DNA from: Haloprofundus salilacus
GTDB lineage: Archaea > Halobacteriota > Halobacteria > Halobacteriales > Haloferacaceae
Assembly (NCBI RefSeq): GCF_020150815.1
Contig: NZ_CP083723.1
Location: forward strand, 2,046,001-2,110,000
Length of the DNA: 64,000 nt
Reading direction: 5' to 3'
Shown here: piece after piece, positions 1-64,000 of the stretch
How positions within the stretch are numbered: position 1 is the first letter of the stretch
How the letters are laid out: every line of letters begins with the position of its first letter
The notes under the pieces: model-generated
Told to the model about the DNA's origin: nothing
The model's database searches: none
What the model saw: only the letters and a program-made list of their open reading frames with translations
Made by a program: the position numbers and the translations under genes

Positions 1-1950
1 CTTCTCGGCTAACCACTCCCGGCGCTCGTCGTTTCGGTCCGCGAGGTCCGACCGTTTCTCGGAGATACGGTCGAGTCGCTCCTCGGCGTCCGTGATCTCC
101 TCGCGGAGCGACTGGACGCGTTCGAGACGTCCTCTGCTTGTGTCGACCTGTTCGCGTTCGGCTCTCAGCTCCGCGATGCGCTCGCGGGTCTCCTCGGCTC
201 TCGTCGCCGTCTGCTCGACGGCGTCTCGGAGTTGTTCGGCCTCTTCGGCGTGTTCCGCCGCGTCCTCCCGCGCCGCTTTCGCCTGGTCGGCTTTCTCGGC
301 GAGCGTCTCCTCGCGTTGCTCGACGAGCGTCGTTACGCTGTCGCGCCGCTCCCGCAACTGGGAGAGTTTGTTCCCCGTCTCGACGAGCGACTCGGCGCGG
401 TCGATGTCGTCGTCGAGCGCCGCGATCTCCGCTTCGAGTTCCTCGCGCTCGGCGTCCAGTTCCTCGACCCGCTTTCTGTCCTCGTCGACGGTGTCGACGT
501 GCGGCGACTCGTCGACCGGTTGGCCGCACTCGGGGCATTTCCCCTCCTCCAATAGTCGCTCGGCGTCCTCGACGCGCTGACGCGTCGACCGGAGGTTCGT
601 GCGGACGGTTTCGAGTTCGTCGCGCAACTCGGATCTCCGCTCGCGGAGGTCGGCGAGGTGGGCGGACGCCTCGCCCCGGTCAACCGGCGCAGCGTCGAAC
701 GTCGCTTCGAGTTCCTCGATTTGGTCGTCGAGTTCGGTCAGTTTCTCGCGTCGGTCGTCGAGTTCCGACTCGCCGTTCTCGCGATCATTCTCCAGTTCGT
801 CGGCGCGCGTGCGCTTCTGTTCGGCCCGGGATTCGAGGTCTGCCGCTTTGTCGGCGAGGTTCGACGACTGGTTCTCGAACCCCTCGGATTTCACGCTCAG
901 CTCCTGTATCGACTCGGAGAGTTCCTCGCGCCGGTCGGCGAGTTCCTCCAGTCGGGCGGAGATGGCGTCGTCGACGGCTTTGCCGTCCGCTTGTCGCGTC
1001 GGAGACGTGGCGCTGTCGTCGACGGTTTCGACATCGCTCTCGGCCACCGCGTCCTCGACGGTCGCTTCGAGTTCGTCGACGCGCTCGTGGGTCTCCCGAG
1101 CCTTCTCGCGCAGCGTCTCGCGCTCGTTCTCCGTCGTCTCGATGTCGGCCTTCAGCGACTCGACGTCTTCGGCGAGTTCGGCGAGCTCCTCCTGCTTTTC
1201 CTCGTAGTTTTCGAGCGTCTCGACCGCCGCTTTCCGGCTCTCCTCGGCTTTTTCGCGCTGGGCCTCGTAGTTCTCTATCTTCGAGGTCACTTCGTTGAGT
1301 TCCGTCCGCAGCGCGTTCAGCCGCTCGTAGGGGTTCGCCGCCTGCTTCTCTTCGACCTGCGAGTCGAGTTCGCGGAGGCCGCCTCGCTTGTCACCGAGCA
1401 CGTCCTCGACGCCGAGGCGGGCGTTTCGCGCCCGCTCGCGGTACTGCTCCAGTTTGCCCAACTGGAGCAAGTCGTCTATCATGTCCTGTCGCTCCGTCGG
1501 CGTCGCGTTGATGAGTTTGTTCACCTCGCCCTGCCGGACGTACGCGCAGTTGACGAACGCGTCGGCGTCCATCCGCAGCAGGTCGACGACGAACCGCCGA
1601 ACGTCGCGAGCGCCGTCGACGCTGCCGTCGGGCACCGCGGACCCTTCGAGGACGCACTTGGCCGTCGTCGCCCGGTCACCCGAGAGTCGAATCCGGCGCT
1701 CGACGCGGTACTCCTCGCCCGCGTGGGTGAACCAGAGTTCGATTTCGGACTCCTCCTCGCCGTTGGTCACCACGTCTTCGAGCGTGCCGTCGAGCGCCGT
1801 CGCCCCGTAGAGTGCGAAGAAACACGCCTCCAGCAGCGAGGACTTCCCGCTGCCGTTGAGACCGTGGATGACGGTCACGCCGTCGCCGAGTTCGAGGTCG
1901 GTGTCGGCGTACGGTTTGAAATTCTTGAGGCGGATACGGTCGAATCTCAC
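1..1950 (-). CDS. rad50: DNA double-strand break repair ATPase Rad50 (partial; C-terminal half outside window)
   Basis: SMC-like ATPase of the Mre11-Rad50 complex, which tethers and processes DNA double-strand breaks. The N-terminus begins [11 protein letters not shown] and has a Walker A motif GLNGSGKSS near residue 30. A long charged coiled coil follows, up to the zinc hook CPECGQ (Cys472 and Cys475), where two Rad50 molecules join. The returning coiled coil and C-terminal ATPase lobe run off the window edge, so this is truncation by the window and not damage. The start is GTG; its GTGA overlaps the mre11 stop codon, so the two are translationally coupled. An alternative start is unlikely because this one gives the expected N-terminus. 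Confidence 0.96.
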
Positions 1951-3353
1951 GAGTAATCCTCCATGGAGAGCTGTCCGTCGGTCGTCGACGTTGACTCCTC
2001 CGTGGCCGCCGACTCGGCCGTTTCGGACGAATCGTCGGCTTCGGACGCGGAGGCTGAGACGGGGTCGGTCGCCGCGCCGCCGGGCGACTGTTCACCGTTC
2101 GTCGCCGACTCCGGCTCGTCGGCGGCCTCGGCGGCGTCAGCAGCGTCGTCCGGTTCGTCCGCTTCGGCCTCGGTGTCTCGTTCCGATCCGACCGCCGTTT
2201 CGGCATCTCTCTCCTCTCTTCCGTCGTCTTCGCGCGCCTCTGCGCGCGCGAAGTTGTCGAGTCCGTCGTCGACGAGCGCTTCGACGCGCTGTTTCACTTC
2301 CTGGCGGACATTCGAGTCCGCGGTCTTGCTGGCGCGGACCGTCTCGTCGACGTCGATGGCGGCGGTCGACAGACCGAGTTCGGAAATACGTTCGCGCACC
2401 GCGTCGTCGGGGTCGGCGAAACTCACCGAGAGGTCTGATTCGACCTCGATTTCGCGGCGGTCGGTGACGCGCGCGACGAGCGCGCCGCGTTCGGCGGCGA
2501 ATTCTTCGACGCTCGCGGGCGTGACGGGTTCGCCGTCGCCGGTCACTTCGACGACGACGACGGCGTCTTCGAGTTCGTGCTGGCGGACCCGCTCGCGGAC
2601 GCGGGACTCGCCTTCGCCTTCGGCGAGTTCGACGGAGACGAAGACGAACGGGCGGGTTTCGAGCGCGCGCTGGCGGATGTCGATTTCGTCGCCGTCGAAA
2701 CTGACGATGTTGTAGCCGCGACCCTCCTGCTCGCTCGTGCTTGCGCGCTCTGTAGACCCGCAGTAGGTGACGGGCGTTCCGCCGACGTCGGCGGTTCCCG
2801 CCTCGTGATTGTCGCCGAGGAGCACCGCGTCGAACGCCACGTTCGACTGTTCGAGCACCGTCTCGGTCTCCCAGTCGGCGTGCGCGAACGGTGTAAAGAG
2901 ACCGTGGCTCACGAGCGCCGCGTGTTCGGCGTCGTGCGGTTCGAACCGGTAGTCGAGTTCGTCACGTCGCGATTTGGGGACGTGGTCCAAGCCGTAGAAG
3001 GCCGTGTCGCCGACGACGTGCGGGTCGGGACCGAGGCGCGTCGCGAGACCGAGGCGCTCGAACAGGTCGAGCCACTGCCCGCCGCGCGTCGACTCGTGGT
3101 TGCCGACGACCGCCAAGAACGGAACGTCGGCGTCTTGGAGGGTTCTGAGCGCCGAGAGTGTTCCGAGGAGGTCCCGCAGTTCGGGGCGACGGTCGTGAAA
3201 GAGGTCTCCCGCGTGAACGACTGCGTCCACGTCGCCGTCGACGGCGTCGGCGAGCACCTGCTCGAACGCCGCCAGAAAGTCCCGTCGTCGCTCCGGCGAG
3301 TGGTACTGCTGATACCCGATGTGGGTGTCGCCGGTGTGTATCACCCGTGTCAT
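1947..3353 (-). CDS. mre11: DNA repair exonuclease Mre11
   Basis: Manganese-dependent nuclease partner of Rad50. The calcineurin-like phosphoesterase core is at residues 1-230, with the metal-binding motifs GDTHIG (Asp9, His11), HAGDLFHD (Asp50), VVGNHE (Asn85, His86), SHG and LGDNHE all present. A capping and DNA-binding region follows. Residues from about 370 to the end form an acidic Asp/Glu/Ser/Ala-rich tail that closes with SMEDYS, which is unusually long for the family but typical of halophile acidity. The gene overlaps rad50 downstream by a few bases. Upstream, the reconstructed reading frame of a broken small gene ends inside the Mre11 start codon (ATGA), so all three probably share one transcript. 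Confidence 0.96.
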
Positions 3354-3732
3354 CTGTCCGCCCGTTGGCCGTCGGCTCCTAAATGCGTACCGACGCGCGC
3401 CGTCGCCGCTTCGGCGTCTCGCTCGGAGTTGGACTCCGCGTCGGCGTCGGCATCGGAATCAGTCTCGGTGTCGCCGGCGGCCGCACGACGGTACGTCCCG
3501 ACGGTCGTCAGTACCGCCTCCCCGGCGCGGCGTCTCGAACGCGCTCGAACCCGCCGTTTGTCGCGGACCCCGCCGCCGACTCGACGTCGTCGAGCGCGTC
3601 TCCCGCGGTCTCGATACTCTCTCGCGCGTCACTCACGGCCGTGCTGTCTCCGACCGCAGGGCTGTCTTCGGCGAGCCGTCTCTCCGTCACCAGCGCTCGG
3701 AGCGCGCGCTTGACCGCTCTCGGGGATGCCAC
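3350..3732 (-). pseudogene. Small hypothetical gene upstream of mre11, split by a -1 frameshift
   Basis: The intact start gives 74 residues (MASPRAVKRALRALV...) that stop abruptly at 3508-3510. Shifting the frame by -1 at the run of four Cs at 3520-3523 continues an open frame: ...DAAPGEAVLTTVGTYRRAAAG, then an acidic Asp/Glu/Ala tail. It ends in a TGA overlapping the mre11 ATG. The repaired product would be about 127 residues. That coupled end, together with halophile-like acidic composition after the shift, argues that both parts were once one gene. No domain is recognised. The shift may be a real mutation, a base missed in a homopolymer, or a slippery site; the sequence alone does not decide. 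Confidence 0.6.
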
Positions 3733-3833
3733 GGGCGAGAGTGGACGCGCTCTCGGTGATAAACGTTCGTGAGAGTCCGTGAGAGATGGGCCGACAGCAG
3801 AGAACTCGGACGGTGAGCGTTAGACGGTGAGTG

Positions 3834-4091
3834 TTAGACGGTGAGCGTGTACAGTCGCTTTCGCGCGTCCGAGAAGGAAAAGCGGGAGTCGACGACGTTC
3901 TGTTCTTCGAGCCTCGTGAGCGCGTAGCGGACCGTCCGCGGCGGCAACAGCGTCTCCTCGGCGAGTTGGCTCTGCGTCATCGTCTCGTTGTAGTCGAGGA
4001 CTTTCGCGACGAGTTTCGCACTCGGGGGAAGATCACGGACTGACTCCCAGCGGTCGGTCGAATCGGTGGCGGCTGCCTCGGTGCAACTCAT
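3834..4091 (-). CDS. Winged-helix DNA-binding protein (MarR/TrmB-like)
   Basis: An 85-residue protein that is essentially one winged-helix domain. Residues 30-55 (MTQSQLAEETLLPPRTVRYAL) read as a helix-turn-helix with a recognition helix, followed by a wing containing SRFSFSDARKRLYTL. It has no ligand-binding domain, so it is probably a small transcription factor or an accessory DNA-binding protein. It is divergent from the PAN gene across a short AT-rich region, which could make it a local regulator; that is inference from position. An AT-rich box near 4110-4120 lies about 25 nt before the start, consistent with a leaderless transcript. Confidence 0.8.
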   Translation of the reverse strand: MSCTEAAATDSTDRWESVRDLPPSAKLVAKVLDYNETMTQSQLAEETLLPPRTVRYALTRLEEQNVVDSRFSFSDARKRLYTLTV

Positions 4092-4190
4092 GATATCTGT
4101 TGCTGTGGCATACAGCCAGATAATATTTGCTATGTCAGGATATTACTGTCAGAAATTTGCGGCGGCGAGTGGCCCCGCGACCCGAAGCCT

Positions 4191-4198
4191 CTTATGAA
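4191..4198 (+). promoter_or_regulatory. Probable TATA box of the PAN gene
   Basis: CTTATGAA lies 21-28 nt before the PAN start codon, the spacing expected for a haloarchaeal leaderless promoter. No Shine-Dalgarno sequence lies between it and the ATG. Confidence 0.45.
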
Positions 4199-4218
4199 CT
4201 AATGTCCTAATCCGTCCG

Positions 4219-5439
4219 ATGACCGATACTGTGGACGACGTCGACTTACCCTACGACGAGGAGGCGGCGTCACAGCAGGAGAAAATCGAGGCGATGGAAG
4301 AACGCCTCGAGGTCCTCGAAGCTCAAAACGAGGAGATGCGTGACAAGCTCCTCGACGCGAACGCCGAGAACAACAAGTACCAACAGAAGTTGGAGCGACT
4401 GACCCACGAGAACAAGAAGCTCAAGCAGTCGCCGCTGTTCGTCGCCACCGTCCAAGAGATAAACGAGGACGGCGTCGTGATCAAACAGCACGGCAACAAC
4501 CAAGAGGCCCTCACCGAAGTGACCGACGAGATGCGGGACGACCTGGAACCAGACGCCCGCGTCGCCGTCAACAACTCGCTGTCCATCGTCAAGAAGCTCG
4601 AAAAGGAGACTGACGTACGCGCGCGCGTCATGCAGGTTGAGCACAGCCCCGACGTCACCTACGAGGACATCGGTGGCCTCGAAGAGCAGATGAACGAGGT
4701 GCGCGAGACCGTCGAGATGCCGCTCGACCGCCCGGAGATGTTCACCGAGGTCGGCATCGACCCGCCGTCGGGCGTCCTGCTGTACGGCCCGCCGGGCACC
4801 GGCAAGACGATGCTCGCGAAGGCCGTCGCCAACCAGACCGACGCGACGTTCATCAAGATGGCCGGCTCCGAGTTGGTCCACAAGTTCATCGGCGAGGGTG
4901 CGAAACTCGTTCGCGACCTCTTCGAGGTGGCTCGCGAGAACGAACCGGCGGTGCTGTTCATCGACGAGATAGACGCCATCGCCTCCAAGCGGACCGACTC
5001 GAAGACGTCAGGCGACGCCGAGGTCCAGCGGACGATGATGCAGTTGCTCAGCGAGATGGACGGCTTCGCCGACCGCGGCGAGGTCCGCATCATCGCGGCG
5101 ACGAACCGCTTCGACATGCTCGACCCCGCCATTCTCCGGCCGGGTCGCTTTGACCGACTCATCGAAGTGCCCAAACCGAACGACGAGGGTCGCGAGATCA
5201 TCTTCCGGATCCACACGCGCAACATGAACGTCTCCGACGACGTGGACTTCGCCAAACTCGCCGAGTTGGCCGACGACTCCTCCGGCGCCGACATCAAAGC
5301 CGTCTGCACCGAGGCGGGGATGTTCGCCATCCGCGACGACCGAACCGAGATATTCATGCAGGACTTCCTCGACGCGTGGGAGAAGATACAGGCCGAAGAC
5401 GCCGACATCGACGCCGACGTGTCGCGCGCGTTCGCCTGA
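4219..5439 (+). CDS. pan: Proteasome-activating nucleotidase PAN (PanA type)
   Basis: AAA+ ATPase that unfolds substrates and feeds them into the archaeal 20S proteasome. In order: an N-terminal coiled coil (about residues 18-72), an OB-fold domain (about 75-140), then the AAA core with Walker A GPPGTGKT (190-197), Walker B FIDEID (247-252) and the Arg-finger region ATNRFDMLDPAILRPGRFDR. Its 406 residues match the family. The extreme C-terminus reads A-F-A. The usual proteasome-docking HbYX motif has Tyr in the second-last position; here it is Phe. The gene is monocistronic by spacing, with a promoter-like box upstream and a T-run just downstream. Confidence 0.97.
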   Translation: MTDTVDDVDLPYDEEAASQQEKIEAMEERLEVLEAQNEEMRDKLLDANAENNKYQQKLERLTHENKKLKQSPLFVATVQEINEDGVVIKQHGNNQEALTEVTDEMRDDLEPDARVAVNNSLSIVKKLEKETDVRARVMQVEHSPDVTYEDIGGLEEQMNEVRETVEMPLDRPEMFTEVGIDPPSGVLLYGPPGTGKTMLAKAVANQTDATFIKMAGSELVHKFIGEGAKLVRDLFEVARENEPAVLFIDEIDAIASKRTDSKTSGDAEVQRTMMQLLSEMDGFADRGEVRIIAATNRFDMLDPAILRPGRFDRLIEVPKPNDEGREIIFRIHTRNMNVSDDVDFAKLAELADDSSGADIKAVCTEAGMFAIRDDRTEIFMQDFLDAWEKIQAEDADIDADVSRAFA

Positions 5440-5453
5440 ACCGACCGCCTCAC

Positions 5454-5460
5454 TTTTTTT
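5454..5460 (+). terminator. T-run terminator after PAN
   Basis: Seven consecutive T residues lie 15 nt after the PAN stop codon in otherwise GC-rich sequence. Archaeal intrinsic termination uses such T-runs without needing a hairpin. Confidence 0.6.
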
Positions 5461-5466
5461 GCTCAT

Positions 5467-5527
5467 CTACTCCGGTCGACAGACGACGGCCTCAGGTTTT
5501 CCACTTCTACTCGGGGCGACAGACGAC
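5467..5527 (+). repeat. Imperfect 40-bp tandem repeat downstream of PAN
   Basis: A 21-base unit beginning CTACTC and containing CGACAGACGAC occurs at 5467-5487 and again at 5507-5527, with three mismatches. No supported gene overlaps it. It lies between the PAN terminator and a small membrane-protein gene on the other strand. Confidence 0.45.
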
Positions 5528-5620
5528 CGTCTCTCGTTCGAGCTCCGGAAGAAAACCGCCGCGCCACTCGCCGATCAGTCGAGCACGGGCGATGCCGAAT
5601 CGAGGCGCTACCGGCCGACG

Positions 5621-5767
5621 CTACGGCGAGATGAACATCCCGAACACGGCCAGCGGGACGAGAAACAGGACGACGAACATCACCAGGAGAATCACGCCGT
5701 AGCCCGCGCCGACGCCCGCAACGGTCAGCCACGACGGATGGTCGAATTGGTCGAAATCGAAGCTCAT
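5621..5767 (-). CDS. Small single-span membrane protein
   Basis: A 48-residue protein starting MSFDFDQFDHPSWLTVAG. After a short acidic and aromatic N-terminus, nearly all of residues 17-48 is hydrophobic (VGAGYGVILLVMFVVLFLVP), giving one long or two short membrane segments. The chosen ATG gives a compact protein. Further upstream the frame stays open but becomes Arg/Pro-rich, which looks non-coding. Function unknown; small proteins of this kind are common in haloarchaeal genomes. Confidence 0.6.
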   Translation of the reverse strand: MSFDFDQFDHPSWLTVAGVGAGYGVILLVMFVVLFLVPLAVFGMFISP

Positions 5768-5917
5768 ACGCATCCTTCGGAAGGGCGACGACATAAACGT
5801 GGCCGTCGGACGGTTCGGACCCCGCGCACGGGGATGCGGCCGCCCGCAACCGTCGACGCCAAACCACAGCCGACACCGAACCACAGTACTCAATTTCACC
5901 CGCCCGCACGAGGGGAT

Positions 5918-6601
5918 ATGGGAGAGTCACTGCCGTCGCGCGAAGAGCAGGCGTTGGAAGTTCTCGACCGTCTGTACGACGAGTACCCCGACACCACGAT
6001 TTCGCTGAACTTCTCGAATCGCCTCGAACTGCTCATCGCGGTGATGTTGTCGGCGCAGTGCACCGACGAGCGGGTGAACAAGGTGACCGCCGACCTGTTC
6101 GAGACGTACCGCACGCCCGAGGAGTACGCGAACGCGCCGCAGGAGGAGATGGCCGAAGCCCTCTCGTCTATCACGTATTACAACAACAAGGCAAAGTACA
6201 TCCGTTCGGCCACCGCCGATATCGTGGAAAAGCACGGCGGTGAGGTGCCGGACACGATGGACGAACTGACCGATCTCGCGGGTGTTGGCCGGAAGACGGC
6301 GAACGTCGTCCTCCAGCACGGCCATGACGTGGTCGAAGGAATCGTCGTCGACACCCACGTCAGACGCATCAGTCGCCGTCTCGGACTCACCGAGGAGGAG
6401 TACCCCGAGCGAATCGAGGATGACCTAATGCCCGTCATCCCCGAGGAGGACTGGCAGCAGTACACTCACCTGCTCATCAGCCACGGTCGGGCTGTCTGCA
6501 CGGCGCGCAATCCGACCTGTTCGGATTGCGTACTCGAAGAGATCTGTCCCTCCTCGAAACTCGACCACGACGTCGACCTCGCCAGCGGCGACGCGTGGTG
6601 A
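5918..6601 (+). CDS. nth: Endonuclease III (DNA glycosylase/AP lyase)
   Basis: Base-excision repair enzyme that removes oxidised pyrimidines and cleaves the abasic site. The helix-hairpin-helix LAGVGRKTANVV is at 120-131, with catalytic Lys126; catalytic Asp145 lies in VDTHVRR. A [4Fe-4S] cluster loop is formed by Cys194, Cys201, Cys204 and Cys210 (spacing C-X6-C-X2-C-X5-C). Its 227 residues are the normal length. The start MGESLPSREEQ was chosen because the frame remains open much further upstream but that extension is low-complexity and overlaps the opposite-strand gene. Confidence 0.95.
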   Translation: MGESLPSREEQALEVLDRLYDEYPDTTISLNFSNRLELLIAVMLSAQCTDERVNKVTADLFETYRTPEEYANAPQEEMAEALSSITYYNNKAKYIRSATADIVEKHGGEVPDTMDELTDLAGVGRKTANVVLQHGHDVVEGIVVDTHVRRISRRLGLTEEEYPERIEDDLMPVIPEEDWQQYTHLLISHGRAVCTARNPTCSDCVLEEICPSSKLDHDVDLASGDAW

Positions 6602-6687
6602 GCCGACCCGATTCTGACGTTCTCCGTGACGTGTCAGCGATTGCGACGGCCAACACCACTATTTGACTGACTGCCGTACGGGGGAAC

Positions 6688-6927
6688 ATGGGCAAAGACG
6701 AACACGGCATCGACCTCGAGGAGGACACCGAACTCGACGTCCAGAGCGACGACGCCGACGACGAGGAGCAAGCTAAGGCGGAGGCCGAACAGCAGGAAGC
6801 CGAGGAAGCCGCCGAAGAGGCCGACCGGGAGAAGGACGTCGAGCAGAAGTCGGTCGACCGAGAGACCGACGCTCAAGAGCAGGAGAACATCGACAACCAC
6901 CGCGACGAAGAGCCGTTCAACAGCTAA
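6688..6927 (+). CDS. Highly acidic small protein, function unknown
   Basis: Seventy-nine residues, more than half Asp, Glu, Ala and Gln, with a central stretch of EEQAKAEAEQQEAEEAAEEA that should form a charged helix or coiled coil. No domain, signal peptide or membrane segment is visible. Composition and codon use look haloarchaeal and the ATG is well placed after a short gap following nth. It may be a soluble accessory or stress-related protein, but nothing in the sequence shows a function. Confidence 0.6.
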   Translation: MGKDEHGIDLEEDTELDVQSDDADDEEQAKAEAEQQEAEEAAEEADREKDVEQKSVDRETDAQEQENIDNHRDEEPFNS

Positions 6928-6972
6928 TCGGCGGTCCCCGGGGCGTCGGTCGACCCTGCGGTACTCTTTTGG

Positions 6973-7449
6973 TCAGAAGTACATCGTCACGTAGCGCACA
7001 ACGCCGACGAGGTAGGCGGCGATCCAGAACAGCACGTAGCCGAGCACGCCGAGTCGGAGCCGACCGCGCCACGCGCTCATGTTCTCGTGGAGGTCGTTCA
7101 GGTCTATCTCCTGGTCGGGGTTGTGATACAGGTCGGCGTTGCGCTTGGCTTGGAAGATGCGGACGATACCCGTCAGCGCGAAGACGAGCATCGCGTACGC
7201 CTGGAGTCCCAAGATGGCGTGCAGCGCCGAGAGACCGCCGAGCTGTTCGAGCAGGCGCGGCAGCATCCAGAAGAGAACGGGAACCGTGTTCAGCGCCAAC
7301 CCGGTGACGATGAACTTCAGGTGGTAGACGAGCACGCCCCACGTCACCGTCTCAGCGTCTATCATGATCCACGCGCCGTAGAGGTAGAAGGGGAAACTCG
7401 CGGTCACCATCAGCGCGGCGAGCGTCGCGATGGCGGTCTCGCTTACCAT
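6973..7449 (-). CDS. Four-helix membrane protein beside cytochrome bc genes (DUF7321-like)
   Basis: A 158-residue integral membrane protein with four hydrophobic segments: ATLAALMVTASFPFYLYGAW, the next including FIVTGLALNTVPVLFWMLP, then ILGLQAYAMLVFALTGIVRI, and a C-terminal VLFWIAAYLVGVV. From memory it matches a haloarchaeal family that travels with cytochrome b genes; the exact family number is not certain. It is divergent from the cluster that follows. The start MVSETAIATL was preferred because upstream codons lack halophile composition. A role in assembly of the respiratory complex or in quinone access is inference from position only. Confidence 0.7.
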   Translation of the reverse strand: MVSETAIATLAALMVTASFPFYLYGAWIMIDAETVTWGVLVYHLKFIVTGLALNTVPVLFWMLPRLLEQLGGLSALHAILGLQAYAMLVFALTGIVRIFQAKRNADLYHNPDQEIDLNDLHENMSAWRGRLRLGVLGYVLFWIAAYLVGVVRYVTMYF

Positions 7450-7651
7450 TAGTTCGGCTAGGTTCGGCGTCGTCCTAAATGACCCGACTTTCGTCCCCGG
7501 CGACCGGCGGCGGAGGTCACCGTCGCGGTCGACGACGGAACGGTCGACCGTCAACGGCTGGATGGCCCCCTCCGACGACGACGGAGTGACCGTTACCATC
7601 TCCGACGACGCTGTCGGAAAGCGTATACGGTTGTGTCGACTACTGTGAGTG

Positions 7652-8521
7652 ATGTCCGACCCGTCATCAGCGTCGGCCGACGGTCCCGACGACGACCCGA
7701 GCGATCCCCGGACTGCCGACGGGACCGACGCCGACGAGTTGGACGCCCTCCGCCGCGACGTCGAGTCGAAGTACGATTTCGATAACTTCGGCCCGAAGGA
7801 GATGGCGGAGATGTCGCTCGAGGAGTGGGAAGCCGCCTTTGACAGCGACTCGTGGATAACCGGACCGGAGCTGCTCGACAGAGTCGAGATGGAACTCCGG
7901 ACGCGCGTCGCCAACCGGGAGGTGTTCGCCGTGGTCGAACGCGTCCGCGAGGACGGCGAGGAGCAGATCGTCGCCTACTCCGACGAGGGGTTCGCCGTCA
8001 TCTACGCCGACGGTAGCGTCGAAGGCCGCGGAACGGTGCTCAGAGACGTGAAACCGACCGTCGCGCTCTGCTCGATGGACGACTACGAGGTTGAAGAGCC
8101 GCCCCTCGACGCCTCGCTCCCGAAACCCGAAGACGTTCCCGAGGGGACGGGCCAACTTGGCAACAACATGCTACAGGTCGTCGCCGGCGTCCAGATCGTC
8201 GCCGCGCTCGCCCTGCTCGTTCTCTGGTCGCCGTGGGTCCCGCTCCTCCCGTTCGAATCCGGCGGGAACGTGAACTTCGCCCCGCCCGCTGCCGCGTTCT
8301 TCTTCCTGTTAATCGGGCTGTTCCTCTTCCTGACAGTCGCGAACGCGCGACTCTCCGACCGGTTCCGCGCCGAGGAGTACCGAAACCGATTGAGAGCGCT
8401 CGATCCCGAGCAGGTCGAACGGCCGGAGTTTCTTCCGGGTGGCGACGAGTCGAACCCGCCGGAAGTCGACGGCAGCGACGGCCGGAGCGAGCGGCCCAAC
8501 GACCCCGCCCAGAGTGAGTAG
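7652..8521 (+). CDS. Membrane protein at head of cytochrome bc cluster (DUF7319-like)
   Basis: A 289-residue protein with a long acidic soluble N-terminal half (about residues 1-165), two membrane segments (around 172-200, LQVVAGVQIVAALALLVLW, and 210-232, AAAFFFLLIGLFLFLTVA) and an acidic C-terminal tail. The N-terminal part includes YDFDNFGPKEMAEMSLEEW and a possible small alpha/beta domain. It belongs to the set of haloarchaea-specific proteins that flank cytochrome b genes. A GTG codon directly before the ATG would add one residue. Function unknown. Confidence 0.7.
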   Translation: MSDPSSASADGPDDDPSDPRTADGTDADELDALRRDVESKYDFDNFGPKEMAEMSLEEWEAAFDSDSWITGPELLDRVEMELRTRVANREVFAVVERVREDGEEQIVAYSDEGFAVIYADGSVEGRGTVLRDVKPTVALCSMDDYEVEEPPLDASLPKPEDVPEGTGQLGNNMLQVVAGVQIVAALALLVLWSPWVPLLPFESGGNVNFAPPAAAFFFLLIGLFLFLTVANARLSDRFRAEEYRNRLRALDPEQVERPEFLPGGDESNPPEVDGSDGRSERPNDPAQSE

Positions 8522-8560
8522 GCAGACCGCCTCGTATCGCGGTACGACGGCCAGTCGGAG

Positions 8561-8570
8561 GCTTTAAGCG
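8561..8570 (+). promoter_or_regulatory. Candidate TATA box of the halocyanin-cytochrome b operon
   Basis: GCTTTAAGCG lies about 27 nt before the copper-protein start codon in a GC-rich gap, suggesting that the copper protein and cytochrome b genes have their own promoter. Confidence 0.35.
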
Positions 8571-8594
8571 CGTCCCTTCCTGACTCCAAGGTGT

Positions 8595-9224
8595 ATGAAA
8601 AGGCGGGACTTTCTGAGAGCGGCCGGTGGCTCGGCTGCCGCCGCAGCCGCCGCATCCGGAACCGCCGCCGCCGCGCAGGAAGAAGGCGGTGGGGGCGGAC
8701 AGCAACCCGACTTCGGGAGTTGGCTCTCCGGCGTCGAGGGCGGCACGCAGGACATGCGAGGACAGAGCGAAGTGACCGTACAGGTCGGTGCACAGGGTAA
8801 CGGCGGGGCGTACGCCTTCCAACCCGCCGGCATCTGGGTCGACTCCGGCACGACGGTTACGTGGGAGTGGACCGGTGAGGGCGGTGGACACAACGTCTCC
8901 CACCAGGGTGGACCCGGCGAGTACACATCCGAGACGTCGTCCGAGTCGGGCTTCACGTTCGAGTACACCTTCGAGGAGGGCGGCATCAGCGAGTACCACT
9001 GCGACCCGCACGCCGGCCTCGGCATGAAGGGCGCCGTCGCCGTCGGCGACGACGTTCCGACGGTCGCGGCGGGCGGCGGCGAGAAGGAACTCCACGAACT
9101 CGGCGTTCCGGTGCAGGCGCACTGGGTCGGGTCGGCGACGCTGCTCGGCATCATCGTCACCGTCATCTACACGTTCTACATCCTGAAGTACGGCGAGTCC
9201 GCCAACACCGGGAGGGGTCGGTAG
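8595..9224 (+). CDS. Tat-exported, membrane-anchored blue copper protein (halocyanin-like)
   Basis: A single-electron carrier of the halocyanin/plastocyanin type on the outer face of the membrane. The N-terminus MKRRDFLRAAGGS has the twin-arginine signal, followed by an Ala-rich hydrophobic stretch. The cupredoxin domain (about 55-152) has type-1 copper ligands: His in GGGHN, then Cys, His and Met in CDPHAGLGM. A C-terminal segment (VGSATLLGIIVTVIYTFYIL) anchors it. The stop codon directly abuts the next ATG. It sits immediately upstream of cytochrome b, where a Rieske protein might be expected. It has no CxH...CxxH motif, so it is not a Rieske protein. It may accept electrons from the b subunit or pass them to an oxidase. 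Confidence 0.88.
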   Translation: MKRRDFLRAAGGSAAAAAAASGTAAAAQEEGGGGGQQPDFGSWLSGVEGGTQDMRGQSEVTVQVGAQGNGGAYAFQPAGIWVDSGTTVTWEWTGEGGGHNVSHQGGPGEYTSETSSESGFTFEYTFEEGGISEYHCDPHAGLGMKGAVAVGDDVPTVAAGGGEKELHELGVPVQAHWVGSATLLGIIVTVIYTFYILKYGESANTGRGR

Positions 9225-9611
9225 ATGTCCTCCTCCGGCAGCACCTACGGCGACATCCACCGGTACGAACCGGCCCGCGAGAGCACCGCCGCGGCCATCG
9301 CGATCGTCCTCCTGACGATCATCGAAGTGCTGTTCGTGTTCCTGTTCACGTACGGTCTCGTCTCCGGGTGGGGACTGACCGACGACGGGAACATGTTCCT
9401 CGGCGGCGTGCTCACCGTGATATTCGTCGACCTCGCGTTCATCCTCGCGCTGTACCGCAAGGAGTTCCTCCCGGACGTGATGATCGTAAAGAAGCGCCGT
9501 CGCAAGTGGGAGGACCTCTACGTTAGAGAGGAGCAAGTCGACGGTGAGACAATCGGGACCGACGCGTGGGACACGCTCAAACGCGCGGTCTACCCCTACT
9601 ACAAGAGGTAA
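9225..9611 (+). CDS. Small two-helix membrane protein of cytochrome bc cluster (DUF7318-like)
   Basis: A 128-residue protein with two membrane helices (about residues 24-50, IAIVLLTIIEVLFVFLFTYG, and 60-82, FLGGVLTVIFVDLAFILAL) and a basic segment KKRRRKWEDLYVREE after the second. The layout resembles an accessory subunit of an energy-transducing complex. Its ATG directly follows the TAG stop of the copper protein, and cytochrome b starts 3 nt after its own stop, so it is tightly co-translated. No catalytic motif is seen. It is known to me only as a haloarchaeal family of unknown function next to cytochrome b. Confidence 0.72.
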   Translation: MSSSGSTYGDIHRYEPARESTAAAIAIVLLTIIEVLFVFLFTYGLVSGWGLTDDGNMFLGGVLTVIFVDLAFILALYRKEFLPDVMIVKKRRRKWEDLYVREEQVDGETIGTDAWDTLKRAVYPYYKR

Positions 9612-9614
9612 CGA

Positions 9615-10409
9615 ATGAGCTTAGAACGAAAAGACGACTACGACCACGACGCGTGGCTGAAGGAGAAAGACCTCTCGCCCGTTGAGACGACGTTCCTCAC
9701 CGCGCTCATCTGGATGGACAAGCGACTCCGCATCGTGGACTATCTAGAGATTCTGGAGACGCTCTACTACCGAGTCAACCTCCAGATGCCGAAGAGCCAC
9801 ACCGAACAGTACAACCTCGACAACAAGTTCTGGTACTGGTACCCGCTGTACACGCTGGGACTGTTTTCGACGCTATCGTACATCGTCGCCGCGGTGAGCG
9901 GAGCCTTACTCGGCTTCTACTACTCGCCAGCGACGAGCGGCGACCCGACGACGGCGTACACCCAGATCGAGTTCATCATGACCGAACTCCAGTTCGGGTT
10001 CTTCCTCCGCAGTCTCCACCGGTGGTCCGCACAGGTGATGGTCGCGGCGGTGTTCCTGCACATGCTCCGGGTGTACTTCACCGGCGCGTACAAGGAACCG
10101 CGCGAACTCAACTGGATACTCGGGATCATCCTCATCAGCCTGACGATGGGGTTCGGTTACACCGGCTACCTGCTCCCGTGGGACCAGCTCGCCTTCTGGG
10201 CGGGTCAGATCGGCGTCGAAATGGCGCTGTCGGTCCCGCTCATAGGCGAGTGGGCCGCCCAACTGGTGTTCGGCGGGTTCACGCTGAGCCAGGCGACCCT
10301 GCAACGCATGTACATCATCCACGTGTTCCTGCTTCCGTTCATCGTGACGACGCTCATCGCCATCCACATCGGCATCGTCTGGGTGCAGGGCATCGCGGAA
10401 CCGCACTAA
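9615..10409 (+). CDS. petB: Cytochrome b6-type N-terminal subunit of quinol oxidising complex
   Basis: The haem-carrying half of a split cytochrome b. Its 264 residues have an amphipathic N-terminus and four membrane helices. Paired haem-ligand histidines are visible on helix B (RSLHRWSAQ and VFLHMLR) and helix D (YIIHVFLLP and IAIHIGIV). GFGYTGYLLPWDQ is the conserved loop after helix C, near the quinol oxidation site. A Shine-Dalgarno sequence GAGGT sits 5 nt before the ATG. The next gene supplies the remaining helices, as in b6f-type complexes. The complex should pass electrons from menaquinol to a copper or iron-sulphur acceptor, pumping protons across the membrane. Confidence 0.93.
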   Translation: MSLERKDDYDHDAWLKEKDLSPVETTFLTALIWMDKRLRIVDYLEILETLYYRVNLQMPKSHTEQYNLDNKFWYWYPLYTLGLFSTLSYIVAAVSGALLGFYYSPATSGDPTTAYTQIEFIMTELQFGFFLRSLHRWSAQVMVAAVFLHMLRVYFTGAYKEPRELNWILGIILISLTMGFGYTGYLLPWDQLAFWAGQIGVEMALSVPLIGEWAAQLVFGGFTLSQATLQRMYIIHVFLLPFIVTTLIAIHIGIVWVQGIAEPH

Positions 10410-10422
10410 TCGAGGAATCACA

Positions 10423-11184
10423 ATGACAAATAACGACAACACGACCGCAGAAACGGACGGCGGCACCGGCATCGTCGCGCCGGACGACGAGACGCCGACG
10501 TGGAGCGAGCGTAAGGCTCGCAAGACCGGTCTCTCTCGGCTCACTTACGAGTACTTCGAGCGCTCGCGCCGCGAAGACCAAGACCTCCGGACGGAGTCCG
10601 ACTACGTCGAACGCGACGTGCTCGGCTTCCCGACGTGGCCCCACGAGACCATACGAAACCTCTCCATCGCGAGCTTCTTCGTCGGGATGATCTTCTTCCT
10701 CTCGGCGACGCTGCCGCCGCACATCGGGTCGCCCGCGAACCCGAGTTCTACCCCGGCGATCATCCTGCCCGACTGGTATCTGTACTGGTCGTTCGGCCTG
10801 CTGAAACTCAGCCCGGTGAACCCCGAACTGTCGATCCTCGGCGGCCAGAAGCTGATGGCCGACCGGACGTACGGCGTGCTCGCGAACGTCGTCGTCGTCG
10901 GCTTCATCGCCATGGTACCGTTCCTCAACAAGGGGAGCGCCCGCCGTCCCGTCGAACAGCCGTTCTGGGCGGCCGTCGGCGTCGGCGGCGTCGTCTTCGC
11001 GTTCACCATCAGCGTGCTCGCGGTCCAGAACCTGGTTCCGATGAACATCGACCTGCTGTTCGACCTGACGTTCCTGCTACCCATCGTCGCGGGCATCGTC
11101 ACCTACGCGGTGCTCAAGACGATGCGTGAGGGGTACATGTACGACCTCAACCGCCGGTACTACCGGCTTCGGCCACCGCGCTAG
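10423..11184 (+). CDS. petD: Cytochrome b C-terminal subunit (subunit IV type)
   Basis: A 253-residue partner of the upstream b6-type subunit. After an acidic soluble N-terminus of about 60 residues come membrane helices at roughly 85-105, 160-180, 190-215 and 220-240. The sequence PDWYLYWSFGLLKL sits where the quinol-site PEWY motif is found in the family, with Asp in place of Glu. A GAGG ribosome-binding site lies 6 nt before the start. No haem-ligand histidine pairs are present, as expected for this half. Confidence 0.9.
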   Translation: MTNNDNTTAETDGGTGIVAPDDETPTWSERKARKTGLSRLTYEYFERSRREDQDLRTESDYVERDVLGFPTWPHETIRNLSIASFFVGMIFFLSATLPPHIGSPANPSSTPAIILPDWYLYWSFGLLKLSPVNPELSILGGQKLMADRTYGVLANVVVVGFIAMVPFLNKGSARRPVEQPFWAAVGVGGVVFAFTISVLAVQNLVPMNIDLLFDLTFLLPIVAGIVTYAVLKTMREGYMYDLNRRYYRLRPPR

Positions 11185-11208
11185 CGGACTCTCGCCGCAC
11201 TATTTTCC

Positions 11209-11700
11209 ATGAGTTCAGATTCGCACAGTGATACGGCCGACGAGGGGACGACCGGGGACGAAACGACCGACGGGCAGCCCCGCGACGAGCAACCGACCGA
11301 CGGACGGTCTCGCGACGAGCGGGCGGGCAGCGGACAACCCCGCGACGAACGGGCGAGCGACGAGACCGCCTCGGGTCGCCGCGACATCGTCGTCCCGATG
11401 CGGTTGTACAAGACGATAACGGTGTTTTCGACGCTCATTGCCGTCGTCTCGGTGGTTTTGGGCTTCGTCCTGATCGACGCGGCGACGATCCAGTTCAGTT
11501 TCCTCCGGCAGGCGATTACGGGCGCGCTGACCGCCGTCGGCGTCCCCGTTGACCAGGGGTTGCTCGGTGCGCTGCTCGCGCTCGTCGGCATCGCAATCAT
11601 CGGCTTCGGCGCGGGAGTGTACGTCCTCGGCACCCGGTTCCGTGCCCGCGGAATGGGAAACTCTCAAGAGGACTCCGACGAATTTTCGGATAATGGCTGA
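11209..11700 (+). CDS. Membrane protein with repetitive hydrophilic N-terminus (DUF7315-like)
   Basis: A 163-residue protein. Residues 1-55 are disordered and repetitive, with RDE(Q/R) recurring (GQPRDEQPTDGRSRDERAG). Two membrane helices follow (about 68-90, TVFSTLIAVVSVVLGFVLI, and 115-140, LLGALLALVGIAIIGFGAGVY). The N-terminal repeat differs in codon choice between copies, so it is not a very recent duplication. It overlaps the next gene by 8 nt and follows the cytochrome b C-terminal gene closely, so it is very likely part of the same operon. Function unknown. Confidence 0.7.
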   Translation: MSSDSHSDTADEGTTGDETTDGQPRDEQPTDGRSRDERAGSGQPRDERASDETASGRRDIVVPMRLYKTITVFSTLIAVVSVVLGFVLIDAATIQFSFLRQAITGALTAVGVPVDQGLLGALLALVGIAIIGFGAGVYVLGTRFRARGMGNSQEDSDEFSDNG

Positions 11701-11968
11701 CGAGTTCATCAAGGGGCTGACCATCGCCACCGCCGCCGGACTCGGCTGGATGGTTCTGGCGGGATGGTACCGCACGAGCAGTTTCGAGAGCGCCGCACAG
11801 CTGGTCGAACCAGTGACCGTCGACGGACCGGACCTGCTCAACGGTCTCGCCATCGCACTGATGGACGTGCTGTTCTGGTTCGCGATTCTCGGCACGCTCA
11901 CGTTCTGGGTGCTCATCCCGGTGGGCCGCGAACTGCGCACGGCGTACAGCGAGCGTCGGTCGCAGTAA
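11693..11968 (+). CDS. Small two-helix membrane protein ending the cytochrome bc operon (DUF7314-like)
   Basis: A 91-residue protein starting MADEFIKGLTIATAAGLGW. It has two membrane segments (about 6-24 and 50-78, LNGLAIALMDVLFWFAILGT) and a basic C-terminal end. The ATG lies inside the end of the upstream gene (8-nt overlap), which supports this start and translational coupling. It is one of the haloarchaeal small membrane proteins that accompany cytochrome b; no motif reveals a function. Confidence 0.7.
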   Translation: MADEFIKGLTIATAAGLGWMVLAGWYRTSSFESAAQLVEPVTVDGPDLLNGLAIALMDVLFWFAILGTLTFWVLIPVGRELRTAYSERRSQ

Positions 11969-12368
11969 CGCCCTTTTCTCCCGGCATCGCCCGCCGGAGC
12001 TCTCTTTCTATCCAGACCGCTCCTGAGAGCGATAGTTCACGCAGGATTTCTCGTCACCGCTGCTTCCGTCGTCGCCATCGTTTCTCTCGTCGCTGTCGCT
12101 TCCATCGCTGACCGTGGCATCGGCGCGCTGCGCGCACGTTAGACCACCGGTATCGTACTCACGTTCTACAGAAACGTTCGTCGTCCGTTTCGCCCGTAGT
12201 CGTACTGCGTCGTGAACGCACTCGCTTCGACCACATGCTCTGGTCCGCTGTCCGACCCGCGACGTTCCGCAGGCTCGCCGGCGCTCGACGAGCATTCAGC
12301 CGACGGAGGAGAACCCGACGCGCCGCCGACTCGACCGTGTCCGACGACCAACGGGCGGTCAGCCCGTC
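11969..12368. other. 400-base stretch without a convincing gene
   Basis: Only short Arg/Ser-rich frames are present. A 95-residue minus-strand frame (12008-12295) with an acidic end (SDGSDSDERNDGDDGSSGDE) is the nearest to coding, and a second short frame overlaps it. Neither has a credible start or promoter. It might hold gene remains between two operons of the respiratory cluster. Confidence 0.4.
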
Positions 12369-12809
12369 TCAGATTATCTGCGTCCAGATGTCAGCGATGA
12401 GGAAGAAGAGGCTCTGGAACGCCGCGTACAGGAGCACCAGCACCGACGCCGCGAGGCCGCCTTTCGGCCGCTCGAGGGTCATCTTGTTGCGCGCTTCGAC
12501 CTGCCGAGCCTCGAACTCGAAGAAGTCGGTGACGAACATGCCGACGACGAGCACCGACATCACCATCCCGCCGTGCGGTTCGACGACGAGAAAGAGGAAC
12601 GACGCGACGACGAGCGCGCCGCTCGTCAGCGTGTGCGGCGTGTATCGGCTGAGTTCCGCGTCGTCGTCGCGGGCTTGGCGTTCGTGCGCGCGGTGGCCGA
12701 GGAAGCGCGTCGCCATGTTCGCGAGCACGAGCACCAAGATCACGGCCGGTAGCGCCGGGGCGATAGCATCGAGCACGTCGAGGGGCACGATGAACTGCAG
12801 CGGTAGCAT
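12369..12809 (-). CDS. Four-helix membrane protein near cytochrome bc genes (DUF7313-like)
   Basis: A 146-residue integral membrane protein. It has a hydrophobic start (PLQFIVPLDVLDAIAPALPAVILVLVL) with a Pro-rich kink, a short basic cytoplasmic loop (RFLGHRAHERQAR), then three more membrane segments ending at the C-terminus (ASVLVLLYAAFQSLFFLIAD). It converges on the cytochrome bc operon. The family is haloarchaea-specific as far as I know and frequently linked to these genes. A GTATAAAA-like box at 12893-12900 reads as TTTTATAC on this strand and may serve as its promoter, giving a leader of about 60 nt; that is tentative. Confidence 0.72.
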   Translation of the reverse strand: MLPLQFIVPLDVLDAIAPALPAVILVLVLANMATRFLGHRAHERQARDDDAELSRYTPHTLTSGALVVASFLFLVVEPHGGMVMSVLVVGMFVTDFFEFEARQVEARNKMTLERPKGGLAASVLVLLYAAFQSLFFLIADIWTQII

Positions 12810-12987
12810 ACCCGAATATCGGAAGGTAACTCATTAGAGTTTTTCCAATCCCGCGCGCCGCCAGCCCGATTCGGGGCGCGCGAGCGGAAGTAGTATAAAA
12901 ACGCCGCCGAAATCTCGTCGGATCGACGCTCCAATCCTGTCGAACCGACGCCGAAGCGCCTCTTGCGTGCGGCGATAGGCGACGCGC

Positions 12988-13701
12988 TCACTCGCGCGCC
13001 GGCGGAGAGAGTAGGCGCACGCTGTCAGTCGGCTCTATAGTCACCGGCACGTGCGGGTCGACGGCGGTCGTGCGGTCGCCGTCGACGACGAGCGAGACAG
13101 CCCCTTCGTCGCGTTCGACCGACAGCGAGACGGGGTCGTCGACGACCCACGCGTCCGAGTGCGTCGAAAACGGCGAGACGGGGACGACGCCGACGCCCGC
13201 GCCGGGGGTGACGATCGGTCCGCCCGCCGCGCGCGCGTAGCCGGAACTCCCCAGCGGCGTCGCGACGACGACGCCGTCGGCGCGGAACGCGTCGAGCGGG
13301 TCGCCGCCGACGCGGACGGCGTACTCGGAGATGCGCGCCGGTTCGCTCGTGACCAGCATCACGTCGAAGACGGCGTCGGCGACGCGGTCGCCGTCGACGG
13401 TGACCGACAGAAGCGGGTGCTCGACGGTCCGTCGGTCGCTCTCGACGAGCCCGCCGAAGGCGGCGTCGACGTTCGCCCGCGAAACGGCGTGCCGTCCGTC
13501 GACGTCGACGGGCAGAATCGGGCGCTCCGGTCGCTCGCGAGCGGTTTCGACGAGTGCGCGCTCGCCGACAGCGACGACGAACGCCGCCTCCGCCTCGTCG
13601 GCGAGCGAGAAGCCATTGGTGTGAAGTGCCCGCTCGACCCGGCCGTCGTCGTCGCCGCGGAGCGAAACTGCTGTCGCCGAGTCCTCGCGCGCTTCACTCA
13701 T
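12988..13701 (-). CDS. NAD kinase-like protein, probably not an active kinase
   Basis: The C-terminal half matches the NAD kinase beta-sandwich domain: VVVATPLGSSGYARAAGGPIV (about 145-165) corresponds to the family's TPTGSTAY...GGP substrate loop. The N-terminal half lacks the diagnostic GGDGT nucleotide motif; the equivalent position reads AVGERAL (44-50). At 237 residues it is shorter than true NAD kinases (about 270-290). It is probably a paralogue that binds a nucleotide but does not phosphorylate NAD. MSEARED was chosen as the start; an in-frame ATG 7 codons earlier is possible. Confidence 0.75.
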   Translation of the reverse strand: MSEAREDSATAVSLRGDDDGRVERALHTNGFSLADEAEAAFVVAVGERALVETARERPERPILPVDVDGRHAVSRANVDAAFGGLVESDRRTVEHPLLSVTVDGDRVADAVFDVMLVTSEPARISEYAVRVGGDPLDAFRADGVVVATPLGSSGYARAAGGPIVTPGAGVGVVPVSPFSTHSDAWVVDDPVSLSVERDEGAVSLVVDGDRTTAVDPHVPVTIEPTDSVRLLSPPARE

Positions 13702-13850
13702 TGATCGACTGTTGCTCGCCAACGGCTAAAAGTCTGCGCGGTTCGGTGGCAGCGGTGGGGTCGGTGGCGGCGGTGGATCCGGTCGAGTCGACCGCTTCGA
13801 GTCGCGGTGCACACCGCCGTCTCCACCGTCGTCCGGCGGCGCGGGCCCGC

Positions 13851-15158
13851 TCAGTACGGCCAGTCGCCAGTTATCTTCATTCCGGGGGCGTGACCCTCGG
13901 CTTCGAGTCGGTCGGCGATCTCTTCGGGTGATTTGCGCCCGACTTCGGTGTCGGCGTCCGCGAGGCCGACGACGAGTTCGGCGAGGAGAACCGCCTGTTC
14001 GCGGAACGTCCGCACCTCGAGTTTGTCGAGCGTGTCGGCGTACGTGTGTCCCCACCCGCGGCCGCGGCCCTGCGTCTCGCTGCCGACCATGTAACCTGGG
14101 ACGCCCCACTGGACGAACGGCCAGTGGTCCGAGTGCGGTAGTTGCTCGGGGACGACGCTCACCGGGTGGCCGAACCTCTCGCCGACACCCTCGGCTGCCG
14201 CTTCGAGTTCGTCGAAGTCGTGCGTGTAGAAGCTGAGCGTTCGCCCATTAGCAACGCCGTCGAAGTTCACTATCGCCTTCACGTCGTCGAACTCGGTTTG
14301 GTCGGCCTCGTGGGCGGAGCCGACGAGTCCGACCTCCTCCGCGCCGAAGGGGACGAACCGGATTCGGGTGTCGAGTTCGTCCTCTCGGTCGGCGAGGATG
14401 CGCGCGAGTTCGACTACCATCGCGGTACCCGTCCCGTTGTCGGCGGCCCCCTCGGCGATGTCGTGGGCGTCGAGGTGGCTGGTGACGAGTATCTCCTCCT
14501 CCGTCTCTGGGCCGACGACGGCGTGGACGTTGCCGCTCGTCGCGTCCGGTGTCTCGCAGTCGACGCTGACCGAGACGCTCTCGCCCTCGAACCGACGCGC
14601 GAGTCGCGCGCCGACTTCGGCGCTCACGCCGACGGCTGGGATCTCGCCGATGGGTGAGTCGGGCGTTCCGACGCTGCCGGTCGGCGGGAGGCAGCCCTCG
14701 ACGTGGTTTCTGAAGACGAACGCGGCCGCGCCCGCTTCGACGGCGTAGTAGTACTTCTCGCGGCGATGGATGAACCGGTCATAGTGGTCCGGCACCGTCG
14801 AGGAGACCATCACGACTTTCCCTTCGAGGTCAGCCTCGAAATCCTCCGGGAGGCCGTAACCGAGGTCGACAAGCTCGCCCTCCGCGCTGGCGGCCGGGCT
14901 GCGCGGCAGCGCGATGCAGTCTTGGGTGGTTTCGCTCGCCTCGACGGCGCTGTCGCCACGTACCCAGCCTTGCATCTCGAATTCGTCGATTCGGGCGTCG
15001 CGCGCGCCGACCTCGTTCAGCGCGTCGCGGGTGCGCTCCATCGCCTCGCGTTCGCCCGGACTCCCAGCCATCCGGTTCCCGATGTCGACGAGGGTTTCGA
15101 GGTGGTTCCACCCGATGTCGCTCATGAACGTCTCGCCGACCCAGCGGTGGTCTACCAT
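13851..15158 (-). CDS. M28 family zinc aminopeptidase with PA domain
   Basis: A 435-residue metallopeptidase of the aminopeptidase Y/PSMA-like type. A protease-associated insert occupies about residues 95-195. The di-zinc site is visible in order: SHLDAHD (His, Asp), ADNGTGTAM (bridging Asp), GAEEVGL (catalytic Glu and Glu ligand), VNFDGVAN (Asp) and LPHSDHWPF (His). There is no signal peptide, so it is probably cytoplasmic. The first ATG gives MVDHRWVGETF; a second ATG 12 codons later is equally possible. Neighbours show no obvious operon partner. It should trim N-terminal residues from peptides. Confidence 0.9.
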   Translation of the reverse strand: MVDHRWVGETFMSDIGWNHLETLVDIGNRMAGSPGEREAMERTRDALNEVGARDARIDEFEMQGWVRGDSAVEASETTQDCIALPRSPAASAEGELVDLGYGLPEDFEADLEGKVVMVSSTVPDHYDRFIHRREKYYYAVEAGAAAFVFRNHVEGCLPPTGSVGTPDSPIGEIPAVGVSAEVGARLARRFEGESVSVSVDCETPDATSGNVHAVVGPETEEEILVTSHLDAHDIAEGAADNGTGTAMVVELARILADREDELDTRIRFVPFGAEEVGLVGSAHEADQTEFDDVKAIVNFDGVANGRTLSFYTHDFDELEAAAEGVGERFGHPVSVVPEQLPHSDHWPFVQWGVPGYMVGSETQGRGRGWGHTYADTLDKLEVRTFREQAVLLAELVVGLADADTEVGRKSPEEIADRLEAEGHAPGMKITGDWPY

Positions 15159-15318
15159 GCTTCCGCGTGACCCGGCGGCGCGGTAACCGTTGTGGTCCCC
15201 GTGGTCGCTCTCCGGTTCGTCGTTCTGTCGCTTCGTCGTTCACTACTATCGTACGCAAAACCGGAAGCAGGCTCCGGAATTCGGCAGGTCTTTACCCGAA
15301 CATCATCTACGTTCGTGT

Positions 15319-16485
15319 ATGACTGCCGTACGAGTCGCCGGAGTCGGACTCACCCACTTCGGCCGACACCCCGACCGAACCGGCCGGGACCTGTTCGCGG
15401 AGGCCGCACTCGCCGCGAGGGAGGACGCAGGCGTCCCCCGCGAGGATATCGAAGCCCTCCACTACGGGAACTTCATGGGCGCGCTCGCGGAGCGGCAAGC
15501 CCACCAAGGTCCGCTCGTCGCCGAGGCGGCCGGACTCTCCTGTCCGGCGACCCGCTACGAGCAGGCGTGTGCCTCCGCGGGCGTCGCGGCGCGGCAAGGC
15601 ATCAAGGACATCCGAAACGGCGAGAACGACGTGGTGCTCGTCGGCGGGATGGAGCGGATGACGAATCTGGAGACGGCAGGCGTGACGGAGTCGCTCGCCA
15701 TCGCCGCTGACGAACTGTACGAGGTCCGGGCGGGCATCACCTTCCCCGGCGCGTACGCGCTGATGGCGCGGGCGTACCTCTCGCAGTTCGGCGGCAGTCG
15801 CGAGGACCTCGCGCACATCGCCTCGAAGAACCACCACAACGCCGTGAACAACGAGTACGCGCAGTACCAGCGCGAGGTGACGGTCGACGAGGCGCTCGAC
15901 AGTCCTCCCGTCGCCGAACCGCTGCACCTGTTCGACGCCTGCCCCATCACCGACGGCGCGAGCGCGCTCGTCCTCGTCAGCGACGAGTACGCCGAGGAAC
16001 ACGACCTCGACGCCCCCGTCGCCATCACCGGCAGCGGACAGGGCGGCGACAAGATGGCGCTTCAGGACCGCGAGCACCTCGCGCAGACCCCGGCGGCGAC
16101 GAAAGCGGCCGACGAGGCGTACGCCGACGCGGGCCGCACGTCCGACGACGTCGACGTCGCGGAGGTCCACGACTGCTTCACCATCGCCGAGGTGCTCGCG
16201 CTCGAATCGCTCGGCTTCTACGAACCCGGCGAGGCCATCGGCGCGGCCCGCCGCGGTGAGACCACCCGAGACGGCGACAGACCCGTCAACCTCTCTGGTG
16301 GGTTGAAGGCGAAAGGCCACCCCGTCGGCGCGACGGGCGGCAGCCAACTCGTCGAGATGACGCGACTGCTTCGCGGCGATCACCCGAACAGCGACGTCGT
16401 CGCCGACGCGGAAGTGGGCCTGACGCACAACGCGGGCGGCACCGTCGCCAGCGCCGTCGTCCACCTGCTGGAGGTGGTGAACTGA
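15319..16485 (+). CDS. Thiolase family protein (acetyl-CoA acetyltransferase / SCP2-type)
   Basis: Condenses or cleaves acyl-CoA thioesters. Its 388 residues contain the nucleophilic Cys in YEQACASAG (about residue 87), His in VAEVHDCFTIAE and the second active-site His in KAKGHPVGATGG. Near the C-terminus, where biosynthetic thiolases have a cysteine, it reads THNAGGT, the SCP2/archaeal arrangement. The stop overlaps the start of a DUF35 Zn-ribbon gene (TGATG), and such pairs form complexes in archaea, where they provide acetoacetyl-CoA for the mevalonate pathway or take part in fatty-acid degradation. No HMG-CoA synthase is in the window, so the exact substrate stays open. Confidence 0.9.
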   Translation: MTAVRVAGVGLTHFGRHPDRTGRDLFAEAALAAREDAGVPREDIEALHYGNFMGALAERQAHQGPLVAEAAGLSCPATRYEQACASAGVAARQGIKDIRNGENDVVLVGGMERMTNLETAGVTESLAIAADELYEVRAGITFPGAYALMARAYLSQFGGSREDLAHIASKNHHNAVNNEYAQYQREVTVDEALDSPPVAEPLHLFDACPITDGASALVLVSDEYAEEHDLDAPVAITGSGQGGDKMALQDREHLAQTPAATKAADEAYADAGRTSDDVDVAEVHDCFTIAEVLALESLGFYEPGEAIGAARRGETTRDGDRPVNLSGGLKAKGHPVGATGGSQLVEMTRLLRGDHPNSDVVADAEVGLTHNAGGTVASAVVHLLEVVN

Positions 16486-16859
16486 TGGTCGACACCGGCT
16501 ACGACGAATGGATCGAGGCTATCGGCGCGGGCGAGGGCTACTACCTCGACTGTCCCGAGGACCACGGATCGTTGCCGCCGCGGCGCACCTGTCCGCACTG
16601 TGGCGCGCTGGAGTTAGCGGAGAGACCGCTCCCCGAGTCAGGAACGGTAGAAACGTTCAGCGTCGTCCACGTCGCCTCCCCGTCGTTCGCCGACGACACG
16701 CCCTACGCGACGGGCGTCGTCGACTTCGGTCCGGTGCGCCTCACCGGCGTCATTCGAGGGATCGAGTTCGACGACCTCGAAGTCGGCACTTCCGTGGGCG
16801 TCGGCGTCGAGGAGAGCGAAACGACCGGCGAACCGGTGGTCGTCTTCCGACCTCGGTAG
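16485..16859 (+). CDS. DUF35 OB-fold/Zn-ribbon protein, thiolase partner
   Basis: A 124-residue acyl-CoA-binding partner. The N-terminal helix and rubredoxin-like zinc ribbon are marked by CPEDHGSLPPRRTCPHCG; the last pair is a clear CxxC, while the first side has a single Cys followed by His. An OB fold follows (about 60-124). Its start overlaps the thiolase stop, which implies coupled translation and a fixed ratio. By analogy with known thiolase-DUF35 complexes, it holds the CoA intermediate; this role is inferred. Confidence 0.88.
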   Translation: MVDTGYDEWIEAIGAGEGYYLDCPEDHGSLPPRRTCPHCGALELAERPLPESGTVETFSVVHVASPSFADDTPYATGVVDFGPVRLTGVIRGIEFDDLEVGTSVGVGVEESETTGEPVVVFRPR

Positions 16860-16899
16860 GTCGACACCGGTCGAACGTTCGATATTTCGAGACTTGTTT

Positions 16900-18033
16900 T
16901 CACGACACGGCTCCGACGTCCGGTGTCGGTGTGCGTTCGGCCCGACGGCGGCGATAGCCCGAGGAGAGCGCCAAGACGAGTGCCCCGAGACCGACGAGTC
17001 CGACCGCGAGGTTCACTACCCACCCGAGGACCGGAATCTGCACGACGAGTCCGACGACGAGCACGCCGACCAGGAGTGCGACCCACTCGCCTTCCCTGTC
17101 GGTGTAGGCAAGAATCACAGCGCCGACGGCGAACCGGCCGTACACGCCGCCGACCCAGACGAGCAGTCCGAACAGCACCGACCCGACGAGGGCCAACGGG
17201 ATGCCGACGAGCGTCAGTACGAGTAGTAGCAGCACGAGCGGCACGACGACGACAGAGAGGAGACCGACGCCGCCCGACAGGCCGGGGCTCCGCGCGGCCT
17301 CCAGTACCACGCGCTGGGAGAACGACGGGAAGACGAAAAGGAGGATAGCGCCCAGCAGCAGGTTCAACAGCAGACCGTAGACGGCGAACGTCCACCCCGG
17401 AATCAGCGGGCCGTCGGTGCCGACCGGCGCGGCGGTCGCGAGGTCGTCTTCGCGTTCGACCGTGCCGTTCACGACGGCACCGTCCGCGCGTTGGAGCGTC
17501 CCGTCGTACGTGAGGTCGCCTTCGATCACGGCTGCCGACCCGAGGAGAATTTCGTCTGCGTCGATTTCGGCGTCACCCTCGACAGTGCCGTTGATACTGG
17601 CGGTCTGCGCCCCGGCGCTGAGGTCGCCGCGGACGGTCGCGCCCTCGGCGACGGTGAGACTCCCGGTCCCCGCGGCGACGTCGCCGCCGACGGTCGATCC
17701 CTCTTCGAGCGTGAGACTGCCGGAGGCGCCCGCGACGTCCCCCTCGACACTGCCGGCGATGCGGACGGCACCGGCCGCTCCGGCGACGTTTCCGCCGACG
17801 CGACCGGTGTCGGCGACGTACACGTCACCGGCGAGTGCGGATACGTTCCCGTTCACTGTCCCGCGCACAACGACCGAGCCCCCGAACGCGTTGAGTTCGT
17901 CGACCGTCTCGTCCTCGGCGACGACCACCGTGTCGCCGGACCGAGTGATCGCCGTGGCGACGCCGGGAACCGCCGCCAGTGCGACCACAACCGCGAGGAC
18001 GACGAGCGCCACCGACCGGGTGTTTCGATTCAT
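16900..18033 (-). CDS. Secreted polymer-forming (bactofilin-like) domain protein with membrane anchor
   Basis: A 377-residue surface protein. It has a signal peptide (SVALVVLAVVVALAAVPGVATA). Residues about 30-200 are a right-handed beta-helix-like repeat rich in Gly and Val, with units such as GTVNGNV, GRVGGNV, GSVEGDV, STVGGDV, ATVRGDL and GTVEGDAEI. Four or more membrane helices follow (about 210-365) and a basic C-terminus. The repeated (x)VxGDV pattern is that of polymer-forming cytoskeletal/bactofilin domains, here apparently outside the cell. The start MNRNTRSV was chosen because it begins directly before the signal peptide. Confidence 0.8.
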   Translation of the reverse strand: MNRNTRSVALVVLAVVVALAAVPGVATAITRSGDTVVVAEDETVDELNAFGGSVVVRGTVNGNVSALAGDVYVADTGRVGGNVAGAAGAVRIAGSVEGDVAGASGSLTLEEGSTVGGDVAAGTGSLTVAEGATVRGDLSAGAQTASINGTVEGDAEIDADEILLGSAAVIEGDLTYDGTLQRADGAVVNGTVEREDDLATAAPVGTDGPLIPGWTFAVYGLLLNLLLGAILLFVFPSFSQRVVLEAARSPGLSGGVGLLSVVVVPLVLLLLVLTLVGIPLALVGSVLFGLLVWVGGVYGRFAVGAVILAYTDREGEWVALLVGVLVVGLVVQIPVLGWVVNLAVGLVGLGALVLALSSGYRRRRAERTPTPDVGAVS

Positions 18034-18224
18034 CGAGGGGGAATAATGATTTCTGAGATACAAGTAACTGCGGTCACTGTCAGTCTAATCGGACAGTAGA
18101 ACGGCTGTGGGCCACACAAAAATCGTTTCGGCCGTAAGCCGTCGCTCCCACCCGGCTCAGGAACTGAGCGCAAAAACGACGGGGTGACCGGAAACGAGGC
18201 GGAGCGAAGCGCGTTCGCGGACGG

Positions 18225-19154
18225 TTACGCCGTCTCCGCGAGCTCTTCGCGCACCGTCCGGAGGAACGAGTCGGGGTGTTCGACGTGCGGCAGCAACATT
18301 GCGTCGTCGAAGACGACGAGTCGGGCGTCGGCCTCGTCGGCGAGCGCCCGCCCGTCGGAAAGCGGCGTCACGTCGGCCTCGCGGCCCCAGACGAGCGTCA
18401 CGGGAACGTCGAGGTCCGCGAGCGTCCCGCCGAGGTCGATCTCCGAGTTGAGGTAGCCGCTGACGAACGACGCGGGCGCGAAGCGGGCGTTCTTCTGGTG
18501 GGTCGTCCGCCACTGGTAGCTGAGCCACTCGTCGGAGAGGTTCGAGGCGTCGTAGTAGCCGTGGTCGGCGCTGAAGTACCGCAGCGAGCGCCGGGAGGTG
18601 ATGGCGTTGTACGCCGCGGTGCCGACAAGCGGCGCACGGAACAGTTCCCGAATCGCCTGCTTCGGTTCCGGCCCGGCCTTCGTCGTGGGACAGACGAGAA
18701 TCAACTGCGAAGCCTTGGCGTCGCGGGCCGCGGCGGCGACGTACGACGCCGTGAGCGACGACGCGAGCACCGCGGGTTCGTCGAACTCGTCAAGGAACTC
18801 CGTCGCGAAATCCTCGTACAGCGCCGCCGAGTAGCGGAGCGGTGGGCGGTCCGAGCGGCCGAATCCGGGCAGGTCGGGCGCGACGACGTGGTACTCCGAC
18901 GCGAGTTCCGAGAAGATTTCGCGAAACTCGCCGCTGGAGCCGGCGGCGTTGATGCCGTGCAGCAGCACGAGATCCGGGTCGTCGGGGTCGCCCGCTTCGG
19001 TATAGGCGACGTTCATCCCGCGCCAGCGATACGTCCGCTGCTCGCCGATGAGCGCCGGTTCGAGTTCGCCCGCGCCCTGCGTGAGCATCCGGTTCGCGAC
19101 CGCGACTGCGCCGATACCGAGCGCGGCACCGCCGACGGCTCGTCGGAGTTTCAT
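18225..19154 (-). CDS. Alpha/beta hydrolase with N-terminal membrane segment
   Basis: A 309-residue alpha/beta-fold hydrolase. A short basic and hydrophobic N-terminus (MKLRRAVGGAALGIGAVAVA) may anchor it. The oxyanion-hole motif LLHGINAAG is near 65-72. The nucleophile elbow reads A-S-S-L-T (131-135) instead of the usual G-x-S-x-G. The acid is probably the Asp of WGREADVTPL, and the His lies in LPHVEHPD. Substrate unknown; esterase, epoxide hydrolase and dehalogenase relatives share this fold. The next gene upstream on the same strand, a glycosyltransferase, ends about 55 nt before it, so they may be co-transcribed. Confidence 0.85.
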   Translation of the reverse strand: MKLRRAVGGAALGIGAVAVANRMLTQGAGELEPALIGEQRTYRWRGMNVAYTEAGDPDDPDLVLLHGINAAGSSGEFREIFSELASEYHVVAPDLPGFGRSDRPPLRYSAALYEDFATEFLDEFDEPAVLASSLTASYVAAAARDAKASQLILVCPTTKAGPEPKQAIRELFRAPLVGTAAYNAITSRRSLRYFSADHGYYDASNLSDEWLSYQWRTTHQKNARFAPASFVSGYLNSEIDLGGTLADLDVPVTLVWGREADVTPLSDGRALADEADARLVVFDDAMLLPHVEHPDSFLRTVREELAETA

Positions 19155-19209
19155 ATGGGAACGTCGGCCGCGAGAGACTTGATAGCTACGCCCGTCACCG
19201 GTCGAAAAC

Positions 19210-20118
19210 TCAGTCGACGACGGTCACGTCGAACGTCGAGCGCCACCGATAGCGGCGGCCGTTCCACCGGAACGTCGGCACGACGACCGCGTAGCAGAAC
19301 GCCAGCGGGACGAACAGCGCCGACGGATACGCCAGCAGCCACGTCGAGCGGTCGATACCGAAGAATCGGTAGGTGAGGTACGACGCCGCCGTCAACGCCG
19401 AAGCGGCGACGAACGGTGCGAGGAGGCAGCCCAGCGTGACCAGTGCGAGGGATACGAGCGGGACGACGCTCTCCACCGGGTTCGGGACAGTGACGATTTT
19501 GACGAACCGGACGAACCGGTCGTGAACCGCCCTCGCGTCTCCTTCGACCGGCACGAGCGTCAGTTCCGAGCGGGGCGTCGTCAGTTCGTCGCCGAGGTAC
19601 TCCCAGAGCAGGTCGTCGTCGCTGACTGTGCGGCGCAAATCGGAGATATAGGCGTCGATGTCCAGTTGGTCGCGCCGGAAGGTGACGCCGCCGCCCCAGG
19701 GCGCGTTCGCCACCCACATCGCGAGCGTGACGACGAACAGGAGAAACGGCTCGACCAGTCGCCAGAAGCCGTCGCCGACGAACGCCGGAAGCGCCGACGC
19801 CGCGCCGTGCTCCTCGCCCAGCGACTTCATTCGCTCTAGCCACTCGTCGTCGCGCGGCACGTCGTCGTCAGTGAGGACGATTCGCTCCTGCTCTCGCCCG
19901 ATGCGTTCGAGCGCGTACGCCAGCGCGTTGGCTTTCGCCGAGCAGCGGACCGGTTCACCCGCGACGAGAATGCGGACGCCCGCGGGCGCGTCGTGGCTCG
20001 CCACCGGGTCTGTCGACCGGTCGCAGACGACGAGTAGTTCGTCCTCGGGGCCGAGTTGGGCAGCGAGCGACTCGCAGGAGTCGGTCCACGTCGTCGTCGG
20101 GAGAATAACACTCGCCAT
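19210..20118 (-). CDS. Family 2 glycosyltransferase, membrane-bound
   Basis: A 302-residue processive-type glycosyltransferase. It starts MASVILPTTTW, has a nucleotide-sugar binding LLVVCDRSTD segment and the metal-binding TDDDVPRDDEWL (the DxD equivalent). VAGEPVRCSAKANAL resembles the KANALN motif of ceramide glucosyltransferase-like enzymes, and Asp-rich SDDDLLWEYLGDE holds the probable catalytic acid region. Membrane helices flank the catalytic domain at about 130-150 and 225-290. A second ATG five codons upstream is possible. Role in lipid-linked or surface glycan synthesis is inferred. Confidence 0.8.
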   Translation of the reverse strand: MASVILPTTTWTDSCESLAAQLGPEDELLVVCDRSTDPVASHDAPAGVRILVAGEPVRCSAKANALAYALERIGREQERIVLTDDDVPRDDEWLERMKSLGEEHGAASALPAFVGDGFWRLVEPFLLFVVTLAMWVANAPWGGGVTFRRDQLDIDAYISDLRRTVSDDDLLWEYLGDELTTPRSELTLVPVEGDARAVHDRFVRFVKIVTVPNPVESVVPLVSLALVTLGCLLAPFVAASALTAASYLTYRFFGIDRSTWLLAYPSALFVPLAFCYAVVVPTFRWNGRRYRWRSTFDVTVVD

Positions 20119-20235
20119 CACCTGAACCTGCATCGAAGAGACGCAAAAAGCCGAGTATCGCGACGGAGGCTCCGTGGGCGAGAGAGGCCGGTCGACGAGC
20201 GGCACGTCGTCGTCGGCGGGAAAGTCGTCGCCGAC

Positions 20236-21327
20236 TCAGTCGCCGCCGTCCAGACAGTCGCGGAGCGGCTCGACCAACTCGTCGGCGACGGTGTACGGGT
20301 CGGTCTCCCGCTCGACCACGGCGTCGACGAACGACTCCATCCCGCCGCGACGGGCGATTTCGTCCTCTAGCAGCGTGCCGGTGTCCTCGCGCAGGAGCGT
20401 CCGAATCTCTTCGGCGTAGCGCGTCCGCGCCTTCTCGGTGAGACGCCCCGACCGTTCTAGATACGCGCGGTGTTCCGCGAGCGTTTCGATGAGTTCGTCG
20501 ACGCCGTCGCCGGAGGTGGCGACCGTCTCGACCACGTCCGCAGTCCACGCCTCCTCCCCGTCGCCGTCGCTACCCTCGCCGTTCTTCCCGCTCGTTTCGG
20601 GGCTGTCGGCGACCTCCGGTTTCTCGAACCCGCCGCCGGCCCCGTGGTGACCCAGATCGAGGTTCGCCGTCGGGTCGCCTTGGAGGTGAATCATCTCTTC
20701 GAGGTCCGCGACGGTTTTCGACGCGCCGCTCATGTCCGCTTTGTTGACGACGAACACGTCGCCGATCTCTAAAATCCCCGCTTTGAGCATCTGCACGTCG
20801 TCGCCGCTGCCTGGCTGGACGAGGACGACGACGGTGTCGGCGGTCCGCACCACGTCGATTTCGTTCTGGCCCGCGCCGACCGTCTCGACGATGATTTTGT
20901 CCTTACCGAACGCGTCGAGCGCTTTGACGGCGTCGCCGGTGGCGGTCGAGAGGCCGCCGAGCGTGCCGCGGGCGCTCATCGACCGAAAGAACACGTCCAT
21001 GTCGCCGACGTTCGACGCCATCCGGATGCGGTCGCCGAGGACGGAGCCGCCGGTGTACGGCGAGGAGGGGTCAACGGCGATGACGCCGACGGTCTCGTCT
21101 CTGTCACGATACGTCTTCGCGAGTTTGTCGACGAGCGTCGACTTGCCTGCGCCCGGACTGCCCGTGACGCCGATGACCTCCGCGTCGCCGGTGTGCTCGT
21201 GTAACGACGAGACCAACTCCCTGTAGCCCGGCGAACGGTTCTCTATCTTCGAGATGGTCCGCGCGAGCGCACGGTGGTCGCCGTCGAGGAGGCGGTCGAC
21301 GAGGTCTGACTGTTCGGCCCGACTCAT
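20236..21327 (-). CDS. meaB: Methylmalonyl-CoA mutase-associated GTPase MeaB
   Basis: G3E-family GTPase that protects and gates cofactor loading of adenosylcobalamin-dependent mutases. Walker A GSPGAGKST is at 56-64; DPSSPYTGGSVLGDRIRM and ETVGAGQNE (switch regions) and NKADMSG (base recognition) follow. An acidic insertion rich in Gly, Asp and Glu (about 240-275) is longer than in bacterial homologues and looks like a halophile-specific loop. At 363 residues it is slightly long for that reason. Its ATG overlaps the stop of the B12-binding subunit gene, so the two are co-translated. Confidence 0.93.
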   Translation of the reverse strand: MSRAEQSDLVDRLLDGDHRALARTISKIENRSPGYRELVSSLHEHTGDAEVIGVTGSPGAGKSTLVDKLAKTYRDRDETVGVIAVDPSSPYTGGSVLGDRIRMASNVGDMDVFFRSMSARGTLGGLSTATGDAVKALDAFGKDKIIVETVGAGQNEIDVVRTADTVVVLVQPGSGDDVQMLKAGILEIGDVFVVNKADMSGASKTVADLEEMIHLQGDPTANLDLGHHGAGGGFEKPEVADSPETSGKNGEGSDGDGEEAWTADVVETVATSGDGVDELIETLAEHRAYLERSGRLTEKARTRYAEEIRTLLREDTGTLLEDEIARRGGMESFVDAVVERETDPYTVADELVEPLRDCLDGGD

Positions 21328-21743
21328 GCGCGGTCGGGGGCGTTGTTCCGGACGAACTCGATGGTGTCGGCCATCGGCGTCCCCGGCCCGAACACCTCGG
21401 CGACGCCCATCTCCTTCAGTTTCTGCTTGTCGTCGTCGGGGACGATGCCGCCGACGAGGATGAGCGTGTCCTCGAACGCGCCGTACTCCTTCAAGCCGTC
21501 GACGACCTTCGGGACGAGCGTGTTGTGCGCGCCCGAGAGGATGGAGATGCCGAGTACGTCGACGTCCTCCTGCACGGCGGCCTGGACGATTTCGTCTGGG
21601 GCGCGGTGGAGTCCCGAGTAGATGACCTCGAATCCGGCGTCGCGGAAGGCGCGCGCGATGACGTGCGCCCCGCGGTCGTGGCCGTCGAGACCGACCTTCG
21701 CCACGAGACACCGAATCGCTCTCTGGTCTGCGTCTGCGCTCAT
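21324..21743 (-). CDS. Methylmalonyl-CoA mutase small (B12-binding) subunit
   Basis: A 139-residue cobalamin-binding domain with the base-off/His-on signature DGHDRG (Asp20, His22, Gly25), then SILSG and a late GG in LVGGIVP. His22 should ligate cobalt. As a stand-alone protein it needs a separate large catalytic subunit, which is not in this window. It is coupled by a 4-nt overlap to meaB. Together they serve the conversion between methylmalonyl-CoA and succinyl-CoA in propionate metabolism. The start MSADADQ was chosen; the upstream in-frame extension is Cys/Pro-rich and not conserved-looking. Confidence 0.93.
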   Translation of the reverse strand: MSADADQRAIRCLVAKVGLDGHDRGAHVIARAFRDAGFEVIYSGLHRAPDEIVQAAVQEDVDVLGISILSGAHNTLVPKVVDGLKEYGAFEDTLILVGGIVPDDDKQKLKEMGVAEVFGPGTPMADTIEFVRNNAPDRA

Positions 21744-21830
21744 GAGGGAGAATTCGCTATCCGTCGCTTTGACTCTAACGGATAATCCGGACAAACTACG
21801 CCGCGTTCCCTCGATAAGGGCATCACCACA

Positions 21831-21840
21831 TTTATATAAA
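21831..21840 (+). promoter_or_regulatory. Strong TATA box for RDD gene
   Basis: TTTATATAAA lies with its centre about 30 nt before the RDD start codon in GC-rich surroundings. The spacing predicts transcription starting at or a few bases before the ATG (leaderless or nearly so). Confidence 0.7.
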
Positions 21841-21864
21841 GTATAGACACAGTCTTGTTCGCAA

Positions 21865-22290
21865 ATGAAAAGGCCGATAGCACAACTCGGAACACAGAAG
21901 AAAGCGTTCGGACCGCGGCTGGAAGCGTTCGTCATCGACGCCGTTCTGCTGGCGGTTATCGCCGGCGCGTTCGCCGGCGTCGGCGCGGCGATCAGCACGA
22001 ACGTCCTCGTTCTGGTGGTGGTCGGCGCGTTGCTCCTCCCACCGTTCTACTTCGTCTACATGGAGGCCGCCTACGGACAGACGTACGGGAAGAAGTACTC
22101 GAACATCGTCGTTGTCAACAAAGACGGCAGCGACGTTGGCTTCGTCGGTTCGTTCGCCAGAAATCTGCTCCGGGTCGTCGACAGCCTCCCGTTCTTCTAC
22201 CTGCTGGGCATCGCGCTCATCTACTTCACCGACGACGCCCAGCGCGTCGGCGACATGGTCGCGAAGACAGTCGTCGTGGAGACGGAGTGA
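21865..22290 (+). CDS. RDD family membrane protein
   Basis: A 141-residue protein with the RDD fold: the paired FGPRLEAFVIDAVLLAVIAG (Arg and Asp of the family name), a second helix near 45-65, the loop YGQTYGKKYSNIVVV and a final segment with DAQRVGDMVAKT. Three membrane helices are expected. RDD proteins are of uncertain function; some act in ion exchange or compatible-solute handling. It has its own promoter and no same-strand partner. Confidence 0.88.
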   Translation: MKRPIAQLGTQKKAFGPRLEAFVIDAVLLAVIAGAFAGVGAAISTNVLVLVVVGALLLPPFYFVYMEAAYGQTYGKKYSNIVVVNKDGSDVGFVGSFARNLLRVVDSLPFFYLLGIALIYFTDDAQRVGDMVAKTVVVETE

Positions 22291-22369
22291 CGAGGCGGAA
22301 CCGCCGATAGCCGCTTTTCGACATTTCGTGGAGGTTAGCATCTCCGGACGTTCGCGTCCGCGCGCCGAC

Positions 22370-23173
22370 TCACCCGAGCGTTACGTCCAGATACAGCATC
22401 ACCACGACCCCCAACATTGTCCCGAGCGTCGCTATTCGCTCGTGACCACGGGCGTGCGTCTCCGGGACGATTTCGTCGCTGATGACGAACAGCATCCCGC
22501 CGGCGGCAAAGCCCATCGCGTAGGGAAGTATGGGTTCGGCGATGCCGACGGCCCACGCGCCGAAGACGGCGAGCGGAATCTCGACCAGTCCGGCGCGGAT
22601 GCCCGTCAGCGCCGCGTAGAAGTAACGACTGAGTCCCGCGTTTAGCGCCGCGACGGAGACGGCGAGGCCCTCGGGGATGTTCTGGATGCCGATGGCGAGC
22701 GTCAGCGCCAGCGCGTTGCCGATGTTCCCCGAGCCGAACGAGACGCCAACCGCGAGGCCTTCGGGCATGTTGTGCAGCGTGATGGCGACTATGAACAGGA
22801 GTACGGAGGCCGTCCGCGGGTTCCCCCGCCCCGGGTCCTCGCGGACGCGGCCGGTGATGACGAGGTGGACGTGCGGCACCCAACTGTCGGCTCTGTCGAG
22901 AACGGCGACGCCGAGGAGGATGCCGACGACGACCGGAACGATGCCGCCGATGGCGATGCCGGGGAGGATGAGACTCGTGAAACTCGCCGACAGCATCACG
23001 CCCGCGGCGAAACCGAGCGCGCCGTCGAGCGCCCGCTCCGTCGGATTTCTCCAGACGAGCACGGCGAGCGCCCCGAGCGTGTTGAGCACCGCGATGACGA
23101 CGCCGCCGGCGAGACCCTGCACGACAGGGTTCGTTCCGACTATCCGGACGAATAGTTCTTCGACTGCGACCAT
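22370..23173 (-). CDS. ZIP family divalent metal transporter
   Basis: A 267-residue membrane protein with eight predicted helices. The binuclear metal-site motifs are clear: HNMPEG on the fourth helix and QNIPEG on the fifth, with Asn/Gln variation as in the GufA/ZupT-like branch. A His-containing loop, DSWVPHVHLV, lies between helices three and four. It should move zinc or related divalent metals inward. MVAVEELF was taken as start because the upstream extension is Arg/Pro-rich. No metal-responsive regulator is adjacent. Confidence 0.9.
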   Translation of the reverse strand: MVAVEELFVRIVGTNPVVQGLAGGVVIAVLNTLGALAVLVWRNPTERALDGALGFAAGVMLSASFTSLILPGIAIGGIVPVVVGILLGVAVLDRADSWVPHVHLVITGRVREDPGRGNPRTASVLLFIVAITLHNMPEGLAVGVSFGSGNIGNALALTLAIGIQNIPEGLAVSVAALNAGLSRYFYAALTGIRAGLVEIPLAVFGAWAVGIAEPILPYAMGFAAGGMLFVISDEIVPETHARGHERIATLGTMLGVVVMLYLDVTLG

Positions 23174-23257
23174 CTCGAATCGTCTCACGCGGGGAGACGG
23201 TGCGGCGGCGGATAAATTCGGGTGTCGACGCCGAGGGTACGGCTTCACCGAAGTCGC

Positions 23258-25078
23258 TCAGGCACCCGACCCGACGTGTTCGTCGAGGAACTCCACGATT
23301 GCGGCGTACGCCGTCTTTCGGTTTTCAAGCTTCGAGAAGCCGTGCCCCTCGTCCTCGAAGATGAGTTCACGCACCGGCACGCCCTGCTCGCGCGCCTGCT
23401 CGACTATCTGGTGGGCTTCGCCGACGGGGACGCGCGGATCGTTCTCGCCGTGGAGGACGAACAGCGGCGCTTCGATGCGCTCGATCTGGTTGATGGGCGA
23501 GATTGATTCGAGGAACTCCCGGTCGTCTTCGAGGCTGCCGTACTCGGCTTCGCGGAGTTCGCGCCGCCACTCGCCGGTGTTTTCGAGGAACGTGACAAAG
23601 TTCGCGATGCCGACGATGTCGACAGCGGCGGCCCACAGATCGGAGTACTCCGTCACCGACGCGAGTACCATGAACCCGCCGTAGGAGCCGCCCATGGCGA
23701 CGATTCGGTCCGGGTCGACGGAGGGGTGGTCGTGGAGCCGCTCGACGGCCGCCTCGATATCTTTCACCGAATCCATCCGCTTCTCCACGTCGTCGAGGTG
23801 GCCGTAGGCCTTCCCGTAGCCCGCCGACCCGCGGACGTTCGGCTCGAAGACGGCGTAGCCGTGGTTGAGCAGGAACTGCTTGACGCCGTTGAACGAGGGG
23901 CGGCGTTGGGACTCGGGACCGCCGTGGATGTCGACGACGACGGGCGTCTTCGACGCCTCGCCGGCGCGCTCGGGCAGCGAGAAGAACGCCGGAATCTCGC
24001 GGCCGTCGAACGTCGGGTAGTGGACGAGTTCGGGTTCGACGAACGTGTCGCGGGGGATACCCGCCGTCGACGCGCGGGTCCAGCGCTCGGTCTCGCCCGT
24101 CTCCGCGTCGACGACGTGGACGTTCGTGTTGTCGGTGCTGCGCGTGGCTGTGATAGCGAACCGCTCGGCGTCGGGACCGAAGCTGACGCCGCCGGCGACG
24201 CCCTTCGGCAGCTCGGGGTCGGGGAGCGGGTCGATGGTGTCGGGACCGTCGAGAGTGCCGACGGAGAGTTCGGTGTAGCCGTCGACGTTGCGCGAGTAGA
24301 CGATTCGGCCGGTGTCCTCGTCGACGGCGACGCCGTCGAGGTTCCACTCGCCGCCGTCCTCGACAACGGTGAACTCGAGCGTTTCGAGGTCCAGACGAGC
24401 GAGGTGGAGCGTGTCGGTGCCGCGGTCGGTGGTGAGATAGAGGCTCTCGCCGTCGGGCGACCACTCGACGCTCTGGTAGCGGACGTTGCCCTCGTGGGGC
24501 GTGACGTGCTCCAGTTCGCCGGTTTCGAGGTCGAGTACGGAGACGTCCATGTCGAAGTTCGAGTACGCCTCGTGGACGACGAGTCGGTCGTCGTCGGGCG
24601 ACCAGCCACCGACGTTGAGCCAGCCGCTACCCTCGTGGACGAGCGTTGCGTCGTCGCCGACTTCCTCGCGTCCTTGGACGTACACGTCGAAGACGGACTC
24701 GTCGCGGCGGTTCGAGGTGAACGCGAAACGCTCGCCGTCGTGGCTCCACCCGCCCCAGCGGTGCTTGGCCTCCGGCATCGCGGTGAGGTCCGTAATCTGT
24801 CCGTTAGTCACGTCGAGCAGGTAGAGTTGTTGGCGCTCGTTGCCCCCCTCGTCCATGCCGAAGACGAGTTCGGGGCGCTCCGGCGACCACGAGACGAACG
24901 TGACGCGCTCTTCGAAGAACGTGTGCTGTTCGGGCCACTCACCGGGCGCGCCGACGCTCCACACCTGCGACGTACCGGTTGTATCCATCAGGAAGGCGAT
25001 GCGCTCGCCGTCGGGACCGAACGACCCCCCGCCCGCGCTCCGAACGTTGAGGTACCGCTCGATGTCGTACGTCTCCAT
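23258..25078 (-). CDS. S9 family prolyl oligopeptidase-type peptidase
   Basis: A 606-residue serine peptidase (acylaminoacyl-peptidase-like). The N-terminal beta-propeller (about 20-350) has repeats with WSPDG/WSPDD and DLETGEL signatures. The C-terminal alpha/beta-hydrolase domain (about 360-606) carries the nucleophile in GGSYGGFM, Asp in HGENDPRVP and His in DEGHGFSK. There is no signal peptide, so it is probably cytoplasmic. The start METYDIERYLNVR gives the usual length; the frame is open further upstream but there it overlaps the opposite-strand surface-protein gene. Confidence 0.93.
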   Translation of the reverse strand: METYDIERYLNVRSAGGGSFGPDGERIAFLMDTTGTSQVWSVGAPGEWPEQHTFFEERVTFVSWSPERPELVFGMDEGGNERQQLYLLDVTNGQITDLTAMPEAKHRWGGWSHDGERFAFTSNRRDESVFDVYVQGREEVGDDATLVHEGSGWLNVGGWSPDDDRLVVHEAYSNFDMDVSVLDLETGELEHVTPHEGNVRYQSVEWSPDGESLYLTTDRGTDTLHLARLDLETLEFTVVEDGGEWNLDGVAVDEDTGRIVYSRNVDGYTELSVGTLDGPDTIDPLPDPELPKGVAGGVSFGPDAERFAITATRSTDNTNVHVVDAETGETERWTRASTAGIPRDTFVEPELVHYPTFDGREIPAFFSLPERAGEASKTPVVVDIHGGPESQRRPSFNGVKQFLLNHGYAVFEPNVRGSAGYGKAYGHLDDVEKRMDSVKDIEAAVERLHDHPSVDPDRIVAMGGSYGGFMVLASVTEYSDLWAAAVDIVGIANFVTFLENTGEWRRELREAEYGSLEDDREFLESISPINQIERIEAPLFVLHGENDPRVPVGEAHQIVEQAREQGVPVRELIFEDEGHGFSKLENRKTAYAAIVEFLDEHVGSGA

Positions 25079-25278
25079 ATAGCTCGGTGTGTCCCGCTCC
25101 GACCAAAACGGTTCGCTTCGCGGAGAGGAGTAACGGAATGTTTCCGTACGAGACGTCGCAGTTTGGCCGTTTCCGACGACTGCGGCGAAAATCTGTGCGA
25201 GAAACACCGCCGTTCGGGGAGGTGTCGATTCCAAACTGTCGCGCGGACTGTCCGAAACACGACCGAATTTCTTGGAGG

Positions 25279-25295
25279 TTGTTAGCACATAACAA
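25279..25295 (+). promoter_or_regulatory. Inverted repeat at promoter position of the integrin-like gene
   Basis: TTGTTA and TAACAA are perfect complementary arms separated by 5 nt, ending 26 nt before the start codon. This overlaps the expected TATA position, so it may be the promoter core or an operator for a dimeric regulator. Confidence 0.35.
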
Positions 25296-25321
25296 AGCAA
25301 TGGTCTGTCTTCCGACTTCGA

Positions 25322-28300
25322 ATGAGCACAACCCGACAACAACGGGTGTCGGGGTACACCGTCGGAACGGTCGTCCTCGTTCTTCTCGTCGGGACGGTTT
25401 TCGCGGGCGTCGGACCGCTCGCCGCACTCGGGTCGCAGTCCCACGAGACGACGGTAACAGGGCCGACAGCCGCACAGCAGACCGACGACCCACTTGGTGG
25501 AACCGTCGACGGCGACCGAAACCTCTCGACGGCGAACACGACGTTCGCCGGACAGAACGTGACCGACCGCGCCGGGTGGCGAGTCGTTCCCGCCGGCGAC
25601 GTGAACGGCGATGGCGCAGGTGACGTCCTCGTCAGCGCGCCGCGGGCTGACCGCGGTAACGCGACGAACGGAACGCCGAACGTCGGCGTCGACGCAGGTG
25701 CAGTCTACCTCTTCTACGGCCCCGTCGACACCGAGCGTCTGAACGTCTCGGAGGCGAACGTCACCTTCGTCGGCGTCGAAGCCGGCGACCTCGCCGGGAC
25801 GAGCGTCGCCGCGGGTGACGTCGACGGCGACGGTCTGAGCGACGTACTCGTCGGCGCACCCGGCGTCAACGGAAGCACGGGAGCCGTCTACCTCCTGCGT
25901 GGCTCCGAGAACCGCTCCGGTATCGTCTCGTTGGTCGACGCGAACGCTACCGTCGCGGGCACCGGAGGCGGCGACGAGTTCGGACACTCGCTGGCGGTTC
26001 TCGGCAACGGCAGCGACGAGTTCGCCAACGCGACGAACGCGACGGCGGTTCTCGTCGGCGCACCGTACAACGATACCGCCGGTAACGATTCGGGTGCGGC
26101 GTATCTCTTCGACCCGGTCGCGCTCGGAGGCGACGCGTTCGAAAACGCGACGACCGCAAACGCAACCTACCTCGGCGAGGCCGAAAACGACCGGGCCGGC
26201 TGGGCGGTCTCAACCGCAGGAGACTTCGACAACGACAGTCGAGTCGACTTCCTCGTCGGCGCTCGCGGCAACGACAGCAGCGCGCCGAACGTCGGTGCGT
26301 CGTACGTGATACTGGACGCCAACGAGACCGGCGACCGCTCGCTTTCGGACGCGTCGGTGAGACTCGCCGGAGTCGGCGCGGACGACAACGCCGGGTTCGC
26401 CGTCTCCGAGGCGGGCGACGTGAACGCCGACGGGTTCGGTGACATCCTCGTCGGCGCGCCGGGCAACGACACGAACGGACCCAACGCCGGTGCCGGGTAC
26501 GTCGTCTTCGGCAGCGACTCGCCGCCAGCGACACAGTCGTTGCGTGACGCGAACGCGACGCTCTACGGCGTCGGCGACGGTGACCAGGCCGGGTGGTCCG
26601 TCTCAAGTGCGGGTTCGGGCGACGTGAACTGTGACGAGTTCGACGACGTACTTGTCGGCGCGCCACGCAACGGCACGAACGGCTCCAACGCGGGTGCGGC
26701 GTATCTCGTCTACGGCGGTGACACGCTCGACGGCCCGCAGAGCCTCGCCGACGCGAACGCGACGTTCAGCGGCGCGGGCCCGAACGACCGGGCGGGCTTC
26801 TTCGTCTCCGGTGCCGGCGACCTCAGCGGCGACGAGAGGGAGGATATCCTCGTAGGTGCGCCGTACGCCGACAGCAACGAACCGGGTGCGGGCGCGGCGT
26901 ACCTGATTCAGGGTCGCTGTGAGGTGCCGGAACCGCCGCGAGAACAAGCTGAGCCGGGAGAACCGGGGACGCCTAGCACACCGAGTGGGCCCGAGACACC
27001 CGGAGCGCCTGAGACGCCGGGCGAATCGGGAACACCGACCGAAGAACCACAGGACACGCCGACTGAACGGCCGCCGACAGAGACGCCCACTGAAACGCCT
27101 CCTCCGGGCCCGGCAGTGCAGTCGGTGACTGCTGAGTCGGTCGACTGCGAGCAACTCAGATTCGAGAACCCGAACGATTTCGCAGTGAACGTGAGCTACA
27201 CCGTTCTCTACGAGACAGAAAGCGTCCCGAACACGACGAGAAACATCGTACTCTCGCCCGGGGGAACCAGAGTCGTGAATGACTCGGCTATCGGTGCCGA
27301 TTCGTTCAGTCAATCGACGATACGAGTCACCGCTGAGCGCGAAGACTCATCCGGCGACCAAGTGCCGGTGAACGACGACCGTGAAGTGCGTCTCGACGGC
27401 GTCCGCTGTGGCGGCGTTCCGAACATCAACGTGACGAAGGACGACTGCAACCAGTTCACCCTCGAAAACCCGAACCCGTACAGGGTGAACGTCACCTACG
27501 ACATCAGTCGTAACGGCACGGAGGTCGTGACGCGGAACGTCACGCTGGCACCGAATGAGACCCGAAACGTCTCTGACGCGGAACTCTCGACCGAGAACGA
27601 CACGCTCGTCGAGATCAACGTCACCGCCCAACGCGCCGATAACGGTGCAGTTGTGTTCATCAACGACCCGACTGGCGAACTCGGTCGCGAGAGCTACTCG
27701 ACTCGAATCACGGCGTGCGTCGACATCGTGCGGTCGGTAAGCATCAATTCGACCGGCTGCGAGCAGTTCACCATCACGAACCCGAACGCCTTCGCCATCG
27801 AGGTCAGGTACACGTACGCTCGATTCCCGTACGACTTCAGGTCGTTCCCCGGTGCGATAGACAATCCGCCGTTCCCGCCGCTGTTAGTCGAACCGGGTGA
27901 GACCATTACGGTCAAAAAGTCGGCGTTCGGAGGCGAAACGTTGCTGTTCTCGGTCCGATCTGCGGACGGGACAGATAGAAACGTTCCAAGGAACGGGGGA
28001 ATCGGTCCCGAACCAGTGGAGATCGCGGATTGCCCGGATACCGAGTTCGAACCGGTCCACGTCACCTCAGAACAGTGCGAGGAGTTCATCATCACGAACC
28101 CGAACGAGTTCAGCGTCGACGTCACGTACTCGCCGAACCGCAGCGGTGCGGCGTCGCAGTCAGTGACGGTCGGTCCCGGTGAGACGATGACGCTCAACGG
28201 TTCGCAGTTCGGCGAGGCGTACCGATTCTCCGCCTACTCAGAGGAGGTAGACGCCGAAGTGCCGATAAGCGGCGGAGAGCGACGACTCGTCGTCGGCGAG

Positions 28301-29209
28301 AGACGGTCGTGGGTTGTCGAGTCCGAGCCGTGCCCGGAACCCGAAATGCAGTCGCTCACCATCTCGTCCGAGCAGTGTCAGCAGTACACCATCACGAACC
28401 CGAACAACTTCAGCGTCAACGTCTCTGCTGTCTACAACCTCGACGGTCCACCGGACGAATCCGTCATCGTCGGACCAGGTGAGACCGTGACGGTCGAGGC
28501 GGCCGAAGGTGCCGATACGCGATTCAGCGCGTTTTCCGACGAAGTCGGCGTCCGCGTTCCGGTCAACGGTGGGGAGACGGCTGACATTGAAATCGCGCCG
28601 TGTCCGGAACCACAGGACATCGTCGTCGAGTCGGCCGACTGCGAAGCGGTGACCGTGACGAATCCCAACGAGTTGAACACGACCGTCAACTACCGACTCA
28701 GTACCTCGGAAGTCGTGTTCTCCGTCGAACTCGAACCGGGAGAGACGAGAACTATCGAGGATTCGAACTTCGGGGGCGAGACTGTCATCTTCTCGGCGTT
28801 CCGCGAGGACAGCGCTCGGGTGCAGGTCAACGGTGAGAGAACGGCCCAGATAGCGGTAGAAGAGTGCCCGGAGACGACGACCGAGACACCGACAGGAACG
28901 CCGACACAAACCCCGACGGAAACGCCGACCGAAACACCAACTGAAACGCCGACCGAGACGCCCACAGAGACGACTACGACGACCGAGCCCGTGACACCGA
29001 CCGAGACGGCAACGGAAACCGAGACTGAGACGGAAACCGAGACGCCGACTGAGTCATCAACCGAAACTCCGACCGAGACGGACTCCGACGACACCGCGAC
29101 GACTACCGAGTTACTCGTCGGGACGGTCGCATGGTCTGCAAGTGCCTTGCCGTGGGCGATGCTGGTCGCGCTTCCGCTGTTGGTTCTACGGCGCTACCAC
29201 CGCCGCTGA
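25322..29209 (+). CDS. Giant integrin-alpha-like surface protein: FG-GAP propeller, six Cys-paired repeats, Thr stalk, anchor
   Basis: A 1295-residue exported protein. A hydrophobic signal (TVGTVVLVLLVGTVFAGVGP) is followed by seven FG-GAP repeats (about 72-532) of the form GDVNGDGxxDVLVGAP...GAxYLxxG; seven suits a closed integrin-type propeller, and DxNxDGxxD loops would bind calcium. After a Pro/Thr/Glu linker come six repeats of 85-105 residues (about 599-1182), each opening with a Cys, then (F/I/V)xNPNxFxVxVxY and PGET, and closing with a second Cys. A Thr/Pro/Glu stalk, a C-terminal membrane helix and RRYHRR finish it. Dozens of N-x-S/T sequons suggest heavy glycosylation. The end does not read as a PGF-CTERM sorting signal. 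Likely adhesion or surface recognition; the ligand is unknown. Confidence 0.88.
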   Translation: MSTTRQQRVSGYTVGTVVLVLLVGTVFAGVGPLAALGSQSHETTVTGPTAAQQTDDPLGGTVDGDRNLSTANTTFAGQNVTDRAGWRVVPAGDVNGDGAGDVLVSAPRADRGNATNGTPNVGVDAGAVYLFYGPVDTERLNVSEANVTFVGVEAGDLAGTSVAAGDVDGDGLSDVLVGAPGVNGSTGAVYLLRGSENRSGIVSLVDANATVAGTGGGDEFGHSLAVLGNGSDEFANATNATAVLVGAPYNDTAGNDSGAAYLFDPVALGGDAFENATTANATYLGEAENDRAGWAVSTAGDFDNDSRVDFLVGARGNDSSAPNVGASYVILDANETGDRSLSDASVRLAGVGADDNAGFAVSEAGDVNADGFGDILVGAPGNDTNGPNAGAGYVVFGSDSPPATQSLRDANATLYGVGDGDQAGWSVSSAGSGDVNCDEFDDVLVGAPRNGTNGSNAGAAYLVYGGDTLDGPQSLADANATFSGAGPNDRAGFFVSGAGDLSGDEREDILVGAPYADSNEPGAGAAYLIQGRCEVPEPPREQAEPGEPGTPSTPSGPETPGAPETPGESGTPTEEPQDTPTERPPTETPTETPPPGPAVQSVTAESVDCEQLRFENPNDFAVNVSYTVLYETESVPNTTRNIVLSPGGTRVVNDSAIGADSFSQSTIRVTAEREDSSGDQVPVNDDREVRLDGVRCGGVPNINVTKDDCNQFTLENPNPYRVNVTYDISRNGTEVVTRNVTLAPNETRNVSDAELSTENDTLVEINVTAQRADNGAVVFINDPTGELGRESYSTRITACVDIVRSVSINSTGCEQFTITNPNAFAIEVRYTYARFPYDFRSFPGAIDNPPFPPLLVEPGETITVKKSAFGGETLLFSVRSADGTDRNVPRNGGIGPEPVEIADCPDTEFEPVHVTSEQCEEFIITNPNEFSVDVTYSPNRSGAASQSVTVGPGETMTLNGSQFGEAYRFSAYSEEVDAEVPISGGERRLVVGERRSWVVESEPCPEPEMQSLTISSEQCQQYTITNPNNFSVNVSAVYNLDGPPDESVIVGPGETVTVEAAEGADTRFSAFSDEVGVRVPVNGGETADIEIAPCPEPQDIVVESADCEAVTVTNPNELNTTVNYRLSTSEVVFSVELEPGETRTIEDSNFGGETVIFSAFREDSARVQVNGERTAQIAVEECPETTTETPTGTPTQTPTETPTETPTETPTETPTETTTTTEPVTPTETATETETETETETPTESSTETPTETDSDDTATTTELLVGTVAWSASALPWAMLVALPLLVLRRYHRR
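25535..26917 (+). repeat. Seven FG-GAP (integrin alpha beta-propeller) coding repeats
   Basis: Seven diverged units of roughly 60-72 codons, each with a Gly-rich GAP turn and a DVLVGAP or DILVGAP strand. Units 3, 4 and 7 have degenerate calcium loops (for example GNGSDEFAN and GDLSGDERED). Confidence 0.85.
27115..28869 (+). repeat. Six cysteine-paired Ig-like coding repeats
   Basis: The repeats begin with DCEQLRFENPN, DCNQFTLENPN, GCEQFTITNPN, QCEEFIITNPN, QCQQYTITNPN and DCEAVTVTNPN. Each ends with a second Cys, usually in (A/P)CPEP, and a PGET turn lies mid-repeat. The spacing of first cysteines is about 264-318 nt. I do not recognise the domain; it looks like a small beta-sandwich with one disulphide. 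Confidence 0.75.
28870..29100 (+). repeat. Thr/Pro/Glu low-complexity stalk coding region
   Basis: A run of TETPTETPT-type codons with alternating synonymous choices, giving a rigid O-glycosylatable stalk between the last repeat and the membrane anchor. Confidence 0.75.
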
Positions 29210-29257
29210 GGCGATTTCTCGCCCTCCAGCGTCGTCATATCTCTCGAATGGCATGGA

Positions 29258-29264
29258 TTTTTAT
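29258..29264 (+). promoter_or_regulatory. Candidate TATA box for GT4 gene
   Basis: TTTTTAT is centred about 27 nt before the glycosyltransferase ATG, downstream of the surface-protein stop. It suggests separate leaderless transcription of the glycosyltransferase. Confidence 0.4.
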
Positions 29265-29287
29265 CACCGCCCGACATTCCGGTGCGT

Positions 29288-30343
29288 ATGCGTGTCGCGT
29301 TCGTCTCGATGCTCACGACGCATCACGAAGAGACGCCGGTGACTCGGCGAACGCGACGAACCGTACGATACCTGTTGGACCGCGGCCACGAGCCGGTCGT
29401 CCTCTGCGCGAAGTGGTGGGGCGGCGAGGTCGTTGAGTTCGAACACGAGGGAATTACCTACCGACGGGTGTCGGACGAGCCCTCGACGCGCGGATTCGCC
29501 TCGAAACTCCCGTTCGCGCTCCGAAAAGTCGGTGCGGACGTGATTCACGCGGTGAACAGTCCGCCGAAGCACGTCGCCGCCGCGAAGACGGCCGGACGAT
29601 TTCTCCGGACGCCCGTCGTCGTCGACTGGTGGGACGACCCCGAGAACGCCCGTTCGGGCTACCGCCGCGCCGCCAAGCGAGCCGACTTGGTCGTCGCACC
29701 GTCGGAGACGGTGAAAACGTGGGTCAGAGAGTACGGCGCACCCGAAGAGCGCATCGAAGTCGTTCCCGGCTGTATCGACACTGCGCTCGTCCGCAAGAGG
29801 GAGACCGACGAACGGGCGCAGCTCGTCTACGCGCGGCACCTCGACGAGCACGCGAACGTCGAGTCGTTTCTGCTCTCGCTCGCTGAGTTGCGCGACAGGG
29901 ACTGGTCGGCCGCCGTCGTCGGCGACGGTCCCGAGCGGGAACGGGTCGAGCGAACCGCCCGCGACCTCCGCATCGACGACCGCGTGACGTTTCTCGGGGC
30001 GCTGTCGGACGCAGAACTCGTATCCGTGCTGAAGGGCGCGCACGTGTTTGTCCAGACCGCCGAGCGCGAACCGTTCGCGCGGAACCTCCTGTGGGCGCTC
30101 GCCTGCGGCTGCGTCAGCGTCGTGGAGTACCAGGTCGGGTCCAGCGCCCACGAACTCGTCGAAGGCCGCGAGCGGGGGTCGCTGGCGACCAGTCCGCAGG
30201 AGATAGCCGAGCGAATCGTCGCCGCAGGCGCGTTCGACCACTGGGCACACGACGAGGCGTTCGACGGGTACGACTGCGACGACGTGCTCGGCCGCTACGT
30301 CGACTGCTACGAGCGAGCCGTCGACAGTTACGGGCTGTTCTGA
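29288..30343 (+). CDS. GT4 family glycosyltransferase
   Basis: A 351-residue GT-B fold enzyme. The N-terminal acceptor domain starts MRVAFVSMLTTHHEETPVT. The C-terminal donor domain contains VVGDGPERERVERTARDL and VTFLGALSDAELVSVLKGA, followed by a diverged version of the E-x7-E region (REPFARNLLWALACGCVSVVE), in which the first Glu and the Gly/Ala-rich loop that bind a nucleotide sugar remain. It has no membrane helix, so it works at the inner face. It directly follows the heavily sequon-bearing surface protein and precedes a sequon-array halocyanin, so a part in glycoprotein or glycolipid synthesis is plausible but not shown. A GTG two codons upstream is a less likely start. Confidence 0.88.
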   Translation: MRVAFVSMLTTHHEETPVTRRTRRTVRYLLDRGHEPVVLCAKWWGGEVVEFEHEGITYRRVSDEPSTRGFASKLPFALRKVGADVIHAVNSPPKHVAAAKTAGRFLRTPVVVDWWDDPENARSGYRRAAKRADLVVAPSETVKTWVREYGAPEERIEVVPGCIDTALVRKRETDERAQLVYARHLDEHANVESFLLSLAELRDRDWSAAVVGDGPERERVERTARDLRIDDRVTFLGALSDAELVSVLKGAHVFVQTAEREPFARNLLWALACGCVSVVEYQVGSSAHELVEGRERGSLATSPQEIAERIVAAGAFDHWAHDEAFDGYDCDDVLGRYVDCYERAVDSYGLF

Positions 30344-30361
30344 ACGTCGGAAATCGAGGAC

Positions 30362-30368
30362 AAAAAAA
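30362..30368 (-). terminator. T-run terminator for halocyanin (minus strand)
   Basis: Seven As on the + strand form a T-run 23-29 nt beyond the halocyanin stop codon, in the short convergent gap with the glycosyltransferase gene. Confidence 0.5.
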
Positions 30369-30390
30369 CCGCCGCCGGCGACGCGTCCGC

Positions 30391-31047
30391 CTACGACTCG
30401 TAGTCGCCGCCGTACTTGATGAAGAAGTAGCCGAGACCGAGCGTCGCGACCATCGAGAACGTCGTCGCGACGCCGATGGATTTGGCGCTGTCGGGGACCG
30501 ACGGCACGCTGGATCCGCCGCCACCTTCACCACCGCCGCCGCTTCCGGCGTCTTCGCTGACCTCTATCGTCCCGACCATCCCGGCGTCCTCGTGTGGTTC
30601 GCAGACGTACTCGTATGTCGCCTCCTCCTCGAAGGTGTGCTCGAAGGAGAATCCTTCGTCGTGAATCTGCTCTTCGCCCCAGTCGCCCTCGTTGGGGACG
30701 ACGTTGTGGCCGTCGGACGCCCACTCGAAGACGACCGTCGTCCCCGGTTGGATGGAGAGTTCCTCGGGGTCGAACGAGAGTCCGTCGCTCCCGGCGCCGA
30801 CCGTGACGGTTTCGGTGCCGCCGCCACCGCCGCCCGACCCGCCGGCTGACTCGTTACCGGAGGACTCGTTACCGGAGGACTCGTTGCCCGCCGTCTCATT
30901 TCCGGCTGTTTCGTTCCCCGACGATTCGTTGCCGGACGTGCCGTTTCCGTCCTCTTGGGCGGCTGCGGTCGTCGCCCCCGCCACTGTCGCGGTCGCACCG
31001 GCCGTCGCCCGGAGGAACGTGCGCCGCGAGATAGCGTCCTTGCTCAT
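30391..31047 (-). CDS. Tat-exported halocyanin with N-glycosylation sequon array and membrane anchor
   Basis: A blue copper electron carrier of 218 residues. The twin-arginine signal is SRRTFLR (8-14). Residues 33-70 hold seven sequons (Asn35, 40, 45, 50, 55, 60, 65) spaced exactly five residues apart as GNE(S/T)xx units. A Gly run leads into the cupredoxin domain, with His in DGHNVV and Cys, His and Met in CEPHEDAGM. A second Gly-rich linker precedes the C-terminal membrane helix (SIGVATTFSMVATLGLGYFF). It is related in layout to the copper protein of the cytochrome b cluster but much more decorated. It probably shuttles electrons at the outer membrane face. Confidence 0.9.
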   Translation of the reverse strand: MSKDAISRRTFLRATAGATATVAGATTAAAQEDGNGTSGNESSGNETAGNETAGNESSGNESSGNESAGGSGGGGGGTETVTVGAGSDGLSFDPEELSIQPGTTVVFEWASDGHNVVPNEGDWGEEQIHDEGFSFEHTFEEEATYEYVCEPHEDAGMVGTIEVSEDAGSGGGGEGGGGSSVPSVPDSAKSIGVATTFSMVATLGLGYFFIKYGGDYES

Positions 31048-31182
31048 GAAGTCGAGTTAGAATCGGGCGGTAGTGAATACTTTGGTTCGTACCCGCCCGA
31101 CGTACGGAGATTCATATACGAAGACGTGACCATCGCGGCCGCCTGTTAGCCACCATTCGCGGACTGACGACGAGCGACGCTC

Positions 31183-32229
31183 TCACAGCGTGTAGTCGTG
31201 CTCGCCCGTCTCCGTCTCCAAGAACGCCGTCAGCAGGTCGATAGTCGCCGACACGTCGTCGACGTGGGCGCTCTCGGTGACGGTGTGGAGGTACCGCGTC
31301 GGAATCGACAGCGCGCCGACCGGCTTCGCGCCGTGCGTGTTCTGGAACCCGGCGGTGTCGGTGCCGCCAGCCGGGAGAATCTCGAGTTGGTACGGAATCT
31401 CCTCGTCCTCGGCCACCGAGCGGAGTCGACGGTGGACCTTCGGGTTCGTGATGACGCTCGAATCCTTCAGCTTGATGGCTGTCCCCTCGCCGAGTTCGGT
31501 GACGTAGTCGCCCTCGTCGAAGCCGGGAACGTCGTTGGCGACGGTCACGTCGAGCGCGACGGCCAGGTCGGGGTCGACGTCGCCGCCGAGCGCTGTCGCG
31601 CCGCGGATGCCGACCTCCTCCTGCACCGTCGCGGCGAAGTGGATCGTCACGTCAGGATTCTCGATGCGTCGGGCCGCCTCCAGCATCGCGAACAGGCAGA
31701 TGCGGTCGTCGAGCGCCTTCCCCGTCACGTGGTCGCCGAGTTCGACTGTCGTCTGGTCCATCGTCACCAGGTCGCCGCGGGAGACGCGCTCGCGGACCGC
31801 GTTGCCGTCGAGTCCGAGATCCACGTGCACATCCTCGACTTTCTCTTTCTTCTCTCGCTGTTCGTCTGAGAGCGTGTGCGGCGGGACGGAGCCGATCACG
31901 CCCGGGAGATCGCCGTCTTCGGTGTGGACGGTGACCCGCTGTGCGCGGAGAACGCGCGCGTCGAATCCGCCGAGCGGGTCGAGTTGGAGAAAGCCCTCGT
32001 CGGTGACATGGCGGACCATGAAGCCGATCTCGTCCATGTGCGCCGCGATTGCGACGCTGTAGTCGCTCTCGCCGTCGATACTGCCGACGACGTTGCCCAT
32101 CGCGTCCGAACTGACGCGGTCGGTGCTCGTTTCGAGTTCGCGCCGAACGATCTCTCGAATCCGGTCCTCGTAGCCGGGGACGCCGCTCGTCTCCGTCAGT
32201 TCCCGAAGCAGTTCGAAGTCGAAATCCAT
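31183..32229 (-). CDS. M42 family metallopeptidase (glutamyl aminopeptidase/TET type)
   Basis: A 348-residue dinuclear-metal aminopeptidase, normally a dodecameric tetrahedral (TET) shell that digests peptides released by the proteasome. Metal and catalytic motifs: AAHMDEIGF (His64, Asp66), ALDDRICLFAM (Asp), VQEEVGIRGA (catalytic Glu and Glu), LDVTVANDVPG (Asp) and, near the end, YLHTVTE (His). The start MDFDFELLRELTE matches the family N-terminus; 21 upstream codons in frame are not typical. It is a single gene, divergent from the MTH865-like protein. Confidence 0.92.
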   Translation of the reverse strand: MDFDFELLRELTETSGVPGYEDRIREIVRRELETSTDRVSSDAMGNVVGSIDGESDYSVAIAAHMDEIGFMVRHVTDEGFLQLDPLGGFDARVLRAQRVTVHTEDGDLPGVIGSVPPHTLSDEQREKKEKVEDVHVDLGLDGNAVRERVSRGDLVTMDQTTVELGDHVTGKALDDRICLFAMLEAARRIENPDVTIHFAATVQEEVGIRGATALGGDVDPDLAVALDVTVANDVPGFDEGDYVTELGEGTAIKLKDSSVITNPKVHRRLRSVAEDEEIPYQLEILPAGGTDTAGFQNTHGAKPVGALSIPTRYLHTVTESAHVDDVSATIDLLTAFLETETGEHDYTL

Positions 32230-32353
32230 GCTCGGTGGTGACCGACCCGGGTCAAAAGCGCACGGTTCCCGGCGGTCGACGCCGGAAAACAACTCACAAC
32301 GCGTTCTTCATGGTTCCGGAACGTTTTTGCGCCGGATACGACCATGCATAGCT

Positions 32354-32617
32354 ATGGCAGACGAATCCGTCGAAGCGGAACTCCGCGCGCAGCTACAGGA
32401 AGCCTTCGAGGGCGCAGACTACCCCGTCAGCAACCAGATGGACCTCGTACCCGCGCTCCCGAACGGTCCGGGCACGCGCTTCGAGGCGGGTGACGTGAGC
32501 TTCACTGCGATGGAGATAGCCGCGAAACTCGGCAGCCACCAGGACTTCCCGTACGACGACGCCGACAGCCTCGTCGACGACGTGATGGAAGGCCTGCGCG
32601 CCGAAGGGATGCTCTAA
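32354..32617 (+). CDS. MTH865-like family protein
   Basis: An 87-residue helical protein matching the MTH865 family from the N-terminal alternating helices (ESVEAELRAQLQEAFEGADYP) to the EIAAKLGSHQDFPYDDADSLVDDVM region. The family has an EF-hand-like helical fold of unknown function and is common in Euryarchaeota. Its own ATG follows a short leader after the divergent peptidase gene. Confidence 0.82.
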   Translation: MADESVEAELRAQLQEAFEGADYPVSNQMDLVPALPNGPGTRFEAGDVSFTAMEIAAKLGSHQDFPYDDADSLVDDVMEGLRAEGML

Positions 32618-32663
32618 GATACCGAAACGTCGTTACGCGTTCTCTCTCCCTCGAGCGACGCAC

Positions 32664-32912
32664 TCAGTCGCCGCGTCGCTCCCGGCCGTGTTCCTCGCAG
32701 AGCACGTCGCCCGCCTCGGAGCCGAGATAGAACGCGTCACCGGTCTCGATGGCGCGTCCGCAGACCGCACAGCCGTCGTCGTGACGGAGGAAGTACTTCC
32801 CTTCGGCTCGACCGGTTTCGAGACGCCCCGCCTCGACGGCCGGGCGGGTGAGTCCTTCGCCGATCTGCGTGCGCTCCGGAGTATCCGCGGCCTCGAATCG
32901 GATGATAGGCAC
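32664..32912 (-). CDS. Small zinc-binding protein
   Basis: An 82-residue protein starting at GTG (VPIIRFEAADTPERTQIGEG). The C-terminal half has the metal ligands CAVCGRAIETGDAFYLGSE followed by LCEEHG, that is CxxC...CxxH, a treble-clef or LIM-like knuckle. The first half reads as a short beta region with RPAVEAGRLETG. No catalytic residues are visible. It faces a J-domain gene across a short divergent gap. Function unknown. Confidence 0.7.
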   Translation of the reverse strand: MPIIRFEAADTPERTQIGEGLTRPAVEAGRLETGRAEGKYFLRHDDGCAVCGRAIETGDAFYLGSEAGDVLCEEHGRERRGD

Positions 32913-32985
32913 ACGTCGAGTAGTACCGCGGGCGAAGTAGCTCCCACGGCGAGCGATTCTTAATGGCTCGCGCCCAACCACAACC

Positions 32986-33585
32986 GTGCTTTCGGAGTGG
33001 CTCGCTCTGTTCCCCCCGTGGCTGCTCGTCGGCCTCCTCTTCGGAGCAGTAGCTTCGGTTTTCGCCGCTGGCGTGTTCGTCGTCGGCGGTCGCTTGTTCC
33101 CGACGGCCCCTCTCGACGAGGCCGCGAAAATCGACGGAACGAACCGACGCCGAACCGAGATTCGCGAGTATCTCGACGCCATCGGCGAACCGTTCGCGGA
33201 GGACCATCCGGTTCACGGCCAGACGGTCGCGTTCTACCTCCCTTCCCGGGATGTCGCCATCACGTTCGACGCGCAGGCGTACTTCCGTATCGAACGCGCC
33301 GGCACGTACGCTGTCCTCTGCGAACACGAGATGCCCGGCGCGCAACTCGGGCGGCGACTTCCGTTCGAGGTGCCGGAACTCGAACCCGAACTAGCCGACC
33401 TCGACGACCCAATCGCCGGAGCGTTCGAACGCCTCGGCCTTCCGTCGACCGCCAGTGCCGACGACGTGAAAGCGGCGTATCGCTCGGAGGTAAAACACGC
33501 CCACCCCGACCACGGCGGTAACGAGGCCGAGTTCAAACGCGTCCGCGAGGCGTACACGATGGCGAAAGACCACGCCGAGGCGTAA
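32986..33585 (+). CDS. Membrane-anchored J-domain (DnaJ-like) protein
   Basis: A 199-residue protein with an N-terminal membrane helix (residues 7-35, FPPWLLVGLLFGAVASVFAA), a central domain of about 100 residues, and a C-terminal J domain (about 143-199) with the HPD tripeptide in KHAHPDHGG. The J domain should stimulate DnaK ATPase, presumably near the membrane. There is no Gly/Phe region or zinc-finger domain, so it is not a full DnaJ. The start is GTG. No chaperone gene is adjacent. Confidence 0.85.
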   Translation: MLSEWLALFPPWLLVGLLFGAVASVFAAGVFVVGGRLFPTAPLDEAAKIDGTNRRRTEIREYLDAIGEPFAEDHPVHGQTVAFYLPSRDVAITFDAQAYFRIERAGTYAVLCEHEMPGAQLGRRLPFEVPELEPELADLDDPIAGAFERLGLPSTASADDVKAAYRSEVKHAHPDHGGNEAEFKRVREAYTMAKDHAEA

Positions 33586-33605
33586 ACTCGGCACCAGAAC
33601 CCGCA

Positions 33606-34394
33606 TCAGCGACCGTCGAGTTCCCTGACCTCGTGAGAGATATCCTCGTCGCGGAGCGCGTCGGTGACGCGACCGACGGCGTCCATCGTCGCGACGACGA
33701 GAACTGACTGCCCGCGCGCCGCGGCGGCGGCGGCTACGTCGCCCGCGGCGACGGTGACCTCGGGGTGAACGCCCGACGACCGGAGCGCGACGGTCGCTTC
33801 GACACCCGAGGCGACGACGATGTCGACGTCGTCGCAGAGTTCCGCGAGCACATCCGCGTCGACGGCGCGACTGCCGCCCGTCCGAACCGCCGGGACCTGG
33901 ACGACGGTGACGCGCCCGGCGTCCATCTCGATGACACCCTCGAACCCGGTGACGCCCACGTCGGTTCCCGCGTCGGCGCTCGTCGTCGCGACGCCCGTCG
34001 CCGGCCCGGCGTCACCCGGCGTCGCGTGCAGGAGGCCGCCGCGAATCGAAAGCGAGACCGGGTCGCCGACCTCGACGTCGTCGGTGGCAATGGCGGCGTC
34101 CTCTTGGACGCTTTCGAGGACGTCTTCGGTAACGTGTTCGGCGTAGCGCCGCAGCGATTTCGCCTCGCGGAAGAGCCAGTCGACGCCCTCCTTGGTGACT
34201 CGGTAGCGCGAGCGACCTTCCTTGTCGACGAACCCTTCGTCGACGAGTTCGCGGATGTACTCGGAGACGGCCTGGCTGGTAACGCCGACCGCCGAGGCGA
34301 TCTCGCCCTGACTCACTGCTGGTTGTCGGTCCGCGATTTCGACGAGGATGCGAAACCGCGTGGCCGTACGCTTGTCCTGCAGGGCGTCGCTCAT
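33606..34394 (-). CDS. HTH transcriptional regulator with sensor domain (COG1497-like)
   Basis: A 262-residue regulator. The N-terminal winged helix (about 10-70) has SQGEIASAVGVTSQAVSEYIRELVDEGFVDKEG. A linker helix (RYAEHVTEDVLESV) follows, then a C-terminal domain of about 150 residues rich in Val, Ala and Gly (VEVGDPVSLSIRGGLLHA...), probably for ligand binding or dimerisation. The layout matches a haloarchaeal/archaeal regulator family without a known effector. It is divergent from the phosphoesterase gene, which it could control. Confidence 0.82.
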   Translation of the reverse strand: MSDALQDKRTATRFRILVEIADRQPAVSQGEIASAVGVTSQAVSEYIRELVDEGFVDKEGRSRYRVTKEGVDWLFREAKSLRRYAEHVTEDVLESVQEDAAIATDDVEVGDPVSLSIRGGLLHATPGDAGPATGVATTSADAGTDVGVTGFEGVIEMDAGRVTVVQVPAVRTGGSRAVDADVLAELCDDVDIVVASGVEATVALRSSGVHPEVTVAAGDVAAAAAARGQSVLVVATMDAVGRVTDALRDEDISHEVRELDGR

Positions 34395-34496
34395 GTCGCG
34401 AGGGTGGACCGGCGGGTTGAAAAAGTCACCGTCGCGCCGGCGCCTCGTCGACCGGAGAGCAGTACCGATTTGCTCGCGGCGCTCTTCTCACGACGC

Positions 34497-35219
34497 GTGC
34501 CCGATTTCGTCCTCGCCGACCGAGCCGTCTTCCTCCCAGCGAGCAAGACGCTCGTCGTCGCCGACCTCCACGTCGGCCGCGACGAAGCCTCCGAGGTGGA
34601 GTTCCCGCTCGGCGAGCGCGCAGACCTCCGCGAGAGATTCGCCGCGTTGCTCGACCGTTTTTCGCCCGCCGAAGCCGTCTTCGCGGGCGACGTGCTCCAC
34701 TCGTTCTCGCGCGCGTCGGCGGCGACGACGGAGAGCCTTGACGAGTTGGTTACCGCCTGCCGTGACCGCGGTGTTCGGCCCGTTCTCGTCGTCGGCAACC
34801 ACGACACGATGCTCGACTCGGTATGGGACGGAACGCTGTACGACGAATATCTACTCGGCCGAAAAGCGGGAGGTGACGGCGACGACAGCGACCGGATACT
34901 CGTCTGTCACGGCCACGCGGAACCCGACGGCGACGCCGACTGCTACGTCGTCGGCCACGACCACCCGACGATCACCATCGAAGGCCAGCGCCGACCCTGC
35001 TTCCTCTACGGTCCGAAGACGTATCGCGACAGCGACGTGCTGATGCTCCCGGCGTTCAGTTGCCTAGCGCCGGGCGTCGAGATCAACGGGATGCGGACCC
35101 GCGACTTTCAGTCGCCGCTGGTCACCGACGCCGACGCGCTTCGGCCGCTCGTCTACGACGAACCGGGCGACGAAGCCCTCAGATTCCCGCCGCTCGGAAA
35201 GCTTCGACGGCTGTTGTAG
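34497..35219 (+). CDS. Metallophosphoesterase (calcineurin-like, COG1407 type)
   Basis: A 240-residue phosphoesterase with a dinuclear metal site. Motifs in order: VVADLHVGRDE (Asp, His), FAGDVLHSFS (Asp), VVGNHDTM (Asn, His), VCHGHAEP (His) and VVGHDHPT (His, His). A C-terminal LMLPAFSCLAPGVEIN completes the fold. Related archaeal proteins are often next to Lhr-type helicases, but none is present here. The start is GTG at VPDFVLADRAVF. It acts on a nucleotide or nucleic-acid phosphoester; the substrate is unknown. Confidence 0.87.
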   Translation: MPDFVLADRAVFLPASKTLVVADLHVGRDEASEVEFPLGERADLRERFAALLDRFSPAEAVFAGDVLHSFSRASAATTESLDELVTACRDRGVRPVLVVGNHDTMLDSVWDGTLYDEYLLGRKAGGDGDDSDRILVCHGHAEPDGDADCYVVGHDHPTITIEGQRRPCFLYGPKTYRDSDVLMLPAFSCLAPGVEINGMRTRDFQSPLVTDADALRPLVYDEPGDEALRFPPLGKLRRLL

Positions 35220-35296
35220 GCGGAATGGGTGCTCGAACCGGACTGTTCCTTCGGACGGAGCGAACTGGTTTACGACTCTGCGTTGGCCCCTCGCTC

Positions 35297-36394
35297 ATGG
35301 CACGAGTGTTCAAATCGCCGGCCAGCTACGTACAGGGAGCGGGCGTCGCCGACCAACTCGGCGAACACGCCGCGCGGTTCGGAGAGTCGGCGCTCCTTCT
35401 CGCCGACGAAATCGTCCTCGACATCGCCGAAGAGACGGTTCGGTCGAGCCTCGACGACGCCGACATCGACCTGTCGACCGTCACGTTCGAGGGCGAGGCC
35501 TCCGAGACGGAGATAAATCGCGTCACCGACGCCGCCGAGGAGCAGGGGGTAGACTTCGTCGTCGGCGCGGGCGGCGGGAAAACGCTCGACACCGCGAAGG
35601 CCGTCAAGGAGGACGCGAACATCCCGGTCGTCTCGATGCCGACCGTCGCGTCGACCGACGCGCCGACGAGCAGCCTCTCCGTAATCTACAGCGAGCACGG
35701 CGAGTTCGAGAGATACCGCTTCTACTCGTCGCACCCGGAACTCGTGCTCGTCGACACCGCGCTCGTCGCAGCGGCCCCGACGCGATTCTTCGTCTCCGGC
35801 GTCGGCGACGCGCTCGCGACCTGGTTCGAAGCCGACGCGACCTACCGCTCGACCGGAACGACCATCTTCGGGGAGCAACCGACGCGGAGCGGCCACGCCC
35901 TCGCCGAACTCTGCTACGAGACGCTCCGCGAGCACGCGCTCTCGGCGGTTCAGGCCGTCGAACGCGACGCAGTCACCGAGAGCGTCGAGGCCGTGACCGA
36001 GGCGAACACGCTCCTAAGCGGCCTCGGCTTCGAGAGCGGCGGCCTCGCGGCGGCGCACTCGATACACAACGGGTTGACGCAACTGGAGGCGACGCACGAC
36101 GCGACGCACGGCGAGAAGGTGAACGTCGGAACGCTGACGCAACTCGTCTTGGAGGGGAAAAACGATGCGTTCGTCCAGGATGTTTTCGAGTTCTCCGCGA
36201 CAGTCGGTCTCCCGGTAACGCTCGGAGATATCGGACTTGAGGATCCGAGCCGTGACGACCTCGACCGCGTGGCCGAGGCTGCCTGCGTCGAGGACGAGAC
36301 TATCCACAACGAACCGTTCCCGGTCGAACCGTCGATGGTCCGCGACGCGCTCTCGACGGCGGACGCGCTGGGTCGGCAGGTTCGAGAGGACTGA
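35297..36394 (+). CDS. gldA: Glycerol dehydrogenase (NAD+)
   Basis: Oxidises glycerol to dihydroxyacetone. Its 365 residues align end to end with bacterial GldA, starting ARVFKSPASYVQGAG. The NAD-binding loop is GAGGGKTLDTAKAV (about 90-103). The zinc ligands fall at the same numbers as in E. coli: Asp171 (GDALATWFEA), His254 (AAAHSIHNGL) and His271 (THGEKVNVGT). It is distinct from the G1P dehydrogenase found later in the window. Glycerol is abundant in hypersaline habitats because Dunaliella makes it, so this is probably a catabolic entry. Bacterial origin by lateral transfer is likely from its close match to the bacterial branch. Confidence 0.93.
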   Translation: MARVFKSPASYVQGAGVADQLGEHAARFGESALLLADEIVLDIAEETVRSSLDDADIDLSTVTFEGEASETEINRVTDAAEEQGVDFVVGAGGGKTLDTAKAVKEDANIPVVSMPTVASTDAPTSSLSVIYSEHGEFERYRFYSSHPELVLVDTALVAAAPTRFFVSGVGDALATWFEADATYRSTGTTIFGEQPTRSGHALAELCYETLREHALSAVQAVERDAVTESVEAVTEANTLLSGLGFESGGLAAAHSIHNGLTQLEATHDATHGEKVNVGTLTQLVLEGKNDAFVQDVFEFSATVGLPVTLGDIGLEDPSRDDLDRVAEAACVEDETIHNEPFPVEPSMVRDALSTADALGRQVRED

Positions 36395-36417
36395 ATACGG
36401 AACGGAAGGTGACGGCG

Positions 36418-37272
36418 TCAGTCGGCGCCTTCCGCTTCGCGCGAGCGCTGCCGGGCCTCGTGCAGTTGCGCGCAGACGCCGCCCTGCCCCCGCATGTTCA
36501 CCGACGCCAGGCGACCGCGGCGGCGGACGAGTTCGAACTCGTCGACCGAAATCGGCTCTCTCTCGGGCGTGCGGAACAGCGGTCCCGAGTCGAGGTCGAG
36601 ACCGACTGACTCGGCTTTTTCCACGTAGTCGACCATCGAATCGCGCGGCACGCAGAGACGTATGGCTCCGTCGGCGACCGAGACGACCACCCGCTCGCTG
36701 TCGGGGCCGTCGGGGTCGAACGCCACGTCGTCGGTCGTCAGCGAGACGAGTTGTTCCGGGGTCGCGCCGGCGTCGAGCAAGGCGTCGAGCGCTCGGTGCT
36801 GACGGACGATGCGCGCCTTCTCGTTGAGTTCACGTCGGACCGCCTGGAGGTCACCGTCGGCGTCGTCGAACGCCTCTGCGAACACGCGGTCTCCGTTCAC
36901 CCCCTCGGTGAGTTCGGTCTCGTGGACGTGATCTTCGAGGACGACGCGAGCACGGCCGACGCCGGGGAGCGACTCGACCGCCGCGCACGCGTCGACCAGC
37001 ATGAGCCACGCGAACGCGGGCGAGCACCACGCCGTCGGCAGCGAGAGGCGGACCGTCACTGTTCCGCTGCCGCGGTCGCCGTCGGTGGCGTCGCTGCCGC
37101 AGTCACTGGGAGTCTCGCCGCCGCCGAGTTCGATGCCGGTTATGTAGTCGAGTTCGACGATAGAGCGGTCGAGTTCCGGGTCAGTGACTCCGTCGAGCGC
37201 GTTTCGGACCGCGCTGCGTCGCGGCGTGACCGCGCTCGTGAGAGGTTCGCCCGACGGAAATTCGCCCGCCAT
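36418..37272 (-). CDS. MIP18/PaaD-type (DUF59) protein of amidohydrolase cluster
   Basis: A 284-residue protein. The N-terminal domain (about 20-115) is MIP18/PaaD-like: AVRNALDGVTDPELDRSIVELDYI, then strands and LPTAWCSPAFAWLM with the single Cys typical of Fe-S assembly relatives. A helical and beta second half of about 150 residues is not recognised; it has Cys in VCAQLHEARQ near the end. The start overlaps the stop of the upstream amidohydrolase (TGATG), so they are co-translated. In bacterial propane monooxygenase clusters a DUF59 protein sits beside the same amidohydrolase, where a role in di-iron enzyme maturation is suspected. Confidence 0.8.
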   Translation of the reverse strand: MAGEFPSGEPLTSAVTPRRSAVRNALDGVTDPELDRSIVELDYITGIELGGGETPSDCGSDATDGDRGSGTVTVRLSLPTAWCSPAFAWLMLVDACAAVESLPGVGRARVVLEDHVHETELTEGVNGDRVFAEAFDDADGDLQAVRRELNEKARIVRQHRALDALLDAGATPEQLVSLTTDDVAFDPDGPDSERVVVSVADGAIRLCVPRDSMVDYVEKAESVGLDLDSGPLFRTPEREPISVDEFELVRRRGRLASVNMRGQGGVCAQLHEARQRSREAEGAD

Positions 37273-38327
37273 CAGTCCGCGGCCGCGTCCGCGGCGTAGT
37301 CGTCGCCCAGTCCGAACTGTTCGGATATCTCGTCGGACTGCAGTTCCTTCTTCTTCTTCTCGATGTCGATGTCGTAGAGGCGGGCAGCGTTCTCGCCCAT
37401 CACCTTCCTCATCACCTCTGTCGAGAGTTCGACGCCGTACTCGTCGCGCTGCTCGGGGGTGAGTTCGGCCTCCATTACCAGTTCGACGAGCCAGTCGGGG
37501 TTCCACAGCGCATAGTCGCTGCCGAAGAGGAGTCGGTCCTCGCCGAGCCAGTAGAGCAGTTCGCCCATTATCTCGCCGAACTTCCGGGGTCGGTTCTGCA
37601 CCATCGGCGCGGCGACGGCGAGGCCGCCGTAGACGTTTGGCTCTTGCGCGCCGATCCAGCAGAAGTCGTCGAGTCGGGGGAGACCGACGTGCTCGACGAC
37701 GAAGTTCAGTTCGGGGAAGGAGGTGGCGGCGTCGTCGACGTCGGCCACGTCGAAGGCGTCGCGGTTCAGCGGCCGGATCGTCGGTCCCTTGTGGGGGTGG
37801 ATGTTTTTGATTCCTAACTCGCTGCACTTTTCGAGGAACTCGAACGTCTCGGGGTCGTCGAGTCGCCACCCCTTCGAGTCGCCCTTCCACTCCGCCGTGT
37901 AGAGCTTCACACCGTCGACGTCGTACTCCTCCTTCTGGCGCTCCAGTTCGCGCTTGCCAGCCTCGCCGTCGCGCGGGTCGAACCGACCGTTGACGATGAA
38001 CCGTTCCGGATACCGGTCGACGAGTTCGGCGTTGTCGTCGACGGTGTTGAACCCGTTCTTGTAGAACTCGTGGAGGTGCGTCGGCTGGAAGATGGCCATG
38101 TCGACCGCGCCGTTGCCGAACAGGTCCTCGACCATCCGGTCGGCGCTGTACTTTCGATACTCGTCGAGGCTCCACTGCCGGTCCTCGGGCGTGAACCCGG
38201 TGTGATAGTCGTAGAAACAGCGGATGAACTGCTCACCGCCGTCGGTCTTGATGTTCTCCTCGCTCGCGTCCCAGTGGTGGACGTGTGCGTCGACGACGAA
38301 CACGTCCTCCCCGCGTTGGCGGTACAT
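37272..38327 (-). CDS. Amidohydrolase of the propane-monooxygenase-cluster type
   Basis: A 351-residue TIM-barrel metal hydrolase of the amidohydrolase-2 (decarboxylase/ACMSD-like) branch. Metal motifs: VVDAHVHHWD (His15, His17), NIHPHKGPTIRP (His), FVVEHVGLPR (His) and FGSDYALWNPDW (Asp). The region QPTHLHEFYKNGFNT and WIGAQEPNVYGGLAVA closely recalls, from memory, the amidohydrolase gene found in actinobacterial prm/mim propane oxidation operons. Its substrate is not established there either. It shares a transcript with the downstream MIP18-like gene and is divergent from an alcohol dehydrogenase. Confidence 0.85.
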   Translation of the reverse strand: MYRQRGEDVFVVDAHVHHWDASEENIKTDGGEQFIRCFYDYHTGFTPEDRQWSLDEYRKYSADRMVEDLFGNGAVDMAIFQPTHLHEFYKNGFNTVDDNAELVDRYPERFIVNGRFDPRDGEAGKRELERQKEEYDVDGVKLYTAEWKGDSKGWRLDDPETFEFLEKCSELGIKNIHPHKGPTIRPLNRDAFDVADVDDAATSFPELNFVVEHVGLPRLDDFCWIGAQEPNVYGGLAVAAPMVQNRPRKFGEIMGELLYWLGEDRLLFGSDYALWNPDWLVELVMEAELTPEQRDEYGVELSTEVMRKVMGENAARLYDIDIEKKKKELQSDEISEQFGLGDDYAADAAAD

Positions 38328-38365
38328 TGTGGGTTGATATCAGGACACATTCTACATTATTGTTC

Positions 38366-38411
38366 GTGATGTTATCACTCATTGACAATTTATTGTGTGA
38401 TCATATATTTT
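38366..38411. promoter_or_regulatory. AT-rich divergent promoter region with palindromes
   Basis: Between the amidohydrolase and alcohol dehydrogenase genes, GTGAT-N3-ATCAC (38366-38378) and ACAAT-N2-ATTGT (38385-38396) are adjacent inverted repeats, followed by TGATCA and the TATA-like CATATATTTT (38402-38411). They look like operators for a shared regulator. Confidence 0.45.
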
Positions 38412-38464
38412 CCGTGTTAATTTGCTAAACAGCTATCACGTCGTGCGTGTCAGTTTGTATCATG

Positions 38465-39502
38465 ATGCAAGCCGCGAGATTACACGAGTACACCGACGAC
38501 ATGGAAAATGCGCTGTCGATAGACGAGGTCGACCGACCGGAGCCGGGTCACGGCGAAGTCGTCGTCGAAGTCGAGGGCGCGGGGTGGTGCCAGACGGACA
38601 ACCACATCATCGAGGGGATGTGGACCGACTACGTCGAACAGGAGCTTCCGATGACGCTCGGCCACGAGAACGCCGGAACCGTCGTCGAAATCGGCGACGG
38701 CGTTGAGACCGTCTCGGAGGGCGACTCGGTCATCTGCCACCCAGTGATGACCTGTGGTGTCTGTCGCGCCTGTCGGATGGGCGAAGACATGTACTGCGAG
38801 AACCTCTCGTTCCCCGGACTCACGACCGACGGCGGGTTCGCCGAGTATCTGCTCACCTCTCAGCGGTCGGTCATCCCGCTTCCAGAGGGCACCGACACGA
38901 CCGACATCGCGCCGCACGCCGACGCCGGTATCACGGCGTACCACGCCGCCAAGAAGGCTGTCCGCGAACTGAACCCCGGCGACCACGCCGTCGTCATCGG
39001 CATCGGCGGTCTCGGCCACATCGGCCTGCAGTGTCTGAACGCGATGAGCGCGGCGAACATCGTCGCCGTCGACCTGAAAGACGAGGCGCTGGACCTTGCG
39101 GCCGACCTCGGCGCCCACGAGACGGTGAATCCGACGAACGTCGACGCCGCCGACGCGATCGACGACGTCACCGACGGCGCGGGCGCGCGACAGGTACTCG
39201 ACTTCGTCGGCGCCGACCAGACGACCGAACTCGCCCCGGACATCGTCTCGGCGGGCGGTGACCACCACATCATCGGCTACGGCGGGCACATCCACGAACC
39301 GACGCAGGCGCTCGTAAACGGCGAGTTCAGTTTCCGCGGTAACATCGTCGGCAAGTACACCGAACTGCAGGAACTCGTCTCGCTGGTCGACCGCGGCGAC
39401 GTCGAACTCCACACGTCGCGCTACGACCTCGACGACGTGAACACCGTCGCCGAGAAACTCGAACACGGCGAGATCGAGGGCCGCGCAGTCATCACGCCGT
39501 AA
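38465..39502 (+). CDS. Zinc-dependent NAD(P) alcohol dehydrogenase
   Basis: A 345-residue medium-chain alcohol dehydrogenase. Catalytic zinc is bound at Cys42 (GWCQTDNH) and His67-Glu68 (LGHENAG), with a later ligand in the 140s region. Structural zinc is held by Cys97, 100, 103 and 111. The Rossmann motif is GIGGLGHIGLQ, and the acidic residue at the end of strand two (AVDLKDE) favours NAD over NADP. It is similar to the Adh of propane/2-propanol operons. MQAARLHEY was taken as start; ATG one codon earlier is also present. Divergent promoter shared with the amidohydrolase. Confidence 0.9.
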   Translation: MQAARLHEYTDDMENALSIDEVDRPEPGHGEVVVEVEGAGWCQTDNHIIEGMWTDYVEQELPMTLGHENAGTVVEIGDGVETVSEGDSVICHPVMTCGVCRACRMGEDMYCENLSFPGLTTDGGFAEYLLTSQRSVIPLPEGTDTTDIAPHADAGITAYHAAKKAVRELNPGDHAVVIGIGGLGHIGLQCLNAMSAANIVAVDLKDEALDLAADLGAHETVNPTNVDAADAIDDVTDGAGARQVLDFVGADQTTELAPDIVSAGGDHHIIGYGGHIHEPTQALVNGEFSFRGNIVGKYTELQELVSLVDRGDVELHTSRYDLDDVNTVAEKLEHGEIEGRAVITP

Positions 39503-39551
39503 GCGCCCTCTTCTCTCGCCTCCCCTCGCTCTCGTCGCTCGACTCGCCTCG

Positions 39552-40838
39552 TTACCGCAAGTCCTCGACGACCGCTCGCGCCGCTTTTCTCCCGCTCTCC
39601 ATCGCGCCCTGAATCGACGACCACTCGGTGTAGTCGCCGGCGAGGTACACCCAGCCGTCGGGGTCGTCCGCGTCCGGCAGGCGCTCGTGGATTCCCGGCG
39701 GTTGGGCGAACTGCGCGAACGGGACGCGCGTCGTCTTCAGCAGTCGAAGTCCGTCGAACGTCCGGTCGGGGTACCACGCAGCCAGTTCCTCGAGCGTCCG
39801 CTCGAACAGTGCCTCCTCGTCGGCGTTTTGGGCGTTTTCCCCGAGGAACGTCGCGTTGAGGAAGACGGCGTTCTCCGGCGCGTACTCGGGGGCAACCTCC
39901 GAGAGGGGGACGACCGTGTTGGGAGTGGCGTCGCCCGCGTTGAGCAGCAGCTTTCGGCCGGTTCCGAGCGACGCGCCGCCGCGAATCGCGTAGTACTGGG
40001 TGACGCAACCCGTCCCCTCGGTCGGAATCGACTCAACGCCTGTGAGGTCGCGCGCCGTCCTCGGATCCGTCGCCACGACGACGGCCTCGGCTTCGACGTG
40101 CTCGCCGTCGACGGTGACTGAAGCACTGTCGTCCTCGTCGGCGGCGTCGACGACGCTCACCGACGCGCCGAGTCGAATCTCCGCGCCCGCCTCCCTCGCC
40201 TTCGCCGCCAACTGCTCGGGGATTGCCTGCATCCCCGCCGCAGGAACCGCAATCTTCCCCCGCGAGAGCGACCGAAACGTGTACTCGAACACCGATTTCG
40301 AGGTTCCGAGCGACCGGTCGAGCGTGATACCGCCGTAGAACGGCGCGACGAAGTTCTCGACGTAGTCGTCAGAGAACCCCCACTCGTCGAGATACTCGCG
40401 AATCGACGGCTCGGGGCCGGTGAAAAAGTCAGATTCCCGGCGACTCCCGACGTGCTGGCGGAGCGCGAGCGTCCGTGCTTTGTCCCAGAGCGTCACCTCG
40501 TCGTTGCGGAGCGAGTCGGCGAGCGCGCTGGGTTCTCTGAACGGGTCCGACAGCACCGAGCGCTTGCCGGGGCGGGCGATGACCGCGCCGGGTGAGAACG
40601 TCCGCAGGTTCAACGCGCCGAGGTCCAGTTCGCGCCGAACCGCGGGGTAGGCGGTGAACAGCACCTGGAACCCGCGGTCGAACGTGTACCCGTCCTCCCG
40701 CTCGGTTCGGACGCGGCCGCCGACTTCCTCGCGCTCCTCGTACACCGTCACGTCAAACCCCGAGTCGGCGAGACGGCGGGCGGCGATGAGGCCCGCGAGG
40801 CCCGCACCGACCACGGCTACGGCTGTATCGTCTGGCAT
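39552..40838 (-). CDS. FAD-dependent amine oxidase/phytoene desaturase-like oxidoreductase
   Basis: A 428-residue flavoprotein. The N-terminal dinucleotide fold has VVGAGLAGLIAARRL and, further on, YEEREEVGGRVRTE (FAD ribose and pyrophosphate contacts). A substrate domain with FDRGFQVLFTAYPAVR follows. The C-terminal FAD motif is VYLAGDYTEWSSIQGAMESGRKAA. It is related to protoporphyrinogen oxidase, amine oxidase and carotenoid desaturase; the substrate cannot be told from sequence. MPDDTAVAVVG was chosen as start because the upstream 31 codons lie in a promoter-like region. Confidence 0.87.
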   Translation of the reverse strand: MPDDTAVAVVGAGLAGLIAARRLADSGFDVTVYEEREEVGGRVRTEREDGYTFDRGFQVLFTAYPAVRRELDLGALNLRTFSPGAVIARPGKRSVLSDPFREPSALADSLRNDEVTLWDKARTLALRQHVGSRRESDFFTGPEPSIREYLDEWGFSDDYVENFVAPFYGGITLDRSLGTSKSVFEYTFRSLSRGKIAVPAAGMQAIPEQLAAKAREAGAEIRLGASVSVVDAADEDDSASVTVDGEHVEAEAVVVATDPRTARDLTGVESIPTEGTGCVTQYYAIRGGASLGTGRKLLLNAGDATPNTVVPLSEVAPEYAPENAVFLNATFLGENAQNADEEALFERTLEELAAWYPDRTFDGLRLLKTTRVPFAQFAQPPGIHERLPDADDPDGWVYLAGDYTEWSSIQGAMESGRKAARAVVEDLR

Positions 40839-40968
40839 ACGCGTTCGTTTGGGCGCGCGATACAAAGTGTCTCCTGACGGTTCAACAGGATGGCCCTTCG
40901 ACCACCCGTCCCGGTCGACGGTTCCGCCCAACGGGAAGCGCTTAGTCGGTTCCGTCGCAACGGCCGGT

Positions 40969-42168
40969 ATGCAGACTAGCGAGGCGTTCTCCGGACTGGC
41001 GTGCGTCGACTGCGGGACAGTCTACGGCGCGGACGTTTCCGGCCGTTGTCCCGACTGCGGCGGATTCCTCGACGCACAGTACGATTACCGCGACGTCGTC
41101 GCCGACGGCGATTGGGAGTCGTTCGCGGGCGAGGCGTCCGGAATGTGGGCGTTCGAGGCGCTGTTACCCTTCCGAGCCGCCGACGCGGTGACCGCCGCCG
41201 AAGGGAGAACGCCGCTCGTCGACGCGCTGCGACTCGCCGACGAACTCGGCGTCGAACGCGTCGCCGTGAAAGACGAGGGTCGAAACCCGACCGGGACGTT
41301 TCTCGACCGGGGGATGAGCCTCACGCTGACGGCCGCTGATCAGCACGCCGAGACAGAGGATGTGGAACCGCTCGCGCTGGCGACGCCGGGCAACGCCGGG
41401 CAGTCGGCGGCGGCGTACGCCGGGCGTGCCGGACTCCGCTCGTACTCGTTCGTCCCGTCGCGGTCGGCGTTCTCGAACAAGGCGATGATAAACGTCCACG
41501 GCGGCGAGATGCGCGTCGTCGGCGGACGCTACCCGCAGGCGCTCGACGCCGTCAACGAGCAACTCGCGACGGAGTACTACTCGCTGCAGGAGTTCACAAC
41601 GCCGTACCGCCACGAGGGCGCGAAGACGCTCGCCTTCGAGTTGGTCGCCGAGTTGGATGGCCAGTTGCCGGACGCCGTCGTCGTCCCCGCATCGACGGGC
41701 GAACTCGTCGTCGGGTTGGAGAAAGGGTTCCGCGAACTCGTCGAGGTCGGCCTCGCCGACGACGTACCGCCGCTGTACGCGGTGCAACCGGGGAACTGCG
41801 CGCCCGTCGTCGCCGCCTTCGAGCGCGGCGCGGAGACTATCGAACCGTGGGAGGTGCCGGACACCATCTGTGGCGAACTCGAAGTGCCGACCCCGGCAGG
41901 TGGCGAACTCGCGCTCGCGGCGCTCCGCGAAACCGGCGGCGACGCCGTCGCCGTCTCCGACGACGACATTCTGGCCTCGGCGGTCGCCGCCGCGCAGCAC
42001 GAGTCAATAGAGGTCGGCGTGGCGGGTGGGGCGGCCCCGGCGGGTGCGTGGGCGCTCGCGGAGGAAGGAAGATTCGACGCCGACGACACTGTCGTCCTCG
42101 TCAACACGGAGTCGGGGCTGAAGACCCCTGACGTGCTCCGGAGCCACCTGATGGGACAGGGTATCTGA
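40969..42168 (+). CDS. Threonine synthase-like PLP-fold protein lacking the Schiff-base lysine
   Basis: A 399-residue fold-type II PLP protein. The N-terminal zinc ribbon is CVDCG...CPDCGG (residues 12-31). The segment VAVKDEGRNPTGTFLDRGM (98-116) matches the PLP site, but the catalytic lysine of the usual TFKDRG is Leu112 (codon CTC at 41302). Other parts remain: LATPGNAGQSAAAYAGRAG, ASTGELVVGLEKGF and the C-terminal TESGLK. It therefore looks like a diverged paralogue that cannot form an internal aldimine at that position. The true threonine synthase would be elsewhere. Start at the only suitable ATG. Confidence 0.82.
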   Translation: MQTSEAFSGLACVDCGTVYGADVSGRCPDCGGFLDAQYDYRDVVADGDWESFAGEASGMWAFEALLPFRAADAVTAAEGRTPLVDALRLADELGVERVAVKDEGRNPTGTFLDRGMSLTLTAADQHAETEDVEPLALATPGNAGQSAAAYAGRAGLRSYSFVPSRSAFSNKAMINVHGGEMRVVGGRYPQALDAVNEQLATEYYSLQEFTTPYRHEGAKTLAFELVAELDGQLPDAVVVPASTGELVVGLEKGFRELVEVGLADDVPPLYAVQPGNCAPVVAAFERGAETIEPWEVPDTICGELEVPTPAGGELALAALRETGGDAVAVSDDDILASAVAAAQHESIEVGVAGGAAPAGAWALAEEGRFDADDTVVLVNTESGLKTPDVLRSHLMGQGI

Positions 42169-42297
42169 GCGGCGAAGCGCCTTGACGACGGCCGAGACCG
42201 ACTCCCCGGCGTTTATTTGGCTGAGCGCCGTATCCTCGCCCGAATCAGTTCGGCCATCGCGGATGTGACGCGCGACGGCGGAACGATGCCTGCGAGT

Positions 42298-43620
42298 ATG
42301 ACCGCGAACGTGACTCCCGAAACTGAGATGCGGCGACTGACCCCCGACGTGGTCGTCGTCGGTGCCGGTCCCGCCGGATGCGTCCTGAGTTACATGCTCG
42401 CCCGCAGCGGCGTCGAGACGCTGCTGCTCGAACGCAACGCGACGCTCGACCGGGAGTTTCGCGGGTTCGGTTTCCAGCCGTACGTCGCCCGAGCGTTCGA
42501 CCAACTCGGCCTCCTCGACGACGTGCTCGACCTACCGCACGAGCGCGTGCAGAAGGCGTACGCCTCGGTGTACGGTCGGCGCTACGAACTGCTAGACTTC
42601 ACGGACGTCTCGCCGCGGGAGAACTTCCTCCTGCTGATGGACCAGCCGGCGCTTCTGGAACTGCTCGTCGAGCGGGCCGGCGAGTTCGAGAAGTTCTCGT
42701 TTCGGTCCGCGACGGCGGTGACCGACGTTCGAGAGGAGGACGGGCGAGTCGTCGGCGTCGACGCACGCGACCGGGAGGCGAACGCCGAACTCGAAATCGA
42801 GAGTCGCCTCGTCGTCGGCGCGGACGGCCGTTACTCGACGGTTCGAGAGGCCGCCGGAATCGACGCAGGGCTGTTCGACTCGGAGTTAGAGATCGTCTGG
42901 TTCAAGCTCGAAGACGCCGCCATCGACGTGACGACGCAACTGCGCGTCGGCGAAGCCGGCGTGCTGGTCTACGCGCCGCTCAGCGACTCCGTCGCGCAGT
43001 GCGGGTGGCCCATCCCGAAGGGAAGCTACGGCGACCTCAGGGCGCGAGGAATCGAGGCGTTCCGCCGGCAACTCGTCTCCGTCGACCCCGACCTCGAAGG
43101 AACAGTCGAGACGCAACTCACAGAGTTCGGTGACTGTTCCCTGCTCCGCGTCGAACCGGGACTCTGCGACCAGTGGGTCGACGACGGCCTGCTCCTCCTC
43201 GGCGACGCCGCGCACGTCGCCTCGCCGTTCGGCGGGCAGGGGAACAGCCTCGCCGTCCAGGACGCCGTCGTCGCCCACGGGACCATCGTGGCGGCGCTCT
43301 CGAAGACGTACCGAAGCGACGGCGTGCTCCCCGTCGATCGACTCCGGCGGTTCGAGCAGCGTCGGTACCCGGCCGTCGAGCGAGTGGTTCGGATGCAGCG
43401 CCGGATCGAACGACTCGTCACCGGACTGCTGCTGTACGGCTACCGCGTTCCCGAACCGATTCGGATTCCGGCGTTGCGCGCGGCGTTCGGCGCTCTCTCG
43501 ACGGTCGGAACGTCGTCGCTCGGTCGTCGACAGCGGCGGCTACTCGCGTTCGGCCCGGACCCACCGCGGGTCGACAGTACGCTCTTCGTTTCCGACGAGC
43601 AATCGATGACGACAAGTTAA
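42298..43620 (+). CDS. FAD-dependent monooxygenase (PHBH/UbiH-like)
   Basis: A 440-residue flavoprotein hydroxylase. GxGxxG is in VVVGAGPAGCVLSYMLARSG followed by LLLER. The mid-protein motif is VVGADGRYSTVREAAGI (the DG motif), and the GD motif is LLLGDAAHVASPFGGQGNSLAVQDA. The C-terminal part is basic (RRIERLVTGLLLYGYRVPEPIRIP). It could act on an aromatic or isoprenoid quinone ring. ATGs at 42286 and 42298 and a TTG at 42217 are all in frame; the shortest was chosen. A TATA-like GTTTATTTG at 42211 precedes it. Confidence 0.88.
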   Translation: MTANVTPETEMRRLTPDVVVVGAGPAGCVLSYMLARSGVETLLLERNATLDREFRGFGFQPYVARAFDQLGLLDDVLDLPHERVQKAYASVYGRRYELLDFTDVSPRENFLLLMDQPALLELLVERAGEFEKFSFRSATAVTDVREEDGRVVGVDARDREANAELEIESRLVVGADGRYSTVREAAGIDAGLFDSELEIVWFKLEDAAIDVTTQLRVGEAGVLVYAPLSDSVAQCGWPIPKGSYGDLRARGIEAFRRQLVSVDPDLEGTVETQLTEFGDCSLLRVEPGLCDQWVDDGLLLLGDAAHVASPFGGQGNSLAVQDAVVAHGTIVAALSKTYRSDGVLPVDRLRRFEQRRYPAVERVVRMQRRIERLVTGLLLYGYRVPEPIRIPALRAAFGALSTVGTSSLGRRQRRLLAFGPDPPRVDSTLFVSDEQSMTTS

Positions 43621-43627
43621 CCGGTTC

Positions 43628-43659
43628 GTTCGCCACGCCAGATATAATAGTTCGCCACG
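43628..43659 (+). promoter_or_regulatory. DtxR gene promoter: TATA box between two identical 10-bp repeats
   Basis: GTTCGCCACG occurs at 43628-43637 and again at 43650-43659, 22 bp apart, and ATATAATA sits between. The TATA centre is about 28 nt before the regulator's ATG. Two helical turns of spacing is what binding of two DtxR-type dimers on one face of the helix would need, so autoregulation is suggested. Confidence 0.55.
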
Positions 43660-43672
43660 TCTAATCCCGCCC

Positions 43673-44365
43673 ATGTTGAGCGACGTGATGGAGGATTACT
43701 TGAAGGCTATCTACACCCTCCAGACCGAACATGGGCCGCCGGTTTCGACCTCCGCCATCGCCGAGCATCTTGACAAGACCGCGCCGACGGTGACGAGCAT
43801 GCTCGGCAAACTCGAAGAGCGAGGGTTGGTCGACCGCGAGAAGTACAAGGGCGTCGAGCTGACCGACGAGGGCCAGACAGTGGCACTGGAGGTTCTTAGA
43901 CACCACCGACTGCTGGAGGCGTACCTGACCGAGCACCTCGACTACTCGTGGAGCGAGGTCCACGACGAGGCCGATGCGCTCGAACACCACATCAGCGAAG
44001 CGTTCGAGCAGCGCGTCGCCGAGGCGCTCGGCAACCCGGAGTTTGACCCCCACGGCGATCCGATTCCGAACGTCGACCTCGACCCGGTCGAAGACCAGAC
44101 GACCCGCCTGAGCGAACACGACGAGGGTGACCGCGTCGTCGTCGCCCGCGTCTCCGACCGTGACGAAGACGAACTGGAGTATCTCGCCGAGGCCGGTCTC
44201 GTCCCCGGTGTGGAGGTCGAGATCGTCGATATCGCACCGTTCGGAATGGTCACCGTCCGCGTCGACGACCACGAGCAGAGCCTCCCCGAGTCGGTTGCCC
44301 GCTCGATCCGCGTCGAACCGGTCGGTGAACCCGAGTCCGCCCCCGCAGGGGTGGGTGGTGCGTGA
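43673..44365 (+). CDS. DtxR family metal-dependent regulator
   Basis: A 230-residue iron or manganese sensor. The N-terminal winged helix (about 1-65) has TSAIAEHLDKTAPTVTSMLGKLEERGLVDREKYKG. The dimerisation/metal domain (70-140) contains LRHHRLLEAYLTEHLDYSWSEVHDEADALEHHISEAFEQRV, with the His/Glu ligands typical of the family. A FeoA/SH3-like domain occupies about 150-220. Its tail overlaps the GTG of a TMEM165-type gene, so they are one operon. That linkage favours a manganese role; iron cannot be excluded. Confidence 0.93.
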   Translation: MLSDVMEDYLKAIYTLQTEHGPPVSTSAIAEHLDKTAPTVTSMLGKLEERGLVDREKYKGVELTDEGQTVALEVLRHHRLLEAYLTEHLDYSWSEVHDEADALEHHISEAFEQRVAEALGNPEFDPHGDPIPNVDLDPVEDQTTRLSEHDEGDRVVVARVSDRDEDELEYLAEAGLVPGVEVEIVDIAPFGMVTVRVDDHEQSLPESVARSIRVEPVGEPESAPAGVGGA

Positions 44366-45090
44366 ACTGGTCGGAGATTCTGATCGTCGCCTTCGTTACC
44401 CAACTCGCCGTCCTCCCCGGCGAGAAAGTGCAGTTCATCATTGCCGGCCTCTCGACGCGCTACCGACCGGCGGTGGTCGTCGGGGCCGCCAGCGCCGCCT
44501 TCGCCGGGTGGACCGCGCTGGAGATTCTGTTCGGGAGCGCGCTGCAAGCGGCGCTGCCGGGCGTCGCCCTCGACGCGTTCACCGCCGTCCTGTTTCTCGC
44601 CTTCGCCGTCCTTCTGTTCCGGTCGGCTCTGGGAGCGAGCGATGACGACCCGACGCGGACGGCGCGCAGCGACGGGGGAACCGAACGTGTGGGCGGCAGC
44701 GTCGCCTCACTCGCGCCGGACCTCGACACGAAACTGTTCGGCTACGACCTGAGCGGTCGGTTCGGCGGCTTCCTCCCCATCTTCGCGATGATGGTCGCCG
44801 GTGAGTTCGGCGACAAGACCCAACTCGTGACCATCGGTCTGGCCGCACAGTACGGCGCGAGCAGCGCTATCTGGGCCGGTGAGATGCTCGCAATCGTCCC
44901 CGTGAGCCTCGCGAACGCCTACATCTTCCACAAGTTCGCGCACGCGGTCGACATGCGGAAGGCGCACTTCGCCGGCGCGGCGCTGTTCCTGCTGTTCGGT
45001 CTCGACGTCCTTCTCTCGGTCGCCACCGGCTTCTCGGCGTGGGAAGCGCTCGTCGCCGCCGTCGCCGACGCCGTGATAGCGCTCGTCTGA
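44362..45090 (+). CDS. TMEM165/GDT1 family cation exporter (probable Mn2+)
   Basis: A 242-residue membrane protein with six helices in two halves joined by an acidic loop (GASDDDPTRTARSDGGTERVGG). The second-half signature GEFGDKTQL is exact for the E-x-G-D-K-T/S family. The first-half equivalent reads LPGEKVQF, with Glu for Asp and no leading Glu. The family exports manganese or exchanges Mn/Ca for protons. The GTG start overlaps the DtxR stop, so the regulator and exporter are coupled. Confidence 0.9.
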   Translation: MNWSEILIVAFVTQLAVLPGEKVQFIIAGLSTRYRPAVVVGAASAAFAGWTALEILFGSALQAALPGVALDAFTAVLFLAFAVLLFRSALGASDDDPTRTARSDGGTERVGGSVASLAPDLDTKLFGYDLSGRFGGFLPIFAMMVAGEFGDKTQLVTIGLAAQYGASSAIWAGEMLAIVPVSLANAYIFHKFAHAVDMRKAHFAGAALFLLFGLDVLLSVATGFSAWEALVAAVADAVIALV

Positions 45091-45161
45091 GCGGAGACGG
45101 GAGGCGTGAACGACGTAACGGGACCGCGACGTTTTTCGGGACCTGTCTCCCACCGTCCAAC

Positions 45162-45839
45162 GTGTTTGACGCGCTGACCACCGCGCTCGCGGGCGTCATC
45201 TTCGGACTGGCGCTGGCTGCGCCGCCAGGACCGATGAACGCCGTTATCGCCGAGGAGAGTGTCGTCTACGGGTGGTCCTCGGGATTTCGAGCAGGACTCG
45301 GCGCGTTCACCGCCGACTTCGTCTTCTTCGTCCTCGCGCTGGTCGGCGTCGTCGCGTTCGTCGAGCGGTTCCCGACGGTTCGCGCGGTGATGGTCGGTAT
45401 CGGCGGCGTGCTAATGCTCTACTTCGCCGTCGGAGCGGTTCGCTCCGCCTCGGAGTCGTTCCGCGACGGGTCGCTCGCAGACGACAGCGCGGGCTTCCGA
45501 AAGGCGTTCGCGCTCGCGCTGACGAATCCGTACCAGATACTGTTCTGGCTCACCATCGGCGTCGGACTGCTCGAACCTGGCACCGTCGACGTGCTCTCGC
45601 AGACGCCGTACGTGGGCGACGAACTCGTCGGGCGACTCGTCGTCGAGACGGGGAGTCCGGCGCTGCTAATCGGCTTCTTCGGCGGCATCTTGCTCTGGGT
45701 TTCCGGTTTTCCGGCGGCGCTCGTCACCGCCGAACGCCGTGTCGAGTCGCTCGCGCCCGTCGTCGCCGGTGCCAGCGGCCTCGTCCTCGGCGGCTTCGGC
45801 GTCGCGTTTCTGTACGACGCGGCGACGCAGTTGCTCTGA
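45162..45839 (+). CDS. LysE family transporter
   Basis: A 225-residue membrane protein with six helices. The N-terminal LALAAPPGPMNAVIAEESVVYGWSSGFRAGLGAFTAD is the LysE signature (APPGP near helix one and a Gly-rich helix two). LALTNPYQILFWLTIGVG is the family's second hallmark. It should export amino acids or a small amine. The start is GTG. It follows the TMEM165 gene after 71 nt on the same strand, so it may belong to the same operon, although a separate promoter is possible. Confidence 0.85.
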   Translation: MFDALTTALAGVIFGLALAAPPGPMNAVIAEESVVYGWSSGFRAGLGAFTADFVFFVLALVGVVAFVERFPTVRAVMVGIGGVLMLYFAVGAVRSASESFRDGSLADDSAGFRKAFALALTNPYQILFWLTIGVGLLEPGTVDVLSQTPYVGDELVGRLVVETGSPALLIGFFGGILLWVSGFPAALVTAERRVESLAPVVAGASGLVLGGFGVAFLYDAATQLL

Positions 45840-46095
45840 AACGCTCCGCGTCGGCGCACCTCAGACCACGTGCGAGCCATCAGCGCCCCTCCGTTCGAGC
45901 GGTACCCCGGGTGGTCGCTGCCGACTCGACTTTGCTGTTACTTTTGAACCGTGTGATCTCTTGCGGAACGTGTTGTAGTTGTCACTCATGCAGAGTCGAA
46001 CGTGGTTCGTATCCCGGAAACAGACGGCGAAAGTGGCCGTGTGTCCGAAGCCCGCGTGGCACAAACGGTTTCTACGCGGAGGGTGACGTTCGGGT

Positions 46096-47142
46096 ATGTT
46101 CGACAAAACGACGTGGATTAAACTCCCGCGCAACGTCCTCGTCGGGCACGGCGTCGTCGACCAGTTGGCCGACGCGGTCGCGGAACTACCCTTTTCGGGC
46201 AGTCCGCTCGTCGTCACGAGTCCGACGCCGAAGCGACTCGTCGGCGACCGGGTCTGCGCGCAGTTCGACGACCCTGCGACAGTCACCGTCTCGGAGGCGA
46301 ACTTCGCGGCCGTCGAGCGCGTCATCGACGCCGCTCGCGAGACGGAGGCGGGCTTCCTCGTCGGTCTCGGCGGGGGGAAACCCGTCGACATCGCCAAGAT
46401 GGCCAGCGACCACCTCGGCCGAGGGTTCGTCTCGGTTCCGACGGCGGCGAGCCACGACGGCATCGTCTCCGGTCGGGGGTCGGTCCCCGAGGGCGACACC
46501 CGCCACAGCGTCGCCGCCGACCCGCCGCTGGCCGTCGTCGCCGACACGGAACTGTTAGCAGAGGCTCCGTGGGAACTGACCACCGCGGGCTGTGCGGACA
46601 TCATCTCGAACTACACCGCGGTGCAGGACTGGCAGCTCGCAAATCGTTTGAAGAACGTCGAGTACTCCGAGTACGCCGGGGCGCTCTCGCAGATGACCGC
46701 CGAGATGCTCGTCGACAGCGCCGACTCCATCAAACCAGGACTGGAGGAGTCCTGCTGGATCGTCGTGAAGGCGCTCGTCTCTTCGGGCGTCGCGATGTCC
46801 ATCGCCGGGTCGTCGCGGCCCGCCTCGGGCGCGGAACACTTGTTCTCGCATCAGCTCGACCGTATCGCGCCCGGCAAGGCGCTCCACGGTCACCAGGTCG
46901 GCGTCGGCTCGATCATGACCGCATACCTCCACAGCGGGCCGAAAGGGGAGTGGCGCAACATCCGCGACGCGCTGGAGAGCATCGACGCGCCGACGACGGC
47001 GGCGGACCTCGGAGTCACCGCCGACGAGGTGCTCGAAGCGTTGACGACTGCCCACGAGATTCGCGACCGGTACACCATCCTTGGCAACGGTGTGGACGAG
47101 AGAGCCGCCGAGGAAGTCGCCGCCGTCACCGGCGTCATCTGA
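46096..47142 (+). CDS. egsA: sn-Glycerol-1-phosphate dehydrogenase
   Basis: Makes the archaeal lipid backbone sn-glycerol-1-phosphate from dihydroxyacetone phosphate. Its 348 residues have NAD(P) loop GLGGGKPVDIAKM (about 90-102), SVPTAASHDG (113-122) and zinc ligands Asp168 (GCADIIS), His248 (GAEHLFS) and His264 (ALHGHQVG). Family membership is secure and supports archaeal identity of the window. It stands alone after a 256-nt gap with no recognised signal. Confidence 0.95.
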   Translation: MFDKTTWIKLPRNVLVGHGVVDQLADAVAELPFSGSPLVVTSPTPKRLVGDRVCAQFDDPATVTVSEANFAAVERVIDAARETEAGFLVGLGGGKPVDIAKMASDHLGRGFVSVPTAASHDGIVSGRGSVPEGDTRHSVAADPPLAVVADTELLAEAPWELTTAGCADIISNYTAVQDWQLANRLKNVEYSEYAGALSQMTAEMLVDSADSIKPGLEESCWIVVKALVSSGVAMSIAGSSRPASGAEHLFSHQLDRIAPGKALHGHQVGVGSIMTAYLHSGPKGEWRNIRDALESIDAPTTAADLGVTADEVLEALTTAHEIRDRYTILGNGVDERAAEEVAAVTGVI

Positions 47143-47245
47143 TTCTCGACACACGTCGTTCGACGCGTCTCGACCGATAGCGTCGCCGCGACGGTTTGAC
47201 GACCGAACCCGAACGCAAATAGTCGGTCCACACTAACCGTCCGGT

Positions 47246-47863
47246 ATGGCAACAGCCAGCGCCGGCGGGGTCGTGAAGGAACACCCCGCGGCCATCACTG
47301 TGGTTCTCAGCGTCGTCGGCTACGCTCTCGTCGTCGGGACGTTTCTCGGGTTCGTCCCGTCGAGGGTGTTTCCCGAACTCACGCTGCAGCAAGTGAACCG
47401 CCTCGCCGACGCCATCGCGCTCGTCAACACCGTCAACACGGGCGTCCTCGTCGCCGGGTGGTACTGGATTCGTAACGACGAGGTGAGAAAGCACGCGACG
47501 GCGATGGTCACCTCGTTTGTGCTCATCCTCCTGTTTCTCGTCCTCTACCTGACGAAGATCGGCGGCGGCGGCACCAAGGAGTTCGTCGGCCCGCAACTGG
47601 TGTACTACGCGTACCTCGCGATGCTGGCGATTCACATCGTGCTCTCTATCGTCTCGGTGCCGGTCGTGCTGTACGCGCTGGTACTGGGGCTCACCCACAC
47701 GCCCGCTGAACTCCGGACGCAGACGCCGCACAGACGCATCGGTCGCATTGCCGCCGGGTCGTGGATTCTCTCGCTGTCGCTCGGCGTCGTCACGTACCTG
47801 CTGTTAAACCACGTCTACGACTGGGAGTTCGTCGCCGCATCGATCGCCGTTCCGCTGTGGTAA
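47246..47863 (+). CDS. DUF420 family membrane protein
   Basis: A 205-residue membrane protein with five helices. The family-typical features are NRLADAIALVNTVNTGVLVAGWYWIRNDEVRKHATAMVTSF, then the second helix set and HIVLSIVSVPVVLYAL. The conserved His after RK and the His of AIHIVLS could bind a haem or metal. Bacterial relatives (CtaM/YozB) assist cytochrome oxidase assembly, so a role in respiratory oxidase maturation is likely by family. No oxidase is in the window. Confidence 0.88.
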   Translation: MATASAGGVVKEHPAAITVVLSVVGYALVVGTFLGFVPSRVFPELTLQQVNRLADAIALVNTVNTGVLVAGWYWIRNDEVRKHATAMVTSFVLILLFLVLYLTKIGGGGTKEFVGPQLVYYAYLAMLAIHIVLSIVSVPVVLYALVLGLTHTPAELRTQTPHRRIGRIAAGSWILSLSLGVVTYLLLNHVYDWEFVAASIAVPLW

Positions 47864-47879
47864 GGGGGCGCTGATTCCG

Positions 47880-48167
47880 ATGTGCGACGACCTTGACGCG
47901 CTGCTTTCCGACCTGCACGCCGAACTCGAAGCGACGGCGACGCTGCCGATTGCGCCGCGCGCGAACGCGTGGCTCGGCGAGGCGGAAGCCGTCGCCGCCG
48001 ACCTCGCGGCGGGCGACGCAGACGACGAGGTAGTCGCCCGTCGAATCGGTCACGTCGAGCGACTGCTCGAGAACGTCGACGGGACCGAGAGCGCCGACGC
48101 CGACGCGCACGTGGCCGCCGCTCGGGCGCTCGTGAAACGCATCGAAAAACGGATCGACGGCTCCTGA
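47880..48167 (+). CDS. Small helical protein, function unknown
   Basis: A 95-residue acidic all-alpha protein (MCDDLDALLSDLHAELEATATLPI...). Predicted helices span almost the whole length, with a basic end ALVKRIEKRID. It lies 16 nt after the DUF420 gene on the same strand, so they may be co-transcribed. It is known to me only as a conserved haloarchaeal hypothetical; no motif suggests a role. Confidence 0.68.
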   Translation: MCDDLDALLSDLHAELEATATLPIAPRANAWLGEAEAVAADLAAGDADDEVVARRIGHVERLLENVDGTESADADAHVAAARALVKRIEKRIDGS

Positions 48168-48173
48168 GGCCTG

Positions 48174-48305
48174 TCAGATTCGAGCGGACGTGACGGAGCA
48201 ACCGCAGTCGTAACAGGCGTCCGGGAGCCACGGCTTGTTTTCAACGACGCGACGCGTCTCGTCGCAGCGAGGACAGTAAGCCGTTTGTTGGTAATGTGTC
48301 GCCAT
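48174..48305 (-). CDS. Mini zinc-ribbon protein (43 residues)
   Basis: A very small protein, MATHYQQTAYCPRCDETRRV followed by ACYDCGC. CxxC...CxxC would bind one zinc. Codon composition and the paired CPRC and CYDC motifs support coding. The region upstream of its start is AT-rich (CCACTATGTGTGATATATTG), consistent with a promoter. It may modulate another protein or bind nucleic acid. Confidence 0.6.
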   Translation of the reverse strand: MATHYQQTAYCPRCDETRRVVENKPWLPDACYDCGCSVTSARI

Positions 48306-48446
48306 ACCAGATGGGCAACGTCCATCGTTATAGTACCCACTATGTGTGATATATTGTGAACAATTCTGCACGTACGTAACGCGATCCGTTGGCGGTTCGG
48401 ACGTTCCGACAGCCTCGTTGCCGGCGAACTACTCGTTCGTCCGTTC

Positions 48447-49202
48447 TCAGCCGATGTAGCGCAGGTCGTCGTCGGTGGGCAGGCTCTGTTGCTGCTGCAT
48501 CTCCTGAATTTTGCCGACGACTTCCTCCATCTCCTCGGCGCGCTCCTCTAGCGAGGCGAAATCAACCTCAAACTCGAGGACGTGCTGGAGCACTTCGATG
48601 ACCGCGCGCGCGCTCTTGGGGTCGACGAGGTAGCCGCTCGTCTCGCCCATCAAACAGGCGGCGTCGAGACCGCGGCGCTTGCCGAGACCGAGGATGAGCC
48701 CGGAGACGCCGACGATGCCGCCTGCTGGTTCGTCGGGGCGGAACTCGACGCCCGCGTCTTCGAGTTCCTCCTTCCCGTCGGCGTCGCTTACCGCGCCGAG
48801 GACGGTGTACTCCTCGACGAGTTCGCCGGTCGGCACGCCGCCGAGCGCGAACGCGCGGGAAACGCCGAATTCTTCGGCGACGTCGAGAAACGCGTCGGTA
48901 AGTCGGTAGTGGCCGGCGTTGCTCTGCGCCTGGTGGTCGCCAGTCAGAAGCAGGAGGTCCGTCCCGTCGACGGTGACGGCGTGCAGTTCCGCGCACGTCA
49001 GGTCGGCGACGCCCTCGTCGTCGACGCTCACCTGCGGCGGGAAGTCGGAGGTGTAGACGCGGCGCACGAGTTCGCCGTCGAACTCGTCGCGGAGGTGTTC
49101 GGCGGCGAGTTTTCCGACGTGGCCGACGCCCGGCAGCCCTTCGATGAGTACCGGGTCGTCGAGCTCGGGGTCGGCGACGGCCTCGATGTCGATGTCGTCC
49201 AT
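48447..49202 (-). CDS. PAC2-type proteasome assembly chaperone family protein
   Basis: A 251-residue protein with the PAC2 fold: DPVLIEGLPGVGHVGKLAAEHLRDEF at the start, LLLLTGDHQAQSNAGHYRL in the middle and a C-terminal coiled helix ending MQQQQSLPTDDDLRYIG. It closes the translation operon with aIF2-alpha, starting 4 nt after nop10. The penultimate C-terminal tripeptide YIG has the hydrophobic-Tyr-X look only in part. A chaperone role for proteasome assembly in archaea is inferred from the family. Confidence 0.87.
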   Translation of the reverse strand: MDDIDIEAVADPELDDPVLIEGLPGVGHVGKLAAEHLRDEFDGELVRRVYTSDFPPQVSVDDEGVADLTCAELHAVTVDGTDLLLLTGDHQAQSNAGHYRLTDAFLDVAEEFGVSRAFALGGVPTGELVEEYTVLGAVSDADGKEELEDAGVEFRPDEPAGGIVGVSGLILGLGKRRGLDAACLMGETSGYLVDPKSARAVIEVLQHVLEFEVDFASLEERAEEMEEVVGKIQEMQQQQSLPTDDDLRYIG

Positions 49203-49206
49203 GGCG

Positions 49207-49389
49207 TTATTGCTGATTTCGCCGCTTAAGAGCGCGTCGGTACTCGCCGTGGGGGTCCTCGGGGTTGAACGGCGCGGGGGCGCTGTTCTCGGCGGTCGCT
49301 CCGCAGTCGGGACACTCCTCGGAGAGGGTGTACACCGGGCGGGAGTGGCGCTCGCGCCACGCCGAACAGACCCGGATGTCGGACTTCAT
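49207..49389 (-). CDS. nop10: H/ACA ribonucleoprotein Nop10
   Basis: A 60-residue component of the archaeal pseudouridylation complex with Cbf5, Gar1 and L7Ae. The zinc ribbon reads [24 protein letters not shown]; archaeal Nop10 typically has two CxxC pairs, while here the first has Cys-then-Ser (CSAW) and only the second pair CPDC is intact. The conserved linker [18 protein letters not shown] follows. It overlaps the aIF2-alpha stop by 4 nt. Confidence 0.93.
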
Positions 49390-50186
49390 TCGGTTTCTTC
49401 GTCGCGTTCGCGGTGGTACACCGCGGTACCACCGGCGGTTTCGATGGAGTTTCGAGCGCGCTCGGCGCTCGCCTCCAGTTCGGATTCGGCGGTCTTGTAG
49501 TCGGGTGCGCGCACCTTGATGCGGTACTCCGGCGACCCGACGTAGGAGACCGACAGTTCGATTTCGTCGCCGCGCTCGCCGTCGCCCTCGGCGGCGCGCA
49601 GCGCCTCCTTGATGTCGTCGACACCGTCGCCGGTCGGACAGCGGAGGTCGACGTAGCCGGTGACGTTGACGTAGGGGACCGAGACGTTCTCGCGGGCCGT
49701 TTCGACGACGGCCGTCTTCTCCTCGCCGGAGAGGTCGACGTCTTCGAGCGCTTCGGTCCCGTGAATGGCCGCCTGTTCGAAGCCGTCGTAGAGGCTCCCG
49801 AACTCGCTGTACAGGACGTTCGCGACAGTCTCGTACTGCTCGTCGTCGACGTCGTCGCCGAAGGCCAGCGCCATCCACTTGTCGGCCTTCTGCTCGTTCT
49901 TCCACTCCTGTATCTTCTCTTTGCGCTGGTGCTCGTTGACGTCCTTCAGCGAGAGGTCGATCTGCTGGGAGGACTGGTTGACGTCGAGTACCTTCGCGAC
50001 GACCGTCTGTCCCTCCCGGACGTGGTCGCGGACGTTCTTGATCCACCCGCTGGCGACCTCGCTTATGTGGACGAGACCGCGTCTATCCTCGTACTCTTCG
50101 AGGTCGACGAACACGCCAAAGTTGGCGATTTCGTCCACCTTGCCGACGACGAGTTCGCCGTTGTCTGGCCAGCCGCGAAATTTCAT
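49386..50186 (-). CDS. Translation initiation factor aIF2 subunit alpha
   Basis: Part of the aIF2 heterotrimer that brings initiator Met-tRNA to the ribosome. A 266-residue protein with an N-terminal S1 domain (about 10-85: [35 protein letters not shown]), a helical domain with [25 protein letters not shown], and a C-terminal alpha/beta domain. Length and layout are normal. It sits between S27e (16 nt upstream) and nop10 (overlapping). Confidence 0.96.
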
Positions 50187-50202
50187 GGGAAGAGTGAGGC
50201 GT

Positions 50203-50376
50203 TTACCGCGCCTCGACGGTTTCGGTCACTTCGCCTTCGAAGACCGCTTTGCCGCCCGCCGGGTGCGCGAGCGTGCTGCCGCAGACGACGCAGTTGACGG
50301 GCGTCGCGGCGCGGTCGAAGACGATCTGTTCGTTCTCGCAGTCCGGGCAGACGACGCGGTAGAAACTTCCAGCCAT
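50203..50376 (-). CDS. rps27e: 30S ribosomal protein S27e
   Basis: A 57-residue zinc ribosomal protein: [20 protein letters not shown], then VNCVVCG and [10 protein letters not shown]. Both CxxC pairs are intact. It starts 3 nt after the L44e stop, with an acidic C-terminus ending TVEAR. It is part of the archaeal L44e-S27e-aIF2-alpha-Nop10 operon. Confidence 0.93.
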
Positions 50377-50379
50377 CGT

Positions 50380-50664
50380 CTACTCCTGGAACTCCAGTCG
50401 GCCGGCGCGCCAGCCCTTGCGCATGTGCGCCTTCCCGCAGTTCGAGCAGCGGTACTTGAGGTTCGTCTTCTTCGTCGGCTTGTCGCCGCCGGGCACCTTC
50501 GAGAACTTCCCGGCGTTACCGATGTGCGACGTCTGGCGTCGGCGCTGTCGGTGCTGGACCTTCTTCATCCCGGTGCTGCGTCCGCTGCGTACCTTCTCGA
50601 CCTCCACTTCGTGGTGGCCGTTGCAGTGCGGACAGTACGTGTTGAAACGGCGTGGCATCTGCAT
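50380..50664 (-). CDS. rpl44e: 50S ribosomal protein L44e
   Basis: A basic 92-94-residue ribosomal protein with zinc ligands CPHC at the start and [16 protein letters not shown] near the end, and [19 protein letters not shown] between. This gene opens the operon. Two starts are possible, MQMPRRFN and MPRRFN two codons later; the second is closer to most family members. Confidence 0.95.
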
Positions 50665-50699
50665 AGCTATCTACCTTGCCGACTCTTTGCCGTCGCCCG

Positions 50700-51413
50700 T
50701 TAAAACCCGTTTGGTTCCGACTCGCCGAGCAGTCGCCGCCGAACCGCCCACCGGACCGCCGACGCGGCGCGGCGAACGTCCTCGACCGGTCGGTTTCGAC
50801 CGACGCCGAGATACGCGCCGACCCGCGGCGCCGCCCCTCGCGCTCCGGCGACGGCGGCGGCGACTGCGCGGTGGTTTCCGTCGGCGACGAACGGCCGCTG
50901 CCACGGCCGACGCCGCACGCAGACGAGGTCCGGAAACCCGTCGAGCGTACTCTCGGTTCGGGCGGCAGCCGTCTCGTCGTCGATTTTCTCGTCCACTGTC
51001 GACCCCTCGAGGCCGTTCTCACCCTCCACCGCCGCCGCGATTTGCGCCGCGAGCCGTCGGATGCGAACTACGTCGACGCCGGTCTCGTCTCCGAGGCGTG
51101 GCGCGCCCTCGGCGACGACGCGTCTCGCCGCTCCGCCGACGGTGCCGTCGGGCGAGAGCGCGCTCCACAGCATTCCCTCGGGACCTTCGACGACGCGGAG
51201 ACGCGAGAGCTGTTCCGGCGAGAGGACGGTGTGGTACCACCGTATCGGCGCGTCTCGCCAGAGGAAGGCCGCAGCTCCCGGGTTCAGTCGGAGCAGTCGG
51301 TCGAGCGCGTCCGAGTCGCGCGGGTGGCGAAGCTCTTCCGACCGGTCGCTCGGGGCGACACCCTCGCAGGCGAGCCAGTGGTCGAGAACTTCCCGCTGAG
51401 AGACCCGTCGCAC
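50700..51413 (-). CDS. Hypothetical protein with ParB-like DGNHR motif
   Basis: A 237-residue protein of unknown function. The C-terminal third contains RPFVADGNHRAVAAAVAG, resembling the DGxHR turn of ParB/sulfiredoxin-fold nucleotide-binding proteins, after a helical middle. The first half (SQREVLDHWLACEGVAPSDR...) includes RIRRLAAQIAAAVEGENG. Start is uncertain: GTG at VRRVSQREV was chosen because the open frame upstream is Arg/Ser-rich and overlaps no signals. No close functional relative recognised. It lies 36 nt downstream of the L44e start on the same strand, transcribed toward it. Confidence 0.58.
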   Translation of the reverse strand: MRRVSQREVLDHWLACEGVAPSDRSEELRHPRDSDALDRLLRLNPGAAAFLWRDAPIRWYHTVLSPEQLSRLRVVEGPEGMLWSALSPDGTVGGAARRVVAEGAPRLGDETGVDVVRIRRLAAQIAAAVEGENGLEGSTVDEKIDDETAAARTESTLDGFPDLVCVRRRPWQRPFVADGNHRAVAAAVAGARGAAPRVGAYLGVGRNRPVEDVRRAASAVRWAVRRRLLGESEPNGF

Positions 51414-51573
51414 AGCAGTCGTACGGGAGCGAGGAACTTGTTGTTTCGCCGGTTCTCGTCCCCACCCCCTCGTTTCTCCACTCCTCCCTTCGTCGACTCT
51501 CGCTTCGCGATTTCGCCGCCGCGACTGCTCGATTACCGAAGTCGTTAAGCCCGGACATTCCAAACTCACGCGT

Positions 51574-51840
51574 ATGCAACAGCTCATCGTCCACGGAGAC
51601 CCCGGCATCCGCAAGGACGCCATCATCAACTACGACGGAAAGGAGCAGATCTGCTTCTCCATCCAGCGACAGGGTGACTGGCATGGTCCCGACGAGGTGC
51701 AGTTGTGGTGCACCATCGGCACCAAGGAGGAGCGCGAGGACTACGAGAAACGCGAGTACGTCCCCCACTGGCTCAAAGTCGACTCCATCGACGCGGAGGC
51801 GCTCGACGTCGTGAAGGCGCGCAATAAACTCTCGGTCTGA
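51574..51840 (+). CDS. HAH_0734-family small protein
   Basis: An 88-residue protein conserved, from memory, across haloarchaea as the HAH_0734 family. It contains DPGIRKDAIINYDGKEQICF, WHGPDEVQLWCTIG and KREYVPHWLKVDSIDAE, predicting a compact beta-rich fold. No catalytic pattern is obvious. Its start follows a stretch lacking any other signal. Its stop is 3 nt from the convergent DUF2298 gene. Confidence 0.75.
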   Translation: MQQLIVHGDPGIRKDAIINYDGKEQICFSIQRQGDWHGPDEVQLWCTIGTKEEREDYEKREYVPHWLKVDSIDAEALDVVKARNKLSV

Positions 51841-51843
51841 GTT

Positions 51844-54297
51844 CTAGAACCTCTTTTCCGCCGCCAACGACTCGTCGCTCTCGCCCGGCAGTTCGTCGTG
51901 GTTCACCTCGTAGATAGTCACCGTCTCGGTCCGATACGCGACGGAGACGCCCGGCACGTCGCCGACCGACGTCTCGCCGTACCGGTCGCGCTCGGCCGGG
52001 CCGACCCAGACGTAGCGTACGTCGTATTCGCGGAGTACGTCCACTAACGCCGCGTCGTCGGTGAACGCGGCGTCGACCTGTTCGACGCGTTCGATGTACG
52101 TGTCGTAGCCGCGGTAGCCGATCTCGTGGCCCCACCCGGCGACGGTCGGGATACCGGTCAGCGTCGACGCCGGGTTGGAGTTCCAACTGTACCGACCCGG
52201 CGCGTGCGGGTACTCTCCTTCCTCGGCGTTCGGGTAGTAGTACGTCCCCGGCGCCGACAGCAGCGTCGGACGACCGGGTTTTTCGTCGAGCCACGCGATG
52301 GCTTTCGCCTCCACGGGGTGGTGCGTCTCGGCGAACCGCGTCGCGTCCAGCGTCGGTTCGCCCGCTCCCTCGAAGTGGTTGCCGAGCGCCAGCGGCGCGT
52401 AGAAACTCGTCGAGACCACCAGACAGAGCGTGAGGCCAAGCGCGAGCGTCCGTGCCGTCGCCGTCGTCGTCTCCCGGACGAGCGACGACGCACCGGAGTT
52501 CGAGTCGGCTCCGGTTCCGGCACTGGCGTCGGTGCCGCCGTCGGTCGCCGAGGCGGCGCGCCGAACGGCGGCGGGAAGCGGCCGCGCGAGCAGCAGCGTC
52601 AGCGACGCGCCGAGCGCCGTCGCCCACAGCACCCACACCTGGATGTACGTCTTGAACACCGTGTTCATCCGGAGCGGCCCCGCCTGCTCGTTGACGTAGA
52701 CGAACTCCACGAGCAGCACGAGTCCGGTCCCGGCGACGACGAGCACCGTCTCAAACCCCACATCGCGGTCGAACGCGAGCGCGGCCCACCCGAAGACCAG
52801 GATGGGGAGTATCACCGCGAGGGCGGCCGTTCCGTGGCCGAAGGCGACGACGACGGCGGCGGCTACCGACGCGCCGAGCAGCCACGTGTCACCCTCGTGG
52901 AGTCGCGAGAGGAGGTACGCGGCGAACCCGGCGACGAACGCGCCGTGGACCAGCAGGAGCGGTCCGAGGGGGCTGCGGTTCGCCGGACCGAGGAACGCGA
53001 TCTCGCGGCCGGACGCGCCCGCGAGGAGGAACGGGGCGCCGAGCGCAGCGCCAAGTGCGCCGGCAACGGCGACGACGCCGACGGTGACGACGAGGCGACC
53101 CGCCTGCGCCGAGAGCAACGAGGCGTCTTCGGCGGGTCGAAAACGCGTCGCGACGCCGTCGGGAAGGAGTGTCGCGGGGTGTGCGGGCGCGAAGACGAGC
53201 GCGAGCGCCGCGACGCCGAACAGCGACGGGAAACTCCACGTGTCGAGGACGAGTTGGAGGCCGCCGAGCGCCGGGAGCGCGACGAACAGTAGCGTCCGCC
53301 GGAGTCTTAGGTCGTCCTGAGGCGTCCGGAAGTACGCGAATGCGAACGCCGCACCGAGAAGCAGAAACGGCGTCCCCATCATGTGACCGTGCAGGTCGCC
53401 GTTGAGCCACGAGAAGAAGGGGAACTCGTTTATCGTCCCCTCGATGACTCGGCTGGCCGACCAGTAGCTGAAGGAATCGGTGCCCGCTAACACCTCCTCG
53501 GTGGTGTACTGCGTCGACTGCGAGGCGACGTACGCCGCCGCCGGGCGCTGCACCGATTCGGGGAGCAGAAACAGCGAGAGTCGTCCCGCGGTGACGAGGT
53601 TGCTCGCGAGGCCGACGAAGAACGCGGCCAGCAAACCCGCTGGACGACGCGCACCGCCGCGACTGTCCGCAATCGACCCCGCGAGGTCGAACGCCGCCGC
53701 GACGAGCATTGCGTAGAACCCCGCCAGCGAGAGGTTGTACGCGAATTTCGCGGGCGTGTCGGTGAGCATCGCCAGGAGGACGGTCATCAGGTGGCCGCCG
53801 TAGTAGTACTGCACGGGTTCGCCCGCGAACCAGAAGTCTTCCGGCGGGAGCGCGTCGGCGCGCAACAGTGCCTTCAGCAGGCCGAAGTCGAGGAACTTCT
53901 CGCCGCCGACGGCGTGGACGGCTGGGTCGGCGGCACGAATCGCTATCATGAACGCGAACGCCGCGAGGAAGACGGCCGCCGTGTCGGCGACGACGCGCTT
54001 GTCGACGCGAAGGTCGGACGCGAGGACGAGACAGCGTTCGCGGAGCGCCTCGCGGTCGAACGCTGCGAGCGCCGACAGTAAAAGGAGGACGCCGACGGCG
54101 ACGGCGAGCGTCGCTCGGCCGAAGTATAGTTGCCCGGCCCAGTGGGCGACGAGCGTCAGCACGAGAAGCGAAAGCGGGAGCGCGAAGCCGGGCCCGCGGC
54201 CGGGGACGTATCGAAAGAGACGCGCGGCGAGCGGGAGACCTAGAACGCCGAGTACGGCGTAGACGACGACCCAGCCGACGACGTACAGATACTCCAT
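51844..54297 (-). CDS. DUF2298 (YYY) giant membrane protein
   Basis: An 817-residue protein with about 15 or more membrane helices. Residues 120-170 hold the family hallmark, including VGGEKFLDFGLLKALL and EDFWFAGEPVQYYYGGHLM. A soluble domain at the C-terminus (about 640-817) includes VAGWGHEIGYRG and VGPAERDRYGE. The family is related to polytopic glycosyltransferases and is thought to work on lipid-linked sugars. Directly divergent to it are a GT2 glycosyltransferase and GtrA gene, which supports that view. Confidence 0.88.
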   Translation of the reverse strand: MEYLYVVGWVVVYAVLGVLGLPLAARLFRYVPGRGPGFALPLSLLVLTLVAHWAGQLYFGRATLAVAVGVLLLLSALAAFDREALRERCLVLASDLRVDKRVVADTAAVFLAAFAFMIAIRAADPAVHAVGGEKFLDFGLLKALLRADALPPEDFWFAGEPVQYYYGGHLMTVLLAMLTDTPAKFAYNLSLAGFYAMLVAAAFDLAGSIADSRGGARRPAGLLAAFFVGLASNLVTAGRLSLFLLPESVQRPAAAYVASQSTQYTTEEVLAGTDSFSYWSASRVIEGTINEFPFFSWLNGDLHGHMMGTPFLLLGAAFAFAYFRTPQDDLRLRRTLLFVALPALGGLQLVLDTWSFPSLFGVAALALVFAPAHPATLLPDGVATRFRPAEDASLLSAQAGRLVVTVGVVAVAGALGAALGAPFLLAGASGREIAFLGPANRSPLGPLLLVHGAFVAGFAAYLLSRLHEGDTWLLGASVAAAVVVAFGHGTAALAVILPILVFGWAALAFDRDVGFETVLVVAGTGLVLLVEFVYVNEQAGPLRMNTVFKTYIQVWVLWATALGASLTLLLARPLPAAVRRAASATDGGTDASAGTGADSNSGASSLVRETTTATARTLALGLTLCLVVSTSFYAPLALGNHFEGAGEPTLDATRFAETHHPVEAKAIAWLDEKPGRPTLLSAPGTYYYPNAEEGEYPHAPGRYSWNSNPASTLTGIPTVAGWGHEIGYRGYDTYIERVEQVDAAFTDDAALVDVLREYDVRYVWVGPAERDRYGETSVGDVPGVSVAYRTETVTIYEVNHDELPGESDESLAAEKRF

Positions 54298-54402
54298 CTA
54301 CCGAGGTGACGCGAGCGCGGGAGTAAACCGTTTCCGGTTGGGACAGCCGACAGTCCGGTCGTCGGTCGACTCTCGTTCGGAGCCCGATACGTCCATCCCG
54401 AG

Positions 54403-54425
54403 TCAAACACTTTTTTATTGTTTGA
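54403..54425 (+). promoter_or_regulatory. GT2 gene promoter with inverted repeat over the TATA position
   Basis: TCAAACA and TGTTTGA are perfect 7-bp arms separated by 9 nt (CTTTTTTAT). The T-rich centre lies about 26 nt before the ATG, in the TATA position of a leaderless promoter. A regulator binding the palindrome would block the TATA factor. Confidence 0.5.
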
Positions 54426-54440
54426 AAGAAACCGCGACCC

Positions 54441-55226
54441 ATGTCACGCTCCGTCGGTGTCGTCGTCCCCGCGTATCGGCCGGACGTCGACCGCCTCTCG
54501 GCGTACGTCGACGCCCTGACGGAGCGACTTGACCCGGAGACGATTCGGGTCGAACTCGACGCACCGACCTCCGAAGTCGTCGACTCGGTGTCGTCGCTCC
54601 CCGCTACCGTGAACGTCTCGCCGGTCCGTCGGGGGAAGGGCGCGGCCATCACCGCCGGCTTCGAGGCGCTCTCGACGGACGTACTCGCGTTCGCCGACGC
54701 GGACGGCAGCACGCCGGTCGGGTCGCTGGCGGACGTGCTCGCGCCGGTGCTCGCCGACGAGACGGACCTCGCCGTCGGATCGCGACGCCACCCTGACGCG
54801 ACGGTCACGTCCCATCAGACGTTCGCTCGCCGCCGCCTCGGCGACGGCTTCGCGTGGCTCGCGAAGCGGCTGCTCGCCACTGAACTGTACGACTACCAGT
54901 GCGGCGCGAAGGCGATGACGGCCGAGACGTGGGCCGGCATCCGCGGCCACCTCTACGAACCGGGGTTCGCGTGGGACGTCGAACTCGTCGCCGTCGCCGC
55001 CGCGTCGAACCACTCCCTCGTCGAAGTGCCCGTCGAGTGGGAGGACCGCCCGGGATCGACCGTCTCGCCGGTTCGGACGAGTTTCGACCTCGCGCGGAGT
55101 CTGCTGTCGGCGCGCCACCGCGCGAAACTTATCCGCGAGGACCGACTGCACGCGCTGCTCGACGCCCGTCGGTCGCCGACCCCGTCGCTCATCGAACGCC
55201 TCGGTCCGGACCCGGTAGAGGAGTAA
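54441..55226 (+). CDS. GT2 family glycosyltransferase (dolichyl-phosphate sugar synthase-like)
   Basis: A 261-residue GT-A enzyme. It starts VGVVVPAYRPDVDRL; the donor site includes SPVRRGKGAAITAGFEAL and FADADGSTPVGSLADVL (DxD). The later block YDYQCGAKAMTAETW, with Asp/Cys, resembles dolichyl-phosphate glucose/mannose synthases. There is no C-terminal membrane helix. It should charge a lipid carrier at the inner face. The next gene, GtrA, 3 nt downstream, encodes the membrane partner usually found with such enzymes. Confidence 0.87.
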   Translation: MSRSVGVVVPAYRPDVDRLSAYVDALTERLDPETIRVELDAPTSEVVDSVSSLPATVNVSPVRRGKGAAITAGFEALSTDVLAFADADGSTPVGSLADVLAPVLADETDLAVGSRRHPDATVTSHQTFARRRLGDGFAWLAKRLLATELYDYQCGAKAMTAETWAGIRGHLYEPGFAWDVELVAVAAASNHSLVEVPVEWEDRPGSTVSPVRTSFDLARSLLSARHRAKLIREDRLHALLDARRSPTPSLIERLGPDPVEE

Positions 55227-55229
55227 CCG

Positions 55230-55676
55230 ATGGCGAACGCCGCGAACGAGCTTCTCTCGGGCAGGCGGTTCGGCCAGTTCGTCTCCGTCGGTGCGGTCGG
55301 CGCAGTCTTCGATTTAACCGTCAGCACCGCCCTCACCGTCTGGTTCGGCGTGCTCGCGGAGGTGGCAAAGCTCGTCGGGGCGGAAGTCGCCATCGTCGTC
55401 ATGTTTCTCGTCAACGACCGCTGGACGTTCGCCGACGAAGGTGCGTCGGGGACGTTCGCGGCGGTCAGACGGCTGTTGAAGTCGAATCTCGTCCGCAGCG
55501 GCGGCCTCGCGCTCCAGTTCGCCATCGTCCGCGTTCTCAGGCAGCAGAACGTGACCGTCGTCGTCGGCGGGTTCGACCTGTGGCAGGTGATACCGCTGCC
55601 CATCGCCATTCTCGCGTCGATGCTGCTCAACTACGTGGCCGAGAGTCTGCTCACGTGGCGCGTGGCCAGCGAGTGA
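55230..55676 (+). CDS. GtrA family membrane protein
   Basis: A 148-residue protein with four membrane helices. GtrA signatures are RFGQFVSVGAVGAVFDL at the start, VMFLVNDRWTFADEG in the middle and LASMLLNYVAESLLTWR at the end. GtrA proteins are thought to flip or handle lipid-linked sugars. The close spacing to the GT2 gene implies a two-protein unit. Confidence 0.88.
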   Translation: MANAANELLSGRRFGQFVSVGAVGAVFDLTVSTALTVWFGVLAEVAKLVGAEVAIVVMFLVNDRWTFADEGASGTFAAVRRLLKSNLVRSGGLALQFAIVRVLRQQNVTVVVGGFDLWQVIPLPIAILASMLLNYVAESLLTWRVASE

Positions 55677-55761
55677 GTCGAGGCTGACGATACCACGGCG
55701 GAAACTGACATACGGCGTCGGAATCATAACCCTTAACCGGGGGCACCCTGTTTTCAGAAAC

Positions 55762-55836
55762 AGCGGGATGGGATAGCCAGGAGATTCCGCCGGGCTCATA
55801 ACCCGGAGATCGGTAGTTCAAATCTACCTCCCGCTA
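55762..55836 (+). tRNA. Initiator tRNA-Met (CAT)
   Basis: A 75-nt cloverleaf with acceptor stem AGCGGGA/TCCCGCT (A1-U72, the archaeal initiator feature) and discriminator A73. The anticodon stem CCGGG...CCCGG carries the loop CTCATAA with the CAT anticodon; the three consecutive G-C pairs in this stem are typical of initiator tRNA. The T-arm is GGTAGTTCAAATCTACC. No intron is needed. CCA is not encoded. An AT-rich ATAACCCTTAAC about 30 nt upstream is the probable promoter. Confidence 0.95.
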
Positions 55837-55992
55837 CTTTCTGCCGACGCAACCCACGCAACGAGGAGTCTCGGCTCCGAGTGAGTGAGTGAGTTGGCGA
55901 CCGTTCGTCGAGAAGATTTGAACCAGACCGCGAGCGACCGGAGAGAGCGAAGCGGGCGAGGTTCGAATCTACCTCCCGCCACCTTCTGCCGA
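55816..55992 (+). repeat. tRNA-Met 3'-end duplication (probable integration scar)
   Basis: A 32-nt stretch covering the last 21 nt of the tRNA plus 11 nt of flank (55816-55847) is repeated at 55961-55992 with 29 identical positions. The 113 bp between them hold no gene. The downstream copy follows AGCGGGCGAG and cannot fold into a full tRNA. This is the pattern left by a tRNA-targeting integrase after loss of the element (attL/attR). Confidence 0.65.
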
Positions 55993-56044
55993 ACCCATAA
56001 CAGAAGTCGTCAACACCAGCAGCGACGACTCAGCTTTCTGACTC

Positions 56045-56560
56045 TCAGTCGAAGAACAGGTCCGTTCCCGGAGGTCGCTCTGCGTTCTCCGGTAGGGCGT
56101 CGAACCACCCGGCGTCGACTGCGTCACCTGCTTCGACGTTCGGAGTAGTCGAACTCGTCTCGGGTGTCGCACTGAAAACGACGAAGTTGCGTGTCGCTTT
56201 CCGGTCGTCGTTCTCCAAACGGACGGTGTAGGACCACACACCTTCGACGGCGTCGAGTGTCACGCCGAGTCCGGTCTGCTCTGCGACCCACCGTTGGGCG
56301 GCCTTCGCGTAACCCTCACCGGGTGCGACGGACGGGGCCGGTATCTTCCACCGACACGTATCAGTCACTCGCATCACCAAGATCGAACCATCGTCGGTCG
56401 TGACGCCGATTGGGGCCATATCGTCGAGGTCCGCGACGACGTCGAACGTCTCGTCGTCTACGAGGTCCGTCTGCTCGTGAAACGGAACGTCGTCGCGGCC
56501 GTGAAGTGATTCGATGTCGGCAATCGGTCCTACGTCGGTAGTCTCAGACGTGTTTTCCAT
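56045..56560 (-). CDS. Nudix-like hydrolase with degenerate Nudix box
   Basis: A 171-residue protein with the Nudix fold pattern: strands including GSILVMRVTDTCRWKIPAP, then GEGYAKAAQRWVAEQTGLG, in the Nudix-box position. The canonical G-x5-E-x7-R-E-x2-E-E-x-G is altered: the R-E pair reads R-W and E-E reads E-Q, so metal-dependent activity may be weak or altered. A C-terminal GWFDALPENAERPPGTDLFF completes the fold. It lies just past the tRNA-end duplication. Confidence 0.72.
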   Translation of the reverse strand: MENTSETTDVGPIADIESLHGRDDVPFHEQTDLVDDETFDVVADLDDMAPIGVTTDDGSILVMRVTDTCRWKIPAPSVAPGEGYAKAAQRWVAEQTGLGVTLDAVEGVWSYTVRLENDDRKATRNFVVFSATPETSSTTPNVEAGDAVDAGWFDALPENAERPPGTDLFFD

Positions 56561-56686
56561 CAGAATCAGTGACAGACAGATCAGGAGTCAGTCTGATAAC
56601 AGTTACGCCGTGTGAGTAACTCGAAGAAGACTCCTCGCCCGATAGAGGGTCGCACGACCGTCGAAAACGGACGATCCGCTCCGACG

Positions 56687-57106
56687 CTACGTCCCCGTGA
56701 AGTCGATGCGACTGCCCGACGAGAGGTCGTGCTCTCCGGATGGTCCAAGCTGCTCGAAATCGAGCGAGTCGTCGGCGAGGTACACCGCCTCGTCCTCGAC
56801 TTCCACGTCGACCTCGTCGAGCGTCGCTCCCTCGCACGGGCCGAAGTCGCAGTAGCCGGTCTCCTGGCCGAACGTCGCGCCGTGTTTCTGACAGACGATG
56901 TCACCGTTTCTGACGAGCGCGCCCGACCCCTTGTCGAGGCGCACGTCGGTCCAGTGCTGGCAGTAGTTGCGGAAGGCGACGACGCTCCCATCGTCGAGTT
57001 TCGTCAGAATCGCCTCGCCGAGGTCGAACCCGTCGCGGAACGTGAACAGCAGCGTGCCGTCCGTCGGGACCTCCGACAGCGCGGCGATTCGGCGGTCGTC
57101 GTCCAT
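56687..57106 (-). CDS. Small Rieske-type [2Fe-2S] protein (ferredoxin-like)
   Basis: A 139-residue soluble Rieske domain. The cluster ligands are in CQHW (Cys-x-His) and CQKHG (Cys-x2-His), separated by about 20 residues. There is no membrane anchor or signal peptide, so it belongs to the NirD/ferredoxin-like class and not to bc complexes. FRDGFDLGEAILTKLDDG precedes the first ligand pair. It could serve an oxygenase or reductase elsewhere. Confidence 0.88.
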   Translation of the reverse strand: MDDDRRIAALSEVPTDGTLLFTFRDGFDLGEAILTKLDDGSVVAFRNYCQHWTDVRLDKGSGALVRNGDIVCQKHGATFGQETGYCDFGPCEGATLDEVDVEVEDEAVYLADDSLDFEQLGPSGEHDLSSGSRIDFTGT

Positions 57107-57184
57107 ACCTATCCTCGTCGCGCCGCACTTGAACGTCTTTCCGTCCGGGTCCGACGGCGGGAACCGCGCGACGCGACCGAACCG

Positions 57185-58186
57185 CTACGGCAACTGGTAC
57201 AGTTCCTCGACTCGACGTTCGTACAGTCGCGAAAGCAGCCGCGTCACCGGTCCCGTCTCGATACTGATGCCGTCGACGGTGCCGACCGGTCGAATCTCGC
57301 GGGTCGAACTAGTGACGAACGCCTCGTCGGCGCTGCGCACGTCGTTGGGGGTGAAGAATCCCTCCCGGACGGGGATTTTCTCCGACTCAGCCAGTTCGAG
57401 GATTATGTCTCGCGTGACGCCCGCGAGCACCGGTCCGTCGAGACTCGGCGTACAGAGGCGATCGTCGTTGACGAAGAACACGTTGCTCGTCGCGCCCTCG
57501 GCGACGTACCCCTCGTCGTCGAGGACGAGCGCCTCGTCAGCGCCCGTGACGCGGAGTTCGAGTAGCGCCAAGATGCCGTTGAGGTAGTTGTGCGTCTTCG
57601 CCTTCGATGGGAGCGCCCGGTCCGACGGGCGGCGCGTCTTCACCGTCTGCAGCGTCGCCGGACCGTCCCACGGTTTCTCGCCGTCGACGCCGCCGCGGGC
57701 CAGCGGCGAGAGCGTGACGACGACCGTCGGGTCGATCTCGGGCGACGGCGTCAGTTTTCCGGGTTGGACCCCGCGGGTGATCGAGAGCTTCACCGACGCG
57801 TCTTTGAGGTCGTTCGCTTCGAGGGTGGCTTCGATTCGTTCCCGGAGGTTTTCGTCGGAGAGGCCGTGGTCGAGTCGGAGAATCTCGCAGCTCTCGGCGA
57901 GTCGGTCGGCGTGTGCCTCCCACTCGAACAGGTGGCCACCGTAGACGCGGAGCGTCTCGAAGGCGGCGTCACCGTACATGAACCCTCTGTCGCGGACGTT
58001 CACCGTCGCCGACGACGCCGGGACGAGTTCGCCGTCGACGTGGTAGACGATTTCCCTCCCGTCGTCACCGCTTCTCCCACCGGAGTCGTCGTCACCGCTC
58101 ACGATGTACTCGCTATCGTCTTCGCGGTGATCGCCATAGTCTTCGTGGCGTTCGCCGCCGCCGTCGAGGGAATCTCGCTCACTCAT
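57185..58186 (-). CDS. pabC: Class IV aminotransferase (aminodeoxychorismate lyase type)
   Basis: A 333-residue PLP enzyme of fold-type IV. Residues 1-45 form an acidic Asp/Gly-rich tail not found in most family members. The core starts VYHVDGELVPASSATVNVRDRG, with the catalytic lysine in LPSKAKTHNYLNG and the PLP-binding EGATSNVFFV and VTRDIILELA. In a pabB-pabA operon it most likely releases pyruvate from aminodeoxychorismate to give p-aminobenzoate for folate-like cofactors. Branched-chain aminotransferase activity cannot be excluded. The start overlaps the pabA stop by 8 nt. Confidence 0.85.
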   Translation of the reverse strand: MSERDSLDGGGERHEDYGDHREDDSEYIVSGDDDSGGRSGDDGREIVYHVDGELVPASSATVNVRDRGFMYGDAAFETLRVYGGHLFEWEAHADRLAESCEILRLDHGLSDENLRERIEATLEANDLKDASVKLSITRGVQPGKLTPSPEIDPTVVVTLSPLARGGVDGEKPWDGPATLQTVKTRRPSDRALPSKAKTHNYLNGILALLELRVTGADEALVLDDEGYVAEGATSNVFFVNDDRLCTPSLDGPVLAGVTRDIILELAESEKIPVREGFFTPNDVRSADEAFVTSSTREIRPVGTVDGISIETGPVTRLLSRLYERRVEELYQLP

Positions 58187-58775
58187 CGTCCACGTACTCC
58201 CGAAGAAAGTTCGCGACCATCTGCTTACCGTTCTCGGTGAGGATGCTCTCGGGGTGGAACTGGACGCCGACGTGCGGGCGCGTTCGGTGGCGAACCGCCA
58301 TCACAACCCGTCGTTCGTCGTCGGTCCACGCCGTCTCGACGAGTTCGTCCGGGAGGTCGTCGCGTTCGACCGCCAGCGAGTGGTACCGCCCGACAGAGAG
58401 TCGGTCGGGGAGACCCGAGAAGAGCCCAACGCTGTCGTGGACGATGGCCGAGGGTTTGCCGTGGACAACGTCCGGCGCGTGGCCGACCGGCGCGCCGGCG
58501 GCCGCGCAGAGCGCCTGGTGGCCGAGACAGACGCCGAGCGTCGGATAGTCGAGTTCGCGGAACACCGCCGTCGAGACGCCCGCGTCCTCGGGCGTCCCGG
58601 GGCCCGGTGAGACGACGATGGCGTCGGGATCGAGCGCTCGAATCTCCTCGACGGTGACGGCGTCGTTTCGGCGGACGACGACGTCCGCGAGTTCGCCGAC
58701 GTACTGCACGAGGTTGTAGACGAACGAGTCGTAGTTGTCGACGACGAGCACGGTCGGTCGGGTATCGGAACTCAT
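58179..58775 (-). CDS. pabA: Aminodeoxychorismate/anthranilate synthase glutamine amidotransferase
   Basis: A 198-residue class I glutamine amidotransferase supplying ammonia to the synthase subunit. Triad: Cys83 in [10 protein letters not shown], then His and Glu in [11 protein letters not shown]. It starts [18 protein letters not shown]. It overlaps pabB by 4 nt and pabC by 8 nt, so the three are co-translated. TrpG shares this fold; position with pabC favours the folate role. Confidence 0.9.
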
Positions 58776-60367
58776 CTCCGTCCCCCGGCATCCCGTCGCT
58801 CGACATCGCCTTCCGCGTCGGCGACGCCGAGCGTCGCCTCCTCGAGGGCGTCATCCATCGCCTCGACGAGCGCCTGCCCCTTCGCCAGCGTCTCCTCGTA
58901 CTCGCGGTCAGGGTCAGAGTCGTGGACGATACCCGCGCCGACGCGGAGGTGATACTCGTCGCGGTAGCGGACCAGCGTCCGGATGACGATGTTCAGGGTC
59001 GCCCGGTCGTCGAAGCCGAACGCGGCGATGCTGCCGGTGTACGGCCCGCGTCGGGTCGCCTCCACCTCGTCGATGAGTTCCATCGTCCGCGGTTTTGGCG
59101 CGCCAGTAATGGTGCCGCCGGGGAACACCGCGGCGACGGCGTCGGCGAGCGTCGCCCCCTCGCGCATCCGTCCCTCGACGACGGAGACGAGATGCATCAC
59201 CGCCGCGTAGCGGTCGACTCGGCGGTACTCGGTCACGTCGACGCTGCCGTACGCGCAGACCTTCCCGAGGTCGTTGCGCTCCAAGTCGACGAGCATCGCG
59301 TGTTCCGCGCGCTCCTTCTCGTCGCTTCTGAGGTCGGCTTCCAGTTCCGCGTCCTCCGCTTCCGTGGCCCCCCGTTTTCGGGTCCCGGCGATGGGTTCGG
59401 TGACGAGTCGGTCGCCGACGCGCTCGACGAGCAGTTCCGGACTCGCGCTCACGAGGTCGACGGCGTTCGGACCGCGAGCGCCGGAGAACTCCACCAGACC
59501 CGAGTACGGCGCGGGGTTCACCCGCCGGACCGCCGCGTACGCCGCCACCGGGTGGACCGCGGCGGGGGAGACGAGGCGCTGTGAGACGTTCGCCTGAAAC
59601 GTGTCGCCGTCGCGGATGTAGCGCTTGATGGCTCGCACGCGGTCGGCGAACGCCTCGCGTCCGCAGTCGCTCTCGAACTCCCCTCGGTCGACGTCGGCAG
59701 GGAGTGGTTCGACGTCGAGGTCGCCGTTCGTCGCGCGCTCGGCGAGCGACTTCGCCATCTCGACGGCGGCGTCGTACTGCGCGTCGAGGACGGAGTCGTC
59801 GCTGCTGTCGACGTCGTCGAGGCGCGGACAGGCCGTGATTCGCAGCGTCGTCTCCTCGCCTCGCGGTTCGCGCCACGCCGCCACGCAGTCGTAGACGCCG
59901 AGTTGGAGGTGCGGCAACCGCCGGTCGTCGACGGCGGAGTCGGGGAGCCGTTCGAGTTCGCGGGCGAGGTCGTACGAGATCCACCCGAACGCGCCGCAGG
60001 GGTACGGCACCTCGCAGTCGCCGCGGACGAGCGTCTCGCCGTCGAGTAGCGCCGACAGCGCCGACAGCGACGGCGACCCGGCGGCCGGACCCGCGTCGTC
60101 GTCATGGGTCTCGAAGCCGTCGCGTACGACGGCGTCGTCGCTCACCTGCAGTCGTTCGATCGGGTCGACGCCGAAGTAGCCCCACCCCGACTGTCCGCCG
60201 CTCGTCTCCAGAAAGAATCCGCCGGGACCGTCTCGCGCCCGACGGTACGCCTCGAACGGGCCAGAGACGGTGAGTCGGAGTTCGACGGGGACGCGAGCGC
60301 CCGCTGGTGCGTCCGCCGCCGTCGCTCGGAAAGCGCGTCGGGAAGTCGCCACAGTACGGCCGGTCAT
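58772..60367 (-). CDS. pabB: Aminodeoxychorismate synthase component I
   Basis: A 531-residue chorismate-using enzyme. The N-terminal third is a variable glutamine-partner region; the C-terminal half has the chorismate core: [41 protein letters not shown] and [20 protein letters not shown]. At PIAGT, bacterial PabB normally has Lys (PIKGT), while TrpE has Ala, so this residue looks TrpE-like, yet the operon (pabA, pabC) supports PabB. The start [13 protein letters not shown] was chosen over an ATG 22 codons earlier. Confidence 0.85.
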
Positions 60368-60410
60368 CGGTGTCGGGGCGGCCACGAGCGGCCTACGCTC
60401 TCTGCGAACT

Positions 60411-61235
60411 TCACTGCTCCCGAGCGCGCGCAATCCACGTGTCGACGCGCTTCTCGGAGACGTCTATCTGGTCGCCGAGTTTCGCGGCGTCGGCGTCGGC
60501 GAGGTCGGCGACGGTCTCCACGCCCACGTCGGCGAGGCGCTGCGCGTAGGCGGGACCGATGCCTTTGATGGTGTCGACTGGATCGGCCGAGCCGGACGAC
60601 GGTTCCGCTTCGTCGGTTTCGGCGGCAGCTTCGTCGGCTTCTGCGTCCGATTGGTCTTCGGTGTTCAGTTGGTCTCCGCTCTCGCTCTCGGCGTCGAGGT
60701 CGGTGTCCATCTCTTCGCTCTCGGGACCGGCGGCCTCCGCCGGTTCCGCTGCGGCCTCCTCTTCAGCGTCCTCGTCGACCATTGACTCCGTCGACGCCGT
60801 CGCGTCGGTGTTTTCGGCGACCGGTTCGCCGGCGTCCTCGTCCGGTTCCGCCTCGGGAACCGGTTCAGCCTCCTCGACGACGGCTTCGTCGTCCGCCTCG
60901 GCCTCGGTTACGTCGGCCTCGTCCGCTCCGTCGAGGTCCGCGTCGAGGTCAGTGTCCGGCTCCTCGCTCTCGGGACCGGCGGCCTCCGCCGGTTCCGCCG
61001 CCGTCTCGTCTTCGGCGACTAACGTCTCCGTCGACGCCGCGGCGGCACTGTCGGCGGCGGCTTCGGTGGAGTCGTCAGTTTCGTCGGCTTCGTCGGTTCC
61101 TTTGACTGCGGCTTCGGTCTCCGTGCTCGCCTCCGTTCGAGTGTCGCGTTCGACCGTCACGGACGGGTCGCGCTCGTGCTCGTCGGTCGACCCGTTAAGG
61201 CCGAGCAACGACTTGAGCTTGTCCAAGAGTGCCAT
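60411..61235 (-). CDS. Acidic protein with C-terminal helix-hairpin-helix domain and internal duplication
   Basis: A 274-residue protein. It starts [15 protein letters not shown], followed by about 190 residues of Asp/Glu/Ala/Ser/Pro low-complexity sequence, which contains an 83-residue duplication (see repeat entry). The C-terminal 60 residues form a helix-hairpin-helix/SAM-like domain: [21 protein letters not shown] and [22 protein letters not shown], as in RecA/Rad51-type or 50S L21-like HhH pairs. It probably binds nucleic acid or another protein with the tail exposed. It is preceded by a good TATA box. Confidence 0.78.
60691..60998 (-). repeat. 249-bp tandem duplication inside the HhH protein gene
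   Basis: Sixty-base cores at 60691-60749 and 60940-60998 differ at a handful of bases and encode [13 protein letters not shown](P/M)DTDLDA, offset by exactly 249 bp (83 codons). Similarity continues beyond the core ([11 protein letters not shown] versus [11 protein letters not shown]), showing that a larger unit was copied in frame. Confidence 0.7.
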
Positions 61236-61257
61236 TGGCCGGTAGTATGATGGCTCC

Positions 61258-61267
61258 ATATTTAAAA
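61258..61267 (-). promoter_or_regulatory. TATA box of the HhH protein gene
   Basis: On the minus strand TTTTAAATAT lies about 26 nt before the start codon, a clear leaderless-promoter spacing. Confidence 0.65.
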
Positions 61268-61279
61268 GCCCCCGACAGG

Positions 61280-62101
61280 TCACAGCCGCGACCGGAGCGC
61301 GGCGTCCATCTCGTCGACCGGCGCGTCCCGGCCGGTCCACCGCTCGAACGCGACGACGCCTTGATACAGCAGCATCCACGCCCCGTCGATGGTCGTCGCG
61401 CCCGCGTCGCGAGCCTCGCGGAGCAGCCGCGTGTCCGGCGGGGCGTACACCGCGTCCAACACTGCGAGGTCGCCGTGGAGCAACGAGGCCAGGACGGGCG
61501 TCTCGTCGGACTCCATCCCGACGCTCGTCGCGTTGACGAGGACGTCCGCCTCCGGAACCGCGGTTGAGAGCGAGTCGAGTCCGCCTGCAGTGGCGACTCG
61601 GCTGCTTTCCCCATCTTCGTTCAGTTCGTCAGCGAGCTCCGCCGCGCGCGAGGCCGTCCGGTTGGCGACGTGGACCGCCGCGCCGTCGTCGGCGAGCGCG
61701 AACGCCGCCGCGCGACCCGCCCCGCCGGCGCCGACGACGACAGCGTCCGCTCCGTCGAGCGACACGTCGTGGCGGGCGAACGACCGACTGACGCCGGCGG
61801 CGTCGGTGTTGTAGCCGCGCGGCGCGTCGCCGGCGAAGTCGATAGTGTTGACCGCGCCGATTCGCTCGGCGAGCGGGTCGGCGTCGACGAGTTCGAGCAC
61901 GTCCCGTTTGAACGGAATCGTGACGTTCAGACCGGCGATTCCGAGCGCTTCGGCGCCGGTGACGGCGGCCTCGAACCGGTCGGGAGACGGTTCGAACGTG
62001 ACGTACCGGGCGTCCATTCCGAGCGAGTCGTACGCTGCCTCGTGCATCGGCGGCGACAACGAGTGACCGATGGGGTTGCCGACGAGTCCGAACACCTGCA
62101 T
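61280..62101 (-). CDS. aroE: Shikimate dehydrogenase
   Basis: Reduces 3-dehydroshikimate in the shikimate pathway. Its 273 residues have substrate contacts [21 protein letters not shown] (catalytic Lys) and GYNTDAAGV (Asp), an NADP loop [13 protein letters not shown] with [10 protein letters not shown], and the C-terminal NATSVGM and DAVYAPPDT. It is close to pabA/pabB, whose substrate chorismate comes from this pathway, but not in the same operon. [12 protein letters not shown] is the natural start. Confidence 0.95.
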
Positions 62102-62286
62102 ACCTCGCGGTGGTCGCGGAACCGGCATAAGCGCCCCGACAGCGGCGGAACTGGCAGCGACGCGAATCGGGATTCGGGCGTTGAGACCGGCGTCTCCGAA
62201 ACGCTGCTTCTGATTCGAGAGCGTTATCTCCGGTCGAGCACTTCGAAGCAGAAGAAATAGGTTCATTACCTCGGAAATTTACGACG

Positions 62287-63630
62287 ATGAGTTCAGTTCT
62301 TCGACACCCGCTCGGGGCCGTCGTGGCCGCAACGGGTCTCACCCTTCCGTGGGTCTACATCTGGGCGACCAGGTCGGCGGAGTCGCTGCCGACACTGTGG
62401 GTCGTCACCGTCAGTGGCGTCGCCGTCCTCGGCGCGTCGTTTCTCCTCGCGTGGGGGGCCGAGACGGCCGAGAAGGACGTTCCCCGCGCGTTCGCCATCG
62501 CGGTCCTCGCAGTGCTGGCCGTCGCTCCCGAGTACGCCGTCGACGCCCTCTACGCGTGGACCGCCGGGGCGAACGTCGGCACCGACCGTGGTGCTGAGGC
62601 AGCGAACCTCGCCGTCGCGAACATGACCGGCGCGAACCGCATCCTCATCGGTCTGGGGTGGTCCGGCATCGCGCTGTTCACCCTCTACCGAGTCGGACGT
62701 TCCTCGGACCCCGCAGTCGAGTCTCGTCCCGGTCCTCTCGCGGACGTCGTCAACCTCGACCGCGACATCTCGACCGAGATCGCGTTCCTGCTCGCCGCGA
62801 CGGCATACGCCTTCTTCGTCCCGCTCAGCGGCGGTATCGGCATCGTCGACACCCTCGTGCTCGTCGGTCTCTACGTGCTCTACATCGCTGTCATCATCCG
62901 CGGCGACGTGGAGGAACACGAGGAACAGGTCGGCGTGCCCGCGTACTTCCATGGCTATCCGAGAATCGGACGGGTCGCCGTCGTCATCACGCTTTTCGCG
63001 TACTCCGGCGCGATGATTTACACCGCCGTCCACCCGTTCGCGCACGGACTCGAAACGCTGGGGACGCAGCTCGGCATCCCGCCGTTCTTCATGATCCAGT
63101 GGATTGCGCCGCTGGCAAGCGAGAGTCCGGAACTCATCGTCGTCGCCTACCTCGTCAACAAGGCGCGGTCGACGGCCGGGTTCAACGCGCTCATCTCCTC
63201 GAAGCTCAACCAGTGGACGCTGCTCATCGGGACGCTCGCGGTCGTCTACAGCATCGCGGCGGGCGTGGTCGGCACCCTCCCGTTCGACTTCAAACAGTCG
63301 GCCGAAATCTGGATCACGGCCGCGCAGAGCTTCTTCGCGCTCGCGATACTCGTGAACTTCAACATCAGCGGCCGCGAGGCCGTCGCGCTGCTCGTGTTGT
63401 TCGTCTCGCAGGTCGCAATCGAGTTCCTCCTCGTCCGCGACCTCGTCTCGCTCCCGTTCGGCATCGGGGCTATCGACGTGCTTCTCACGTACACCGTCGT
63501 CTACCTGGTCCTCGGGACAGTGCTGTTCGCCGTGCGCCGCGACGGGCTTCGAGAACTCCTCGACCGGACCGCACACACGGCTCAGGACGCGTTCGGGAGC
63601 GGTCAGACACAGGCCGAGCGCGCCGACTGA
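62287..63630 (+). CDS. Sodium/calcium exchanger family transporter
   Basis: A 447-residue CaCA-superfamily antiporter with about eleven helices in two inverted halves. The alpha-1 repeat carries VAPEYAVDALYAW (Glu in helix 2) and the alpha-2 repeat ASESPELIVVAYLVNKARS (Glu again), the ion-coordinating sites. An acidic and basic cytoplasmic loop (RGDVEEHEEQVG) separates the halves. It should expel calcium or related cations against sodium or protons. It is divergent from aroE. Confidence 0.87.
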   Translation: MSSVLRHPLGAVVAATGLTLPWVYIWATRSAESLPTLWVVTVSGVAVLGASFLLAWGAETAEKDVPRAFAIAVLAVLAVAPEYAVDALYAWTAGANVGTDRGAEAANLAVANMTGANRILIGLGWSGIALFTLYRVGRSSDPAVESRPGPLADVVNLDRDISTEIAFLLAATAYAFFVPLSGGIGIVDTLVLVGLYVLYIAVIIRGDVEEHEEQVGVPAYFHGYPRIGRVAVVITLFAYSGAMIYTAVHPFAHGLETLGTQLGIPPFFMIQWIAPLASESPELIVVAYLVNKARSTAGFNALISSKLNQWTLLIGTLAVVYSIAAGVVGTLPFDFKQSAEIWITAAQSFFALAILVNFNISGREAVALLVLFVSQVAIEFLLVRDLVSLPFGIGAIDVLLTYTVVYLVLGTVLFAVRRDGLRELLDRTAHTAQDAFGSGQTQAERAD

Positions 63631-63706
63631 CCGGTCTCCGCTTCGACTACCGCGGACCGAGTCGAATCCCGACTCGTTTTACAACCGCCTCGCCTACGAC
63701 CCGTCA

Positions 63707-64000
63707 GTGATCGCCATCGTCGTCAGTCGGGCCGACTACGCATCGGAACACATCGGCGAGTACCTGCTCGAACTCGCCGACTGGGAGGAACGCGAGGACG
63801 AGAGTCGCCCGGACGCCGACGGTGGGGGCGCCGTCTACCGGACCGAGGGCTTCGAACTCCGGACGTTCGAGGACCTCCACATCTACCTCGACGACCCGGC
63901 CGAGGCGTTCGACGACGCCGACCTGCTCGTCTTCGCCTCCCGGCACTCCGGCGAGACGGGACCGCTTCTCACCGCCCACTTCACCGGGAACTTCGGTCCC
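63707..64000 (+). CDS. dtdA: D-aminoacyl-tRNA deacylase (DTD2 type), partial
   Basis: First 98 residues of an archaeal D-aminoacyl-tRNA deacylase, cut by the window edge. It starts at GTG: VIAIVVSRADYASEHIGEYLL, then an acidic loop and TEGFELRTFEDLHIYLDD, then LLVFASRHSGETGPLLTAHFTGNFGP, the family's conserved core. The enzyme hydrolyses D-amino acids mischarged on tRNA and, in this family, also clears aldehyde-modified aminoacyl-tRNA. Confidence 0.9.
   Translation, partial: MIAIVVSRADYASEHIGEYLLELADWEEREDESRPDADGGGAVYRTEGFELRTFEDLHIYLDDPAEAFDDADLLVFASRHSGETGPLLTAHFTGNFGP

Follow-up and report, generated by a model that had tools for sequence, protein, structure and literature searches.

Does an archaeon carry a surface protein laid out like the alpha chain of an integrin, and what would such a protein be for? 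Within the window, the 64,000-nucleotide stretch of the Haloprofundus salilacus genome analyzed here, an open reading frame on the forward strand (25322..29209) encodes a protein of 1295 aa at the position given by the original prediction, with orthologs in all four other genomes of the genus that were searched. The word "giant" used for it there is too strong for this length. We are inclined to read the product as a surface receptor that a Haloprofundus-like haloarchaeon displays, lollipop-shaped, membrane-anchored, and probably N-glycosylated, with a role that would be adhesion or recognition.

Layout of the protein and its propeller head

The protein starts with a signal/membrane segment (aa 1-56, 25322..25489; + strand, as are all parts below), which has its hydropathy maximum at aa 8-38 and is kept in the orthologs. 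It is followed by the head (aa 65-533, 25514..26920), recognized from Pfam, a predicted model, fold matches, and Asp loops as a seven-bladed integrin-alpha-type beta-propeller, and by a fast-evolving Pro/Thr/Glu-rich linker evident from the sequence (aa 534-597, 26921..27112; mean identity 48%). The leg then consists of six Cys-paired Ig-like repeats, namely repeat 1 (aa 598-698, 27113..27415), repeat 2 (aa 698-801, 27413..27724), repeat 3 (aa 802-906, 27725..28039), repeat 4 (aa 908-1006, 28043..28339), repeat 5 (aa 1008-1096, 28343..28609), and repeat 6 (aa 1096-1184, 28607..28873). Repeats 3 and 4 have no counterpart in the alignment of four orthologs; repeat 5 is the copy used for the structure model. 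By composition, aa 1185-1264 (28874..29113) form a Thr/Glu/Pro stalk, with 40 Thr, 17 Glu, and 11 Pro among 80 residues, and by hydropathy the protein closes on a hydrophobic anchor with an Arg-rich end (aa 1265-1295, 29114..29206), in which the hydrophobic stretch, again kept in the orthologs, runs into LRRYHRR (full end LVLRRYHRR). Archaeosortase substrates carry a C-terminal sorting signal, PGF-CTERM; an NCBIfam scan of the whole protein (E up to 1) found no model of that type. The Thr stalk and membrane anchor that had been predicted are both present, and the N-terminal segment, stalk, and hydrophobic C-terminus together point to a cell-surface layout, as had been proposed.

For the head, exactly seven FG-GAP units had been claimed, which is confirmed, and a closed propeller suggested, which structure prediction supports. 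Pfam places FG-GAP (PF01839) in six stretches (127 bits, cut-off 22.1, E 1.9e-37) and also detects FG-GAP_2 (40.6 bits, cut-off 23, E 3e-10); LVGAP-type motifs number seven, and a blade profile likewise yields seven blades. The head is modeled as a closed seven-bladed propeller (pLDDT 85.4, pTM 0.89), in agreement with its fold matches: Foldseek pairs it with integrin alpha5 at E 8.9e-21, and all 50 matches listed by VIA are integrin alpha (Z 36.9-38.7), with 394 residues of 4wk0_A superposed at 2.5 A. Ca2+-type Asp loops occur in six of the seven blades (aa 93, 166, 301, 366, 434, and 500) and, judging from the motif, would bind Ca2+ and stiffen the head. Blade 3 lacks the loop in all five genus proteins and in 39 of 40 others (44/45 together). 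Blade number is just as constant: all five genus proteins have seven, as do 40 of 41 others, and in the remaining one a TAG divides the propeller into three plus four blades. The only cysteines outside the repeats are 437 and 533.

The Ig-like repeats as a domain family

Six repeats with two cysteines apiece had been described, and the pairs are located in all six (609/696, 709/799, 813/904, 919/1004, 1019/1094, and 1107/1182). Of the proposed core, xNPNxFxVxVxY, the NPN is invariant (6/6 repeats), whereas the F, V, V, and Y are only mostly kept. The model of repeat 5 (pLDDT 89.4) has seven strands arranged as a beta-sandwich of the FN3/Ig superfamily fold. Its best VIA match has a Z of 8.8 and the matches are mostly FN3 domains, although values near 8 may reflect merely a common arrangement. 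The first Foldseek matches include chains of CARDB and FN3, and no match falls under 1e-3, so the FN3/Ig assignment applies at the fold level only. The repeat is predicted to be an Ig/FN3-like sandwich.

By sequence, Pfam and NCBIfam searches with the window's six repeats assign no family, the CARDB model (PF07705) matches none of them at E up to 10, and the best candidate for a solved relative has an E of 0.51. A profile-profile comparison with CARDB reaches 83.5%, over 53 columns only, and the wider repeat family gives 10 weak matches to solved structures (best 2.4e-4). Membership in a Pfam or NCBIfam family was rejected, for the relatives as well. Among their repeats, a copy in L189 clears the PLipase_C_C threshold with 0.8 bit to spare, and another, in L150, reaches DUF7382 below the cut-off; the whole relatives show weak Ig-type matches (Fn3-like, ASH, LEA_2, and others), and those that exceed the cut-off include Fn3-like in L036 and Ig_mannosidase in L030. 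The view of a repeat without a known domain is thus right as to named families, but it missed the Ig/FN3-like nature and the other host proteins.

We also rejected the idea of a one-gene curiosity, as the genus holds 57 copies in 15 proteins from 5 genomes. The family occurs there in four other architectures and, in other haloarchaeal families, again behind seven-bladed heads. Both cysteines are present in 38 of the genus copies, neither in 19, and one only in 0 (n = 57); outside the genus the figures are 49, 24, and 6 (n = 79). Joint presence or joint absence of the cysteines in 57/57 genus copies supports one disulfide per repeat, which would staple the two ends of each repeat. The repeats make up a genuine domain family, presumably disulfide-closed and without a name in Pfam and NCBIfam, which would annotate several haloarchaeal surface proteins. 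The literature searched gave no account of this family of Ig-like legs or of the present haloarchaeal locus, and no description of a haloarchaeal FG-GAP or integrin-like protein.

Locus, leg variation, and proposed role

A palindrome, TTGTTA-N5-TAACAA (25279..25295), precedes the start codon by 27-43 bases and is backed by a footprint alignment. It has one site per genome in all five genus genomes, always upstream of the propeller gene, against 0 for the reversed-pattern control, and is a putative promoter or operator element. On the other side lies the predicted glycosyltransferase (29282..30343, + strand), which Pfam identifies as GT4-type (PF13439/PF00534) and which adjoins the propeller gene in 5/5 genus genomes and at 3 of 39 checked loci outside the genus. 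Cotranscription solely with the propeller gene was rejected, as a strongly conserved TATA-like sequence in the short space between the two genes would suggest otherwise. The Pfam-scanned neighbors are an S9 peptidase, the GT4, and a halocyanin, in an order kept in all five genomes. The last is the second sequon-bearing protein that the original prediction had placed in an adhesion apparatus; it is a blue-copper protein (Copper-bind, 9.2e-17) with all 7 sequons inside a Gly/Asn/Ser linker, and we dropped it from any adhesion set. The propeller, the unnamed repeat, and the surface layout of that prediction stand; this neighbor does not. Halocyanin and S9 peptidase, having no adhesion role, count against a receptor.

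The surface protein itself has 42 sequons where shuffling predicts 13.8 ± 3.2 (0/2000 shuffles reach 42), and an STT3/AglB-type gene is present. Together with the conserved GT4, this suggests a glycosylated surface protein, probably N-glycosylated as far as sequence can tell; the GT4 may act on glycans carried by this protein or by others at the surface.

Among orthologs, identity is 63% and 57% in repeats 1 and 2, compared with a mean of 82% in the head. Repeat number ranges from 3 to 6 in the genus, and across relatives the leg has 0-14 domains or is replaced by a Thr stalk. The S9-propeller-GT4 order recurs in another family, where L150 has five Ig domains and L151 a Thr-rich stalk only. 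With its leg variable and its head conserved, the protein appears to use the leg as a spacer, which, being of adjustable length, would raise the head off the membrane and carry it through the S-layer or above it; the target of the head would be a protein or glycan displayed by another cell or surface. Both parts have dN/dS < 0.5 and hence give no hint of positive selection at this scale, an observation that counts against the receptor reading.

The protein is patchily distributed, in at least 33 of 292 Halobacteria genomes, and A6 at E 1e-6 matched at least 10 of 294 genomes of a wider phylum sample, all from the same taxonomic order; these are lower bounds, as in each genome only some of the first-look candidates were scored. 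A contig scan with two propeller peptides only, which bears on the propeller and not on the spread of the repeat, gave Haloprofundus marisrubri as the single full-length match and 18 other loci matching the propeller only. None of 29 pattern matches confirmed a viral relative.

How else could such a protein be used? We consider it unlikely that the head works as a lectin- or substrate-binding propeller, capturing polysaccharide or other nutrients instead of serving cell adhesion. The patchy distribution would suit this, as would the VCBS supercluster, where the part of PMC8023676 consulted places integrin-like propellers with lectins and enzyme-linked propellers (a kinship that also counts against a receptor), yet no polysaccharide-degrading enzyme is found among the Pfam-scanned neighbors, whose order is the same in 5/5 genus genomes. 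Similarly improbable is a structural glycoprotein bracing or decorating the S-layer without a specific ligand: high sequon density, the conserved glycosyltransferase, and a modular leg of variable length are in its favor, but the conserved part is the head, with exactly seven blades kept, and a protein missing from most genomes is not an essential structure. A cell-cell conflict system, with the propeller as delivery or recognition part by analogy with a role proposed in the literature for other such propellers of prokaryotic toxin systems, seems very improbable indeed. Integrin-like propellers are listed beside SpvB-domain exported toxin proteins, Euryarchaeota included, in the consulted part of PMC3482391, but neither Pfam nor NCBIfam detects SpvB, RHS, or toxin domains in the surface protein, its C-terminus is a conserved hydrophobic anchor, and the locus is syntenic in 5/5 genomes without a variable downstream cassette.

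Extending the surface receptor reading, we tentatively suggest, with more doubt than belief, that haloarchaeal integrin-alpha-like receptors combine a conserved head with a reach tuned by adding, losing, or swapping disulfide-stapled Ig domains and Thr stalks, and serve contact-dependent behavior such as aggregation, biofilm, or mating, with a promoter element specific to the gene and a glycosyltransferase dedicated to the receptor. Orthologs with naturally differing legs offer a test case for how archaea recognize each other or surfaces.

Comparison with known systems

Two plasmid genes of Halorussus, WP_303659015.1 (labeled "integrin alpha") and WP_248652404.1 (labeled hypothetical), share the seven blades, the kind of repeat (in four copies), Thr stalks, and a hydrophobic C-terminal end. 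They differ in their gene neighborhood and in three extra Cys-bounded repeats of another kind between the head and the NPN repeats. CARDB and FN3 have the Ig-like beta-sandwich in common with our repeat, whereas no window repeat matches either Pfam model, and the repeat stands apart by its NPN motif and the pair of cysteines at its ends.

Bacterial seven-bladed integrin-type propellers have already been published (Chouhan et al. 2011, PMC3192720). As far as the consulted part of that paper goes, they share seven full FG-GAP repeats and Asp loops in nearly every blade, but have the Ca2+ motif in all seven blades, unlike the haloarchaeal blade 3, and no Cys-paired Ig-like legs are described for them.

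Integrin alpha of metazoans likewise joins a seven-bladed FG-GAP propeller with Asp loops to beta-sandwich domains and one membrane segment. Sequence matches to it lie, in the stretches listed, within the propeller, and the repeat search lists no integrin leg; by model the repeats of the leg are Ig/FN3-like, any homology to the thigh and calf domains being conjectural. The integrin-beta model PF00362 has no match in the genome, which would count against the receptor reading, yet the control genomes are silent too. The haloarchaeal protein further differs in its Asp loops in blades 1 and 2, its Thr stalk, its leg of many, presumably Cys-stapled copies of one family, and its LVLRRYHRR end, where a cytoplasmic GFFKR-type motif (KXGFFXR in the consulted part of PMC3192720) is missing. 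With an Ig/FN3-like repeat, the order of propeller, beta-sandwich leg, and membrane segment comes nearer to integrin alpha than originally claimed, and the system is a test case for whether integrin alpha's propeller-on-Ig-leg design arose more than once.

The propeller head

The 1295-aa protein encoded at 25322-29209 (+) has the layout that the original prediction gave it. It carries exactly seven FG-GAP units, by motif count as well as by blade-profile count (Pfam matches six stretches as FG-GAP and five as FG-GAP_2), followed by six repeats of ~88-105 aa with two cysteines each, a Thr stalk, and a hydrophobic C-terminal segment. The six repeats, two cysteines apiece, hold 12 of the protein's 14 cysteines. 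A full-length relative is found in Haloprofundus marisrubri SB9 (63%).

Sequence alone already reaches integrin alpha in the PDB (E 2.6e-6). The structure prediction proposed as a check points the same way: a head model computed from an alignment of the window's protein, one further locus (L073), and ten bacterial loci (pLDDT 85.4, pTM 0.89) retrieves integrin alpha in 50 of the 50 Foldseek matches listed (best E 8.9e-21), with VIA Z scores of 36.9-38.7. Relatives of the propeller (E<=1e-20) occur in at least 33 of 292 Halobacteria genomes and at least 12 of 77 genera. Blades were counted outside Haloprofundus in all 39 propeller ORFs of this E<=1e-20 list plus two Halorussus plasmid genes, and 40 of these 41 proteins have seven, the remaining one being split 3+4 by a TAG. 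This single in-frame codon, between blades 3 and 4 of L156:3542-5959, may mark a pseudogene, a sequencing error, or readthrough. Asp loops are present in blades 1, 2, 4, 5, 6, and 7 of all five Haloprofundus proteins; blade 3 has one in 1 of the 40 intact propeller proteins outside the genus.

The leg repeat

The repeat had been described as unassignable to a known domain, and indeed no Pfam or NCBIfam model covers it. The suggested profile search with the six repeats alone picks up further proteins in this genome as well as copies in all five Haloprofundus genomes, the iterated profile collecting 57 copies in 15 proteins. The hosts are the propeller protein (3-6 copies, behind the propeller), a secreted Ser/Thr-rich protein (1-2 copies), a protein carrying a membrane segment at its N-terminus (7-8 copies; L030:1445-4336, L036:2158-4755, and L037:1535-4438), a protein with a twin-arginine-like N-terminus as judged by eye (3 copies), and a 100-aa ORF consisting of the repeat alone. 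In the 7-8-copy proteins, most copies have lost both cysteines.

Across the 57 copies, 38 have both cysteines, 19 have neither, and none has only one (18, 11, and 0 after thinning to 60% identity); the copies are kin by descent, so a Fisher p for this pairing is no true probability. That both cysteines are lost together within one array nevertheless speaks for a bonded pair. Among 79 copies from beyond Haloprofundus, the corresponding counts are 49, 24, and 6, and some of the six one-cysteine copies may stem from the fixed windows used.

A model of repeat 5, built from nine sequences, has seven predicted strands (pLDDT 89.4). With it, Foldseek gives no match below 1e-3 (the top ones are complement-like, CARDB, and FN3 sandwiches), and VIA gives Z scores up to 8.8, mostly to FN3, a size that can reflect a common arrangement. 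The repeat aligns with a profile of wider haloarchaeal relatives over 81 columns, most of the domain (hhalign probability 98.8), and with CARDB only partially (83.5). Judging from the predicted model, the repeat is Ig/FN3-like, at the level of the fold only.

Gene neighbourhood and upstream elements

The predicted adjacent glycosyltransferase is present (GT4 by Pfam, 29282-30343, +). The neighbour described as a second sequon-rich protein does bear seven sequons, in a Gly/Asn/Ser linker, but is itself a halocyanin with a C-terminal hydrophobic segment (30391-31047, -). All four other Haloprofundus genomes examined share this gene order: S9 peptidase (-), propeller (+), GT4 (+), halocyanin (-), further peptidase (-; labelled M42 by eye). 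Sequons number 42 in the propeller protein, where 13.8 would be expected; the head region accounts for 25, with 4.4 expected. The genome has an STT3-family gene.

Just upstream of the propeller gene lies the palindrome TTGTTA-N5-TAACAA (25279-25295), which occurs once in each of the five Haloprofundus genomes, always before this gene, and probably overlaps its promoter. Between the propeller gene and GT4 (29209-29282), all five orthologous loci strongly conserve a TATA-like stretch, GGATTTTTATCACC, ahead of the GT4 start codon, which suggests that GT4 has its own promoter.

The S9-propeller-GT4 order recurs in three loci of another haloarchaeal family (L150, L151, and L153; S9 69-72% and GT4 46-48% identity), which also retain the 3' half of the palindrome, ATAACAAAG. 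The leg of L150 consists of five Ig domains; the profile scan found no Ig domain in L151 and L153, and L153 has, by eye, one divergent Cys-bounded segment.

Head and leg in combination

Of the 41 propeller proteins from outside the genus, 11 contain the repeat, in 2-14 copies each; setting aside the two Halorussus proteins, which the repeat itself had served to find, leaves 9 of 39 as the less biased figure. In both Halorussus genes (L043:2713-7833 and L044:2533-7833), another kind of Cys-bounded repeat, present three times, lies between the head and the NPN repeats. Repeat and propeller share a genome in 11 of 287 cases (2.5 expected) and a genus in 7 of 76 (2.2 expected), with sets that are lower bounds and relatedness removed only in part.

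Within Haloprofundus, mean identity is 82% in the head, 63% in repeat 1, and 57% in repeat 2. The dN/dS values (ratios of NG86 dN and dS) come to ~0.21-0.24 in the head and 0.35-0.48 in repeats 1-2 and, among the neighbours, to 0.10-0.13 in S9 and 0.16-0.24 in GT4. All four are under purifying selection, with the leg looser than the head. A constant head on an exchangeable leg would be expected of a binding head displayed on a spacer, and the analogy with integrin alpha, together with the surface layout, suggests a role in adhesion or recognition.

One Halorussus relative is already annotated as "integrin alpha" by NCBI. The 1295-aa protein lacks the GFFKR-type integrin tail motif, and a search of the genome for an integrin beta partner gave no match (its control was silent too); we therefore do not call it an integrin. 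A study of Thermococcales (PMC8416519) reportedly describes a hypervariable Ig-domain module. Seven-bladed integrin-type propellers are described from bacteria (PMC3192720), a second paper classes integrin-type propellers in the VCBS supercluster (PMC8023676), and a third mentions FG-GAP/integrin propellers in archaea (PMC9218822).

Follow-up and report, generated by a model that had tools for sequence, protein, structure and literature searches.

We analyzed a three-gene locus within a window of 64,000 nucleotides (the whole stretch of DNA under study) from Haloprofundus salilacus, which is a haloarchaeon and not an actinobacterium. The locus comprises the following features.

36418..37272, minus strand: gene for a DUF59/MIP18-like (FeS_assembly_P) protein, 284 aa, Pfam PF01883
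37272..38327, minus strand: amidohydrolase gene (PF04909, ACMSD/decarboxylase-type TIM barrel), 351 aa
38328..38461, no strand: AT-rich divergent intergenic region of 134 bp, common to the amidohydrolase-DUF59 unit and the alcohol dehydrogenase (ADH) gene
38462..39502, plus strand: gene for an NAD(P)-dependent zinc (MDR) ADH, 346 aa, Pfam PF08240/PF00107

The stop codon of the amidohydrolase gene overlaps the start codon of the DUF59 gene at position 37272, and the divergent gap has a GC content of 36%, compared to about 66% for the window. The most likely start codon of the ADH gene is the ATG at position 38462 rather than the GTG at 38447, which opens a longer reading frame. No monooxygenase gene adjoins the trio in the window. 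An earlier note had described the three genes as standing alone around a common divergent promoter region, which is borne out by the gene positions and the 134-bp gap, and had likened them to the accessory genes of propane monooxygenase clusters. Indeed, all three products are full-length homologs of prm/mim accessory proteins. The amidohydrolase shares 54 to 58% identity with the copies found in proteobacterial and actinobacterial monooxygenase clusters, and identity to prm/mim cluster members is about 30 to 35% for the DUF59 protein and 44 to 49% for the ADH. In such clusters, the amidohydrolase, DUF59, ADH, and GroEL genes lie downstream of prmABCD/mimABCD (PMC4428276, PMC6849523).

The three proteins

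The amidohydrolase matches the Pfam profile PF04909 (Amidohydro_2) over its whole length (1.5e-47), and its AlphaFold model (pLDDT of 91.5) has a TIM-barrel fold. Across 126 sequences, residues H15, K141, H179, H213, and D271 are invariant and H17 and H177 nearly so. In the family alignment, the metal-ligand set (HxH, His, His, Asp) is complete in the window protein, and HxA takes the place of HxH in 6 of the 126 members. Foldseek related the model solely to the broad decarboxylase/hydratase group, at 13 to 18% identity; the sequence matched no solved structure, and no NCBIfam subfamily scored above cutoff. The protein is most likely a metal-dependent hydrolase or lyase.

The DUF59 protein matches PF01883 (FeS_assembly_P; 1.4e-10, 41.7 bits in Pfam) and consists of an N-terminal MIP18 domain, with a TxWC[SA]P cysteine motif, and a helical C-terminal extension that harbors a second invariant cysteine. 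DPELD, C83, H115, K152, and C267 are invariant in the family alignments. Its AlphaFold model has a pLDDT of 89.5, and the top Foldseek matches, CIAO2B and DUF59 structures, cover the N-terminal part only. A weak PaaD-like match was also observed.

The third protein matches the zinc ADH profiles PF08240 and PF00107 (3e-28 and 5e-22, respectively). According to Pfam, alignment, and structure matches, it is composed of GroES-like and Rossmann domains with catalytic and structural zinc ligands; Cys43, His68, Asp154, and Asp204 are conserved in the alignment. The nearest solved structures are the ADH of Aeropyrum pernix (1h2b) and the secondary ADH-A of Rhodococcus ruber. Trio ADHs form one clade (100/100), which also contains the ADHs of prm clusters. 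This tree first suggested an ADH exclusive to the trio, an idea that we dropped since 98 haloarchaeal genomes encode the ADH without the amidohydrolase-DUF59 pair. Being common in haloarchaea without the pair, the ADH may therefore serve other pathways.

Absence of the monooxygenase and conservation of the trio

The di-iron hydroxylase search called for in the earlier note was run and found none: profile searches of the window's genome, which is 99.7% complete in two contigs, detected neither hydroxylase alpha/beta subunits (PF02332) nor the coupling/effector protein MmoB/DmpM (PF02406). As a control, the PF02332 search detected PrmA/PrmC-type subunits, haloarchaeal hydroxylases, and genomes having PF02332. 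Among 391 haloarchaeal genomes, a close amidohydrolase was present in 123 and PF02332 in 4, with no genome having both. Likewise, PF02332 was missing from 19 of 24 whole genomes of bacteria with stand-alone loci, including Thermogemmatispora, Bacillus sp. PAMC26568, Streptosporangium, and Actinacidiphila oryziradicis. Proteobacterial stand-alone loci with PF02332 elsewhere in the genome were found in Acidiphilium and in Rhizobium, Rhodospirillaceae, and gammaproteobacterial MAGs. Thermomicrobium roseum was withdrawn as a monooxygenase-free example: a six-component enzyme of the toluene-4-monooxygenase type, and thus not of the prm type, is encoded on its plasmid about 370 kb from the trio.

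In a sample of 36 haloarchaeal loci covering several families, the arrangement recurs, which excludes chance: the amidohydrolase was present in all 36, DUF59 in 35, and the ADH in 32 (divergent in 29), with a divergent gap in most loci, usually of about 90 to 180 bp. No neighbor beyond the trio recurred in more than 7 of these loci. At the core of the trio are the amidohydrolase and DUF59 genes, which form an obligate pair. In raw counts, which ignore shared ancestry, the amidohydrolase and the long DUF59 protein each occurred in 119 of 382 haloarchaeal genomes, and these genomes were the same for both; 118 of them also encode the ADH. The two genes of the pair adjoin in 121 of 125 loci, whether or not a monooxygenase is present. 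This co-occurrence and adjacency point to the amidohydrolase as the putative client of the DUF59 protein. Furthermore, a genome of the same genus (G022) has kept the ADH and the flanking genes and lacks exactly the pair, so that the pair has been cleanly lost or gained between the two genomes.

Bacterial loci have other neighbors. In Bacillota, a DJ-1/PfpI gene follows the pair, and in Rhizobium N324 a lactoylglutathione lyase-like gene does; IclR-like or sigma-54/Fis regulators are present at bacterial loci, and one MAG locus lies within a run that includes ABC and SSF transporter genes. These contexts were too different from one another, and bacterial neighbors were dropped as clues to the substrate.

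The trio is patchily distributed (about 31% of haloarchaeal genomes), and stand-alone loci are the rule in Chloroflexota and Bacillota too. In the amidohydrolase tree, the haloarchaeal sequences form one clade (99/86) outside the monooxygenase-linked clades. Linkage to a monooxygenase is itself polyphyletic, as AU tests rejected the placement of all linked sequences in a single clade (p=4e-7), with or without haloarchaea. In addition, none of the 4 haloarchaea bearing a monooxygenase was found to have the amidohydrolase-DUF59 pair. Both the phylogeny and the monooxygenase-bearing relatives thus speak against a prm-specific reading of the trio, which is therefore not left over from a prm cluster but a module of broader occurrence that prm clusters employ as well.

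Possible function of the module

The earlier note had left two options, a monooxygenase encoded elsewhere or a different job for the trio, and the missing di-iron monooxygenase and the separate clade support the latter. Because the trio works without a monooxygenase here, in relatives, and in several bacterial phyla, it is probably a metabolic module of its own. We give about even chances to the reading that it is an autonomous module, and not a monooxygenase remnant, made of a metal-dependent amidohydrolase, a dedicated MIP18-like protein, and an NAD-linked ADH. The assembly of metal centers is the job of DUF59/MIP18 and PaaD-type proteins, and the MIP18-like protein would most likely assemble or protect the metal center of the amidohydrolase. 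The pair would work beside, and depend on, the zinc ADH, which may oxidize a small alcohol (a secondary one, such as 2-propanol, is our best guess) or reduce the matching carbonyl; the amidohydrolase would then act on the substrate or product of the ADH or on a derivative thereof. Where the genes belong to proteobacterial or actinobacterial prm/mim clusters, the same step would receive its alcohols and ketones from the monooxygenase. Weighing against this reading are the lack of a recurrent further neighbor that would name a pathway, the distant and broad Foldseek relationship of the amidohydrolase, the HxA variants in its family, the Fe-S clients otherwise known for MIP18-family proteins, the frequent presence of the ADH without the pair, and the raw nature of the co-occurrence counts. 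As downstream routes for acetone, acetone carboxylase (PF08882) was absent in a search that had no working control, and flavin monooxygenase/BVMO (PF00743) gave just a weak 28.5-bit match.

That the trio serves in trans a prm/mim-type monooxygenase encoded elsewhere could hold for some proteobacterial stand-alone loci, those of Acidiphilium and the three MAGs, but we regard it as next to impossible for the window's genome, which lacks both PF02332 and PF02406, as the other 122 amidohydrolase-bearing haloarchaeal genomes lack PF02332. Barring a replicon missing from the assembly, we reject it there. The homology to bacterial clusters and the patchy distribution would also suit a scenario in which an ancestral haloarchaeon took up a prm cluster that has since decayed to the trio. 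However, the unit is kept across many haloarchaeal genera with invariant catalytic residues, its clade lies outside the monooxygenase-linked ones, and stand-alone loci prevail in Chloroflexota and Bacillota as well; on conservation and phylogeny, we reject this highly improbable origin.

Two further explanations carry more weight. The amidohydrolase and DUF59 protein could be maturation or protection factors for another metalloenzyme encoded elsewhere, with the ADH as a promoter-sharing bystander. The general role of DUF59/MIP18 and PaaD-type proteins, the weak PaaD-like match, a possible parallel role for the di-iron hydroxylase of prm clusters, the 61 loci where the pair stands together with monooxygenase and GroEL, and other oxygenases in the window's genome, such as P450s, are compatible with this. 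We nevertheless find it unlikely: 123 haloarchaeal and 19 bacterial genomes encode the amidohydrolase but no di-iron hydroxylase, the presence of the pair follows that of the ADH (118 of 119) and not that of an oxygenase, and the metal site of the amidohydrolase is complete. Moreover, in Actinomycetospora chiangmaiensis grown on 2-HIBA, the amidohydrolase-like protein of the Mim cluster makes up 3.2% of the proteome and changes slightly relative to acetone-grown cells (1.6), close to the hydroxylase subunits (PMC7176365). At such abundance, the protein resembles an enzyme or a stoichiometric partner more than it does a maturation factor needed in trace amounts. Detoxification, in which the ADH would be an aldehyde/ketone reductase and the amidohydrolase would clear a reactive, methylglyoxal-like carbonyl or adduct outside any growth pathway, would agree with the DJ-1/PfpI and lactoylglutathione lyase-like neighbors and with the acetone-to-acetol-to-methylglyoxal chemistry proposed for Mim clusters (PMC7176365). 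Yet these neighbors do not recur in haloarchaea, the IclR-like or sigma-54/Fis regulators of bacterial loci are of types often seen with catabolic genes, and transporter genes accompany one MAG locus; we judge detoxification to be rather improbable.

Returning to the autonomous module, we more tentatively propose that the pair might be an unrecognized metalloenzyme with its own MIP18-type metallochaperone for a non-Fe-S client, and might define an undescribed small-alcohol/ketone pathway shared by about a third of haloarchaea with several bacterial phyla, the same step being hidden in propane/acetone monooxygenase operons. If true, the supposed role of the MIP18 family, whose otherwise known clients are Fe-S proteins and not amidohydrolases, would be widened by a member that serves an amidohydrolase exclusively. 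Our search of the literature found the prm-linked set and no description of a stand-alone module, and the papers that we read on propane/acetone monooxygenase operons describe the amidohydrolase and DUF59 genes solely as accessory or of unknown function. Monooxygenase-free genomes make the function of both proteins testable without a complex oxygenase, potentially in a genetically tractable haloarchaeon, and the window's genome and G022, where only the pair is missing from the locus, offer a close natural comparison.

Comparison with known systems

The amidohydrolase shares the TIM barrel and the HxH, His, His, and Asp ligands with other PF04909 enzymes, namely, ACMSD, 2,6-dihydroxybenzoate decarboxylase, 5-carboxyvanillate decarboxylase, and LigJ, but differs from them by its low identity (13 to 18%), an extra invariant lysine on beta-4 (Lys141), and its obligate DUF59 partner. 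Similarly, the DUF59 protein has the DPE(L)(D) and T..(W)C(S/A)P motifs and the N-terminal MIP18 fold of MIP18/CIAO2B, SufT, and PaaD assembly proteins. Unlike these, it continues beyond the MIP18 domain in a long helical C-terminal region that contains another invariant cysteine, and its genomic partner is an amidohydrolase instead of a known Fe-S target. The ADH is a zinc MDR enzyme like 1h2b (340 bits) and ADH-A (about 224 bits), with the Cys/His/Asp positions kept and an aspartate after the second Rossmann strand (NAD type); in contrast to both, it belongs to a lineage-specific haloarchaeal subclade, and it is often found without the pair.

Finally, the trio shares its three proteins, as well as the order and tight coupling of the amidohydrolase and DUF59 genes, with the Group V soluble di-iron clusters prmABCD/mimABCD of Rhodococcus BCP1/RHA1, Gordonia TY-5, and Mycobacterium. 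It differs from them in lacking nearby genes for a hydroxylase, a reductase, a coupling protein, and a dedicated GroEL; among haloarchaeal trio loci, a GroEL-like chaperonin (MimG) was represented by one short fragment (34%, locus L076). Moreover, the ADH gene is divergent, whereas that of prm/mim clusters is codirectional, and the haloarchaeal clade stands apart from the monooxygenase-linked clades.

Gene layout and conservation of the trio

The genome carrying the trio is a haloarchaeal one of 3.73 Mb on two contigs (completeness 99.7%), and its three genes lie as follows.

38327-37272, minus strand: amidohydrolase (Pfam PF04909)
37272-36418, minus strand: DUF59 gene (Pfam PF01883)
38462-39502, plus strand: alcohol dehydrogenase, ADH (Pfam PF08240/PF00107)

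The start codon of the DUF59 gene overlaps the stop codon of the amidohydrolase gene, so these two genes appear to be translationally coupled. The gap separating the divergent genes spans 134 bp and has a GC content of 36%, compared to about 66% for the window. No NCBIfam model matched the amidohydrolase or the DUF59 protein above threshold.

Across 36 haloarchaeal loci, the amidohydrolase recurred in 36, the DUF59 gene in 35, and the ADH in 32 (29 divergent), and no other neighbor was found in more than 7. When archaeal and bacterial loci were taken together, 121 of 125 had DUF59 at most 3 kb from the amidohydrolase. The long DUF59 protein was present in 119 of 382 haloarchaeal genomes, exactly those with a close amidohydrolase, and the trio-type ADH in 216, namely, 118 of the 119 genomes with the amidohydrolase-DUF59 pair and 98 without it. 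The pair implies the ADH, the converse is untrue, and by these counts, which are uncorrected for phylogeny, the nesting is nearly strict. In G022, a genome of the same genus, the region is preserved, with the ADH in place and most flanking genes at 72 to 96% identity, and both minus-strand genes are cleanly missing. There, positions 8688-8871 of L193 (G022 C1:614000-632000) correspond to window positions 36395-38461, with synteny on both sides, and the intergenic remnant comprises only the ADH-proximal part.

Distribution of di-iron monooxygenases

A profile search of the window's genome found neither the di-iron hydroxylase (PF02332) nor the coupling protein MmoB/DmpM (PF02406). PrmA-type alpha and beta subunits match PF02332 at 2e-61 and 2e-72, and such subunits would therefore be detected. 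Among 391 haloarchaeal genomes, 123 encoded the amidohydrolase at 55% identity or more (the four beyond the 119, with handles above G381, presumably fall outside the 382-genome sample), 4 had PF02332, and none had both. The four soluble di-iron monooxygenases (loci L051-L054; genomes G063, G216, G348, and G094) have distant hydroxylases, with 24 to 26% identity to a PrmA-type subunit, and no trio genes nearby. Of 24 whole genomes from bacteria with a stand-alone locus, some of them MAGs and possibly incomplete, 19 lacked PF02332 anywhere; the 5 positive ones were all proteobacterial. On the Thermomicrobium roseum plasmid, DUF59, amidohydrolase, and ADH come in that order, accompanied by an IclR regulator and an iron ABC transporter (L040, 529719-532623); the plasmid also bears, separately, a toluene-4-monooxygenase-type six-component cluster (L192, 892000-910000).

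Predicted functions of the three proteins

The predicted amidohydrolase structure (pLDDT 91.5) matches ACMSD-type decarboxylases and hydratases. In 126 sequences, His15, Lys141, His179, His213, and Asp271 are invariant, and His17 (120/126) and His177 (122/126) nearly so. Binuclear amidohydrolases have a carbamylated lysine on the fourth barrel strand; Lys141 is predicted to lie on that strand and may likewise be carbamylated. In an actinobacterium that bears Mim, the amidohydrolase-like protein accounted for 3.2% of the proteome during growth on 2-HIBA and only a slightly different share on acetone (PMC7176365), an abundance that fits an enzyme role. Six family members (L042, L138, L141, L162, L163, and L167; four from Bacillota) have HxA in place of HxH, and a DJ-1/PfpI gene follows three of the Bacillota pairs. 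A haloarchaeal amidohydrolase-2 subfamily of paralogues (L086, L087, and L088; about 30% identity) has neither the HxH motif nor the last metal-binding Asp (SSGA or SGGS, not GSDY) and is thus probably not a canonical metallohydrolase.

The N-terminal part of the DUF59 model (pLDDT 89.5) matches CIAO2B and other MIP18 proteins. The MIP18 cysteine motif is retained, while a second invariant cysteine lies in a long C-terminal extension. Since DUF59 almost always comes after the amidohydrolase, whether or not a monooxygenase, GroEL, or ADH is present, we infer that the amidohydrolase is its simplest client.

The solved structures nearest to the ADH are those of the Aeropyrum ADH and a Rhodococcus secondary ADH. 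Its conserved Cys43, His68, and Asp154, identified by alignment, match the zinc ligands of secondary ADHs, and we take Asp204 to suggest NAD as the cofactor. In a tree, the trio ADHs group as a single clade (100/100), within which the haloarchaeal ones are a subclade (100/96), and the remaining ADHs of the window's genome are distant from it (nearest paralogue, 36% identity).

The ADH would interconvert a small alcohol and its carbonyl, the metal-dependent amidohydrolase would act on the substrate or product of the ADH or on a derivative, and DUF59 would maintain amidohydrolase metallation. In a Bacillaceae MAG (L103, 995-15979), the trio belongs to a series of genes read in one direction, alongside those for dipeptide-type ABC transport, an SSF symporter, an amidase, an SDR, and an M20 peptidase, which may be a hint that the substrate is derived from an amide or peptide. 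Metal or iron-chelate uptake genes, including the periplasmic binding protein PF01497 and iron ABC transporters, adjoin several loci (L148, 11133-12137; L040, 1857-5784; L049, 13798-16627); these neighbors would suit a metal-demanding product.

Relation to propane monooxygenase clusters

In a maximum likelihood tree of 81 rows, the haloarchaeal amidohydrolases form a single clade (99/86), apart from the actinobacterial and proteobacterial groups in which the monooxygenase-linked copies fall; copies from Chloroflexota, Bacillota, and Thermomicrobiota are stand-alone. Grouping the monooxygenase-linked amidohydrolases as one clade was rejected (p-AU 4e-7), as was grouping them with the haloarchaea (p-AU 1e-50). 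The very distant outgroup leaves the root uncertain, and the tree therefore does not show in which order the monooxygenase link was gained and lost.

A translated search found amidohydrolase relatives with 54 to 58% identity on plasmid records of Caballeronia, Aminobacter, Paracoccus, Ponticoccus, Gemmobacter, Bradyrhizobium, and Rhodococcus. Each of the six proteobacterial clusters examined has genes annotated as hydroxylase alpha, reductase, hydroxylase beta, and MmoB, followed by amidohydrolase, DUF59, and GroEL. In two of the six, an ADH intervenes ahead of the amidohydrolase; all six have an ADH nearby, not always of the trio type. The Rhodococcus genes run amidohydrolase, DUF59, ADH, GroEL, and upstream of them lies an alpha-subunit match. 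This accessory set has been described downstream of prmABCD (PMC4428276; PMC6849523).

All three window proteins align over their full length with their prm-cluster counterparts. Given these alignments and the shared gene set, the resemblance to propane monooxygenase accessory genes proposed in the earlier note is real. The prm-specific reading is right only in part: the trio is a stand-alone module whose members serve in prm/mim clusters too. Its occurrence without a monooxygenase allows a direct test of what two functionally unassigned propane monooxygenase operon genes do.
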